DNA from: Limnohabitans sp.
Lineage (GTDB): Bacteria > Pseudomonadota > Gammaproteobacteria > Burkholderiales > Burkholderiaceae_C
Assembly (NCBI GenBank): GCA_021300495.1
Contig: JAJTDK010000006.1
Span: forward strand, 1 to 42,054
DNA length: 42,054 bases
Reading direction: 5' to 3'
Shown one piece after another: positions 1-42,054 of this stretch (its first letter is position 1; the number at the start of each line of letters is the position of its first letter). The translations under genes were made by a program, and so were the position numbers. Under the pieces are notes generated by a model that was not told the DNA's origin, did no database searches, and saw only the letters and a list, made by a program, of their open reading frames with translations.

Positions 1-210
1 GTGTTTTTAGATCCGCCATTTGAAGGGGAGTACTTCGAGAAGGCATTGCAGGCTGCTGCCAAAGCTGTTGTGCCAGAGGGCTGGGTCTATTTGGAAGCCC
101 CTGTCCATTGGACGGACGAAGCGGTTCAGGCCTGTGGACTGCAGGCGGTGAAACACATGAAAGCCGGTGCCGTTCACGCACATTTGCTGCAACGCCCATT
201 CGAGGGATAA
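1..210 (+). CDS. rsmD: 16S rRNA (guanine966-N2)-methyltransferase RsmD, C-terminal fragment
   Basis: The reading frame is open at the window edge and ends with TAA at 208-210, so only the last 69 residues are present. They contain FLDPPF, the DPPF/Y catalytic motif IV of N6/N2-type nucleic-acid methyltransferases, followed by a helix and two strands typical of the RsmD C-terminus. RsmD methylates G966 of 16S rRNA in the 30S subunit with S-adenosylmethionine. The next gene, coaD, starts 25 bases later; rsmD-coaD adjacency is common in bacteria and supports the call. The GTG at position 1 is an internal codon, not the start. The N-terminal SAM-binding half lies outside the window. Confidence 0.85.
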   Translation: MFLDPPFEGEYFEKALQAAAKAVVPEGWVYLEAPVHWTDEAVQACGLQAVKHMKAGAVHAHLLQRPFEG

Positions 211-235
211 TCCTTCCAAACGATCAGGAGCCCCC

Positions 236-718
236 ATGAGTCGCTCAGTTACCGCTGTTTATTCTGGAACCTTTGACCCGCTAACGCTGGGTCATGAAGA
301 CATTGTCTATCGCGCTTCCCAAATGTTTGACAAAGTGGTGGTGGCCGTGGCCACCGCACACCACAAAAAAACACTGTTCACGCTGGATGAGCGTTTGGCC
401 ATGGCCCAAGAGGTCACCCATGACATGGGCAATGTGAGTGTCTTGCCCTTCACGGGTTTGTTGTGCGATTTTGTGCACAGCCAAGGTGCGCGTGTCATTG
501 TGCGAGGCTTGCGCTCGGTCACCGATTACGACTACGAAACTCAAATGGCCGGCATGAACCGCCACTTGGCGCCCGAAGTTGATACCGTGTTTTTGCACAC
601 CAGCGCTTCGGTTCAGCACATCAGCAGCACCTTGGTGCGTGAAATTTCTACCTTGGGTGGCAAGGTAGAGGGGCTTGTTTCTCCGGCTGTTTTGAAGGCC
701 CTGCAAGCCAAGCGTTAA
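236..718 (+). CDS. coaD: Pantetheine-phosphate adenylyltransferase CoaD
   Basis: A 160-residue cytoplasmic enzyme, the normal length for CoaD. It transfers AMP from ATP to 4'-phosphopantetheine, the penultimate step of coenzyme A synthesis. The N-terminus carries SGTFDPLTLGHEDI, the nucleotidyltransferase T/HxGH signature that binds ATP phosphates. The C-terminal part contains ISSTLVRE, the family's ISS-x-x-VRE motif. An upstream in-frame ATG (167) lies inside rsmD, so I chose the ATG at 236, preceded by AGGAG at 226-230. It probably forms an operon with rsmD. Its stop overlaps the stop of convergent recJ by four bases. Confidence 0.96.
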   Translation: MSRSVTAVYSGTFDPLTLGHEDIVYRASQMFDKVVVAVATAHHKKTLFTLDERLAMAQEVTHDMGNVSVLPFTGLLCDFVHSQGARVIVRGLRSVTDYDYETQMAGMNRHLAPEVDTVFLHTSASVQHISSTLVREISTLGGKVEGLVSPAVLKALQAKR

Positions 719-2430
719 ATATCGGCCGCTTCCACCATGAAGCGAACGCGTTTTTGGCCTTGCCATTCGTCCACATCCAAGCGGAAGGCCAGTTTCACCC
801 GGGCTGGCAAAGGCTCTATTCGGCCAAACCAAATGCCATCGACTGGTTGACCTTGGTGCTTGAGTTTCAAGGCCAAGTGTTTTTCGCCCACCAGTCTTTG
901 AGAGACAACTTCAAGCTCTTCGCTGAACACAGGCGGTGCAAAACCTTGACCCCAAACTTCTTTGTGCATCACATCGATGAATTCAACGCGCCGGTATTGC
1001 GCTTCTAAAGGTCCGTCGGTTTCGAGCTTGCGTTGCAGGGTGGCAGGTGACATGAGCCCTGCGGCCACGTCCATGAAACAGGACTCAAATAATTCCAAAT
1101 GTTCTTCTTCAATGGTGCAGCCCGCGGCCATGGCGTGCCCGCCAAAGCGCAGCAAAATGTGCGGGTGCTTTTTGGCCATGAGGTCCAGCGCGTCGCGCAA
1201 ATGAAAACCAGGAATCGATCGACCAGAACCTTTTAATTCATGCTCTTTGCCAGGCGCATTGCTGGCTGCAAAAACAAAGCAAGGCCGGTGAAATTTGTCC
1301 TTGATGCGCGACGCCACAATGCCCACCACGCCCTCGTGAAAATCGGGGTCAAAAACGCAAATGGCTGGCGGCGGTTCATCGCTGTCATCAAACAAAGACT
1401 CGGCGATATCCATGGCCTGCTGGCGCATGTCGCCCTCAATGTCGCGACGCTCGCGGTTGATGGCATCAAGCTGCCTGGCCAACTCATCGGCTTTGTCGGT
1501 ATCTTCGGTGATCAGGCATTCAATGCCCAGCGTCATGTCTGACAAGCGGCCTGCTGCATTGATGCGAGGACCCAAGGCAAATCCAAAATCAAAGGTGGTG
1601 GCCACTTTGGCTTCTCGGCCAGCGGCTTTGAACAAAGCCAACATGCCAGCAGGCATCGAGCCTGCTCTGATGCGTTTCAAGCCTTGCGCCACCAAGCGGC
1701 GGTTGTTGTTGTCAAGTTTCACCACATCGGCCACAGTGCCTAGCGCCACCAAGGGCAGCAGTGCATCGAGTTTGGGTTGTGACTCGGCAGAGAAAATGCC
1801 GCGCTGTCGCAACTCTGCACGCAGCGCCAGCAGCACATAGAACATGACGCCTACACCCGCCAAAGACTTGCTTTCAAATTCGCAACCCGGTTGATTCGGA
1901 TTCACAATCACTTCTGCAGTGGGCAGGGTGGCCGCAGGCAAGTGATGGTCGGTGACCAAGACCTGCAAGCCCAGAGCCTGCGCTTGCGCAACACCTTCCA
2001 TGCTGGCGATGCCGTTGTCGACGGTGATCAAAACATCGGCACCCGATTGCTTCACGCGATCTGCAATGGGGGCGGTTAGGCCATAGCCATCGACCACGCG
2101 GTCGGGCACGATGTAGCTGACATTGTTTGCCCCAAGCATGCGAAGACCCCGCACGCCTACTGCGCATGCAGTGGCGCCGTCGCAATCGTAATCTGCCACG
2201 ATGCAAAGGCGCTTGTTGGCGGCAATAGCATCTGCCAATAAGCTTGCTGCTTCCTTTGATCCCTTCAGTGTGGTGGGCGCCAACAACTTAGCCAAGCCAT
2301 CGTCTAATTCTTCGGGACTCACAATGCCGCGTGCTGCATACAAGCGCGAAAGCAAAGGGTGAATGCCAGCCTGTTCAAGGGCCCACGCACTTCGGGGCGG
2401 TACATCTCGCGTTAATATTTTCAAACTCAT
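715..2430 (-). CDS. recJ: Single-stranded-DNA-specific exonuclease RecJ
   Basis: A 571-residue DHH-superfamily nuclease, full length for RecJ. It degrades single-stranded DNA 5' to 3' in RecFOR recombination, mismatch repair and base-excision repair. Visible metal-binding motifs are DYDCDG (about residues 80-85), VDNG (about 138) and TDHH (about 160-163). The DHHA1 domain follows, with FGGHAMAAG in the C-terminal half. The frame could extend 38 codons upstream, but that extension lies in the neighbouring gene. I chose the ATG at 2430 because it overlaps the stop of the upstream gene as ATGA and gives the usual N-terminus MSLKILTRDVP. Translational coupling with that gene is likely. The 3' end overlaps coaD by four bases on the opposite strand. 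Confidence 0.95.
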   Translation of the reverse strand: MSLKILTRDVPPRSAWALEQAGIHPLLSRLYAARGIVSPEELDDGLAKLLAPTTLKGSKEAASLLADAIAANKRLCIVADYDCDGATACAVGVRGLRMLGANNVSYIVPDRVVDGYGLTAPIADRVKQSGADVLITVDNGIASMEGVAQAQALGLQVLVTDHHLPAATLPTAEVIVNPNQPGCEFESKSLAGVGVMFYVLLALRAELRQRGIFSAESQPKLDALLPLVALGTVADVVKLDNNNRRLVAQGLKRIRAGSMPAGMLALFKAAGREAKVATTFDFGFALGPRINAAGRLSDMTLGIECLITEDTDKADELARQLDAINRERRDIEGDMRQQAMDIAESLFDDSDEPPPAICVFDPDFHEGVVGIVASRIKDKFHRPCFVFAASNAPGKEHELKGSGRSIPGFHLRDALDLMAKKHPHILLRFGGHAMAAGCTIEEEHLELFESCFMDVAAGLMSPATLQRKLETDGPLEAQYRRVEFIDVMHKEVWGQGFAPPVFSEELEVVSQRLVGEKHLALKLKHQGQPVDGIWFGRIEPLPARVKLAFRLDVDEWQGQKRVRFMVEAADI

Positions 2431-3173
2431 GGGGCAGAAACTCCGGAAGACAGGGCGCGCAATTCTTTGATCACAGAAACAGGTTGAATCAGTCGGTGCA
2501 GTTTGTTGAGCCAAGAGACTGGCTGTGGCCGATAGTGCCGCCAAGATGTTTCACTGCAAAGCGTGAGAGAAATGTCGTGATTTTGATCTAAGGCTTGACT
2601 CAAAGATTGGCACAGCGTTGCGTCAAGGTGTTGCCACGCTTGCTGCCACAGTTTGGGGTTGGAAGCTTGCATGTTTTCACGCAAATCAAGTGCAACATTG
2701 AATTCCGATGCATCAGGATAAAGTTGATCAAGGCTGCGATGCAGCCAAAAAGAATTGACGCTCCAGCGGCCCTTCAAACTGCGCTCGTCGTTCACGGGGT
2801 GTTGGTAGAGCAGCATTTGCATTTCACTTTGCAAGCGTTGCAAAGTTTTGGCGCGCTGATGTTCTGGCATCCATGGTTTGATGTTTTGACCCACAACACG
2901 TTCAATGCTGGCCAAGGGCAAGCCATCCAACAGATCACCAGTGACGCGCCAAACCAAGGGACTTTCGTAAACCACCTGAAGTCCGTCTTCTTCGAAGTAG
3001 GGTTGTATGGCAGACAAGAGCTGTCTTGATTCGTCTTCGTTCAAAGCCAACTCTTGGGGCTTTAGCAAAGTGACCTCGTTCATGCCGACTTGCCAGTGGC
3101 AGGGGGTCATGATGGCTTCTTTTCCGAATGATGGTTTGGCACCCAAGAGTTGCGGAGCCGATTCATGCGGCAT
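2427..3173 (-). CDS. RpfE-like / phosphoglycerate-mutase-like conserved protein, short N-terminus
   Basis: A 248-residue protein that I recognise only loosely. The block TPCHWQVGMNEV (residues 22-33), the segment RLQSEMQMLLYQHPVND and the block VNSFWLHRSL resemble the RpfE-type family (often annotated as cofactor-independent phosphoglycerate mutase-like or regulatory protein), which frequently sits beside recJ in beta- and gammaproteobacteria. The function of this family is not established. From memory, relatives carry several dozen more residues before the HWQVG block. Here an in-frame TAA lies eight codons above the first ATG, so the N-terminus is short. The start used (3173) is the first ATG; 3110 and 3083 are alternatives. 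The gene is divergent from the lolC-type gene with only 17 bases between starts, and its stop overlaps the recJ start. Confidence 0.6.
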   Translation of the reverse strand: MPHESAPQLLGAKPSFGKEAIMTPCHWQVGMNEVTLLKPQELALNEDESRQLLSAIQPYFEEDGLQVVYESPLVWRVTGDLLDGLPLASIERVVGQNIKPWMPEHQRAKTLQRLQSEMQMLLYQHPVNDERSLKGRWSVNSFWLHRSLDQLYPDASEFNVALDLRENMQASNPKLWQQAWQHLDATLCQSLSQALDQNHDISLTLCSETSWRHYRPQPVSWLNKLHRLIQPVSVIKELRALSSGVSAP

Positions 3174-3190
3174 GAGAAAAGCACTGATGA

Positions 3191-4468
3191 ATGCGTTTTA
3201 AATTTGCTTACGAGTGGGTGTTGGGTTGGCGCTATACCCGCGCAGGACGGGCCACGCGCCGAAACGGCTTTATCTCTTTTATCTCTGGCGTTTCCATGCT
3301 TGGCATTGGACTTGGCGTGGCCGCCTTGGTCATTGTGTTGTCTGTCATGAATGGCTTTCAAAAAGAAGTACGCGACAGAATGCTCAGCGTGGTCTCGCAC
3401 ATCGAAGTCATTTCTGCAGATGGTGGCGCCTTAGAAGATGTCAGCAGTACGCTTCACCAAGTTCGCGCCAATCCTAACGTCATTGGCGCTGCGCCTTTCA
3501 TTTCAGCGCAGGCCTTGTTGGCCAGGGGCGAAGACATGAAGGGCGTTTTGGTGCGTGGCATTGACCCTGCGCTAGAACCTGGTGTGGTTGATTTGTCAGT
3601 GGACTCACAGCTCAAAAATTCAGGCGTGCCCGGTATCAACGCGCTGGTTCCTGGTGAGTTCGGGGTGGTGCTTGGCATCGATTTGGCCCGGCAGTTGGGC
3701 CTTCGAATCGGTGACCCTGTGACGCTGATTGCACCCAATGGCCAAGTCACACCGGCCGGTGTGTTGCCCCGACTCAAGCAGATGCAGGTGGTGGGTGTGT
3801 TCAACTCTGGCCACTACGAATATGACGCTGCCTTGGTCATGATGCATGTGGCGGATGCCGGTAAAATTTTTCGCATCGAGGGACCTACCGGCATTCGTTT
3901 GAAAATCAAAAATTTGCATGAGGCGCGCTCTGTTGCACGCGAGCTTGCGCCTGCATTGCCCATGGGCATGGCTTTGCGCGATTGGACGCAGCAAAACAGA
4001 ACCTGGTTTGCGGCCGTACAAGTTGAAAAACGCATGATGTTCATCATTCTTACCCTCATTGTGGCCGTGGCCGCTTTTAACTTGGTGTCAACTTTGGTCA
4101 TGAACGTCACCGACAAACGTGCCGACATTGCCATCTTGCGAACATTGGGTGCCAGTCCAAAAAGCATCATGGGTATTTTCATGGTTCAAGGCGCTATGGT
4201 GGGCATCATGGGAACTTTGGGCGGCTTGCTTTTGGGTCTGCTGATTGCATTCAACATCGATGTCATCGTGCCGACCTTGGAAGCCATCTTTCAAGCCAGC
4301 TTCTTGCCTAAAGACATCTACCTGATTAGCCGCATGCCCAGCGATCCTCAAATGTCAGACATCTTGCCTGTTGTGCTTATTTCATTGGCATTGTCTTTTG
4401 TGGCAACGCTCTATCCCAGTTGGCATGCCAGCCAAGTGAACCCAGCCGAGGCTTTGCGTTATGAGTAA
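3191..4468 (+). CDS. lolC: Lipoprotein-releasing ABC transporter permease, LolC/LolE family
   Basis: A 425-residue inner-membrane protein. The arrangement is one transmembrane helix near residues 25-50, a large periplasmic MacB-like domain, then three FtsX-type helices in the C-terminal 170 residues. The N-terminus [15 protein letters not shown] and the following [19 protein letters not shown] are characteristic of LolC/LolE. The loop [12 protein letters not shown], around residues 186-197, falls where the LolA-binding hook of LolC lies (inference). The protein extracts mature lipoproteins from the inner membrane and passes them to LolA. Its stop overlaps the start of lolD by eight bases, so the two are translationally coupled. 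Only one permease gene is present, so it may act as a homodimer (LolF-like) unless a second copy lies elsewhere. Confidence 0.9.
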
Positions 4469-5150
4469 TGTGGTGCATCCGCCGGTGCTGGAAGTGCGCG
4501 GTTTAAGCAAGCGCTTTGACGAGGGCGGCTTGAGCGTGTCTGTCTTGCAGGGTGTTGACCTCTCAGTGCAAGCTGGCGAGACCGTGGCCATTGTGGGTGC
4601 TTCAGGCTCGGGCAAAAGCACCCTCATGCATTTGATGGGCGGCCTCGACAAACCCTCCCAAGGCCAAGTGCTTTTGCAGGGCCAAGATTGGTCTGGTTTC
4701 AATGCATCAGCGCAAGGCTCAAGGCGCAACAAGTTGCTGGGTTTTGTGTATCAATTTCACCACCTGCTGCCTGAATTTACTGCCCAAGAAAATGTGGCCA
4801 TGCCACTCTGGATTCGCCGTGAGTCGAAAGAGGCTGCCAACGCCAAGGCCTTAGAAAGATTGGTTCAAGTGGGTCTTGAAAATCGTTCGTTGCACAGGCC
4901 CGCCGAACTCTCTGGCGGTGAACGCCAACGGGTGGCCATTGCGCGCGCCATGGTCACGCAACCGGCGTGCGTACTGGCCGACGAACCTACAGGCAACTTA
5001 GACCGCGCCACCGCAGAAAGTGTGTTTGATCTGATGTTAAGCACCGCAGAAAAACAAGGCACGGCGTTTGTGGTGGTCACGCACGACCCACAACTTGCAG
5101 CGCGCTGTAGTCGCGTGCTTCGATTAGACAAAGGCGTGCTGCAACCATGA
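4461..5150 (+). CDS. lolD: Lipoprotein-releasing system ATP-binding protein LolD
   Basis: A 229-residue ABC ATPase that powers release of lipoproteins by the adjacent permease. Motifs in order: Walker [10 protein letters not shown] (about residue 47-55), Q-loop [10 protein letters not shown] with the [11 protein letters not shown] segment typical of LolD, signature [14 protein letters not shown], Walker [12 protein letters not shown], and the switch histidine in VVTHD. It starts inside the last codons of the permease gene and its stop TGA overlaps the next ATG (ATGA). This compact arrangement indicates one operon running from 3191 to 6783. Confidence 0.95.
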
Positions 5151-6022
5151 GCATGCGCTGGATTGACAGCCATTGCCATTTAGATGCACCTGAGTTTGAT
5201 TTAGACCGCACTGTGGTTCTGCAAAACGCACAAGCACAGGGCGTAGCTTGGTGTGTCATGCCGGCGGTTCAAGCCAAAGACTTTTTGCCGCTTCAAAAAC
5301 TGGCCCAAGAACTTCACCAGCCCTATGCCTTGGGCATTCACCCTTTGTTTGTGCCGCATGCTCAAGAACAAGACCTGATATTTTTGGCGCAGTGCATTGA
5401 GAGCGCGCTTGCGCAAGATGCCAATGGACAAAGGCTAGACCCTAGATTGGTGGCCTTAGGCGAAATTGGTTTGGATTTTTTTGTGCCGGCTTTGTGTGAA
5501 CCTGCCATGCGCGAGAAGCAAGAATTTTTCTACCACGCCCAGTTGAAAATGGCACAGAAATTCAAATTGCCTGTGATTGTGCATGTGCGCAAATCAGCCG
5601 ATGAATTGTTGAAGGGGCTCAGACGGTTCGCTGTGAAGGGCGGTATTGCACACGCCTTCAATGGCAGTTTTCAGCAAGCCAAAACATTCATTGAGATGGG
5701 GTTTGCGTTGGGCTTTGGCGGTGCACTGACCTTCGAGCGTGCGTTGCAATTAAGGCGTTTGGCCACAGAGTTACCCCTCTCAGCTTTGGTGCTAGAAACA
5801 GATGCACCCGATATACCGCCGCACTGGATTTACAAAACACAATCTGAACGACAATCGAGCCAAGCGCTACCCCGTCAAGCGCGCAATGAGCCAGCGCAGT
5901 TGCCGCGCATTGGTGCTGTATTGGCCACATTGCGAGGTGTTTCTGCCTCAGACATTGCCCATGCAACGCTTGTGAATGCGCAGCGTGTTTTGCCACAGCT
6001 TCAATTTTTCGAAACCCCATGA
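5147..6022 (+). CDS. TatD-family metal-dependent hydrolase
   Basis: A 291-residue TIM-barrel hydrolase of the TatD family, closest in feel to the YjjV branch. Metal-binding signatures are DSHCH (H9 and H11), [23 protein letters not shown] and the C-terminal LETDAPD. TatD proteins are Mg2+-dependent 3'-5' DNases with roles in DNA quality control; the exact substrate of this member is not known. The stretch from about residue 225 to 250 ([18 protein letters not shown]) is a basic insertion before the conserved [16 protein letters not shown] helix. Start at ATG 5147 (ATGA with lolD); an ATG two codons later is an alternative. Translational coupling with both neighbours is likely. Confidence 0.88.
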
Positions 6023-6783
6023 GCAAACCTTCAAGCAAAGCCCCTGCGCTTCCCGAAGTGAACTTCTCCGAAGATGGTGAGTCACGCTATTTGCATTTGG
6101 GCACGCCTTGGATTCAGGGTTCGATGAAGATCAAAGAGCCGTTTGATTTGGACCTTGAATACATTCAGCGAATGATGGTGGGCTTGCTATTTTTAAAGAG
6201 CGCCTCGGTGGCCGGGCGGCACGCGATGCAGTTAGGCTTGGGCGCCGCCAGCCTCACCAAGTTTTGTTACAAGAAGCTTCGCTGGACGTGCACGGCCATT
6301 GAGCTCAACCCGGGTGTCTTGCATGCATGCAGGGGCTGGTTCAAGTTGCCAGAAGATGGTCCTCGCATGCGAGTGGTCATTGCCGATGCAGCAGTAGAAA
6401 TTCAAAGCGAAGAGTGGTTGGGAACTGTCGATCTATTGCATGTTGATTTGTATGACCATGAAGCAGCCGCGCCAGTTTTGGACGACGTTGCGTTTTACAA
6501 AAATTGCCGAGCGCTGTTAAGCGATGAAGGCACCATGACGGTCAATTTGTTTGGGCGCACATCGAGCTATGAAAAGAGCTTGGCCCAAATGGCCGAAGCC
6601 TTCGGTCAAGATGCCTTGTGGGCTTTTAAGCCTACCCGCGAGGGAAACACAGTGGTCATGGCCCAACGCATTGCAAGCCGTCCCAAAAGAGACCAATTGC
6701 TAGTCCAAGCAGAGGCCGTAGAGAACAGATTTGGACTGCCCGCCACGAAATGGTTAAAGGTTTTTAAACCTTTGGTGACGTAA
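6019..6783 (+). CDS. Spermidine-synthase-like SAM-dependent methyltransferase-fold protein
   Basis: A 254-residue soluble protein with the Rossmann fold of the spermidine synthase superfamily. Seen: a nucleotide-binding loop MQLGLGAASLTKFC near residues 73-86, an acidic strand-end AIELNPGVLHACR (ligand ribose binding in the family), and VDLLHVDLYDHEA near residues 140-152, which corresponds to the catalytic-aspartate strand. Many such proteins in Burkholderiales are annotated as spermidine synthase without demonstrated polyamine activity, so I leave the substrate open. ATGA overlap places it last in the lolC-lolD-tatD operon. No terminator is obvious after its stop; the next gene starts about 140 bases downstream. 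Confidence 0.75.
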   Translation: MSKPSSKAPALPEVNFSEDGESRYLHLGTPWIQGSMKIKEPFDLDLEYIQRMMVGLLFLKSASVAGRHAMQLGLGAASLTKFCYKKLRWTCTAIELNPGVLHACRGWFKLPEDGPRMRVVIADAAVEIQSEEWLGTVDLLHVDLYDHEAAAPVLDDVAFYKNCRALLSDEGTMTVNLFGRTSSYEKSLAQMAEAFGQDALWAFKPTREGNTVVMAQRIASRPKRDQLLVQAEAVENRFGLPATKWLKVFKPLVT

Positions 6784-6925
6784 TTTAGGGTTCAAATGGC
6801 TGAAAACTTAGGGTAAACCCAAAAGTTTTTATTGTTTTTCACAACGGGTAGGTGAAACCCACATTCAAATGGGGTGTGTTTGGGCACAAAATCCGCCATC
6901 CCAAACTTTTTGGAGGAGTGTTCCT

Positions 6926-7414
6926 GTGAAAATCAAAAGTCAAAAAGACTTTTTCTCCGGACTTTTGTACACCTTGGTTGGTGCTGCATTTGCTTACGGG
7001 GCTACAAGCTACAACATCGGAACTGGTGCCCGCATGGGTCCCGGTTATTTCCCACTTTTGTTGGGCTCCATTTTGGCCGTCATTGGCGCCATCATCTTGT
7101 TCAAATCCTTGGTAGTTGAAACACCCACTGGCGATCAAGTTGGCTCATGGGCTTGGAAGCCTTTGTTTTTTGTCATTGCAGGCAACTTGCTGTTCGGTAT
7201 TTTGTTGGGCGGCCTGCCAAGCATCAAATTTCCAGCCATGGGCCTCATCGTTGCCATTTACGGTACCACCCTGATCGTTAGCATGGCGGGTGACACATTC
7301 AAAATTAAAGAAGTCTTGATTTTGGCAACCATCTTGTCAGTCATGAGCTACCTTGCCTTCATCTTGCTGCTCAAATTACAGTTCCCTGTTTGGCCTACTT
7401 TCATTTCAGGTTAA
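6926..7414 (+). CDS. tctB: Tripartite tricarboxylate transporter, small membrane subunit TctB
   Basis: A 162-residue integral membrane protein with four predicted helices: FFSGLLYTLVGAAFAYGA, YFPLLLGSILAVIGAIILF, a pair around LFFVIAGNLLFGILLGG and LIVAIYGTTLIVSMAG, and a final VLILATILSVMSYLAFILL. The block ARMGPGYFPLLLG is the hallmark of TctB. It forms the membrane complex with TctA, taking up carboxylates delivered by a periplasmic TctC/Bug receptor using a cation gradient. The frame is open from an ATG at 6869, but I chose the GTG at 6926 because GGAGGAG lies at 6912-6918 and it gives the usual family length. tctA follows after 12 bases. No tctC gene is adjacent. Confidence 0.9.
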   Translation: MKIKSQKDFFSGLLYTLVGAAFAYGATSYNIGTGARMGPGYFPLLLGSILAVIGAIILFKSLVVETPTGDQVGSWAWKPLFFVIAGNLLFGILLGGLPSIKFPAMGLIVAIYGTTLIVSMAGDTFKIKEVLILATILSVMSYLAFILLLKLQFPVWPTFISG

Positions 7415-7426
7415 GGAGTATTCCAA

Positions 7427-8938
7427 ATGGATTTGATCAATAACTTGTCCTTGGGTTTTGGTGTTGCTTTCACCTTTCAAAACCTGATTTATGCCTTCAT
7501 TGGTTGTTTGTTGGGTACGCTCATTGGTGTGTTGCCTGGCATTGGCCCTGTGGCCACCATTGCCATGCTGCTGCCCGCAACGTACGCATTGCCTCCCATT
7601 GCAGCCCTCATCATGTTGGCCGGTATTTACTATGGCGCCCAATACGGTGGCTCCACGACTGCTATTTTGGTTAACTTGCCGGGCGAGTCTTCCTCGGTTG
7701 TGACCGTCATTGACGGCTATCAAATGGCTAGAAAAGGACGGGCTGGGCCTGCCTTGGCGGCGGCTGGCATGGGTTCTTTCTTTGCCGGCTGTGTGGGCAC
7801 CCTGATTCTGGCTGCGTTTGCTGCCCCGCTTACCGAGGTGGCCTTTAAATTCGGTCCTGCTGAGTATTTTTCACTCATGATCTTGGGCTTGATTGGCGCT
7901 GTTGTGTTAGCTTCTGGCTCACTTTTGAAAGCAGTTGGCATGATCGTGCTGGGTCTGTTGATGGGCTTGATAGGAACTGACGTGAATTCTGGTGTGGCGC
8001 GCTACAGCTTCGATATTCCAGAACTCACAGACGGCATTGGTTTCATTACCATTGCCATGGGTGTATTTGGTTATGGAGAAATCATTGCCAACCTCGCAAA
8101 GACTGAAGACAAACGAGAAGTGTTTACGGGCAAGGTGACAGGTCTGTTCCCCACCAAAGAAGACTTCCGCAACATGATCCCTGCGATCTTACGAGGTACT
8201 GCCCTGGGATCGATGCTGGGTATTTTGCCAGGTGGCGGTGCGCTCTTGTCTGCTTTTGCGGCCTACACCATCGAGAAGAAAACCAAGCTGCGTCCTGGTG
8301 AAGTGCCCTTCGGTCAAGGCAACATTCGCGGTGTTGCTGCGCCAGAATCGGCCAACAACGCAGGCTCACAAACCTCCTTCATTCCATTGCTCACATTGGG
8401 TATTCCACCCAATGCCGTGATGGCCTTGATGGTCGGTGCCATGACCATTCACAACATTCAGCCTGGCCCTCAAGTGATGACCAGCAACCCAGAGTTGTTT
8501 TGGGGTCTGATTGCCTCGATGTGGATTGGCAATGCCATGCTGATCATCTTGAACCTGCCGCTCATTGGCATCTGGATCAAATTGCTCACTGTGCCTTACC
8601 GATGGTTGTTCCCAGCCATTATTTTGTTCTGCGCCATTGGTGTCTACTCCACCAACAACAACACTTTCGACATCTGGATGGTGGGTGCGTTTGGTGTCAT
8701 TGGTTATACCTTCATCAAACTGGGCATGGAGCCTGCGCCCTTGCTGCTGGGCTTCATCTTAGGCCCCATGATGGAAGAGAACCTACGCCGCGCACTGCTG
8801 CTGTCTCGCGGTGACTGGTCGGTGTTTGTGACACGTGGTTTGTCAGCCAGTCTGCTGGCCGCCGCCGCTGTGTTGCTCATCATCGTGCTTTTGCCTTCTG
8901 TGAAGTCCAAGCGCGAGGAAGCCTTCGTCGAAGACTGA
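7427..8938 (+). CDS. tctA: Tripartite tricarboxylate transporter, large membrane subunit TctA
   Basis: A 503-residue polytopic membrane protein, standard length for TctA. Diagnostic segments are IGVLPGIGPVATIAMLLPATY near the N-terminus, YGAQYGGSTTAILVNLPGE, and GILPGGGALLSAFAAYTIEKK around residues 265-285; the two glycine-rich LPG repeats are the inverted-repeat substrate sites of the family. About a dozen hydrophobic helices are visible. It is the transport channel partner of TctB. The ribosome binding site AAGGAG overlaps the tctB stop region, indicating co-transcription. A strong intrinsic terminator follows at 8961-8987, so tctBA forms a two-gene unit. The substrate cannot be read from the sequence. 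Confidence 0.95.
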   Translation: MDLINNLSLGFGVAFTFQNLIYAFIGCLLGTLIGVLPGIGPVATIAMLLPATYALPPIAALIMLAGIYYGAQYGGSTTAILVNLPGESSSVVTVIDGYQMARKGRAGPALAAAGMGSFFAGCVGTLILAAFAAPLTEVAFKFGPAEYFSLMILGLIGAVVLASGSLLKAVGMIVLGLLMGLIGTDVNSGVARYSFDIPELTDGIGFITIAMGVFGYGEIIANLAKTEDKREVFTGKVTGLFPTKEDFRNMIPAILRGTALGSMLGILPGGGALLSAFAAYTIEKKTKLRPGEVPFGQGNIRGVAAPESANNAGSQTSFIPLLTLGIPPNAVMALMVGAMTIHNIQPGPQVMTSNPELFWGLIASMWIGNAMLIILNLPLIGIWIKLLTVPYRWLFPAIILFCAIGVYSTNNNTFDIWMVGAFGVIGYTFIKLGMEPAPLLLGFILGPMMEENLRRALLLSRGDWSVFVTRGLSASLLAAAAVLLIIVLLPSVKSKREEAFVED

Positions 8939-8960
8939 TTCAAAAGCATTGACTGGCTAA

Positions 8961-8987
8961 AACGGCGCCTTCGGGTGCCGTTTTTTT
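8961..8987 (+). terminator. Intrinsic terminator of tctBA
   Basis: A 9-bp stem AACGGCGCC / GGTGCCGTT with one G-T wobble and a TTCG tetraloop is followed directly by a run of seven T. It lies 22 bases after the tctA stop. Confidence 0.9.
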
Positions 8988-9015
8988 GTCTTGTCGCCCC
9001 TCTCATGGACCGATG

Positions 9016-9028
9016 TGACTTGAGGTCA
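9016..9028. promoter_or_regulatory. Dyad-symmetric candidate operator upstream of the ggt gene
   Basis: TGAC-TTGAG-GTCA is a perfect 4+4 inverted repeat with a 5-base spacer, 83-95 bases before the chosen start of the gamma-glutamyltransferase gene. The form would suit a dimeric regulator, but no regulator gene is nearby and no convincing -10 box lies at the right distance. This is a suggestion from symmetry alone. Confidence 0.25.
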
Positions 9029-9110
9029 CAAATTTCCTGACACAATTAGTCTTTCAACCCAAAATACCTGACCCCAAAATTCACCCCGTAAGATTTATTT
9101 GGACATGACC

Positions 9111-10733
9111 ATGAGCTTTGATTTCAGCACCCCTTACTCGTCTGCGCGCCTTCCCTTGTTTGCGCGAAACATTGTGTCCACCTCGCACCCGCTGGCTGCC
9201 CAAGCCGGTTTACGCATGATGCTCAAAGGTGGCAATGCAGTGGATGCAGCCATTGCGGCTGCCGCTGCCATGACCATCACAGAGCCCGTCAGCAACGGTT
9301 TAGGTTCTGATGCGTTTTGTATTTTGTGGGACGGCAAAAAACTGCACGGCCTGAATGCATCTGGACCTGCACCTCAGGCCTGGACCCCAGAGTATTTCCA
9401 CAAAAAATACGGCCACGATGCTGTCAACCCACCCAAGCGCGGCTGGGACTCTGTCACGGTTCCAGGCGCAGTGGGCGCATGGGCTGCCATGAGTGAAAAA
9501 TTTGGCAAACTGCCTTTTGCCGATCTGATGGAGCCTGCCATTGAAATTGCCGAGCGCGGTTATCTGATTCCTGTGGTGGTGCAACAAAAATGGGATGCGG
9601 CTACGCCATTGCTGCAGTCCTTGCCTGGCTTTACCGAAAGCTTTTTGCCATGGGGCCGTGCGCCGAATGTTGGTGAGTTGTTCCAATTCAAAGCGGCAGC
9701 CAGAGGCTTGCGTGCCATTGCCGAAACCAAGGGACGGGCTTTTTATGAAGGCGAAATTGCAGAAGCGCTGGTGCGCTTTTCTACGCAGCATGGTGGTGCC
9801 TTGTCCCTGCAAGATTTAGCGGCCTATCGACCTGAATGGGTTGAGCCCATTGCGCAAAACTACCGCGGCTACACCTTGCACGAAATTCCGCCAAATGGCC
9901 AAGGCATTGCGGCCCTCATCGCTTTGGGCATTTTGGAAAACTTCGACATTGCCAGCATGAAAGTTGACGGCATCGATTCTCAACATTTGCAAATTGAAGC
10001 CATGAAGTTGGCCTTTGCTGACGTGTACCGCTATGTGGCCGATCCACGCTACATGGAAGTCACACCGGCTCAAATGCTTGACCCTGCTTACTTGAAGAGC
10101 CGCGCCAAACTCATTGACATGAAGAAGGCGCAAGATTTCAAAGCGGGTAATCCTGTGAAGGGCGGCACCATTTACCTCACGGCCGCTGATGAAAACGGCA
10201 TGATGGTGAGCTTCATTCAAAGCAATTACATGGGCTTTGGATCGGGTGTGGTTGAACCTACTTTTGGCGTCAGCTTGCAAAACAGAGGCTTTGGCTTCAG
10301 CACCGATTTGAAGGGTGCCAATGCGGCCAATCTGGTCGCGCCTGGAAAGAAACCTTTCCAAACCATCATTCCTGCCTTCTTAACTCAAAATGGCCAACCC
10401 GTTATGAGTTATGGCGTGATGGGGGGCAACATGCAGCCTCAAGGCCATATGCAGACCTTGGTGCGCATGCTTGATTACGGTCAAAACCCGCAAACAGCTT
10501 GTGATGCTCCGCGCTGGCGCTACAACGCGGGCATGTCCATCAATGCCGAATCCAACATGGATCGCAACACGGTTCAAGGTCTGAACGATTTGGGACACGA
10601 ACTTGAATTGATCAATGACTCCTACCAAGACTTTGGTGCGGGTCAATTCATTTGGCGCATGGGTGATCCCAAAGTGCAGGGCTACATTGCGGCCTCCGAT
10701 CCAAGGCGTGATGGCCAGGCGGTTGGCTTTTGA
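9111..10733 (+). CDS. ggt: Gamma-glutamyltransferase family protein
   Basis: A 540-residue Ntn-hydrolase. The N-terminal part has VSTSHPLAAQAGLRML-type and GGNAVDAAIAAAAA motifs that open the large subunit. The autoprocessing nucleophile is most likely Thr353, in VKGGTIYLTAAD. The C-terminal part has MGFGSGVV and YGVMGGNMQPQGH, the oxyanion and substrate region. These enzymes cleave or transfer gamma-glutamyl groups from glutathione and related compounds; some members are cephalosporin or other gamma-glutamyl acylases. No signal peptide is seen, so the product is probably cytoplasmic, unlike the periplasmic enteric GGT. Starts at 9099 (TTG) and 9105 (ATG) are possible; I prefer ATG 9111, which gives the conserved N-terminus and has GGA at 9101-9103. 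Its stop overlaps the start of the following exporter gene. Confidence 0.88.
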   Translation: MSFDFSTPYSSARLPLFARNIVSTSHPLAAQAGLRMMLKGGNAVDAAIAAAAAMTITEPVSNGLGSDAFCILWDGKKLHGLNASGPAPQAWTPEYFHKKYGHDAVNPPKRGWDSVTVPGAVGAWAAMSEKFGKLPFADLMEPAIEIAERGYLIPVVVQQKWDAATPLLQSLPGFTESFLPWGRAPNVGELFQFKAAARGLRAIAETKGRAFYEGEIAEALVRFSTQHGGALSLQDLAAYRPEWVEPIAQNYRGYTLHEIPPNGQGIAALIALGILENFDIASMKVDGIDSQHLQIEAMKLAFADVYRYVADPRYMEVTPAQMLDPAYLKSRAKLIDMKKAQDFKAGNPVKGGTIYLTAADENGMMVSFIQSNYMGFGSGVVEPTFGVSLQNRGFGFSTDLKGANAANLVAPGKKPFQTIIPAFLTQNGQPVMSYGVMGGNMQPQGHMQTLVRMLDYGQNPQTACDAPRWRYNAGMSINAESNMDRNTVQGLNDLGHELELINDSYQDFGAGQFIWRMGDPKVQGYIAASDPRRDGQAVGF

Positions 10734-11635
10734 AACAAACCCCAGCTTCGAATTTCTCGTCGGGTTTGTTGTTGGCAGCCGCGGGCTCGATCGCATTCAG
10801 CGGCAAAGCGATCATTGTCAAGCTTGCGTACCTCCATGGTGTCGATGCCATCACCTTGGTGATGTTGCGCATGCTTTTCGCGCTGCCTTTTTTCATCGCC
10901 ATGGCTTGGTGGGCAGGCCGCGACCAAGCACAGCTGACGCGCACTGATTGGTTGGGTGTTTTAGGGCTTGGTTTTCTTGGATACTACCTTTCGAGCTTTC
11001 TCGATTTCTTAGGCTTGCAGTACATCAGCGCTTCCTTTGAACGCCTAATTTTGTACCTCAATCCCACCTTGGTATTGGTTTTGGGTTGGGTGCTTTACAA
11101 GCGCAAAATCACGTACCGTCAAGGCATGGCCATGGCCGTCAGTTACAGCGGTGTGTTGTTGGTGTTTGGCCATGAAGTCTCCTTGGTGGGTGACAACATT
11201 GGATTAGGTGCCATTTTGGTTTTTGGCAGCGCCATCACCTATGCCATTTACCTCACGTACAGCGGAGAACTTGTGCAGCGCTTGGGTTCATTGCGCTTGG
11301 CTGGCTTGGCCACCACGGTGGCCTGTTTTTTTTGCATTCTTCAGTTTGCGCTGCTCAAGCCGGTGGCTGCATTGAATGTGGTGCCTGAAGTCATTTGGCT
11401 GTCCATGTTGAATGCAACAGTCTGTACTGTTTTGCCGGTGCTCTTGATCATGATGGCCATTGAACGCATTGGGCCTGGCTTAACTTCGCAAATCGGCATG
11501 ATTGGCCCTTTGTCCACATTGACCATGGGCGCATTCTTTTTGAACGAAACTTTCAATCTTTGGATTTTGATGGGCACAGTTTTGGTTCTGGGCGGCGTGT
11601 TCTGGGTGACCAAAGCACCCAAAGTTGTTGAATGA
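10730..11635 (+). CDS. EamA/DMT-family inner-membrane transporter
   Basis: A 301-residue protein with ten hydrophobic helices in two EamA repeats, typical of drug/metabolite exporters. It starts with SSGLLLAAAGSIAFSGKAIIVKL, and the second repeat begins near ILVFGSAITYAIYLTYSG. The start is TTG at 10730, overlapping the TGA of the ggt gene (TTGA). No ATG precedes the first helix, so a non-ATG start is needed. Close coupling suggests it moves a compound made or used by the gamma-glutamyltransferase, for example an amino acid, but the substrate is unknown. Confidence 0.88.
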   Translation: MKQTPASNFSSGLLLAAAGSIAFSGKAIIVKLAYLHGVDAITLVMLRMLFALPFFIAMAWWAGRDQAQLTRTDWLGVLGLGFLGYYLSSFLDFLGLQYISASFERLILYLNPTLVLVLGWVLYKRKITYRQGMAMAVSYSGVLLVFGHEVSLVGDNIGLGAILVFGSAITYAIYLTYSGELVQRLGSLRLAGLATTVACFFCILQFALLKPVAALNVVPEVIWLSMLNATVCTVLPVLLIMMAIERIGPGLTSQIGMIGPLSTLTMGAFFLNETFNLWILMGTVLVLGGVFWVTKAPKVVE

Positions 11636-11639
11636 ATTT

Positions 11640-11652
11640 GACCTCAGTGGTC
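11640..11652. promoter_or_regulatory. Dyad-symmetric candidate operator upstream of the SDR gene
   Basis: GACC-TCAGT-GGTC is a 4+4 inverted repeat with a 5-base spacer in the 39-base gap before the SDR gene. It partly resembles the dyad at 9016-9028 (GAC half-sites and the same spacing). It could be a regulator site or chance. Confidence 0.22.
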
Positions 11653-11674
11653 TAACTTTTTTGAAGGAGTCATC

Positions 11675-12472
11675 ATGGATTTAGGAATTCAAGGCAAGTG
11701 GGCTTTGGTGGGCGGCGCCAGCAAGGGCTTAGGCTGGGGCTGCGCACGTGCACTGGCCTTAGAGGGTGTCAACGTTGTCATGGTGGCGCGTGGTGCTGAT
11801 GTTTTAAACCAAGCCGTAGCAGATTTGCAAAAAGAAGCGCCTGGCGTGAAGTTGCTGCCCGTGGCGGCTGACATCACCACGGAAGCTGGCCGAGCCGCTT
11901 TATTTGCAGTGCCTGGTGGCCCTGGCAAAGACTTTGACATTGTGGTGACCAATGCGGGCGGACCGCCTCCCGGCGATTTTCGCAGTTGGGACCGCGAGGC
12001 TTGGATCAAAGCCTTAGACGCCAACATGCTGACGCCCATTGAGCTGATCAAGGCCACTGTGGATGGCATGGCGGCAAGGGGCTTTGGCCGCATTGTGAAC
12101 ATCACCTCCAGCTCCGTCAAATCGCCCATTGACATTCTGGGCTTGTCGAATGGTGCACGAAGTGGCTTGACGGGTTTTGTGGCCGGTGTTGCACGCACCA
12201 AAATTGCAGCGCAAGGCGTCACCATCAATAACATCTTGCCTGGTAAATTTGACACCGATCGAATTCGTGCCAATGTCGAAGTCACTGCGCAAAAAATGGG
12301 CAAGTCGGTGGCAGAAATTCGTGCACTGCAACAATCTCAGGTGCCGGCAGGCCGTTACGGCACACCGCAAGAATTTGGATCGCTGTGTGCGTACATTTGC
12401 AGCCAACAAGCGTCTTACATCACAGGCCAAAACTTCTTGACCGACGGTGGTGCCTACCCAGGTACTTATTGA
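11675..12472 (+). CDS. Atypical short-chain dehydrogenase/reductase (3-oxoacyl-ACP-reductase-like)
   Basis: A 265-residue Rossmann-fold protein. The cofactor loop is VGGASKGLG (residues 12-20, a variant TGxxxGxG), NAG is at 93-95, an Asn at 117 and a serine cluster at 145-147. The position of the catalytic Tyr-x3-Lys is occupied by Ser158 and Arg162 (SNGAR). This matches the divergent group of reductase-like SDR proteins that lack the standard tetrad, so catalysis by the ordinary mechanism is doubtful. The C-terminus has the usual DGGAYPGTY. Ribosome binding site AAGGAG at 11663-11668 supports the ATG at 11675. It lies in the same direction as the ggt and EamA genes, 39 bases downstream. The substrate is unknown. 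Confidence 0.9.
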   Translation: MDLGIQGKWALVGGASKGLGWGCARALALEGVNVVMVARGADVLNQAVADLQKEAPGVKLLPVAADITTEAGRAALFAVPGGPGKDFDIVVTNAGGPPPGDFRSWDREAWIKALDANMLTPIELIKATVDGMAARGFGRIVNITSSSVKSPIDILGLSNGARSGLTGFVAGVARTKIAAQGVTINNILPGKFDTDRIRANVEVTAQKMGKSVAEIRALQQSQVPAGRYGTPQEFGSLCAYICSQQASYITGQNFLTDGGAYPGTY

Positions 12473-12518
12473 CGCTTCGCAAGCTGCATGCGCCTCGCAC
12501 GCTGGCCTCAATTGGGAG

Positions 12519-13424
12519 TCAATTGGCGCGCCGTGAGGACACCAGAATGCCACTCACAATGAGGCCAAAAGCCGCAAGGTGATAGATCTGGGGCAGGTCG
12601 CCTAAGAACACAGAAGACATGATGGCGGCAAACAGCGGTGTGAGGTTGGCAAAGAAGCCTGCCACCGCTGGTCCAGCAGTTTGCACACCCAAACCCCAGC
12701 ATCTGTAGGCTAACACCGCAGGGCCGATGGCTACAAAAGCAAGCGCTGCATAAAGGGGCAGGCCCCAAGTGATGTGTGCATCTGTTAAGGCCCATTCCGC
12801 CCCTGAAAACATGCCCGCCCACCCTAGGCCAAATATGACCTGTGCCATCAGGAATGCGGCCCAATTGTTTCGAATTTCGTCGGGTTCGTTGCGCTGTGTT
12901 AAGAGCCAGCTGTAAATGGCCCAGCAGGCAGTGGCCAGCAAAATATAAATGTCGCCCACCACGAAGCTGACCTGCAGCAGTTGCTCTGCATCACCGCGCG
13001 ATAAAACCACCAACACCCCCGCAATGGAGAGCCCTGCGCCCAGCCACTGTGCACGCCGCACAGGCGTCTTAAAAAACAAGGCGCCGATGGCCAGCATGAA
13101 CACGGGGGTGCTGGCCGCCACCAAGGTCACGTTGAGTGGGGTGGAGGTTTGCAATGCCAAATACTGCAGCGCGTTGTAGCAACCCACGCCTAACAAACTC
13201 AGCAGAGCAAACCTGCGCCAGTACGGCCAGAGCGGGCTGCTGGGTTTGAGCAAATGCCAAGCTAGGGGAAGAAGGATGAAAAAAGCAATCGCCCAACGCA
13301 AAAAATTGAGGGTGATGGGCGGTACCAAGTCGCTTACCAATCGGCCCACTACGGCGTTGCCGGCCCAAAGCAGTGGCGGAACGGTGAGCATGAGAGCAGT
13401 GCCAACAGAGAGTTTTTGTGTCAT
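12519..13424 (-). CDS. EamA/DMT-family inner-membrane transporter
   Basis: A 301-residue protein with ten predicted helices and two EamA domains. It starts with MLTVPPLLWAGNAVVGRLVSD and carries NFLRWAIAFFILLPLAW, the usual beginning of the first repeat. The second repeat begins near GDIYILLATACWAIYSWLL. It probably exports amino acids or other small metabolites; the substrate cannot be told from sequence. The gene is convergent with the SDR gene (46 bases apart) and divergent from the quinone oxidoreductase gene. It is only distantly similar to the other EamA protein at 10730-11635, so it is not a recent duplicate. Confidence 0.9.
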   Translation of the reverse strand: MTQKLSVGTALMLTVPPLLWAGNAVVGRLVSDLVPPITLNFLRWAIAFFILLPLAWHLLKPSSPLWPYWRRFALLSLLGVGCYNALQYLALQTSTPLNVTLVAASTPVFMLAIGALFFKTPVRRAQWLGAGLSIAGVLVVLSRGDAEQLLQVSFVVGDIYILLATACWAIYSWLLTQRNEPDEIRNNWAAFLMAQVIFGLGWAGMFSGAEWALTDAHITWGLPLYAALAFVAIGPAVLAYRCWGLGVQTAGPAVAGFFANLTPLFAAIMSSVFLGDLPQIYHLAAFGLIVSGILVSSRRAN

Positions 13425-13558
13425 GCCCGTGACTTTAACGGCAACGCAAGGACTGTGTTGTCACGCAGGGTCATTCGATTCGTGGCAAAGTAGCGGACAA
13501 AGTGATTTTGGCTTCAACACAAATCACACCACAATTTTCATTCAATCAGGAGAATCGC

Positions 13559-14542
13559 ATGAGCTTAGCTGTCCAAATCGACCAAAACGGTGGCCCAGAA
13601 CAACTCAAATTGGTTGACGTTAAAGTCGGCCAACCCGGCCCTGGCGAAATTCGCATTCGCCACAAAGCCATTGGCTTGAACTTCATCGACGTTTACCAAC
13701 GCAGCGGTTTGTACGCCTTGCCCATGCCTTTGAAGTTGGGCATGGAAGCTTCGGGCATTGTTGAGGCCGTGGGCGAAGGCGTCACGCACCTCAAGGTGGG
13801 CGACCGTGCAGCCTATGCCAGCCAACCCCCAGGCAGTTATTGCGAAGAGCGCGTCATGCCCGCCAAGTGCGTTTGTAAATTGCCAGACGATATTTCTTTT
13901 GAAACTGGCGCCGCCATGATGCTCAAGGGACTTACCGCACAGTACTTGCTTTTGAAAACACGTCCCGTTGAAGGCTTGCAAGCCGGCGATCATGTGTTGT
14001 TCCATGCTGCAGCGGGTGGTGTGGGCCTGATTGCTTGTCAATGGGGCAAGGCTTTGGGTTTTCGCATGATTGGCACAGCAGGCTCTGACGCCAAATGCCA
14101 ATTGGCAATTGCCAATGGCGCTGAGCATTGCATCAATTACAGCTCTGAAGACTTCTTGGCGCGCGTGAAAGAAATCACGGGTGGAAAAGGTTTGAAAGTG
14201 GTTTACGACTCTGTAGGCAAAGACACTTGGGAAAAATCGCTCGATTGCTTGCGTCCTTTTGGGTTGATGGCGACTTTCGGCAATGCCTCTGGTGCAGTGC
14301 CGCCATTTGCACCGGGGGTTTTGGGTGTCAAAGGTTCTTTGTATGTCACGCGACAAACCTTGTTCAGTCACATCACCACGCGCGAAAGCACGCAAGCCAT
14401 GGCCGACGATTTGTTTGCCGTGGTGCAAAGTGGCAAGGTGAAAATTCACATTGATCAAACCTTCCCTTTGGCACAAGTGCAAGAAGCACACCGTGCGCTG
14501 GAAGCCCGCAAAACAACGGGTTGCACCATCCTCACTTTGTAA
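13559..14542 (+). CDS. qor: NADPH:quinone oxidoreductase, zinc-independent MDR family
   Basis: A 327-residue medium-chain dehydrogenase/reductase similar to E. coli QorA. The N-terminal GroES-like domain has IGLNFIDVYQRSGLY, the quinone-reductase signature, and lacks the catalytic zinc ligands. The nucleotide domain has AAAGGVGLIACQWGKALG near residues 148-165. It reduces quinones with NADPH in the cytoplasm. The frame is open upstream to 13502, but ATG 13559 is preceded by AGGAGA and gives the normal N-terminus. It is followed by an intrinsic terminator at 14562-14585 and appears to be a single-gene unit. Confidence 0.93.
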   Translation: MSLAVQIDQNGGPEQLKLVDVKVGQPGPGEIRIRHKAIGLNFIDVYQRSGLYALPMPLKLGMEASGIVEAVGEGVTHLKVGDRAAYASQPPGSYCEERVMPAKCVCKLPDDISFETGAAMMLKGLTAQYLLLKTRPVEGLQAGDHVLFHAAAGGVGLIACQWGKALGFRMIGTAGSDAKCQLAIANGAEHCINYSSEDFLARVKEITGGKGLKVVYDSVGKDTWEKSLDCLRPFGLMATFGNASGAVPPFAPGVLGVKGSLYVTRQTLFSHITTRESTQAMADDLFAVVQSGKVKIHIDQTFPLAQVQEAHRALEARKTTGCTILTL

Positions 14543-14561
14543 TTACCAGCTTTGCAAAATC

Positions 14562-14585
14562 AAAGGCACCCTCGGGTGCCTTTTT
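14562..14585 (+). terminator. Intrinsic terminator of the quinone oxidoreductase gene
   Basis: A perfect 9-bp stem AAAGGCACC / GGTGCCTTT with a CTCG loop is followed by further T residues, 19 bases after the stop codon. The A-run on the left side may also serve the convergent lspA transcript in part. Confidence 0.9.
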
Positions 14586-14617
14586 CAATGTAACTTAGCT
14601 CAGCGGATGTAGCAATG

Positions 14618-15121
14618 TCAACGAGCCCGTCGAACACGCAGCAGTTCGTCCAAGATCAGCAGGCATGCACCCATCGTGATGGCACTGTCGGCCACATTGA
14701 AAGCAGGGAAGTGCCAAGTACCGTAGTAGAAGTCTAGAAAATCTATGACGTGGCTGTAAAGCACACGGTCGACCACATTGCCAACGGCCCCACCCAACAG
14801 CAGAGACAAGGCCAAGCAAAACAACGTTTGACCGGCATGCATGCGCAACAAATAAACCATGACCAATGCAGCGACAGTCCCTAGTCCTGTAAAGAACCAA
14901 CGCTGCCAACCGCCTGCATCGGCCAAGAAAGAAAACGCAGCACCTGCGTTGTGCACGCGGACCAAATTAAAGAAGGAAGTGATGGGCAAAGATTCGCCCA
15001 ACTGGAAAGCACCCACGATGGCAATTTTGGTAAGCTGGTCCAGCAAAAAAATGACCAGCGCAACGCCCAACCAGAGCCAAACGCCCGCCCCTGATTTGAA
15101 TGCGCTTTTACTTTTAGCCAT
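14618..15121 (-). CDS. lspA: Lipoprotein signal peptidase LspA
   Basis: A 167-residue membrane aspartyl protease with four helices. It cleaves the signal peptide of prolipoproteins after diacylglyceryl modification. The catalytic aspartates are visible as D118 in GNVVDRV and D145 in FNVADSAI, and NAGAAFSF (residues 58-65) is also conserved. The gene follows ileS after 26 bases on the same strand, the normal ribF-ileS-lspA order of proteobacteria. The substrates it matures are those moved by the Lol system encoded at 3191-5150 and 30156-30845. Confidence 0.96.
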
Positions 15122-15147
15122 ATTGCTGGAGGTTTGCGCCTGCTGGC

Positions 15148-18003
15148 TTAAGCAAATAAACGCTTCTCACCCGAGCCATGCAGGTTGCTGTCACAACGTC
15201 CGCACAGTGTGGGATGTGCGGGGTTCACGCCCACATCGGGCGAGTAATGCCAGCAGCGGTCGCACTTGGTGTCTTGGCTGACAGAAACCTTGGCGACCAA
15301 TTCGGAACCTTCTTCCAGGTTGAGTTGCGACGTGATGAATACAAACTTCAAGTCATTTCCCAAACTGGCCAACAAGGCATGGTCTTCAGGTCCAACTTGC
15401 AAGTTGACAGAAGCTTGCAATGAAGCGCCCACTTGGCCATCGGCGCGCAAGGCTTCAATGTCTTTGTTCACTTGATCGCGAATTTCGCGAATGCGTGACC
15501 ACTTGGCCAGCAGCGCTTCATTGGGTGTACCCAAGTCGCTGAAGGTTTCCATGAAGATCGATTCAGAACTGCCAAAGCTTTGCCACGCTTCTTCGGCGGT
15601 AAAACTTAAGAACGGCGCCATCAAGCGCAGCATGGCATGTGTGATGCGGTACAGGACTGTTTGAGCAGATCGGCGCGCCAAGGATTTCGGAGCACTGGTG
15701 TAGAGGCGGTCTTTCAACACGTCTAAGTAGAATGCGCCCAAATCTTCCGAGCAATAGATTTGTAATTTGGACACCACCGGGTGGAATTCATAGGCCTTGA
15801 AGTGCACCAAAATATCGGCTTGCAATTGAGCTGCGCGGCTCAATGCAAAGCGATCAATTTCCAACAAATCGGCATCGGCTACGGCGTCTTTGGCAGGATC
15901 GAAGTCGCTGACGTTGGCCAACAAGAAGCGCATGGTGTTGCGAATTCGGCGATAGGCATCGACCACGCGCGCCAAAATTTTGTCGTCGATGTTGAGATCG
16001 CCGGAATAGTCGGTAGAGGCCACCCACAAGCGCACAATTTCTGCGCCCATCTTGTCGCTGATCTCTTGAGGCGCCATCACATTGCCCAAGCTCTTGCTCA
16101 TCTTGCGGCCTTGACCGTCGGTGGCAAAACCGTGTGTGAGCAAACCGCGGTAAGGCGCACGATCGTAGAGCGCACAGCCCAACAACAGAGAGCTGTGGAA
16201 CCATCCTCGGTGTTGGTCGTGGCCTTCTAAGTACAAGTCTGCTTCAGGGCCAACGTCGTGGAAGGGTGCGCGATCGTATGCCGCTTTGTGGCTGCCGCGA
16301 AGAACGTGTTGGAAGGTAGAGCCCGAGTCAAACCACACTTCTAAGATGTCGGTGCTCTTGGTGTAGCTAGGGGCATCGACCGAACCTAAAATTTCTTCTG
16401 CTGTGGCACGGCTCCAAGCTTCAATGCCGCCTTTTTCAACGATGTCGGCCGCTTGGTCCAAAATTTCCATGGTGCGGGGATGCAACTCGCCAGAGTCTTT
16501 GTGCAAGAAGAAGGGCACGGGAACGCCCCAACTGCGCTGACGCGAAATGCACCAGTCAGGCCGGTAGGCAATCATGTCGCGCAAACGGGTCTTGCCGTTT
16601 TCGGGATAGAAATTGGTTTGGTCGATGGCATCTAGTGCCAACTGACGCAAGGTTTTGGGTGCTTTGTCTTTGGTGAAAACGCCAGAGCCTTCGTCCATGC
16701 GCACAAACCACTGCGCTGCCGCTCGGTAAATGACAGGTGTTTTGTGGCGCCAGCAATGTGGGTAGCTGTGCGTGATGCCGTAGGTGGCCATTAGGCGATT
16801 GCTTTCGCCCAGCACTTCAATGATGCGGGGGCAAGCTTTCCAAATGTTCATGCCGCCAAACAAAGGCAAGTCTTCTGCATAGCTACCGTTGCCTTGAACA
16901 GGGTTCAAGATGTCGTCATAGGCCAGACCATTGGCCACGCAAGAATTAAAGTCATCGACACCATAAGCGGGTGAAGAGTGAACGATGCCCGTGCCATCTT
17001 GCGCACTGACGTACTCGGCCACATAGACTGGCGAGAAGCGTTTGTAGCCTTCGTGAACATCGTACAAGGGGTGTTTGAAATTCAAGCCGCCCAGTTTGTC
17101 GCCGGTGGTGGTGGCCACCACTTGGCCTTCTAACTTGTAGCGCTCCAAACATTTTTCGACCAAAGACTCGGCCAAGACCAAGAGGCCTTTGTCGGTGTTG
17201 ACCAAGGCGTAAACCAATTCGGGGTTGACATTCAATGCTTGGTTGGCAGGCAAGGTCCAAGCGGTGGTCGTCCAAATGACCGCGAAGGCCGATTTGGACG
17301 AGTCGGGCAGGGCGCTAAGGCCAAACGCCTTGGCCAGTGCTGCGTTGTCGGCCGCTTCAAAGGCAACATCCAGGGTGTCGCTTTTTTTGTCGGCGTATTC
17401 AATTTCAAATTCGGCCAAGGATGAGCCACAGTCGAAACACCAGTAAACAGGCTTCAAGCCGCGGTACACAAAGCCACGTTCAATGACGCGTTTGAAAGCG
17501 CGAATTTCGCCGGCTTCGTTGGCAAAATCCATGGTGCGATAAGGACGCTCCCAATCTCCCAACACGCCCAAGCGTTTGAAGTCTTCGCGCTGCTGATCAA
17601 TTTGCTCGGAGGCAAAGGCGCGGCTCTTGGCCTGCATGTCGTCGCGACTCAGTTTGCGGCCATGCAATTTTTCAATGGCGTTTTCAATGGGCAAGCCGTG
17701 GCAGTCCCAGCCGGGAATGTATTGCGCGTCAAAGCCCGCCAATTGCTTGGACTTGACGATCATGTCTTTGAGCACTTTGTTCAGGGCGTGACCAATGTGC
17801 AATTTGCCATTGGCATACGGCGGTCCATCGTGCAAAACAAACAAGGGGGCGCCTTGGCGGGCAAGACGCAGTTTTTTGTACAGGCCTTGATCGCTCCAAG
17901 CTTTGGCCCAAGCAGGCTCACGTTTAGGCAAATCGCCGCGCATTGCAAACGCGGTGTCGGGCATGTTCAGAGTGGCACGGTAATTTGTTTTTTGTTCGGA
18001 CAT
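15148..18003 (-). CDS. ileS: Isoleucyl-tRNA synthetase
   Basis: A 951-residue class I aminoacyl-tRNA synthetase, full length. It charges tRNA-Ile with isoleucine. HIGH is at residues 69-72 and KMSKS at about 634-638. Between them is the CP1 editing domain, with [15 protein letters not shown] and the [16 protein letters not shown] signature. The C-terminal zinc finger has CDRCW and CGRC, the bacterial type. The start ATG at 18003 is 11 bases from the ribF stop, so co-transcription with ribF and lspA is expected. No T-box or other leader is visible in front. Confidence 0.98.
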
Positions 18004-18014
18004 TGTTCAAAGCG

Positions 18015-19040
18015 TCATGGTGTGGGGACTTGCAAAGTCGCATTTCTAGCGGCGAAAAATGCACGCGCATCGTCACAGTCCTTGGCAATGCCCAAAGTAA
18101 GGGCTTCCAAGCTGTCGTACTTGAGTTCGTCGTGTAATTTGTGCAGCAAGTCAACTCGGATGATTTTACTGTAGCCACCTTCAACCCCAAGCTGGCTTGG
18201 CCAGTCTAAGCAATGGGTCTCTAAAAGTACGCGGCCACCATTGACATCGTTGGGGTCTAAAGAGGGGCGAATGCCCAAATTGGCGACCCCTGGCAAGGCT
18301 TGTGGGCCTAAGCCATGAACTTCCACATTGAAAATACCGCTGGCTGCGGGTTGCCGGTGGCTAAATCGCAAATTGAGGGTCCTGAAGCCGTCCTGAGCGC
18401 CTTCATGAGAGGCGCCTAGGCCGCGCCCTAGCTTCCTGCCATGCACCACATGGCCGCTGATGCTGTAGGGCCGTCCCAAAAGACGGGTGACGCCGTGCAT
18501 ATCGCCTTTGGCTAGGGCTTCTCTGACGGCAGAGCTTGAAACTCTGAGGCCATGCACTTCGTAGCTGTTCATCCGGGCCACATCAAAACCCAGGCGCTGA
18601 CCCGCGGCATCCAGCATGCTGTAGTCGCCGGCCCGCTTGGCGCCAAAGCGAAAATCATCACCCACCAGCAAATATTTAACACCCAGACCCTTGACCAAAA
18701 CAGACTGAATGAAGTCCTCTGGTGTTTGACTTGCCAAGCGTGCGTCAAAGGGCAGTACCACCACTTGGTCAATGCCGCAGCGATCGAGTTCTAGCAGTTT
18801 GTCGCGCAGGTTTGCAATTCGTGCAGGTGCTAATTCGGGTTTGTTGTGCAGCTTGGCAAAAAAATCTCTGGGGTGAGGCTCGAAGGTCATCACACAACTG
18901 GGTACCCCGCGGTGCGCAGCTTCGTTTTTCAAGAGCGCGAGCATGGCTTGGTGGCCGCGGTGGACACCGTCAAAGTTACCGATCGTCAAGGCGCATTGAT
19001 GGGCCCTGTCTGGGTGGTTGAATCCGCGAAATACCTTCAT
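18015..19040 (-). CDS. ribF: Bifunctional riboflavin kinase / FMN adenylyltransferase RibF
   Basis: A 341-residue enzyme that phosphorylates riboflavin to FMN and adenylates FMN to FAD. The N-terminal adenylyltransferase domain has TIGNFDGVHRGHQAML (residues about 21-36) and the GDDFRFG motif. The C-terminal flavokinase domain has GRPYSISGHVVHGRKLGRGLG and the PxxGVxxxxV-like segment LPGVANLGIRPS. Length is slightly above the usual 310 residues, with an extra segment around HEGAQDGFRTLNLRFSHRQ (about residues 205-225) between the kinase motifs. It heads the ribF-ileS-lspA operon. The promoter probably lies in 19041-19149, but I cannot place it with confidence. Confidence 0.95.
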   Translation of the reverse strand: MKVFRGFNHPDRAHQCALTIGNFDGVHRGHQAMLALLKNEAAHRGVPSCVMTFEPHPRDFFAKLHNKPELAPARIANLRDKLLELDRCGIDQVVVLPFDARLASQTPEDFIQSVLVKGLGVKYLLVGDDFRFGAKRAGDYSMLDAAGQRLGFDVARMNSYEVHGLRVSSSAVREALAKGDMHGVTRLLGRPYSISGHVVHGRKLGRGLGASHEGAQDGFRTLNLRFSHRQPAASGIFNVEVHGLGPQALPGVANLGIRPSLDPNDVNGGRVLLETHCLDWPSQLGVEGGYSKIIRVDLLHKLHDELKYDSLEALTLGIAKDCDDARAFFAARNATLQVPTP

Positions 19041-19149
19041 GCTGCTTGCGTCATAAAAATGAATTGATTACAGGGTATATTGTGACTGACCAGAAAGACT
19101 GGCCTGTTCTCGTTTCATGTCATGGTTTTACCGTTGAATGGAGTCGCTT

Positions 19150-19707
19150 GTGAAGGTCTTGAAATTGTCTGCCCAAGGGCTTCCGCAGTCTTGGATTACT
19201 TTGGAACAAGCTGTGGTCTATTACGCAGCCGAAGATGTCCGCTGGGAAGCGGGTCAAGAAATTGCTGTTTTTCACGGTGGCCACAATGCCATCACGGGCG
19301 AGCAGTCCATCATCAAGGTCAACAGCATCATTGGCACCCGCGGCGTTCATGGCATCAACCCTTTCGAACTTCGCCCCGGCCTGACCAATGGCAAATTGTT
19401 CATTCGAGATCGCAATGTGTGTGCTTATTGCGGCCAGCGGTTTCATGAAACAGAGCTCACCCGCGAGCACATCGTGCCCTTTGCACAAAATGGCATCGAC
19501 AATTGGATGAATGTGGTCACGGCGTGTCGCTCATGCAACCATCGCAAAAGCAGCAGGACACCTGAGCAAGCAGGCATGCCATTGCTCTACGCCCCTTACG
19601 TGCCCAGCCTGTGGGAAGATTTCATTTTGCGAAACCGCAGAATCTTGACCGATCAAATGGCTTTTTTGATGGCACATGTGCCTCAAAATTCCAGATTGAT
19701 CGATTAG
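19150..19707 (+). CDS. HNH endonuclease family protein
   Basis: A 185-residue protein with a C-terminal HNH nuclease domain. Zinc-binding pairs are C91-x2-C94 and C126-x2-C129. The catalytic-side histidine is H107 in TREHIVPF, and NHRK follows the second pair. The first 85 residues form a conserved N-terminal part (VKVLKLSAQGLPQSWITLEQA) seen in a widespread proteobacterial family whose role is not established. GTG at 19150 is preferred because GGAG lies six bases upstream; ATG 19138 is the alternative and would add four residues. The gene stands alone between ribF (divergent) and a convergent acyl-CoA dehydrogenase gene, with no transposase, methylase or phage gene near, so it is probably a chromosomal housekeeping or repair protein. 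Confidence 0.85.
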   Translation: MKVLKLSAQGLPQSWITLEQAVVYYAAEDVRWEAGQEIAVFHGGHNAITGEQSIIKVNSIIGTRGVHGINPFELRPGLTNGKLFIRDRNVCAYCGQRFHETELTREHIVPFAQNGIDNWMNVVTACRSCNHRKSSRTPEQAGMPLLYAPYVPSLWEDFILRNRRILTDQMAFLMAHVPQNSRLID

Positions 19708-19721
19708 ATCTTTAGCTTCCC

Positions 19722-20837
19722 TTAAGCGAAAACGCCAGCTGTTTCTTGCATACTGGCAGACACTTCCCCCAAGTGGTGCAGGGTGTCGCCGAAAGTCATT
19801 TCAAGCTGCGTCAATTTCTTGAAGTAGTGGCTCACAATGTACTCGTCAGTCACGCCAATACCACCATGCAATTGCACAGATTGTTGTCCCACATAGCGCA
19901 TGGAATTGCCCAATTGGTATTTGGCACGGGCCATGGCTTGGTGGCGCTCAGATGCAGGTGTATTCAGCTTCAAGCTGGCGTAATAGCTCATTGAGCGGCC
20001 CAACTCCAATTGCATTTTCATATCGGCCACGCGGTGACGCAGGGCCTGGAAGGTGGCAATGGTGGTGTTGAACTGCTTGCGGGTGTTCATGTAGTCCACG
20101 GTGATGGCCATGGTTTTGTCCATCACGCCGACGCCTTCAGCGCAGGCACACGCAATGCCAATGTCCACGGCGTGGCTCAATGCGGTTTGGCCATCGAGGG
20201 TTAGCAAACTTGCGGGGCTTTGATTGAGTTGGAGTTCGGCAGCGCGGCCACCGTCTTGGGTACCGTAGCCCGACGTGGTGCAGCCCTTGGCTTCTTTGGC
20301 CACCAAGAACAAAGCCAGCTTGCCGGATGCCATGGCTGGCACTAAAAAGGCATCTGCATGGTCACCCACGGCCACCATGCTTTTGGTGCCGGTAATGTGC
20401 CATTGACCATCTTGTTGCTGTGCTTGCGCATCGCATTTGTGGGTGTTGTAACGTGATTTGCGTTCTTGGTGAGCCAACACCACAATGGCTTCGCCGCCTG
20501 CAATTTTGGGCAGCCATGCGGCCTTCAAAGCATCGGGTGCATAGCCTTCTAAAACGGCGCCAGCAATGAAAGCATGCTGTATGGGTTCGAGCACAATGCC
20601 GCGGCCCAATTCTTCCATCACCACCATGCCTTCAACGGGCCCCATGCCCATACCGCCTTGATCTTCGCTGACATACAGGCCGCACAGGCCCAGCTCTGCC
20701 AGCTCGGTATAGGCGGCGCGGTCAAAGCCGCCCGCATGCGTAATTTCGCGGCGGCGGTCAAAGGTGTAGCCCTTGTCGACCCATTTGCGAACAGCGTCGC
20801 GCAATTGTTCTTGATCGTCTGAAAAATCGAAATCCAT
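19722..20837 (-). CDS. Acyl-CoA dehydrogenase, small subunit (pimeloyl-CoA dehydrogenase PimD-like)
   Basis: A 371-residue flavoprotein of the acyl-CoA dehydrogenase fold. The FAD and CoA region MNTRKQFNTTIATFQALRHR is present, and LHGGIGVTDEY marks the C-terminal domain. The mid-domain is shortened compared with ordinary dehydrogenases. The usual C-terminal glutamate motif (YEGTxxxxR) is not present. This pattern fits the small subunits of heteromeric dehydrogenases such as PimCD. It lies 25 bases after the large-subunit gene, so both are co-transcribed. The substrate is not determined; dicarboxylyl-CoA or medium-chain acyl-CoA oxidation is plausible. Confidence 0.85.
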   Translation of the reverse strand: MDFDFSDDQEQLRDAVRKWVDKGYTFDRRREITHAGGFDRAAYTELAELGLCGLYVSEDQGGMGMGPVEGMVVMEELGRGIVLEPIQHAFIAGAVLEGYAPDALKAAWLPKIAGGEAIVVLAHQERKSRYNTHKCDAQAQQQDGQWHITGTKSMVAVGDHADAFLVPAMASGKLALFLVAKEAKGCTTSGYGTQDGGRAAELQLNQSPASLLTLDGQTALSHAVDIGIACACAEGVGVMDKTMAITVDYMNTRKQFNTTIATFQALRHRVADMKMQLELGRSMSYYASLKLNTPASERHQAMARAKYQLGNSMRYVGQQSVQLHGGIGVTDEYIVSHYFKKLTQLEMTFGDTLHHLGEVSASMQETAGVFA

Positions 20838-20862
20838 GATGTGTCCTTTAGGGGTTAAGTCA

Positions 20863-22044
20863 TTAACCCAAAACTACCTGAGCCACGATGTTGCGCTGCA
20901 CTTCATTGCTGCCGCCGTAGATCGTGGTTTTGCGCATGTTGAAATAGTTGGCTGCAAGCGGTGCGTTGGAAACTTCGTGTCCGGGAAAGTCGCCTTGCCA
21001 ACCTGCATCCATGGCTTCGAAGATGAAGGGCAGGCTGAAGGGGCCGGCAGCCAGCATCATGAGTTCGGTGTAACGCTGTTGAATTTCGCTGCCCTTGATT
21101 TTCAAAAGGCCTGCAATGTCGAGTGAGTTTTTGCCAGACTTTTCTGCCGACAAAACACGCAAGACCAACATCTCCAAAGCAACGATGTCCACTTCCAGCT
21201 TAGAAATTTCATCGCGAAAACGCATGTCTTCGTAAACACCTTCGGTTTTGGCAATGCGCTTGAGACGCTCGAGTTCGCGTTTGGCACGGTTCACGTCGGC
21301 AATGTTGGTGCGCTCGTGTGCCAACAAATGCTTGGCGTAATTCCAACCTTTGTTTTCTTCACCCACCAGGTTTTCTGCGGGCACTTCCACATTGTCAAAC
21401 CACACTTCATTGACTTCGCATTCGCCATCAAGCAACTTGATGGGACGTACCGTAATGCCGGGCGTCTTCATGTCGATCAGCAAAAAGGAGATGCCTGTTT
21501 GTGGTTTGCCTTCGTTGCTGGTGCGCACCAAGCAGAAAATCCATTCGCCGTATTGGCCCAAGGTGGTCCAGGTTTTTTGGCCATTGACAATGTACTTGTT
21601 GCCCACGCGTTCAGCACGGGTTTTGAGAGACGCCAAGTCAGAGCCTGAACCCGGCTCGCTGTAGCCTTGGCTCCACCACACGTCACCGCTGGCGATACCC
21701 GGTAAGAAACGCTTTTGTTGTTCAGCATTGCCAAAAGCCATGATCACAGGCGCCACCATGACGGGGCCGAAAGGCACCACGCGCGGGGCACCGGCCAATG
21801 CGCATTCTTCTTCGAACAAATGCTTTTGCACAGCTGTCCACCCAGGTCCGCCAAACTCTTCAGGCCAGCCCCAACCGAGCCAACCTTTCTTGCCCAAAAT
21901 TTTGGCCCAACGCTGTAGGTCGTCACGCGAGAGACGCATGGCGCTGTGAACTTTTTGCGAAATTTCGGAAGGTAAGTTTGCTTTTACCCAAGCGCGAATT
22001 TCTTCGCGAAATGCGAGTTCTTCGGGAGTGAATGCCAAATCCAT
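20863..22044 (-). CDS. Acyl-CoA dehydrogenase, large subunit (pimeloyl-CoA dehydrogenase PimC-like)
   Basis: A 393-residue acyl-CoA dehydrogenase. It has MDLAFTPEELAFREEIRAWV at the N-terminus, the FAD-contact segment WWSQGYSEPGSGSDLASL near residues 124-141, KTWTTLGQYGEW, and the C-terminal IYGGSNEVQRNI. At the last motif most acyl-CoA dehydrogenases have YEG with the catalytic glutamate; here the residue is Gly377. The pairing with the small-subunit gene downstream suggests a heteromeric enzyme that forms the alpha-beta double bond in acyl-CoA during beta-oxidation. ATG at 22044 gives the normal family start. Confidence 0.9.
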   Translation of the reverse strand: MDLAFTPEELAFREEIRAWVKANLPSEISQKVHSAMRLSRDDLQRWAKILGKKGWLGWGWPEEFGGPGWTAVQKHLFEEECALAGAPRVVPFGPVMVAPVIMAFGNAEQQKRFLPGIASGDVWWSQGYSEPGSGSDLASLKTRAERVGNKYIVNGQKTWTTLGQYGEWIFCLVRTSNEGKPQTGISFLLIDMKTPGITVRPIKLLDGECEVNEVWFDNVEVPAENLVGEENKGWNYAKHLLAHERTNIADVNRAKRELERLKRIAKTEGVYEDMRFRDEISKLEVDIVALEMLVLRVLSAEKSGKNSLDIAGLLKIKGSEIQQRYTELMMLAAGPFSLPFIFEAMDAGWQGDFPGHEVSNAPLAANYFNMRKTTIYGGSNEVQRNIVAQVVLG

Positions 22045-22192
22045 GAGGTGTGTCTCCGGTCAATGCCAGTAAAAAAGAGGGAAAGAGCGTTTTTAGCACG
22101 ACCGTGCGCAAATCCGGTGTCTTGGCTGCGACAAAATGCAATTTAGATACCCGCTGCAGGGATAATACGGAGTCTTGCTTGACGGTTCATTT

Positions 22193-22807
22193 GTGAAAAA
22201 CATTGTTATTTTGATTTCTGGCGCTGGGTCCAACATGGCAGCCATTGTGAAAACCGCGCATGAAGAGGCTTGGTCCAAGAAATGGGGCGTGAAGGTGGCC
22301 GCTGTGATCAGCAACAAGCCTGAAGCGTCAGGCCTCACTTGGTTGCAAGATCGCTCTGAATTTGCCAACATCAAAACTCAAACCCTAGACCACACGCTGT
22401 TTGACTCTAGGGAGGCTTTTGACCAATCCCTGATGGTGAAAATTGATGCGCATGATCCCGCTTTGGTCGTGCTGGCGGGTTTCATGCGAATTTTGACGCC
22501 TGCTTTCGTGGCGCACTATCAAGGCCGCCTGCTCAACATTCACCCCTCACTGTTACCCGCATTTGCCGGATTGAACACGCACCAGCGCGCCATTGATGCG
22601 GGTTCCAAGTTTGCTGGCGCCACAGTTCACCAAGTTTCTGTCGAGGTGGATCAAGGGCAAATTTTGGCCCAAGCCGTGGTGCCTGTTCTTGAGGGTGACA
22701 CGGCCGAAACGCTGGCCGCCAGAGTGCTCACGCAAGAGCACCTTATTTTTCCTGCCGCTGTGGCAGCGTTTTTCAAGACTCCGGCAGTTCCTCGCCCAAC
22801 CAAGTAA
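22193..22807 (+). CDS. purN: Phosphoribosylglycinamide formyltransferase PurN
   Basis: A 204-residue enzyme that transfers a formyl group from 10-formyl-tetrahydrofolate to GAR, the third step of purine synthesis. It begins KNIVILISGAGSNM (the phosphate loop, usually GRGSN) and contains GFMRILTPAF, NIHPSLLPAF with the catalytic Asn/His, and a downstream VDQGQI aspartate. The frame is open from a TTG at 22175; GTG at 22193 gives the standard N-terminus and is preferred. Upstream, GATAAT at 22161-22166 is a possible -10 box without a clear -35. The last 35 bases overlap a convergent DUF1653 gene. Confidence 0.94.
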   Translation: MKNIVILISGAGSNMAAIVKTAHEEAWSKKWGVKVAAVISNKPEASGLTWLQDRSEFANIKTQTLDHTLFDSREAFDQSLMVKIDAHDPALVVLAGFMRILTPAFVAHYQGRLLNIHPSLLPAFAGLNTHQRAIDAGSKFAGATVHQVSVEVDQGQILAQAVVPVLEGDTAETLAARVLTQEHLIFPAAVAAFFKTPAVPRPTK

Positions 22808-23027
22808 AACGCGGTTGAATCACGCCCTTGATGTCCACCGTTTCATTGAACATGGCGGCGGGCCTGACCCACAGGCCTTGCTCGCCGTAAAGCGCTTTGT
22901 ACAAAGTCATAGGCTCAAGAGACTCACTGTGCCTCACGGTGCCTAACACTTGGTACAGCAAATTTTTGTAGTGACGGTAGTAGCCAGGTCGGGTGATGAT
23001 CAGTGGCGGTAAGGTTTCTTCTTGCAT
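22773..23027 (-). CDS. DUF1653 domain protein
   Basis: An 84-residue protein dominated by one DUF1653 domain: HYKNLLYQVLGTVRHSESLEP, then YKALYGEQGLWVRPAAMF. The domain is a small beta-rich module of unknown function found in many bacteria, alone or fused to other enzymes. The frame is open up to 23060, but ATG 23027 (MQEETLPPL) is the best start because it leaves room for the divergent gene. Its 3' end overlaps that of purN by 35 bases in antisense. Confidence 0.85.
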   Translation of the reverse strand: MQEETLPPLIITRPGYYRHYKNLLYQVLGTVRHSESLEPMTLYKALYGEQGLWVRPAAMFNETVDIKGVIQPRFTWLGEELPES

Positions 23028-23068
23028 GAAATCGCTCTTGCGTGTTGTGCGGTGGGACAATAGAGCTT

Positions 23069-24325
23069 ATGCATCCAAAAGCCCTGTTAGACGCCTGCGC
23101 CGAATTGGTCAGGCTGACCCTCCAATTTAACCATCCCGCTGATGCGGTGGTTTCTCGTTTTTTCCGTGACAACCGCAATTTGGGTCCGCGAGAGCGGGCC
23201 ACCCTGTCTGAAACGGTTTTTCAAGTTTTGCGACAAAAACTCTTGTTTGAGCACATGGCCCGGTCTGGCAGCGGTGCCAAAGAAAAACGCTTGGCCATTT
23301 TGGGTTTTGCGGGCCCCAGAGATTTCGTCAAAAGCGCCTTGAACGACACCGAAAAAAAATGGCTCGACATGTGCGACAGCATTCAGCCATCAGACTTGAT
23401 GTCGCAGCACATTCACAATTTGCCCGATTGGTTGGCGCAGCCCCTCAAAGAGCAACTGGGCGATGAGTTTGGTGCCTTGGCCAAGAGCTTGCAGCAATCG
23501 GGTAGCTTGGATTTGCGTGTCAACGACTTGAACGAAAAACGCGCTGAAGTGCAGAAAGAATTAACCGCGGCAGGCATTGTTTGCGAGCTCACTCCTTATT
23601 CGCCTTGGGGTCTGCGTTTGCAAGGCAAACCGTCTTTGGCCAAGGTCAAAGCCTTTGAGCGCGGTGCGGTTGAAGTGCAAGACGAAGGATCGCAGTTGCT
23701 GGCGCTGCTGCTGGATGCGCACCGCGGTGAAATGGTGGTGGATTTTTGTGCAGGAGCGGGCGGCAAAACTTTGGCCATTGGCGCCGCCATGCGCAACACA
23801 GGGCGCTTGTATGCCATGGACACCTCAGCTCACCGTTTAGATGCTTTGAAGCCCCGTTTGGCGCGCAGCCAGTTGTCCAACGTGCATCCTGCGGCTATTG
23901 CGCATGAGCGCGATGACCGTGTGAAGCGCTTGGCCGGCAAGATTGATCGGGTTTTGGTGGATGCGCCTTGCTCTGGGCTGGGCACCCTTAGGCGCAATCC
24001 AGATTTGAAATGGCGCCAAAAGCCTGAAGGCATTGCCGAAGTCACGGCAACTCAAACTGCTATTTTGGAAAGTGCAGCGCGTTTGTTGAAGCCGGGTGGC
24101 CGTTTGGTCTATGCCACCTGCAGCATGCTGCCGCAAGAGAACGAAGAGATCGCTGAAGCGTTTTCTAAGGCGCATCCCGATTTTGCAGTTTTGCCTGTGG
24201 CCGAAGAACTGACACGCTTGAAAGTGGCCAATGCCGACAAGCTGTGCAATGGCCAATTTTTACGCCTGTGGCCCCATAGGCATGGCACAGACGGTTTCTT
24301 TGCCGCTATTTGGATTCGAAAGTGA
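23069..24325 (+). CDS. RsmB/NOP-family RNA (cytosine-5)-methyltransferase
   Basis: A 418-residue SAM-dependent methyltransferase. The N-terminal 70 residues form a helical NusB-like segment (VVSRFFRDNRNLGPRERA). The catalytic domain has DFCAGAGGKTLAIG (SAM loop), VDAPCSGLGTLRRNPD (motif IV) and YATCSMLPQENEEI (motif VI), giving the two active-site cysteines of m5C enzymes. The target could be C967 of 16S rRNA (RsmB); Burkholderiales often encode a second family member, so I give no symbol. ATG 23069 gives the family N-terminus MHPKALLDACAEL; nine additional codons upstream are open but improbable. It is divergent from the DUF1653 gene with 41 bases between. Confidence 0.87.
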   Translation: MHPKALLDACAELVRLTLQFNHPADAVVSRFFRDNRNLGPRERATLSETVFQVLRQKLLFEHMARSGSGAKEKRLAILGFAGPRDFVKSALNDTEKKWLDMCDSIQPSDLMSQHIHNLPDWLAQPLKEQLGDEFGALAKSLQQSGSLDLRVNDLNEKRAEVQKELTAAGIVCELTPYSPWGLRLQGKPSLAKVKAFERGAVEVQDEGSQLLALLLDAHRGEMVVDFCAGAGGKTLAIGAAMRNTGRLYAMDTSAHRLDALKPRLARSQLSNVHPAAIAHERDDRVKRLAGKIDRVLVDAPCSGLGTLRRNPDLKWRQKPEGIAEVTATQTAILESAARLLKPGGRLVYATCSMLPQENEEIAEAFSKAHPDFAVLPVAEELTRLKVANADKLCNGQFLRLWPHRHGTDGFFAAIWIRK

Positions 24326-24439
24326 ATCCTAAAGCGCTAACTTTGGTGCTTGCTTGTTGAAATCACTGTCAATTTGAATTCGAAAATCTTAAAATATTAG
24401 GATAGCCTTTACGGGCACCTCTACACAGAAAGCGATTGC

Positions 24440-25645
24440 ATGTTGTTACTCGACTCGGCTGTATTTGACGCGGTCATTGACTGGATGGCCAACGGAATCA
24501 TGGGATTTTCGGGTTGGCAAATTTTCTTTGTCATTCTGGGTCTTACCCACATCACGATTGCCAGCGTGACCATCTTCTTGCACCGCCATCAGGCTCACCG
24601 TGCCTTAGATTTGCACCCCATCGCATCGCATTTCTTCCGTTTTTGGTTGTGGATGACCACCGGTCAGGTGACCAAAGAGTGGGCCGCCATTCACCGTAAG
24701 CACCACGCCAAGTGCGAGCAAGCTGAAGACCCGCACAGCCCGCATGTGCACGGCATTCGCACGGTGTTGTTCACCGGTGCCGAGTTGTACCGCAAAGAAT
24801 CTAAAAACAAAGAAACCCTCAGCCGCTATGGCCATGGCACCCCCGACGACTGGATAGAGCGCAATCTGTATTCGCGCTTTTCCTGGCAAGGTGTGGCACT
24901 GATGTTGATCATCGATGTGGCCTTGTTTGGCGCATTGGGCCTTACTGTGTGGGCCGTTCAAATGGCTTGGATTCCAATCACTGCGGCAGGCATCATCAAT
25001 GGTGCTGCCCACTATTGGGGCTACCGCAACTTCGAGGCACACGACGCCAGCACCAACATCTCGCCTTGGGGCATCTTGATTGGTGGTGAAGAGCTGCACA
25101 ACAACCATCACACCTACCCAACGTCTGCCAAGTTGTCGGTCAAGCCCTATGAAATTGATCTGGGCTGGGCGTACATCTGCATCTTGCAAGCTGTAGGTTT
25201 GGCCACTGTGAAAAAGACCCCGCCTGTCTTGGCCTTTGGCGAATTACGCCCTGTGGCTGATGAGAAAACTTTGGAAGCTTTGATCACCAACCGATATGCA
25301 GTCATGGCCGGTTACGCCCGTCAAATGCGCACTGTCTTCCGCCAAGAAGTGGCCAATGCCAAACTTGACGCCAGTGTTTTAAAAGTAGCCAAGCGTTGGA
25401 TTCACCGCGATGGCGACAAAATACCGGCCGAAGCACGCGCCCCTTTGAGCGCCACCCTTGCAGCCTATCCCGTGCTAGACAAAATGTTGGCTATGCGCGA
25501 AGAGCTGCGCCAAATTTGGCTCAACACCTCCCACAACCGCGAACAGTTGGCGCTTGATTTACAAGCTTGGTGTAAACGCGCAGAAGAAAGCGGCATTGCT
25601 GCACTTCGCGACTTCTCCACCCAACTTCGCGCTGCTCGCGCTTGA
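24440..25645 (+). CDS. Acyl-CoA/acyl-lipid delta-9-type fatty acid desaturase
   Basis: A 401-residue integral membrane di-iron desaturase. The three histidine boxes are HRHQAH (48-53), HRKHH (85-89) and HNNHH (220-224), and paired hydrophobic helices lie between boxes. It introduces a cis double bond into saturated acyl chains and so tunes membrane fluidity. The C-terminal 120 residues form a soluble helical extension rich in Ala, Arg and Glu, seen in betaproteobacterial relatives. Upstream 24326-24439 is AT-rich (a candidate -10 in TTAAAATATTAGGAT), compatible with its own promoter. The large inverted repeat at 25661-25844 starts 15 bases after its stop. Confidence 0.92.
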   Translation: MLLLDSAVFDAVIDWMANGIMGFSGWQIFFVILGLTHITIASVTIFLHRHQAHRALDLHPIASHFFRFWLWMTTGQVTKEWAAIHRKHHAKCEQAEDPHSPHVHGIRTVLFTGAELYRKESKNKETLSRYGHGTPDDWIERNLYSRFSWQGVALMLIIDVALFGALGLTVWAVQMAWIPITAAGIINGAAHYWGYRNFEAHDASTNISPWGILIGGEELHNNHHTYPTSAKLSVKPYEIDLGWAYICILQAVGLATVKKTPPVLAFGELRPVADEKTLEALITNRYAVMAGYARQMRTVFRQEVANAKLDASVLKVAKRWIHRDGDKIPAEARAPLSATLAAYPVLDKMLAMREELRQIWLNTSHNREQLALDLQAWCKRAEESGIAALRDFSTQLRAARA

Positions 25646-25660
25646 TCGATTGGGGCGGCC

Positions 25661-25844
25661 AATTTAAATGGGGCAAACAATTGGGGTCAGAGCAACATTA
25701 ATTTCCAATCTGTTTGGGGCAGAGGCTAATGGGGGCTGACGATTTGTGGTACTCCACCATGAGGAAGCCCCCATTAGCCTCTGCCCCAAACAGATTGACC
25801 AAATTAAAGTCGATCTGACCCCAATTGTTTGCCCCATTTAAATT
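25661..25844. repeat. 184-bp nested inverted repeat, MITE- or REPIN-like element
   Basis: The outer arms 25661-25691 and 25814-25844 are perfect 31-base inverted copies, from AATTTAAATGGGGCAAAC to GGGGTCAGA. The inner arms 25707-25737 and 25766-25796 are another perfect 31-base pair, from AATCTGTTTGGGG to AATGGGGGCT. The 15- and 17-base linkers share TTAATTT. A 28-base centre (25738-25765) carries a 4-bp mini hairpin GTGG-TACT-CCAC. Outer and inner arms share a TTGGGG(T)CAGAG core, so the element looks like a repeat unit and its inverted copy. The octamer ATTTAAAT at both ends could be a target duplication or just part of the arms, as it is self-complementary. It contains no open reading frame. 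RNA from either strand would fold into one long hairpin. Confidence 0.88.
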
Positions 25845-25855
25845 TCTCCAGAAAC

Positions 25856-25882
25856 AAAAAAGCCCGCTGATGCGGGCTTTTT
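25856..25882. terminator. rpmG: Bidirectional intrinsic terminator between the desaturase gene and rpmG
   Basis: AGCCCGC-TGAT-GCGGGCT is a perfect 7-bp stem, preceded by A5 (part of a longer A-run) and followed by T4, so it can end transcripts from both strands. It lies 19 bases beyond the rpmG stop and beyond the nested inverted repeat on the desaturase side. Confidence 0.9.
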
Positions 25883-25900
25883 CTATGGCGTCAAGCTGAA

Positions 25901-26071
25901 TTACTTCAGTTTGATTTCCTTGTACTCAACGTGCTTGCGAGCTTTTGGGTCGAACTTCATGATCGACATTTTCTCGGGCATTGTTTTCTTGTTCTTGCTG
26001 GTCGTGTAAAAGTGACCAGTTCCAGCTGTAGATTCCAGCTTGATTTTTTCGCGTCCGCCTTTGCTTGCCAT
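25901..26071 (-). CDS. rpmG: 50S ribosomal protein L33
   Basis: A 56-residue ribosomal protein, normal length for L33, found by translating the reverse strand from ATG 26071 to TAA 25901. It begins [14 protein letters not shown] and has [12 protein letters not shown] followed by [19 protein letters not shown], typical of L33. There is no CxxC zinc pair, so it is the zinc-independent (C-) form. A ribosome binding site AGGAG lies just before the ATG. It follows rpmB by 21 bases, the usual rpmB-rpmG pair, and a terminator follows. Confidence 0.96.
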
Positions 26072-26092
26072 GATGGTGCTCCTGTAGGGGGT

Positions 26093-26326
26093 TTAAGCTT
26101 GACCGCGTTCGCGCAAGTCTGCGAGAACAGCATCAATGCCATTTTTGTCGATCAGGCGCAAAGCGGCGCTGGAAACGCGCAGGCGCACCCAACGGTTTTC
26201 GCTCTCAACCCAGAAACGGCGATATTGCAGGTTCGGCAAGAACCGGCGCTTGGTTTTGTTGTTGGCGTGGGAAACATTGTTTCCGACCATGGGGCCTTTG
26301 CCCGTTACGTCGCAGACGCGTGCCAT
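26093..26326 (-). CDS. rpmB: 50S ribosomal protein L28
   Basis: A 77-residue protein, standard for L28. It has [29 protein letters not shown] at the N-terminus (shown here as two motifs: VCDVTGKGP and [14 protein letters not shown]) and [17 protein letters not shown] in the C-terminal half. A CGGAGT ribosome binding site precedes the start. It is the first gene of rpmB-rpmG. Its promoter appears to lie nearly 200 bases upstream, leaving a long leader. Confidence 0.97.
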
Positions 26327-26378
26327 GTGGACACTCCGATACTTTTTATAAACAGCTGGTGCCAGATGAGTTTTGCGA

Positions 26379-26512
26379 GATCAACAAAGGCTTGCATGGA
26401 TGCAAGTGAAGTGTTGTTTGCAAAACTTAAGGCGGTCCAGCCTCACCTCGCCAGAAGGGTGGCGGTAACCCATTTTGTTGGACCCCCATAGGGAGTGAAC
26501 AACAAAGCCTTG
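26379..26512 (-). promoter_or_regulatory. Long structured 5' leader of rpmB-rpmG (candidate cis-regulatory RNA)
   Basis: The untranslated stretch from about 26507 to 26327 has several self-complementary segments. GGTCCA (26479-26484 region) pairs with TGGACC (26434-26439) and encloses the hairpin CGCCA/TGGCG (26449-26453 with 26460-26464). CTTGCAT/ATGCAAG (26391-26406) forms a second, nearly loopless dyad. Two 16-base near-identical direct repeats flank these: GATCAACAAAGGCTTG (26379-26394) and GAACAACAAAGCCTTG (26497-26512), 14 of 16 identical. This organisation suggests autoregulation by a ribosomal protein, but no such motif is known to me for rpmB in this group. Confidence 0.35.
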
Positions 26513-26513
26513 G

Positions 26514-26543
26514 ATTATAGCCAGCTTTTTGGGTCAGAGCCAA
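26514..26543 (-). promoter_or_regulatory. Sigma-70-type promoter of rpmB-rpmG
   Basis: On the minus strand a perfect -10 TATAAT (26519-26514) is preceded by TTGGCT (26543-26538) as -35 with an 18-base spacer. The predicted transcript starts near 26507, about 180 bases before the rpmB ATG. Confidence 0.55.
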
Positions 26544-26555
26544 GCAAAATGGCCT

Positions 26556-26593
26556 AAAAAATGCCCCAAGGGCTGGCAACCAGCCCTTGGCAT
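26556..26593 (-). terminator. Intrinsic terminator of trxB
   Basis: On the minus strand ATGCCAAGGGCTGG and CCAGCCCTTGGGGCAT form a 14-bp stem with a two-base bulge and a TTG loop, followed by a T-run (complement of A5 at 26556-26560). It lies 30 bases beyond the trxB stop. Confidence 0.88.
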
Positions 26594-26622
26594 GTTGCAA
26601 ATTCACCCCAAGGAACGGGGTA

Positions 26623-27666
<1,044 letters not shown>

Positions 27667-27693
27667 CTATCGGGTAAGCTTGAGGGTCAGACC

Positions 27694-30120
27694 ATGACTT
27701 ATTCACTTCGCACCCTTACCAATCCAACCGCCAGCCCTGAAGCTGACTCACCCAGAGTGCTCAATGAGGGCGTTGGCTTGATGCGCTTCACTCAGGAAAT
27801 CGTTCTTTTCTTGGGTGCTGCCGTTCTCATTTTATTGGCCTTGGCCATGTTCAGTTTCAGTCCCAAAGATCCATCTTGGTCTGGTTCAGGCCTGGGCGGC
27901 GGCGTGCACAACTGGATGGGCTTGGTCGGCTCTTGGTTGGCTGATGGCATGTATTTTTGCTTTGGCTACTCTGCGTGGTGGTTGGTGGCTATCTTGGGAC
28001 GCGTGTGGCTGAATGCTTGGGCCGACTGGCTCAGAACGGACGAAACTGCGTCCAAGGCATTCGACAAAGAATCGGAATCGACTTGGAAAACTCGTTTGAT
28101 TTTTTGGATCGGCTTGTTTGTCCTCATGTCTTCTAGCAGTGCGCTGGAATGGGCGCGACTGACACGTTGGGATGTCATGCTGCCTGGCACCAGTGGTGGG
28201 GCTTTAGGGTATGCCGTCGGACATTTTTCTTTGAAATGGTTGGGCTTTAATGGCTCTAGTTTGATTGAAATTGTTTGCCTCGCTCTGGGGATGGGGTGGG
28301 CCTTTGGATTTTCTTGGGGTCAAGTGTGTGAAGCATTGGGCGGCAAGATCGACGGCTTGATGCAGTCGCGTCAAGTCAAGCGCGAAATGGAAGAAGACTT
28401 GGCCATGGGCCAGCAAGCTTTGCGCGAACGCGAACAGCTTCAATCCAAATTGCCCGCAGAACCTCAACTGCACCCCTTCGGAAACGAATTTGAAGAGAAG
28501 CCTCTGTTTGCAGCGGCAGGCGTGTCCGCGCCAGTCTTCGCTGAGCCAGTTGCCCCCATGGTCATTGAATCTCCCGTGACTGCCGTCCCTCGCAGCGAGC
28601 GTGTGGTGAAAGAGCGTCAGAAGCCTTTGTTCAATGAATTGCCTGACAGCAAATTGCCGCAGGTTGATTTACTCGACAGTTTGACCTTGCGCCAAGAGGG
28701 CGTCGCGCCAGAAACGCTTGAGATGACCAGTCGCATGATTGAAAAACGCCTCAAAGATTTTGGCGTTGAAGTGCGTGTGGTGGCTGCAGCACCCGGCCCT
28801 GTCATCACGCGTTATGAAATCGAACCCGCAACAGGTGTCAAAGGATCGCAAGTGGTCAACTTGGCCAAAGACTTGGCAAGATCACTCAGCCTCATTTCCA
28901 TTCGTGTGGTGGAAACCATTCCTGGCAAAAACTACATGGCCTTGGAATTGCCCAATGCCAAACGCCAATCCATCAAGCTCAGCGAAATTTTAGGATCGCA
29001 GGTTTACAACGAAGCCAAGTCCATGCTCACCATGGGCTTGGGCAAAGACATTGTGGGCAATCCGGTGGTGGTGGATCTGGCCAAAATGCCTCACGTCTTG
29101 GTGGCGGGTACCACAGGCTCTGGTAAGTCTGTGGGCATCAACGCCATGATTTTGTCTTTGCTTTACAAAGCCGAAGCGCGTGATGTTCGACTGCTCATGA
29201 TCGACCCCAAAATGTTGGAGATGTCGGTGTATGAAGGCATTCCGCATTTGCTGGCACCCGTGGTGACCGACATGCGGCAAGCCGCGCATGGCCTCAATTG
29301 GTGTGTCGGCGAAATGGAGCGCCGCTATAAGCTGATGAGCAAAATGGGCGTTCGCAACTTGGCTGGTTACAACACCAAAATCGACGACGCAACCGAGCGC
29401 GAAGAATTTATCTTGAATCCCTTCAGCCTCACGCCTGATGATCCCGAACCACTGAAGCGCTTGCCGCACATCGTGGTGGTGATTGATGAGTTGGCCGACC
29501 TCATGATGGTGGTGGGTAAAAAAATTGAAGAGCTCATTGCTCGCTTGGCGCAAAAGGCGCGTGCTGCTGGCATTCACTTGATCTTGGCCACACAGCGTCC
29601 CAGTGTCGATGTGATCACTGGCTTGATCAAAGCCAATATTCCCACACGCATTGCTTTCCAAGTCTCTAGCAAAATTGACAGCCGAACCATCCTAGACCAA
29701 ATGGGTGCTGAGGCTTTGCTGGGTATGGGCGACATGCTTTACATGCCTTCTGGCACTGGCTTTCCCATCCGTGTTCATGGCGCTTTTGTGAGTGACGAAG
29801 AAGTTCACCGCGTGGTGAGCTATTTGAAAACACAAGGCGAGCCTGATTACATTGAGGGCGTGCTGGAAGGTGGCACCACCGATGGCGAAGACACTGGCTA
29901 TGGCGACAGTGGCGATGCTGAAAAAGATCCTATGTACGACCAAGCCGTTGAAGTGGTTTTGAAAAATCGCAAGGCCAGTATTTCTTTGGTCCAACGACAT
30001 TTGAAGATTGGTTATAACCGTGCAGCACGTTTGGTGGAAGAGATGGAGAAGGCGGGCTTGGTCAGTTCTATGAGCAGCAACGGGCAGCGCGAAATTTTGG
30101 TGCCTGCGCGCGCTGAATAA
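27694..30120 (+). CDS. ftsK: DNA translocase FtsK
   Basis: An 808-residue septal DNA pump. The N-terminal 200 residues hold four transmembrane helices (for example [18 protein letters not shown]), which anchor it at the division site. A linker of about 150 residues, rich in Pro and Glu, follows. The motor has GTTGSGKS at about residues 472-479 and the acidic Walker [13 protein letters not shown]. The C-terminal winged-helix gamma domain (about residues 745-805) has [23 protein letters not shown]-type sequence, which reads KOPS and contacts XerD. It clears chromosome dimers at dif during division. The linker is much shorter than in E. coli FtsK. The start ATG 27694 has GAGG nine bases before; twelve more upstream codons are open but unlikely. 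Confidence 0.96.
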
Positions 30121-30155
30121 TCAATAAGCGTCCTTTTTCAAACTGTCTTATCAAG

Positions 30156-30845
30156 ATGAAAGCCAAACTCCATCTGCTCTGGCTGTCCATCGCTTTGCTT
30201 TGCCTGATGCCGAGTGCATGGGCGCAAACTTCGCCTGATGCTATCGAGTCTTTGAGTCAATTTTTGAAGCACACACAAAGCGGACGTGCTCAGTTTTCGC
30301 AGGTGGTGATGGGCCCCTCTAAAGCCGATCAAGCACCTCGCAGAAAAACGTCTTCGGGTACTTTTGAATTTCAAAGACCTCAGCAATTTCGATTTACCTA
30401 TCAAAAACCATTTGTGCAAGCCATGGTTTCCGATGGTCAGTGGTTGTGGCTATTTGACGCCGACTTAAACCAAGTCACCATGCGCAAACAAAACCAATTG
30501 CTGGGCCAAACGCCAGCTGCGTTCATCTCCTCGTCTGGCGATTTGAAAGCGCTGCAAGCTGAATTCAATTTGAAAGCAGAGCCAGACTCAGAAGGTTTGC
30601 AATGGGTTAGAGCCACACCCAAACAGTCCGATGGCGCCGTCCAAGTCATCCGAGTGGGCTTGAAGTTGGGTGCGGCCGGGGCCAGCACAGCCACCAATGT
30701 GCCTGTGTTGACGGTCTTGGAAATTGTGGATGGTTTAGGTCAAACATCGCGTTTGAATTTTCAGAATTTTGAAGCCAATGTGAAGTTGCCGCCAGAGACT
30801 TTTCAGTTCAAAGCACCTGCGGGCGTGCAGGTCATTCGGCCATGA
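30156..30845 (+). CDS. lolA: Outer-membrane lipoprotein carrier protein LolA
   Basis: A 229-residue periplasmic chaperone that accepts lipoproteins from the Lol ABC transporter and hands them to LolB. A Sec signal peptide is clear (MKAKLHLLWLSIALLCLMPS, then AWA before Q24). Mature-protein motifs include GTFEFQRPQQFRFTYQKPFVQ and DGQWLWLFDADLNQVT, typical of LolA. It lies 35 bases downstream of ftsK and its stop overlaps the start of rarA (ATGA). The order ftsK-lolA-rarA is conserved from beta- to gammaproteobacteria. Confidence 0.94.
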   Translation: MKAKLHLLWLSIALLCLMPSAWAQTSPDAIESLSQFLKHTQSGRAQFSQVVMGPSKADQAPRRKTSSGTFEFQRPQQFRFTYQKPFVQAMVSDGQWLWLFDADLNQVTMRKQNQLLGQTPAAFISSSGDLKALQAEFNLKAEPDSEGLQWVRATPKQSDGAVQVIRVGLKLGAAGASTATNVPVLTVLEIVDGLGQTSRLNFQNFEANVKLPPETFQFKAPAGVQVIRP

Positions 30846-32146
30846 ACGCCAGCGTTCACTTACAGCAGCCTTTGGCAGAGCGCTTGCGTCCCAAGCATTT
30901 GGGTGAGGTCATTGGTCAGCAACATCTAATTGGTGAGGGCTTGGCCCTTCGCTTGGCATTTGAATCTGGACAGCCACACAGTTGCATTTTGTGGGGGCCG
31001 CCGGGAGTCGGCAAAACCACCATTGCTCGGCTCATGGCGGATGCATTTGATGCGCAATTTATCAGCATCAGTGCGGTGCTTGGTGGCGTCAAAGACATTC
31101 GAGAAGCGGTCGACAAAGCCGAGGCCGCATTGAATGGGCTGCAGCCGCAAAGAACCATTGTGTTTGTGGACGAAGTTCATCGTTTCAACAAAAGCCAGCA
31201 AGACGCCTTCTTGCCACATGTTGAAAGTGGCTTATTCACTTTCATTGGAGCAACCACCGAGAACCCCTCCTTTGAGGTCAACTCTGCCTTGCTTTCTAGA
31301 GCGGCTGTCTATGTTCTGCAAGCTCTCAACGAAGAAGATTTGAAACACATTGTGAAACGCGCGCATGCCATTGGTGCGGTGCCGCCATTGGCGGCAGAAG
31401 CAGAGCAACGACTCATTGCTTATGCCGATGGTGATGCACGTCGTTTGCTCAACACCCTTGAAACTTTGGCTGTCGCAGCGCAAACTGAGAAACTCGAAGC
31501 TATTTCAGATACATGGCTGATGAAAGTTTTGGGCGAGCGCATGCGCCGATACGACAAGGGCGGTGAGCAGTTTTATGACACCATCAGTGCGTTGCACAAA
31601 TCTGTCAGGGGCTCAGACCCAGACGCTTCCTTGTACTGGTTCACGCGCATGTTGGATGGCGGTGCAGACCCTCGTTACATGGCCAGACGACTTATTCGCA
31701 TGGCTGCAGAAGACATTGGCTTGGCCGATCCGCGCGCCCTTCGTTTGGCACTTGACGCTGCAGAAGTCTACGAGCGCTTAGGCAGTCCAGAGGGTGAGTT
31801 GGCCTTAGCAGAATGCGTCATTTATTTGGCAGTGGCAGCCAAATCGAATGCCGTCTACAAAGCCTTCAATGAAGCCAAGGCCTGGGTGAAAAAAGACGGC
31901 ACACGACCTGTTCCCATGCACTTGCGCAATGCACCGACTCAGCTCATGAAAAGCTTGGATTATGGTCAGGGCTATCGTTATGCCCATGACGAAGCGGGCG
32001 GCTTTGCGGCAGGCGAAAATTACCTGCCTGAGGGCATGCCGGCGCCAGGTTTTTACCGACCTGTCAATCGTGGGTTAGAGTTAAAGATTGCAGAAAAAAT
32101 GGCAAGCTTGAATGAACTGAATCAAGCAAAAGCAACAAAAAAATAG
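30842..32146 (+). CDS. rarA: Replication-associated recombination protein RarA (MgsA)
   Basis: A 434-residue AAA+ ATPase acting at stalled replication forks. It begins [19 protein letters not shown], the clamp-loader-like opening. Walker A is [10 protein letters not shown] (K58), Walker B is FVDEVHRF, sensor 1 lies in [14 protein letters not shown], and the C-terminal part contains [19 protein letters not shown] and [17 protein letters not shown], diagnostic of the RarA tetramerisation domain. The start overlaps the lolA stop. livH starts nine bases after its stop; whether that is one transcript is uncertain. Confidence 0.96.
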
Positions 32147-32155
32147 GAGTTTGGT

Positions 32156-33085
32156 ATGGATGTCTTTCTTCAGCAGGTGATCAATGGTTTGGTCCAAGGC
32201 AGCATGTATGCCCTGATAGCCTTGGGTTACACCATGGTCTACGGCATCATCAATTTGATCAACTTTGCCCACGGCGAGGTGCTGATGGTGGCTGCCCTGA
32301 CCAGTTGGTCTGTGATTGCACTCATGCAAGATGCCACGCCTGGCATGCCCGGCTGGTTGATGCTCGTCGTCTCTTTGGTCATAGCCAGTGTTGTGGCTGC
32401 TTCACTCAATTTTGCAATTGAAAAAATTGCTTATCGTCCTTTGCGCAACAGTCCCAAATTGGCGCCACTGATTACCGCCATCGGTGTCAGCATCTTGCTT
32501 CAAACCTTGGCCATGATCATTTGGAAGCCCAACTACAAACCATTTCCAACCTTGTTGTCGACCACTCCCATCAATGTCGGTGGCGCCGTAATTTCCACCA
32601 CGCAAATCATGATTTTGGGTGTCACCGCTATTTCCTTGGCGTTACTCATGTGGTTGGTCAATGCCACCAAGTTGGGCAGGGCCATGCGCGCAACTTCTGA
32701 GAACCCACGTGTCGCTGCCTTGATGGGTGTGAAACCCGACATGGTCATTTCTGCCACCTTCATCATTGGTGCCGTTTTGGCGGCCATTGCGGGGGTCATG
32801 TTTGCATCCAACTATGGCACTGTGCACCACAGCATGGGCTTTTTGCCAGGCTTGAAAGCGTTTACGGCGGCGGTGTTTGGTGGCATTGGTAACTTAGGGG
32901 GGGCGGTGGTGGGCGGTATTTTGTTGGGCCTCATTGAATCCATCGGTTCGGGCTATATCGGCATTCTCACGGGGGGTGTTCTGGGCAGCCATTACGCCGA
33001 TATTTTTGCCTTCATCGTGCTCATCATTGTGCTCACATTGCGGCCCTCAGGCCTGATGGGCGAGCGTGTAGCCGATCGCGCGTGA
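32156..33085 (+). CDS. livH: Branched-chain amino acid ABC transporter permease LivH
   Basis: A 309-residue permease with about eight helices. It starts QQVINGLVQGSMYALIALGYTMVYGIINLINFAHG, the LivH opening, and has GRAMRATSENPRVAALMGV, the cytoplasmic coupling (EAA-like) loop, and FGGIGNLGGAVVGGILLGLIES. It pairs with LivM to import hydrophobic amino acids or amides. A strong ribosome binding site AGGAG precedes ATG 32156. It starts the livHMGF cluster. The solute receptor (livK) is not adjacent. Confidence 0.93.
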   Translation: MDVFLQQVINGLVQGSMYALIALGYTMVYGIINLINFAHGEVLMVAALTSWSVIALMQDATPGMPGWLMLVVSLVIASVVAASLNFAIEKIAYRPLRNSPKLAPLITAIGVSILLQTLAMIIWKPNYKPFPTLLSTTPINVGGAVISTTQIMILGVTAISLALLMWLVNATKLGRAMRATSENPRVAALMGVKPDMVISATFIIGAVLAAIAGVMFASNYGTVHHSMGFLPGLKAFTAAVFGGIGNLGGAVVGGILLGLIESIGSGYIGILTGGVLGSHYADIFAFIVLIIVLTLRPSGLMGERVADRA

Positions 33086-33104
33086 TAGAAAAGGTAAATC
33101 TGCA

Positions 33105-34190
33105 ATGAACAATTCAAAGATTCTCAAAACCCTGGCCATCGGTGTGCTGCTGCTGATCTTGCCCTTGGTGTTACAGCAATTTGGCAACGCATGGGTGCGG
33201 ATTGCTGACATGGCCTTGCTCTATGTTTTGCTGGCAGTGGGTCTGAATATCGTGGTGGGCTATGCGGGCTTGCTCGATCTGGGATACGTGGCCTTCTTCG
33301 CTGTCGGCGCTTACATGTATGGGCTACTGGCTTCACCCCATTTGTTTGAAACATTTCCTGCCATTGCCGCCCTGTTTCCTGGTGGGCTCCACATGCCTTT
33401 GTGGGTCATTGTGCCTGTGGCGGCGGCCTTGGCAGGCCTGTTTGGCATGTTGCTTGGCGCGCCCACTTTGAAGTTGCGCGGCGATTATTTGGCCATTGTC
33501 ACATTGGGCTTTGGTGAAATCATTCGGGTCTTTTTGAATAATTTGGATCAGCCAGTCAATATCACCAATGGTCCCAAGGGTTTGAACCAAATTGATCCGA
33601 TTCATTTTTTCGGCATCAATTTAGGCAAACCCCTTAACCTGTTTGGGATTGAGTTCGCCTCAGTGAGTTTGTACTACTACCTGTTCTTGGCCTTGGTGCT
33701 CGTGACTCTTTTGATTTCTTACCGCTTGGAAGTCTCACGCATTGGCCGCGCATGGATGGCCATTCGCGAAGACGAAATTGCGGCCAAAGCCATGGGCTTG
33801 AACACGCGCAATTTAAAGCTCATGGCATTTGGCATGGGCGCTACTTTTGGCGGCATTTCTGGCGCCATGTTTGCAGGCTTTCAGGGATTTATTTCACCCG
33901 AGTCGTTTAGCCTCATGGAGTCCGTCATGATTGTGGCCATGGTCGTGTTGGGCGGCTTGGGGCACTTGCCCGGCGTTGTGTTGGGTGCCGTCTTGTTGTC
34001 TGCCTTGCCAGAAATTTTGCGCTACATAGCGGGGCCCTTGCAGTCTATGACAGACGGCCGCATTGATGCCGCCATTCTGCGTCAATTGCTCATTGCCCTT
34101 GCCATGATTGTCATCATGCTTATGCGCCCAAGGGGCTTGTGGCCTTCTCGAGAGCATGGCAAAGCGCTGCCAGTGAAAGAGGGCGCTTAA
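33105..34190 (+). CDS. livM: Branched-chain amino acid ABC transporter permease LivM
   Basis: A 361-residue permease of the LivM type. YVLLAVGLNIVVGYAGLLDLGYVAFFAVGAY near residues 40-70 is diagnostic, and GRAWMAIREDEIAAKAMGLNTRNLK is the coupling loop to the ATPases. About nine helices are predicted. It follows livH by 19 bases; livG begins one base after its stop. Substrate specificity (branched-chain amino acids, urea, amides or aromatic acids) cannot be told without the receptor. Confidence 0.93.
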   Translation: MNNSKILKTLAIGVLLLILPLVLQQFGNAWVRIADMALLYVLLAVGLNIVVGYAGLLDLGYVAFFAVGAYMYGLLASPHLFETFPAIAALFPGGLHMPLWVIVPVAAALAGLFGMLLGAPTLKLRGDYLAIVTLGFGEIIRVFLNNLDQPVNITNGPKGLNQIDPIHFFGINLGKPLNLFGIEFASVSLYYYLFLALVLVTLLISYRLEVSRIGRAWMAIREDEIAAKAMGLNTRNLKLMAFGMGATFGGISGAMFAGFQGFISPESFSLMESVMIVAMVVLGGLGHLPGVVLGAVLLSALPEILRYIAGPLQSMTDGRIDAAILRQLLIALAMIVIMLMRPRGLWPSREHGKALPVKEGA

Positions 34191-34191
34191 C

Positions 34192-34986
34192 ATGAACACG
34201 ATCACCAGCCATCCTGAAACTCAAGCTGTTTTAAAAGTCGCCGGTATTTCCAAACGCTTTGGTGGATTGCAGGCCTTGTCCGATGTCGGCATGACCATTG
34301 AGCGAGGTCAGGTCTACGGCCTCATTGGCCCCAATGGCGCAGGCAAGACCACCTTCTTCAATGTGATCACGGGCCTCTACACGCCAGACAGTGGCAGTTT
34401 TGAATTGGCAGGCAAGCCGTATCAGCCCACAGCAGTCCATGAAGTGGCGCAGGCAGGCATTGCACGTACTTTTCAAAACATTCGTTTGTTCGCAGAAATG
34501 ACGGCCTTAGAAAACGTCATGGTGGGTCGACATGTTCGCACCTCTTCGGGTTTGTTGGGGGCTATTTTTAGAACACCCAAATTCAAACAAGAGGAAGCCG
34601 AAATTGCGCAACGTGCGCAAGAATTGTTGGACTATGTGGGCATTGGTCAATATGCCGATTACCGTGCACGCACTTTGTCTTATGGCGATCAGCGCCGTTT
34701 AGAAATTGCCCGTGCGCTAGCCACCGATCCACAGCTCATTGCGCTAGATGAGCCCGCTGCGGGTATGAACGCCACAGAAAAAGTTCAGTTGCGAGAGTTG
34801 ATCGACCAGATCCGAAAAGACAACCGCACCATTTTGCTTATTGAGCACGATGTGAAGCTGGTGATGGGTCTTTGCGATCGCGTCACAGTGCTCGATTACG
34901 GCAAACAAATTGCCGAGGGCACGCCAGCTGAAGTCCAAAAAAATGAAAAAGTAATTGAGGCCTACTTGGGCACCGGAGGGCATTGA
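34192..34986 (+). CDS. livG: Branched-chain amino acid ABC transporter ATPase LivG
   Basis: A 264-residue ATPase. Walker A is GPNGAGKTTFFNV, the Q-loop region has GIARTFQNIRLFAEM, the signature is LSYGDQRRLEIARA (a variant of LSGGQ), Walker B is LIALDEPAAGMN and the switch histidine is in LIEHDVKLVM. LSYGxQRRLE and PAAGMN are typical of LivG. It starts one base after livM and is followed two bases later by livF, so all four genes form one operon. Confidence 0.95.
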   Translation: MNTITSHPETQAVLKVAGISKRFGGLQALSDVGMTIERGQVYGLIGPNGAGKTTFFNVITGLYTPDSGSFELAGKPYQPTAVHEVAQAGIARTFQNIRLFAEMTALENVMVGRHVRTSSGLLGAIFRTPKFKQEEAEIAQRAQELLDYVGIGQYADYRARTLSYGDQRRLEIARALATDPQLIALDEPAAGMNATEKVQLRELIDQIRKDNRTILLIEHDVKLVMGLCDRVTVLDYGKQIAEGTPAEVQKNEKVIEAYLGTGGH

Positions 34987-34987
34987 A

Positions 34988-35704
34988 ATGACAGCCACAT
35001 TGTTAAAAGTCAAAGGCCTGCAAGTAGCCTACGGTGGAATTCAGGCCGTGAAAGGCATTGATTTTGAAGTGCATGAGGGTGAATTGGTGTCACTCATTGG
35101 GTCTAACGGCGCGGGCAAAACAAGTACCATGAAAGCCATCACGGGTACCTTGCCTATCCATGCGGGTGACATTGAGTATTTGGGCAAAAGCATTGTGGGC
35201 CAAGGCCCCTGGGATTTGGTCAAGCAGGGCTTGGCCATGGTGCCAGAAGGTCGCGGTGTGTTTACCCGGATGACCATCATTGAGAACCTGCTCATGGGTG
35301 CCTACATTCGCAACGACACTGCCGCCATTCAAGACGATATGGAAAAAGTGTTTCACACCTTTCCAAGATTGCGTGAACGCAAAGACCAACTGGCCGGCAC
35401 CATGTCTGGTGGCGAGCAGCAAATGCTGGCCATGGGCCGGGCCCTTATGAGCCGCCCTAAAGTGTTGCTGCTTGATGAGCCCTCGATGGGTCTGTCGCCC
35501 CTCATGGTGGACAAAGTGTTCGAAGTGGTGCGCGATGTGTTTGCCCAGGGCGTGACCGTTTTGTTGGTCGAACAAAACGCCAGCCGTGCGTTAGCCATTG
35601 CCAATCGGGGCTATGTCATGGAGTCGGGCTTGATCTCCATGACGGGCCTTGGCCAAGACTTGTTGAACGACCCCAAAGTGCGCGCTGCCTATTTGGGTGA
35701 ATAA
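34988..35704 (+). CDS. livF: Branched-chain amino acid ABC transporter ATPase LivF
   Basis: A 238-residue ATPase, LivF type. Walker A is IGSNGAGKTSTMKAI, the signature is MSGGEQQMLAMGRAL, Walker B is VLLLDEPSMGLSP, and LLVEQNASRALAIA contains the H-loop position. In LivF the switch residue is often Q in VEQN, as here. The frame is open from 34955, but ATG 34988 begins right after the livG stop and gives the normal start MTATLLKVKGL. It ends five bases before the convergent Bug-receptor gene. Confidence 0.95.
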   Translation: MTATLLKVKGLQVAYGGIQAVKGIDFEVHEGELVSLIGSNGAGKTSTMKAITGTLPIHAGDIEYLGKSIVGQGPWDLVKQGLAMVPEGRGVFTRMTIIENLLMGAYIRNDTAAIQDDMEKVFHTFPRLRERKDQLAGTMSGGEQQMLAMGRALMSRPKVLLLDEPSMGLSPLMVDKVFEVVRDVFAQGVTVLLVEQNASRALAIANRGYVMESGLISMTGLGQDLLNDPKVRAAYLGE

Positions 35705-35709
35705 ACAGG

Positions 35710-36705
35710 TCAGTCGACTTTTGCGCCGCTGGCTTTGACAACCGGCTCGTATTTCGTCAGTTCACGCTTCATGAAGGCGGCAAATTGATCGGGTGTGCTG
35801 CTCACGGGCTCGATCATCATCATGCCAAAACGAGTTTTGGTCTCGGGCGCTGCAAGCGCTGCTGAGAAAGCCTGGTGCAAGCGCGCCACCATGGCAGGCG
35901 GCGTATTGGCTGGCGCTACCAAGCCCCACCACGTGTCTACTTCAAATCCTTTGAGGGTTTCTGACATGGCTGGAATATCTGGCAATGCACTGCTGCGTTG
36001 TGCCGTAGTGACGGCCAATGCCTTGAGCTTGCCAGCCCTGATGTTGGGTGCAGCTGTCGCCAAATTGTCGAAGTTGAAATCGACTTGGCCAGACAACAAG
36101 GCCAACTGCGCAGGATTGCCGCCATTGTAGGGAATGTGAACGGCATAAATGCCGGCATCGCGCTTGAACATTTCTGCAGCCAAGTGGCCTGCGCTGCCGT
36201 TGCCACCAGAGCCGATGTTGAGCTTGCCTGGGTTGGCTTTGCCGTAGGCAATTAAATCGGCCACTGTATTGATTTTTAAGCGCTGTGCGGTGTCGGCATT
36301 CATGACCAACACGTTGGGTACGCGAACCATTTGCGTGATGGCTGCAAAGTCTGTGGCCGCGTTGAACGGCATCTTGCTAAAGAGCCAAGGGTTGATGGCA
36401 TGTGTTGCTACAGCGGAAATGCCAATGGTGTAGCCATCGGCAGGTGCCTTGGCCACGATGTCAACGCCCAAGTTGCCACCCGCACCGGGCTTGTTGTCAA
36501 TGATGACAACGCCCAATGAGTCTTTTACGCGTTCTGCCAAGGCGCGGGCTGTGACATCAATGGGGCCACCAGGTGCATAGGGTACGACCAGGCGAATGGG
36601 CTTGTCCAAGGGCTGCGCGTGGAGGGCGTTGGCGCCGATCAAAGTTAGCAATGCGATGCCAGTATGGAGACACAGGCGTTTTGTCAAAATGAGAGATGTG
36701 CGCAT
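35710..36705 (-). CDS. Bug/TctC-family periplasmic solute-binding protein
   Basis: A 331-residue exported receptor. The signal peptide spans about residues 1-30 (LTLIGANALHA, then Q31). Mature motifs are RLVVPYAPGGPIDVTARAL and NKPGAGGNLGVDIVAKAPADGY, the two ligand loops of Bug proteins that bind carboxylates. It belongs to the very large Bug group typical of Burkholderiales, and its ligand is unknown. The ATG overlaps the stop of the upstream ferredoxin-reductase-like gene (TGATG), so the two are translationally coupled. No TctAB genes are near; tctBA at 6926-8938 is a possible partner. Confidence 0.92.
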   Translation of the reverse strand: MRTSLILTKRLCLHTGIALLTLIGANALHAQPLDKPIRLVVPYAPGGPIDVTARALAERVKDSLGVVIIDNKPGAGGNLGVDIVAKAPADGYTIGISAVATHAINPWLFSKMPFNAATDFAAITQMVRVPNVLVMNADTAQRLKINTVADLIAYGKANPGKLNIGSGGNGSAGHLAAEMFKRDAGIYAVHIPYNGGNPAQLALLSGQVDFNFDNLATAAPNIRAGKLKALAVTTAQRSSALPDIPAMSETLKGFEVDTWWGLVAPANTPPAMVARLHQAFSAALAAPETKTRFGMMMIEPVSSTPDQFAAFMKRELTKYEPVVKASGAKVD

Positions 36706-37751
36706 CAGTTGGACTCCTTGGCCTTGTCGGCTTCAGTGGTGAATGAATCGGCGAAGAAGGCTTCTTCAGGTAATCCTGCTTTGCCTAGATAGTCTGCGCG
36801 TGCAGAGTCCACCACAATGGGGGCGCCGCAGGCATAGACCTGGAAGCCACTCAGATCTGGGTGATCTTGCAAGACAGCTTGGTGCACAAAACCTGTGCGG
36901 CCAGCCCATGCGTCTTCTGGCAATGCATCGGACACCACCGGAACGTAACTTAAGTTGGGCATGGCTTTGACGTGCTCTTCAACCCAGTCGTTCATGTACA
37001 AATCGGAAGGTCGGCGACCGCCCCAGTAAAGTGTGGCAGGCCTTGTGATGCCTTTGTGTTGCATGTGCTCAATCAAGGCTTTGATGGGCGCAAAGCCGGT
37101 GCCCGAAGCCAACAAAATCATGGGTGCATGAGAGTCTTCGCGCAAGTAGAAACTGCCATAGGGGCCTTCAATGCGCAAGATGTCTTTTTCTTTCATGGTG
37201 CTGAACACCACGTCGGTGAACTTGCCGCCAGGCATGTGACGAATGTGCAACTCTACTTTGGGTGCAGCGGGGTCTAGCGTGTGAGGTGCATTGCCCATGC
37301 TGTAACTCCGGCGCGAGCCATCACGCAATAAAAACTCGACATACTGGCCCGCATGAAACTGCATGACGTCGGTAGCGGGGAGTTGCATGATGATGGACAT
37401 CACGTCGTGTGATTTTTTTTCTAAGCTGACCACGCGCACAGGCATTTTCTTAATGGGGAAACTGCCTGCTTCCGTCACTTGTCGCGATTCCAGCACCAAG
37501 TCGCTTTGCGCGGTCGAGCAGCAGGTCAAGATCAGGCCTTGGGCTTCTTCTTCTGCGCTCAAAGCTTTGGCTTGGTGCTCACCATGCACCACCGTGCCAG
37601 AAATCTTCTTGCATTTGCAGGAACCGCAAGCCCCATCTTTGCAGCCATAGGGAAGGCCTATGCCTTGGCGAATGCCGGCCGCCAACAAAGTTTCGCTGCT
37701 ATCTGCACTAAAAGTACGGCCACTTGGCTCGACGGTAATTTGGAAGCTCAT
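36705..37751 (-). CDS. 2Fe-2S ferredoxin / FAD-NAD(P) oxidoreductase (CDP-6-deoxy-glucoseen-reductase-like)
   Basis: A 348-residue electron-transfer flavoprotein. The N-terminal plant-type ferredoxin domain has C37, C42, C45 and C77 in the C-x4-C-x2-C...C pattern. The FAD domain has RSYSMGN near residue 150, the NAD(P) domain has LASGTGFAPIKAL, and the C-terminus has YACGAPIVVDSA. Such reductases take electrons from NAD(P)H to a partner oxygenase or dehydratase. Burkholderiales copies are often named CDP-6-deoxy-delta-3,4-glucoseen reductase by similarity to AscD; the partner is not in this window, so the true acceptor is unknown. The stop overlaps the start of the downstream Bug gene. It is divergent from the epimerase gene. 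Confidence 0.9.
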   Translation of the reverse strand: MSFQITVEPSGRTFSADSSETLLAAGIRQGIGLPYGCKDGACGSCKCKKISGTVVHGEHQAKALSAEEEAQGLILTCCSTAQSDLVLESRQVTEAGSFPIKKMPVRVVSLEKKSHDVMSIIMQLPATDVMQFHAGQYVEFLLRDGSRRSYSMGNAPHTLDPAAPKVELHIRHMPGGKFTDVVFSTMKEKDILRIEGPYGSFYLREDSHAPMILLASGTGFAPIKALIEHMQHKGITRPATLYWGGRRPSDLYMNDWVEEHVKAMPNLSYVPVVSDALPEDAWAGRTGFVHQAVLQDHPDLSGFQVYACGAPIVVDSARADYLGKAGLPEEAFFADSFTTEADKAKESN

Positions 37752-37766
37752 GTTTTCGTTATCCTA

Positions 37767-37793
37767 GGGGGGTCTTAAATTCCACAACCCCCC
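37767..37793. promoter_or_regulatory. G-run/C-run hairpin in the divergent intergenic region
   Basis: GGGGGGT and ACCCCCC form a 7-bp inverted repeat with a 13-base loop, ending five bases before the presumed TTG start of the epimerase gene. It could be a leader hairpin that masks translation start, a weak terminator (it is followed by GATTTTG), or a chance feature. No standard ribosome binding site follows it. Confidence 0.3.
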
Positions 37794-37797
37794 GATT

Positions 37798-38748
37798 TTG
37801 CCTTCAAACCAAACCCCTTTAGGTGCTTTACCTGCCCGCTTTCGAAAAGAGCGTGTTTTGATCATCGGATGTGGTGATGTAGGTCAACGCGCAGCCAAAC
37901 AGTTGGTTGGCCGAACTCGGGTCTTGGCATTGACCTCCAGTCCCGAAAAGGCACTGGGTTTGAGGGCTCAAGGCATCACGCCCCTTGTTGGCAATTTGGA
38001 CCATTCTGAGTCATTGCAACGATTGTCCGGGTGGGCTACCCGAGTACTTCATTTAGCCCCACCCCCCTCAGACCGAGTGGGGACCTGGTCGACCGATTCG
38101 CGCACTTTGAATTTGGTGCGTGCGCTTCACAAAAGGGCTTTGCCCAGAGCGCTTGTTTATGGGTCTACCAGTGGCGTATATGGCGATTGCCAAGGGCAGT
38201 GGGTGCCTGAATCTAGGCCCGTTAAGCCGCATACGCCAAGAGCCATTCGGCGAGTTGATGCAGAAAACACCATTCGATTCTTTGGTAAATCGGGTGTCCG
38301 CAGCAGCATTTTGCGCATACCCGGTATCTACGCGCCCGATCGCCCTAATGGCACCCCGCGTGAAAGGCTTTTGAAGGGGACGCCGGTTCTCTTGAAAAAA
38401 GACGATGTGTATACCAATCACATTCATTCGGATGATTTAGCAAGGGCCTGCGTGGCTGCGTTGTGGCGAGGCAAGCCGCAGCGTGTTTTTCACGTGTGCG
38501 ATGACAGCCAAATGAAGATGGGTGATTATTTCGATTTGGCAGCCGACCTAATGGGTCTGAAGCGCCCTCCGCGTGTGCCCAGAAGTCAAGCACAAGATAC
38601 CTTGCCCCTCATGCTGTTGAGCTTCATGAGTGAGTCAAGGCGTTTGAACAATAACCGGCTGAAAAAAGAGCTGAGGGTTCGCTTGCTGTATCCCACCATT
38701 GCGCAAGGGTTGAAAAGCACAGCAGCTCAAATGACTGATGGCAAGTAG
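37798..38748 (+). CDS. YeeZ-like NAD(P)-dependent epimerase/dehydratase family protein
   Basis: A 316-residue extended SDR protein similar to E. coli YeeZ. The nucleotide loop is VLIIGCGDVGQRAA near residues 20-33. The segment STSGVYGDCQGQWVPE (about residues 122-138) contains the S..Y-type active-site region. HIHSDDLARACVAAL marks the substrate side, and the C-terminus has MLLSFMSESRRLNNNRLKKEL, typical of this subgroup. The function of YeeZ proteins is not established. The start is uncertain: the only codon upstream of the Rossmann strand is TTG at 37798, with no ribosome binding site and a hairpin in front. Confidence 0.82.
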   Translation: MPSNQTPLGALPARFRKERVLIIGCGDVGQRAAKQLVGRTRVLALTSSPEKALGLRAQGITPLVGNLDHSESLQRLSGWATRVLHLAPPPSDRVGTWSTDSRTLNLVRALHKRALPRALVYGSTSGVYGDCQGQWVPESRPVKPHTPRAIRRVDAENTIRFFGKSGVRSSILRIPGIYAPDRPNGTPRERLLKGTPVLLKKDDVYTNHIHSDDLARACVAALWRGKPQRVFHVCDDSQMKMGDYFDLAADLMGLKRPPRVPRSQAQDTLPLMLLSFMSESRRLNNNRLKKELRVRLLYPTIAQGLKSTAAQMTDGK

Positions 38749-38773
38749 AAGTGAGCCGTTGGTTTTTGGGCAG

Positions 38774-39313
38774 CTAAAAGCCTGAAAACTTAACGCCTTT
38801 TTTCTCAAGATAATCGAGCATGGCTTTCATCAGATAGGCGCCTAGCAGTGCGCCATTGAGATCGCCCAAAAACATCCAAAAGACCTCAGTCAACTCAAGT
38901 GCTTCAGATTCACCAATGAGCACCCAGGCGGCGTGATGAATGATCGTATTGCAGACACAATAAATGAGGGTGAGGGTGGCCAAGTCTTGCAGGGAGGTGA
39001 GTTTCACTTCCCTTTTCCAGTAAATCTTGAATCCAATGAGTGCGATCAAAGGACCAGCGCTTGAACAGGCAACGTTGAGCAACTCAAGCTCTATGGGTTC
39101 ATTAAATTGCTGCAGGAGCAAAAGGCAGCCCAAGATGGTTGACAGGGTGCCGAATACCGGCCCCAAGATGAGCAAGTTGAACAGGCGCAGAAACGCCGGC
39201 AAATATATTAGCGAGATATGGTCGTTAATGGCGGCAAAGTCAAACAGCCATCCACTTAGGATGTGTGTTGCAGGAAACAACACAGCTAATGCGAGTATCA
39301 AGAGGATGTGCAT
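38774..39313 (-). CDS. Small integral membrane protein of unknown function
   Basis: A 179-residue protein with five predicted helices: MHILLILALAVLFPATHI, FLRLFNLLILGPVFGTLST, GPLIALIGFKIYW, a helix around TLTLIYCVCNTIIHH, and MFLGDLNGALLGAYLMKAML. The ISLIYLPAFLRLFNLL segment vaguely recalls the sensory MASE1 module, but no signalling domain is attached, so I leave the function open. The frame runs further upstream through the tRNA-Leu gene; ATG 39313 is the first start clear of the tRNA. It is convergent with the epimerase gene. The tRNA lies directly upstream on the same strand. Confidence 0.7.
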   Translation of the reverse strand: MHILLILALAVLFPATHILSGWLFDFAAINDHISLIYLPAFLRLFNLLILGPVFGTLSTILGCLLLLQQFNEPIELELLNVACSSAGPLIALIGFKIYWKREVKLTSLQDLATLTLIYCVCNTIIHHAAWVLIGESEALELTEVFWMFLGDLNGALLGAYLMKAMLDYLEKKGVKFSGF

Positions 39314-39349
39314 TACGCAATAGAGTCTAATCGATTTGATGCAAATCGA

Positions 39350-39434
39350 TGGTGCCCGAGGCCGGAATCGAACCGGCACGCCTTGCGGCGGGGGATTTTG
39401 AGTCCCCTGCGTCTACCAATTTCACCACCCGGGC
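39350..39434 (-). tRNA. tRNA-Leu (CAA anticodon)
   Basis: An 85-base gene on the minus strand. The acceptor arms GCCCGGG and CTCGGGC pair with one G-U and are followed by encoded ACCA. The anticodon arm GGGGA-CTCAAAA-TCCCC gives anticodon CAA (reading UUG). A long variable arm CGCCGCAAGGCG, as expected for leucine tRNA, and a T arm GCCGG-TTCGAAT-CCGGC are present. A possible -10 (CATAAT) lies about 20 bases upstream. Confidence 0.96.
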
Positions 39435-39562
39435 GGATTGCGAAGTCGTAGATTATGACATATTTCTTTCGGGTTTTGGAGGGGGTAAAGTGATTTTTAA
39501 AGTGCCCACCACTCGTGCAAACATTGGAAAATGTTGGAATCTTTAAATGACTAGGAAACAAG

Positions 39563-40525
39563 ATGACATCCCTTCAGCGAACTTTCATTTCGTGCTTCGT
39601 AGGCCTGTGTTTTTCATTCACTGCGTTCGCGCAAACTTGGCCACAACGCGCCATTAAAGTCATTGCCCCCTATCCGCCGGGCGGGCCCAGTGACATTGTG
39701 ATTCGCACCGTGTCAGACAAGGTCCAAGCCGCATTGAAGCAAGCCGTTATCATCGAAAATATACCGGGAGCCGGCGGCAACATTGGCAGTGCTGCTGCAT
39801 CAAGGGCCCCTGCCGATGGGTACACATGGCTCATCACAACAGACACTGTCATGACGGTGAATCCGCATGTTTACAAAAGCATGGGCTTTAAGTTGGATGA
39901 TTTAAAGCCAGTGAGCGTCTTGACCTCCTTCAGCCAAACATTGGTTTGCAATCCAGCATTGGGCGTGAAAAACTTGAGCGAGCTCATTGCCAAATCAAAA
40001 ACACAGTCCTTGAGTTATGCCTCCGGTGGTGCGGGTGTGCCAGGCCACTTGTCGATGGAGTTGTTGCTGAACATGACGGGCATGCAGATGGTGCATATTC
40101 CCTACAAGGGGCCAGCGCCTGCAGCCCAAGACGTGCTAGCCAACCAAGTGCCATGTGGCTTGTTGGCGGGCCCAACTGTCTTGCCACATGTTCGTTCAGG
40201 CAGGTTGATCGCTTTGGCGGTATCGGGGCAAACCAGGTCGCCCACACTGCCAGACACGCCCACCATTTCTGAGGCTGGTGTGAAGGGCTATGACGCCGAC
40301 TTCAGTTTGGTCATGTGGGCTCCCAAGCAAGTGCCCGATGAGTTGGTTCAAAAATTCAGGCAAGCCTTGTTGGATGGCTTGAAACTGCCAGAGACTGCTG
40401 AGCGTTTAAAGGCCACCGATCAATTGGTCATTGGCAGTACGCCTGAAGAGGCCGCTGCGCGCATTGCCAAGGATTATGCAAAGTGGGGCGCCGTTACTAA
40501 AAAAATTGGTTTGAGTTTGGAGTGA
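39563..40525 (+). CDS. Bug/TctC-family periplasmic solute-binding protein
   Basis: A 320-residue exported receptor. The signal peptide is about residues 1-23 (SFTAFA, then QT). Family loops are KVIAPYPPGGPSDIVIRT and NIPGAGGNIGSAAASRAPADGY. It has MVHIPYKGPAPAAQDVLANQV in the middle, shared by many Bug proteins. The ligand is unknown. It is an orphan receptor, 97 bases upstream of cysM on the same strand and 128 bases downstream of the tRNA-Leu 5' end on the other strand. It shares only the family features with the Bug at 35710-36705, so it is not a recent copy. Confidence 0.92.
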   Translation: MTSLQRTFISCFVGLCFSFTAFAQTWPQRAIKVIAPYPPGGPSDIVIRTVSDKVQAALKQAVIIENIPGAGGNIGSAAASRAPADGYTWLITTDTVMTVNPHVYKSMGFKLDDLKPVSVLTSFSQTLVCNPALGVKNLSELIAKSKTQSLSYASGGAGVPGHLSMELLLNMTGMQMVHIPYKGPAPAAQDVLANQVPCGLLAGPTVLPHVRSGRLIALAVSGQTRSPTLPDTPTISEAGVKGYDADFSLVMWAPKQVPDELVQKFRQALLDGLKLPETAERLKATDQLVIGSTPEEAAARIAKDYAKWGAVTKKIGLSLE

Positions 40526-40622
40526 TAAGCCACTTAGAAAACGATTCGAAGCATAATCCCTTGAGACTCTCACTCAATGATGATTTAAATCCGATCCCAG
40601 ACTTGTCTTTGTAAATCGAAAA

Positions 40623-41525
40623 ATGAACTATCCCACGCTTGAAGATGCCATTGGCAAAACGCCATTGGTCAGATTGCAAAGAATTGCAGCCGAATTTACG
40701 AAGCCCAAGGGCAATGTTATTTTGGGCAAACTTGAAGGCAATAACCCAGCTGGTTCTGTCAAGGATCGGCCGGCGCTTTCCATGATTCAGCGTGCTGAAG
40801 AGCGTGGCGAAATCAAGCCAGGTGACACCCTGATTGAGGCCACTTCAGGCAACACGGGCATTGCACTGGCCATGGTTGCTGCCATCAAGGGCTACCGAAT
40901 GATTTTGATCATGCCGGAAGACTTGTCCATTGAGCGAGCGCAAACCATGAAGGCTTTCGGCGCAGAACTCATTTTGACACCCAAAAGTGGCGGCATGGAA
41001 TACGCACGCGACCTTTCTGACAACATGGCGGCGCAGGGCAAGGGCCGTATCCTTGATCAATTTTCAAACCCCGACAACCCCCGCGTCCATTACGAGACCA
41101 CAGGACCCGAAATCTGGGCTCAAACAGAGGGCCGAGTCACCCATTTTGTGAGTGCCATGGGTACGACTGGCACCATTACAGGTGTGTCGCAATTCTTAAA
41201 AGAAAAGAACCCATCCATTCAAATTGTTGGCGCACAACCCAGTGAAGGCTCTCGCATTCCAGGAATTCGCAAATGGCCTGAAGAATATTTGCCCAAAATC
41301 TACAACCCCTCCAATGTCGACGAACTGATCTATGTCAGTCAAGACGATGCAGAAGACACCTGCCGTCAAATGGCCAGAGAAGAGGGCTTGTTTGCAGGCG
41401 TTTCGGCCGCTGGCGCCTGCTGGGTCGCCCAACAAATTGCAGCGCGTGAAGCCAATGCCACCATCGTGTTCATTGTCTGTGATCGCGGTGATCGCTATCT
41501 TTCCACAGGAGTGTTTCCAGCATGA
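40623..41525 (+). CDS. cysM: Cysteine synthase B (O-acetylserine sulfhydrylase CysM)
   Basis: A 300-residue PLP enzyme making cysteine from O-acetylserine and sulfide or thiosulfate. The PLP lysine is K47 in NPAGSVKDRP, the phosphate-binding loop is EATSGNTGIALA (about residues 68-79), and the C-terminal GVSAAGACWVA holds the PLP nitrogen contact region. The length and the short N-terminus MNYPTLEDAIGKTPLV point to CysM rather than CysK. The Nudix gene overlaps its stop (ATGA), indicating coupling. Confidence 0.95.
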   Translation: MNYPTLEDAIGKTPLVRLQRIAAEFTKPKGNVILGKLEGNNPAGSVKDRPALSMIQRAEERGEIKPGDTLIEATSGNTGIALAMVAAIKGYRMILIMPEDLSIERAQTMKAFGAELILTPKSGGMEYARDLSDNMAAQGKGRILDQFSNPDNPRVHYETTGPEIWAQTEGRVTHFVSAMGTTGTITGVSQFLKEKNPSIQIVGAQPSEGSRIPGIRKWPEEYLPKIYNPSNVDELIYVSQDDAEDTCRQMAREEGLFAGVSAAGACWVAQQIAAREANATIVFIVCDRGDRYLSTGVFPA

Positions 41526-42054
41526 CCGAATATCGTTTTTGCCCATCCTGTGGATCGCCTTTGTCTTGGGTGCCGCAGATGGAAGATGGGGGTGAAAAAC
41601 TCCGCTTGCGCTGCACACAATGCGACTTCACTCATTGGAACAATCCCACCCCTGTGTTGGCTGGCATTGTGCAAGTCGGCGATCAAATTTTGTTGGCCCG
41701 CAATGCGGCATGGACTGGCCGAAAATTCGCATTGATCACGGGTTTCATGGAAGCAGGTGAATCGCCAGAAGATGGCATTGCCCGAGAAATTGCTGAGGAA
41801 ACCAATTTGCAGGTCAGCGCCTTGAAACTGATCGGTGCCTATGATTTCCAGCGCATGAACCAAGTGATCATTGCATACCACGCTGTTGCTTCGGGCACGG
41901 TTAAGTTATCGCCTGAATTGGCTGAGTACAAGATGTTCAATTTTGATGAGTTGGTTTGCTGGCCGGCGGGTACGGGTTATGCACTCGGCGATTGGTTGCG
42001 CACGCAAGGCATTGAGCCTAAGTTCATGACCTGGGAAGAGCGCGACGCACAAGG
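41522..42054 (+). CDS. Zinc-ribbon Nudix hydrolase, C-terminally cut by window end
   Basis: The frame begins at ATG 41522, overlaps the cysM stop and stays open to the window end, giving 177 residues. A zinc ribbon with C7-x2-C10 and C31-x2-C34 precedes the Nudix fold. The Nudix box is G74-x5-E80-x7-R88-E89-x2-E92-E93, with Asn95 where the consensus has Gly. This layout resembles NudC (NADH pyrophosphatase) and related ADP-ribose/NADH hydrolases, but the SQPWPFP-type signature of NudC is not seen, so I leave the substrate open. The rest of the gene lies beyond the window. Confidence 0.88.
   Translation, partial: MTEYRFCPSCGSPLSWVPQMEDGGEKLRLRCTQCDFTHWNNPTPVLAGIVQVGDQILLARNAAWTGRKFALITGFMEAGESPEDGIAREIAEETNLQVSALKLIGAYDFQRMNQVIIAYHAVASGTVKLSPELAEYKMFNFDELVCWPAGTGYALGDWLRTQGIEPKFMTWEERDAQ

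Follow-up and report, generated by a model that had tools for sequence, protein, structure and literature searches.

The doubly nested inverted repeat at positions 25661–25844 of the window (the whole 42,054-nt stretch of Limnohabitans sp. DNA analysed here) is a real structure and represents one copy of a dispersed, non-autonomous element of the REPIN/MITE-like kind, not a local terminator. To judge from its ends, it is very probably a repeat mobilised in trans by the single-copy Y1 (HuH) transposase of the same genome, which belongs to the RAYT superfamily and is of the TIRYT/TIRtron type. The parts of the element and its neighbours are as follows.

25661–25844, no strand assigned: the whole nested inverted repeat, read as a newer mobile element within the residual tips of an older one (repeat search and same-site relatives)
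25661–25673, plus strand: residual left tip of the older element, AATTTAAATGGGG (same-site comparison with relatives)
25832–25844, minus strand: residual right tip of the older element, CCCCATTTAAATT (same-site comparison with relatives)
25676–25829, no strand assigned: newer mobile element, putative extent, with 7-nt self-complementary tips (flank pairing across 72 elements)
25683–25704, plus strand: left terminal repeat, GGGGTCAGAGCAACATTAATTT, one base off the left end of the transposase gene, GGGGTCAGATCAACATTAATTT
25801–25822, minus strand: right terminal repeat, inverted, AAATTAAAGTCGATCTGACCCC (arm pairing and copy comparison)
25706–25737, plus strand: left inner arm (inverted-repeat search)
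25766–25797, minus strand: right inner arm (inverted-repeat search)
25738–25765, plus strand: conserved terminal loop of the inner hairpin, GACGATTTGTGGTACTCCACCATGAGGA, in plus orientation (genus-wide loop search)
24440–25645, plus strand: desaturase ORF, a neighbour outside the element (ORF list; family name from the first-pass annotation)
25856–25882, no strand assigned: neighbouring hairpin with A/T tracts on both sides, a two-way terminator by eye (sequence reading)
25901–26071, minus strand: rpmG-like ORF, a neighbour and the anchor in the same-site comparison (ORF list; name from the first-pass annotation)

The outer arms (25661–25691 and 25814–25844) are perfect over 31 nt, as the first-pass annotation of this DNA had stated, and when extended to 44 nt (25661–25704 and 25801–25844) they match at 93%. 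The inner arms, spaced 28 nt apart, were also correctly described as perfect, with a length of 32 nt, one more than the 31 given for them. As single-stranded DNA, the 184-nt element folds with a predicted energy of −83.5 kcal/mol, compared with a mean of −22.3 for 200 dinucleotide shuffles, none of which is as stable (z = −19.3). The element starts 15 nt past the end of the desaturase ORF (25645), thus just outside its stop codon as had been noted, and ahead of the rpmG-like ORF. A hairpin similar to that at 25856–25882 is found at the same place in relatives both with and without the element.

The genome from which the window comes is a 2.43-Mb draft in 132 contigs, and a search of it with the element gave 98 matches. 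The terminal repeat GGGGTCAGATCAACATTAATTT, with at most one mismatch allowed, is present 23 times in forward and 23 times in reverse orientation, and its reversed control is absent. In the window and the 18 stretches examined, copies with both ends comprise 17 long ones (136–140 nt from GGGG to CCCC) and seven short ones (29–74 nt), the latter having the same ends and lacking the inner hairpin; one of the 18 rows of the copy table (C57:2802–2979) repeats a copy already read in another row. Together with a composite of about 203 nt, the element is thus known in three forms. The copies occupy many unrelated intergenic places, mostly directly after stop codons (20 of 24 are located between ORFs, three at contig edges, and one within a doubtful ORF). 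Both the dispersed copies and the transposase with matching ends, which the first-pass annotation had proposed looking for, are therefore present in this genome, with copies also in related ones, and its suggestion of a non-autonomous REPIN/MITE-like repeat with RAYT-type transposase ends is supported by this dispersal; the alternative that it named, a structure confined to this locus and lacking other copies, is not what was found. The long copy on contig C57 (L028:2802–2979) has a tandem second right part of 40 nt alongside it, which points to slippage or to another insertion at the element's end. Clusters of copies at first brought to mind a genomic island, a candidate that was rejected, as the surrounding ORFs look by eye like ordinary chromosomal genes and the alignment with relatives extends over long stretches around two of the clusters.

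The transposase is the single match to PF01797 (Y1_Tnp) in the genome, a protein of 232 residues encoded at C122:32058–32756 and scoring 43.7 bits (cut-off 23). It also matches, barely above the cut-off of 80, the NCBIfam family NF047646 (REP_Tyr_transpos, REP-associated tyrosine transposase; 80.4 bits). The HuH and Y...NP motifs of Y1_Tnp transposases are present, with His60, His62, Tyr120, and Asn124 invariant in 23 homologues and Pro125 nearly so. The predicted structure of a 95% identical protein (locus L204, mean pLDDT 72.5) has as its best PDB match 4er8 (E = 9.6e-9), a REP transposase in complex with a REP hairpin, and additionally matches IS608. Three helices are predicted at low confidence in the C-terminal region (residues 167–212), and none of the 23 transposase members matches a helix-turn-helix family in Pfam. 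The gene is bordered by GGGGTCAGATCAACATTAATTT on the left and by its inverted complement on the right, that is, by the ends of the dispersed copies, and we infer that the transposase acts on the ends of the element. In the genus, GGGGTCAG, which fits the motif GGGGWSAS, is present on both sides of the gene in 21 of the 22 loci compared (out of 30 fetched). The exception is G060 (L093, C145), in which the left copy at the gene is damaged (AGGGTCAGATCAACATTTAATT), the dispersed ends number three in each orientation, and no element is seen at the checked sites; its repeat population is possibly dying along with its source ends. In most of these 22 loci, an extra half-end, approximately TTGATCTGTCCCCAATTAAT, lies between the transposase stop codon and the right terminal repeat (L031:7758–7870).

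A relative of the transposase is present in 56 of 60 genomes of the genus, and 77 of 80 homologous loci, among them loci from Limnohabitans, Variovorax, Rhodoferax, and Hydrogenophaga, have the start of gltB close by; since this neighbourhood is kept so widely, the transposase is a resident gene. The clade with GGGGTCAGATCAACATTAATTT ends has them dispersed (at least six matches) in 16 of the 60 genomes, and a seventeenth, G081, has one match. In 15 of the 16, the transposase is at least 86% identical, in two of them as cut pieces, and the search of the remaining genome (G003, 81% complete) found none. In the other clade, the transposases are 61–65% identical, with GGGGTCAGATCCCAATTAAACT as the left end and GGGGTCAGATCCCAATTAAT as the right one. 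This left end occurs one to three times per genome in 35 of 60 genomes, with 32 of the 45 matches at the gene itself, a count that covers the left-end form and that dispersed copies of the right end would escape.

The flanks outside GGGG and CCCC also pair with each other. Across 72 elements, pairing at positions 1–7 is 94–100% (48–73% is expected at the variable positions 2, 5, 6, and 7) and falls to chance level by position 10. In the genome of the window, the mean is 6.9 bp compared with 3.8 in shuffles, none of 2000 being as high, and the paired 7 nt differ from copy to copy. Flank pairing over 7 nt places the mobile unit here at about 25676–25829, within the limits of the repeat as described initially. 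At the position of the window's tips, G009, G066, and G012 carry AATTTAAATGGGGTCAGATCAACATTAATTT and AATTTAAATGGGGTCAGATC, while in the genome of the window and in G005 GGGG is followed instead by CAAACAATT and a new element. As read from these alignments, the outer arms consist of two layers, the tips of an older element and a newer element nested inside them. Similar tip-in-tip nests are found in the same genome at C126:4106, C42:5196, and C87:30585. In turn, five distinct composites consist of a long element with a short one inserted in its loop, always at the same place, so that they probably go back to one ancestral event that later spread.

The conserved loop of the inner hairpin has a wider distribution than the ends. 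With up to two mismatches, CGATTTSTGGTACYCCASYATGAGGA is present in 50 of 60 genomes of the genus, many of them from the other clade, and in an order-wide draw it was found in three of 399 genomes (that of the window, one of the genus, and one of the family). Among the loci scanned, the loop also occurs outside the element in 16 cases, either single or as inverted pairs about 126–160 nt apart with other arms; 20 such loops had been listed, four of which were judged to be elements with damaged or cut ends. Since the loop is more widely spread than the ends, the long element is most simply explained as transposase ends that captured a hairpin, most likely from an older, genus-wide hairpin repeat, the direction of capture being that suggested by these distributions. 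An integron attC site was considered for this part and rejected: attC core sites read RYYYAAC...GTTRRRY, and the standalone inner hairpins, which begin with GTTG and end with CAAC, have the reverse polarity.

The arms of the inner hairpin are private to each copy, paired with themselves and unconserved between copies. In 75 distinct long elements, which come from related genomes and include non-independent orthologous copies, 2032 of 2100 arm cells are Watson–Crick pairs (0.60 in shuffles), and 38 elements have no unpaired cell among their 28. Three elements paired at fewer than 24 of the 28 positions are kept in this total and left out of the per-column list and of the count of unpaired types given below. 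Within the 72 well-paired elements, all four Watson–Crick pair types occur at 14 of the 28 arm positions and at least three at 22. Only four of 286 cells are unpaired in 11 orthologues at the site of the window, and yet an average of 12.8 of 26 left-arm positions differ between them, partly through indels and replaced elements. The first-pass annotation had considered the arms to be much better conserved than the linkers, a claim that was mistaken because self-complementarity was confused with conservation: between copies it is the arms that vary most, with the terminal inverted repeat and the terminal loop well conserved. Its corollary, that the arms are either conserved or of recent origin, does not agree with same-site orthologues whose arms are widely different yet self-paired. 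Likewise, the core TTGGGG(T)CAGAG, described as common to outer and inner arms, was found in the window copy only, the inner arms of sister copies being different (for example, AAAGGGGATAAAGG), and an origin by pairing of related repeat units is unsupported, with the core absent from sister copies.

Individual pairs of genomes illustrate how the palindromes change. Between G080 and G001, a single arm change is matched on both arms and the whole element is inverted. Between G009 and G066, the loop alone is inverted and the linkers are identical, while two positions are changed on both arms, one of them being mismatched in G066. Over all 75 elements, the linkers and loop are in one phase in 52, in the other phase in 22, and ambiguous in one; a script classified 65 of them (46 and 19) and nine were assigned by eye (6 and 3). 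These data show that loops have flipped relative to linkers, the phase counts giving no frequency for such flips; the two phases could be two old subfamilies instead of the outcome of many flips. Homogenisation of arms together with inversion of the spacer is the signature of template switching, as described in the available text of PMC8604942 and PMC8794818, and self-paired, drifting arms with a flipped loop are consistent with template switching at the DNA level. The unpaired cells add a further feature. Read on the strand that carries the loop in plus orientation, they comprise 28 G–T, six A–C, and ten others in the 72 elements, or 23, six, and ten when counted once per position and context (p = 0.002 for G–T against A–C); with the three poorly paired elements included, there are 35 G–T and 33 others. 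Template switching alone leaves this excess unexplained, because one-sided transitions should yield G–T and A–C alike, and the loop(+) strand is thus seemingly selected as a hairpin, either as RNA or as single-stranded DNA.

The surroundings of the copies were described with a longest-ORF rule, not with a gene caller. A gene 3′ end was within 39 nt for 23 of the 26 distances measured in the genome of the window and within 12 nt for 19 of the 23 measured in stretches from three relatives, with distances missing for four of 24 elements in the former (three at contig edges, one in the doubtful ORF) and for one of 20 in the latter. In all 12 cases with a distance of 2 nt, five of them in the genome of the window, the gene ends on a TAA supplied by the tip of the element itself. 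Among the 20 placed copies of this genome, eight lie between convergent, ten between tandem, and two between divergent ORFs, compared with 29, 106, and 28 of 163 ORF pairs.

A match to the desaturase was found in 58 of 60 genomes, and 30 loci were fetched and compared. Forms of the element are present in 14 of them (12 whole, one cut by a contig end, and one reduced and folded back), and the other 16, namely G060, G034, and 14 more, lack it; the loop is in plus orientation in six and in minus orientation in six, one of the latter being the element cut by the contig end. At two other sites, relatives have a long, short, flipped, or composite element, or none. The comparison of the orthologous gap that the first-pass annotation had proposed thus yielded element-free loci but not the clean empty site that it sought: among the five sites compared, the element was absent, decayed, or re-filled in some relatives, in no case with a clean, defined junction, and we therefore make no claim of a target duplication. 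The comparison that comes closest, G031 against G020, would by eye allow a duplication of at most 1–3 nt, as judged from a single pair whose flanks match the query at about 80%. The element-free desaturase site of G060 may be a deletion scar. As many copies are common to the clade by position, movement may be slow or past. At one site, G003 and G006 have flanks that are 93–96% identical and different elements, and tandem partial ends are present in G012, G003, and G001. In addition, contig C132 of G019 folds back at its reduced element (L061:2704–3433), with the desaturase in both orientations, 97% and 92% identical to that of the window; this is likely an assembly join at the palindrome.

The reading that we tentatively put forward, and to which we give a little less than an even chance, is that of a living TIRYT-linked repeat population with a captured second hairpin, whose palindromes would be continually rewritten at the DNA level, by template switching at the fork or during transposition, and whose hairpin would also be under selection on one strand. 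The private, self-complementary arms and the in-place loop flips would both follow from such rewriting, and the 7-nt tips behave likewise. In the main explanation given at the outset, hairpins that become single-stranded at the replication fork would be the substrate of the transposase, which would cut and paste (or copy) them into AT-rich sites, older copies among them; between moves, polymerase template switching across the arms would mend mismatches and occasionally flip the loop. This would keep the palindrome nearly perfect while its sequence drifts. Some further selection would favour the hairpin formed by the loop(+) strand, the inner hairpin was most likely taken from the older genus-wide repeat, and any role as an RNA structure at the 3′ ends of genes would come second. 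A lesser possibility is that one strand is selected for its single-stranded DNA hairpin, as a transposase substrate or for replicability, combined with ordinary compensatory mutation and no template switching. It accounts for a G–T excess that is irrespective of gene direction and agrees with the strand-specific substrate recognition of REP transposases (as given in the available text of PMC8266576), but it explains neither the 38 elements without any unpaired cell nor the inversion of a loop between nearly unchanged arms, and it may operate jointly with template switching. Selection at the RNA level, in which the element would serve as a 3′-end structure (a transcript stabiliser, an attenuator, or a terminator helper) with arms kept by compensatory selection, seems unlikely. 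Proximity to gene 3′ ends, the strong covariation of the arms, and the 28:6 ratio of G–T over A–C, expected if the loop(+) strand is read as RNA, all speak for it. However, in copies with one nearby gene 3′ end the loop(+) strand is sense in 11 and antisense in ten, which argues against a role in the transcript of the adjoining gene and makes the transposase, through strand-specific recognition, a candidate instead, and one and the same site may hold a long, short, composite, or flipped element, or none, among relatives. Moreover, the stem in the element is followed by AATTGTTTG, with no T tract, and a terminator scan gave two sites, both outside the element (shuffle mean 1.0), a scan that also overlooked the neighbouring hairpin at 25856–25882. 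A known RNA family was rejected as well, as Rfam had nothing above gathering within the element; microRNA families matched below it (best MIR7533, 63 bits against 230) because the hairpin is long and perfect.

The exchange of arms seen at one site could alternatively stem from gene conversion among copies, and ectopic recombination or gene conversion, rather than transposition, might be what reshuffles the interiors at fixed sites. The nearly identical flanks of G003 and G006 around different elements and the tandem partial ends favour this possible, if doubtful, explanation, which leaves unexplained the first arrival at dozens of unrelated sites and the match to the transposase ends; such exchange may act additionally. 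It is very improbable that the arms are perfect merely because the copy is young. Their perfection and the newer insertion nested in G000 (the genome of the window) and G005 would be in line with recent origin, which is contradicted by the 11 nearly perfect but strongly diverged same-site orthologues, unless each of these is an independent insertion, and by the single change found on both arms between G080 and G001. Almost certainly, the repeat is not an artefact of palindromic fold-back in metagenome assemblies or libraries: the genome is indeed a draft of 132 contigs, one of which (C108) folds back over 36 nt around a copy at its end, and the G019 contig folds back at the very site of the window, but the window copy has different genes on either side, and the same elements are present in the one-contig G006 and the near-closed G001 and G031.

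On the grounds of sequence comparison, the repeats constitute a new family, and also a variant form, within the TIRYT-linked REPIN/MITE-like elements, with mobilisation by this transposase as their putative mode of spread. Whereas MITEs such as NEMIS, ERIC, and RUP use DDE-type enzymes, the element described here is linked to a Y1 single-strand transposase, and no clear target duplication was seen for it. It is similar to these MITEs (as listed in the available text of PMC3733652) in its size range of 70–300 bp, terminal inverted repeats, lack of coding capacity, location next to genes, and strong RNA fold. The closest known counterparts are TIRtrons, in which a Y1 gene is bordered by long terminal inverted repeats with the motif GGGGWSAS (BMC Genomics 2013, PMC3733652). 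According to the text available from that source, TIRtrons share with the present system the bordered Y1 gene (GGGGTCAG here), moderately abundant families of terminal repeats, often as dimers, and the lack of relation to GTAG repeats. Here, the terminal repeats likewise recur as inverted dimers (the 23 + 23 matches; 24 inverted pairs in the stretches examined). In contrast to the dimers and clusters described there, most long copies here enclose a second, apparently captured hairpin, their arms are hypervariable yet self-paired, and nested and flipped forms are found at orthologous sites. The element is an inverted doublet of two transposase-linked ends that forms one hairpin and is dispersed and intergenic, in a genome with a RAYT, which it has in common with REPINs as presented in the available text of PLoS Genet 2011 (PMC3116915), as well as the two-sided compensatory changes and singlets as remnants. 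Unlike REPINs as described in that text, it has ends that are 22-nt terminal inverted repeats with no GTAG-type REP palindrome, and the unit, which spans about 139 or 203 nt from GGGG to CCCC, exceeds them in length and includes an inner module carrying the conserved loop. By reading of the sequence, GTAG is absent from 25661–25844, and the element is therefore not classed with the GTAG REPINs. It has arm homogenisation and loop inversion in common with the template-switch cases, which in the available text of PMC8604942 and PMC8794818 concern short repeats within yeast genes, as well as rRNA and microRNA gene hairpins, whereas here a repeat family with arms of 28–32 bp and a 28-nt loop is involved, and the G–T excess is unpredicted by template switching. 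No earlier report of such repeats in Limnohabitans was found in the open literature, most subscription papers lying outside that search.

Long perfect palindromes are generally considered unstable in bacteria. Here, one chromosomal site retains a palindrome of at least 26 bp across most of the clade despite the turnover of its sequence, dozens of other copies resemble it, and arm repair, loop inversion, nested insertion, and loss can be counted from existing genomes. The ends tie a TIR-type RAYT to a sizeable non-autonomous population. If the reading as a living, continually rewritten population is true, the repeats would amount to a natural genome-wide recorder of template switching. Most TIRYTs belong to TnpA-REP subclass 2.1, equivalent to Bertels group 1, and the available text of PMC6006769 reports no REP-like sequences near those genes; on the same reading, a RAYT group reported without REP-like partners would gain one.

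Within the window, single matches to TTGGGGTCAGA with one mismatch are located at 8500–8510, 9067–9077, and 26528–26538, and these are either remnants or chance occurrences. Finally, a second dispersed repeat was noticed, consisting of inverted hairpin pairs with the same conserved loop and different arms, the loops being about 126 nt apart (L120:4879–10746, corresponding to G001:C1:828877–834745, and G000:C26:11576–11728). In G001, four similar copies of this repeat are found within 6 kb, between different genes.
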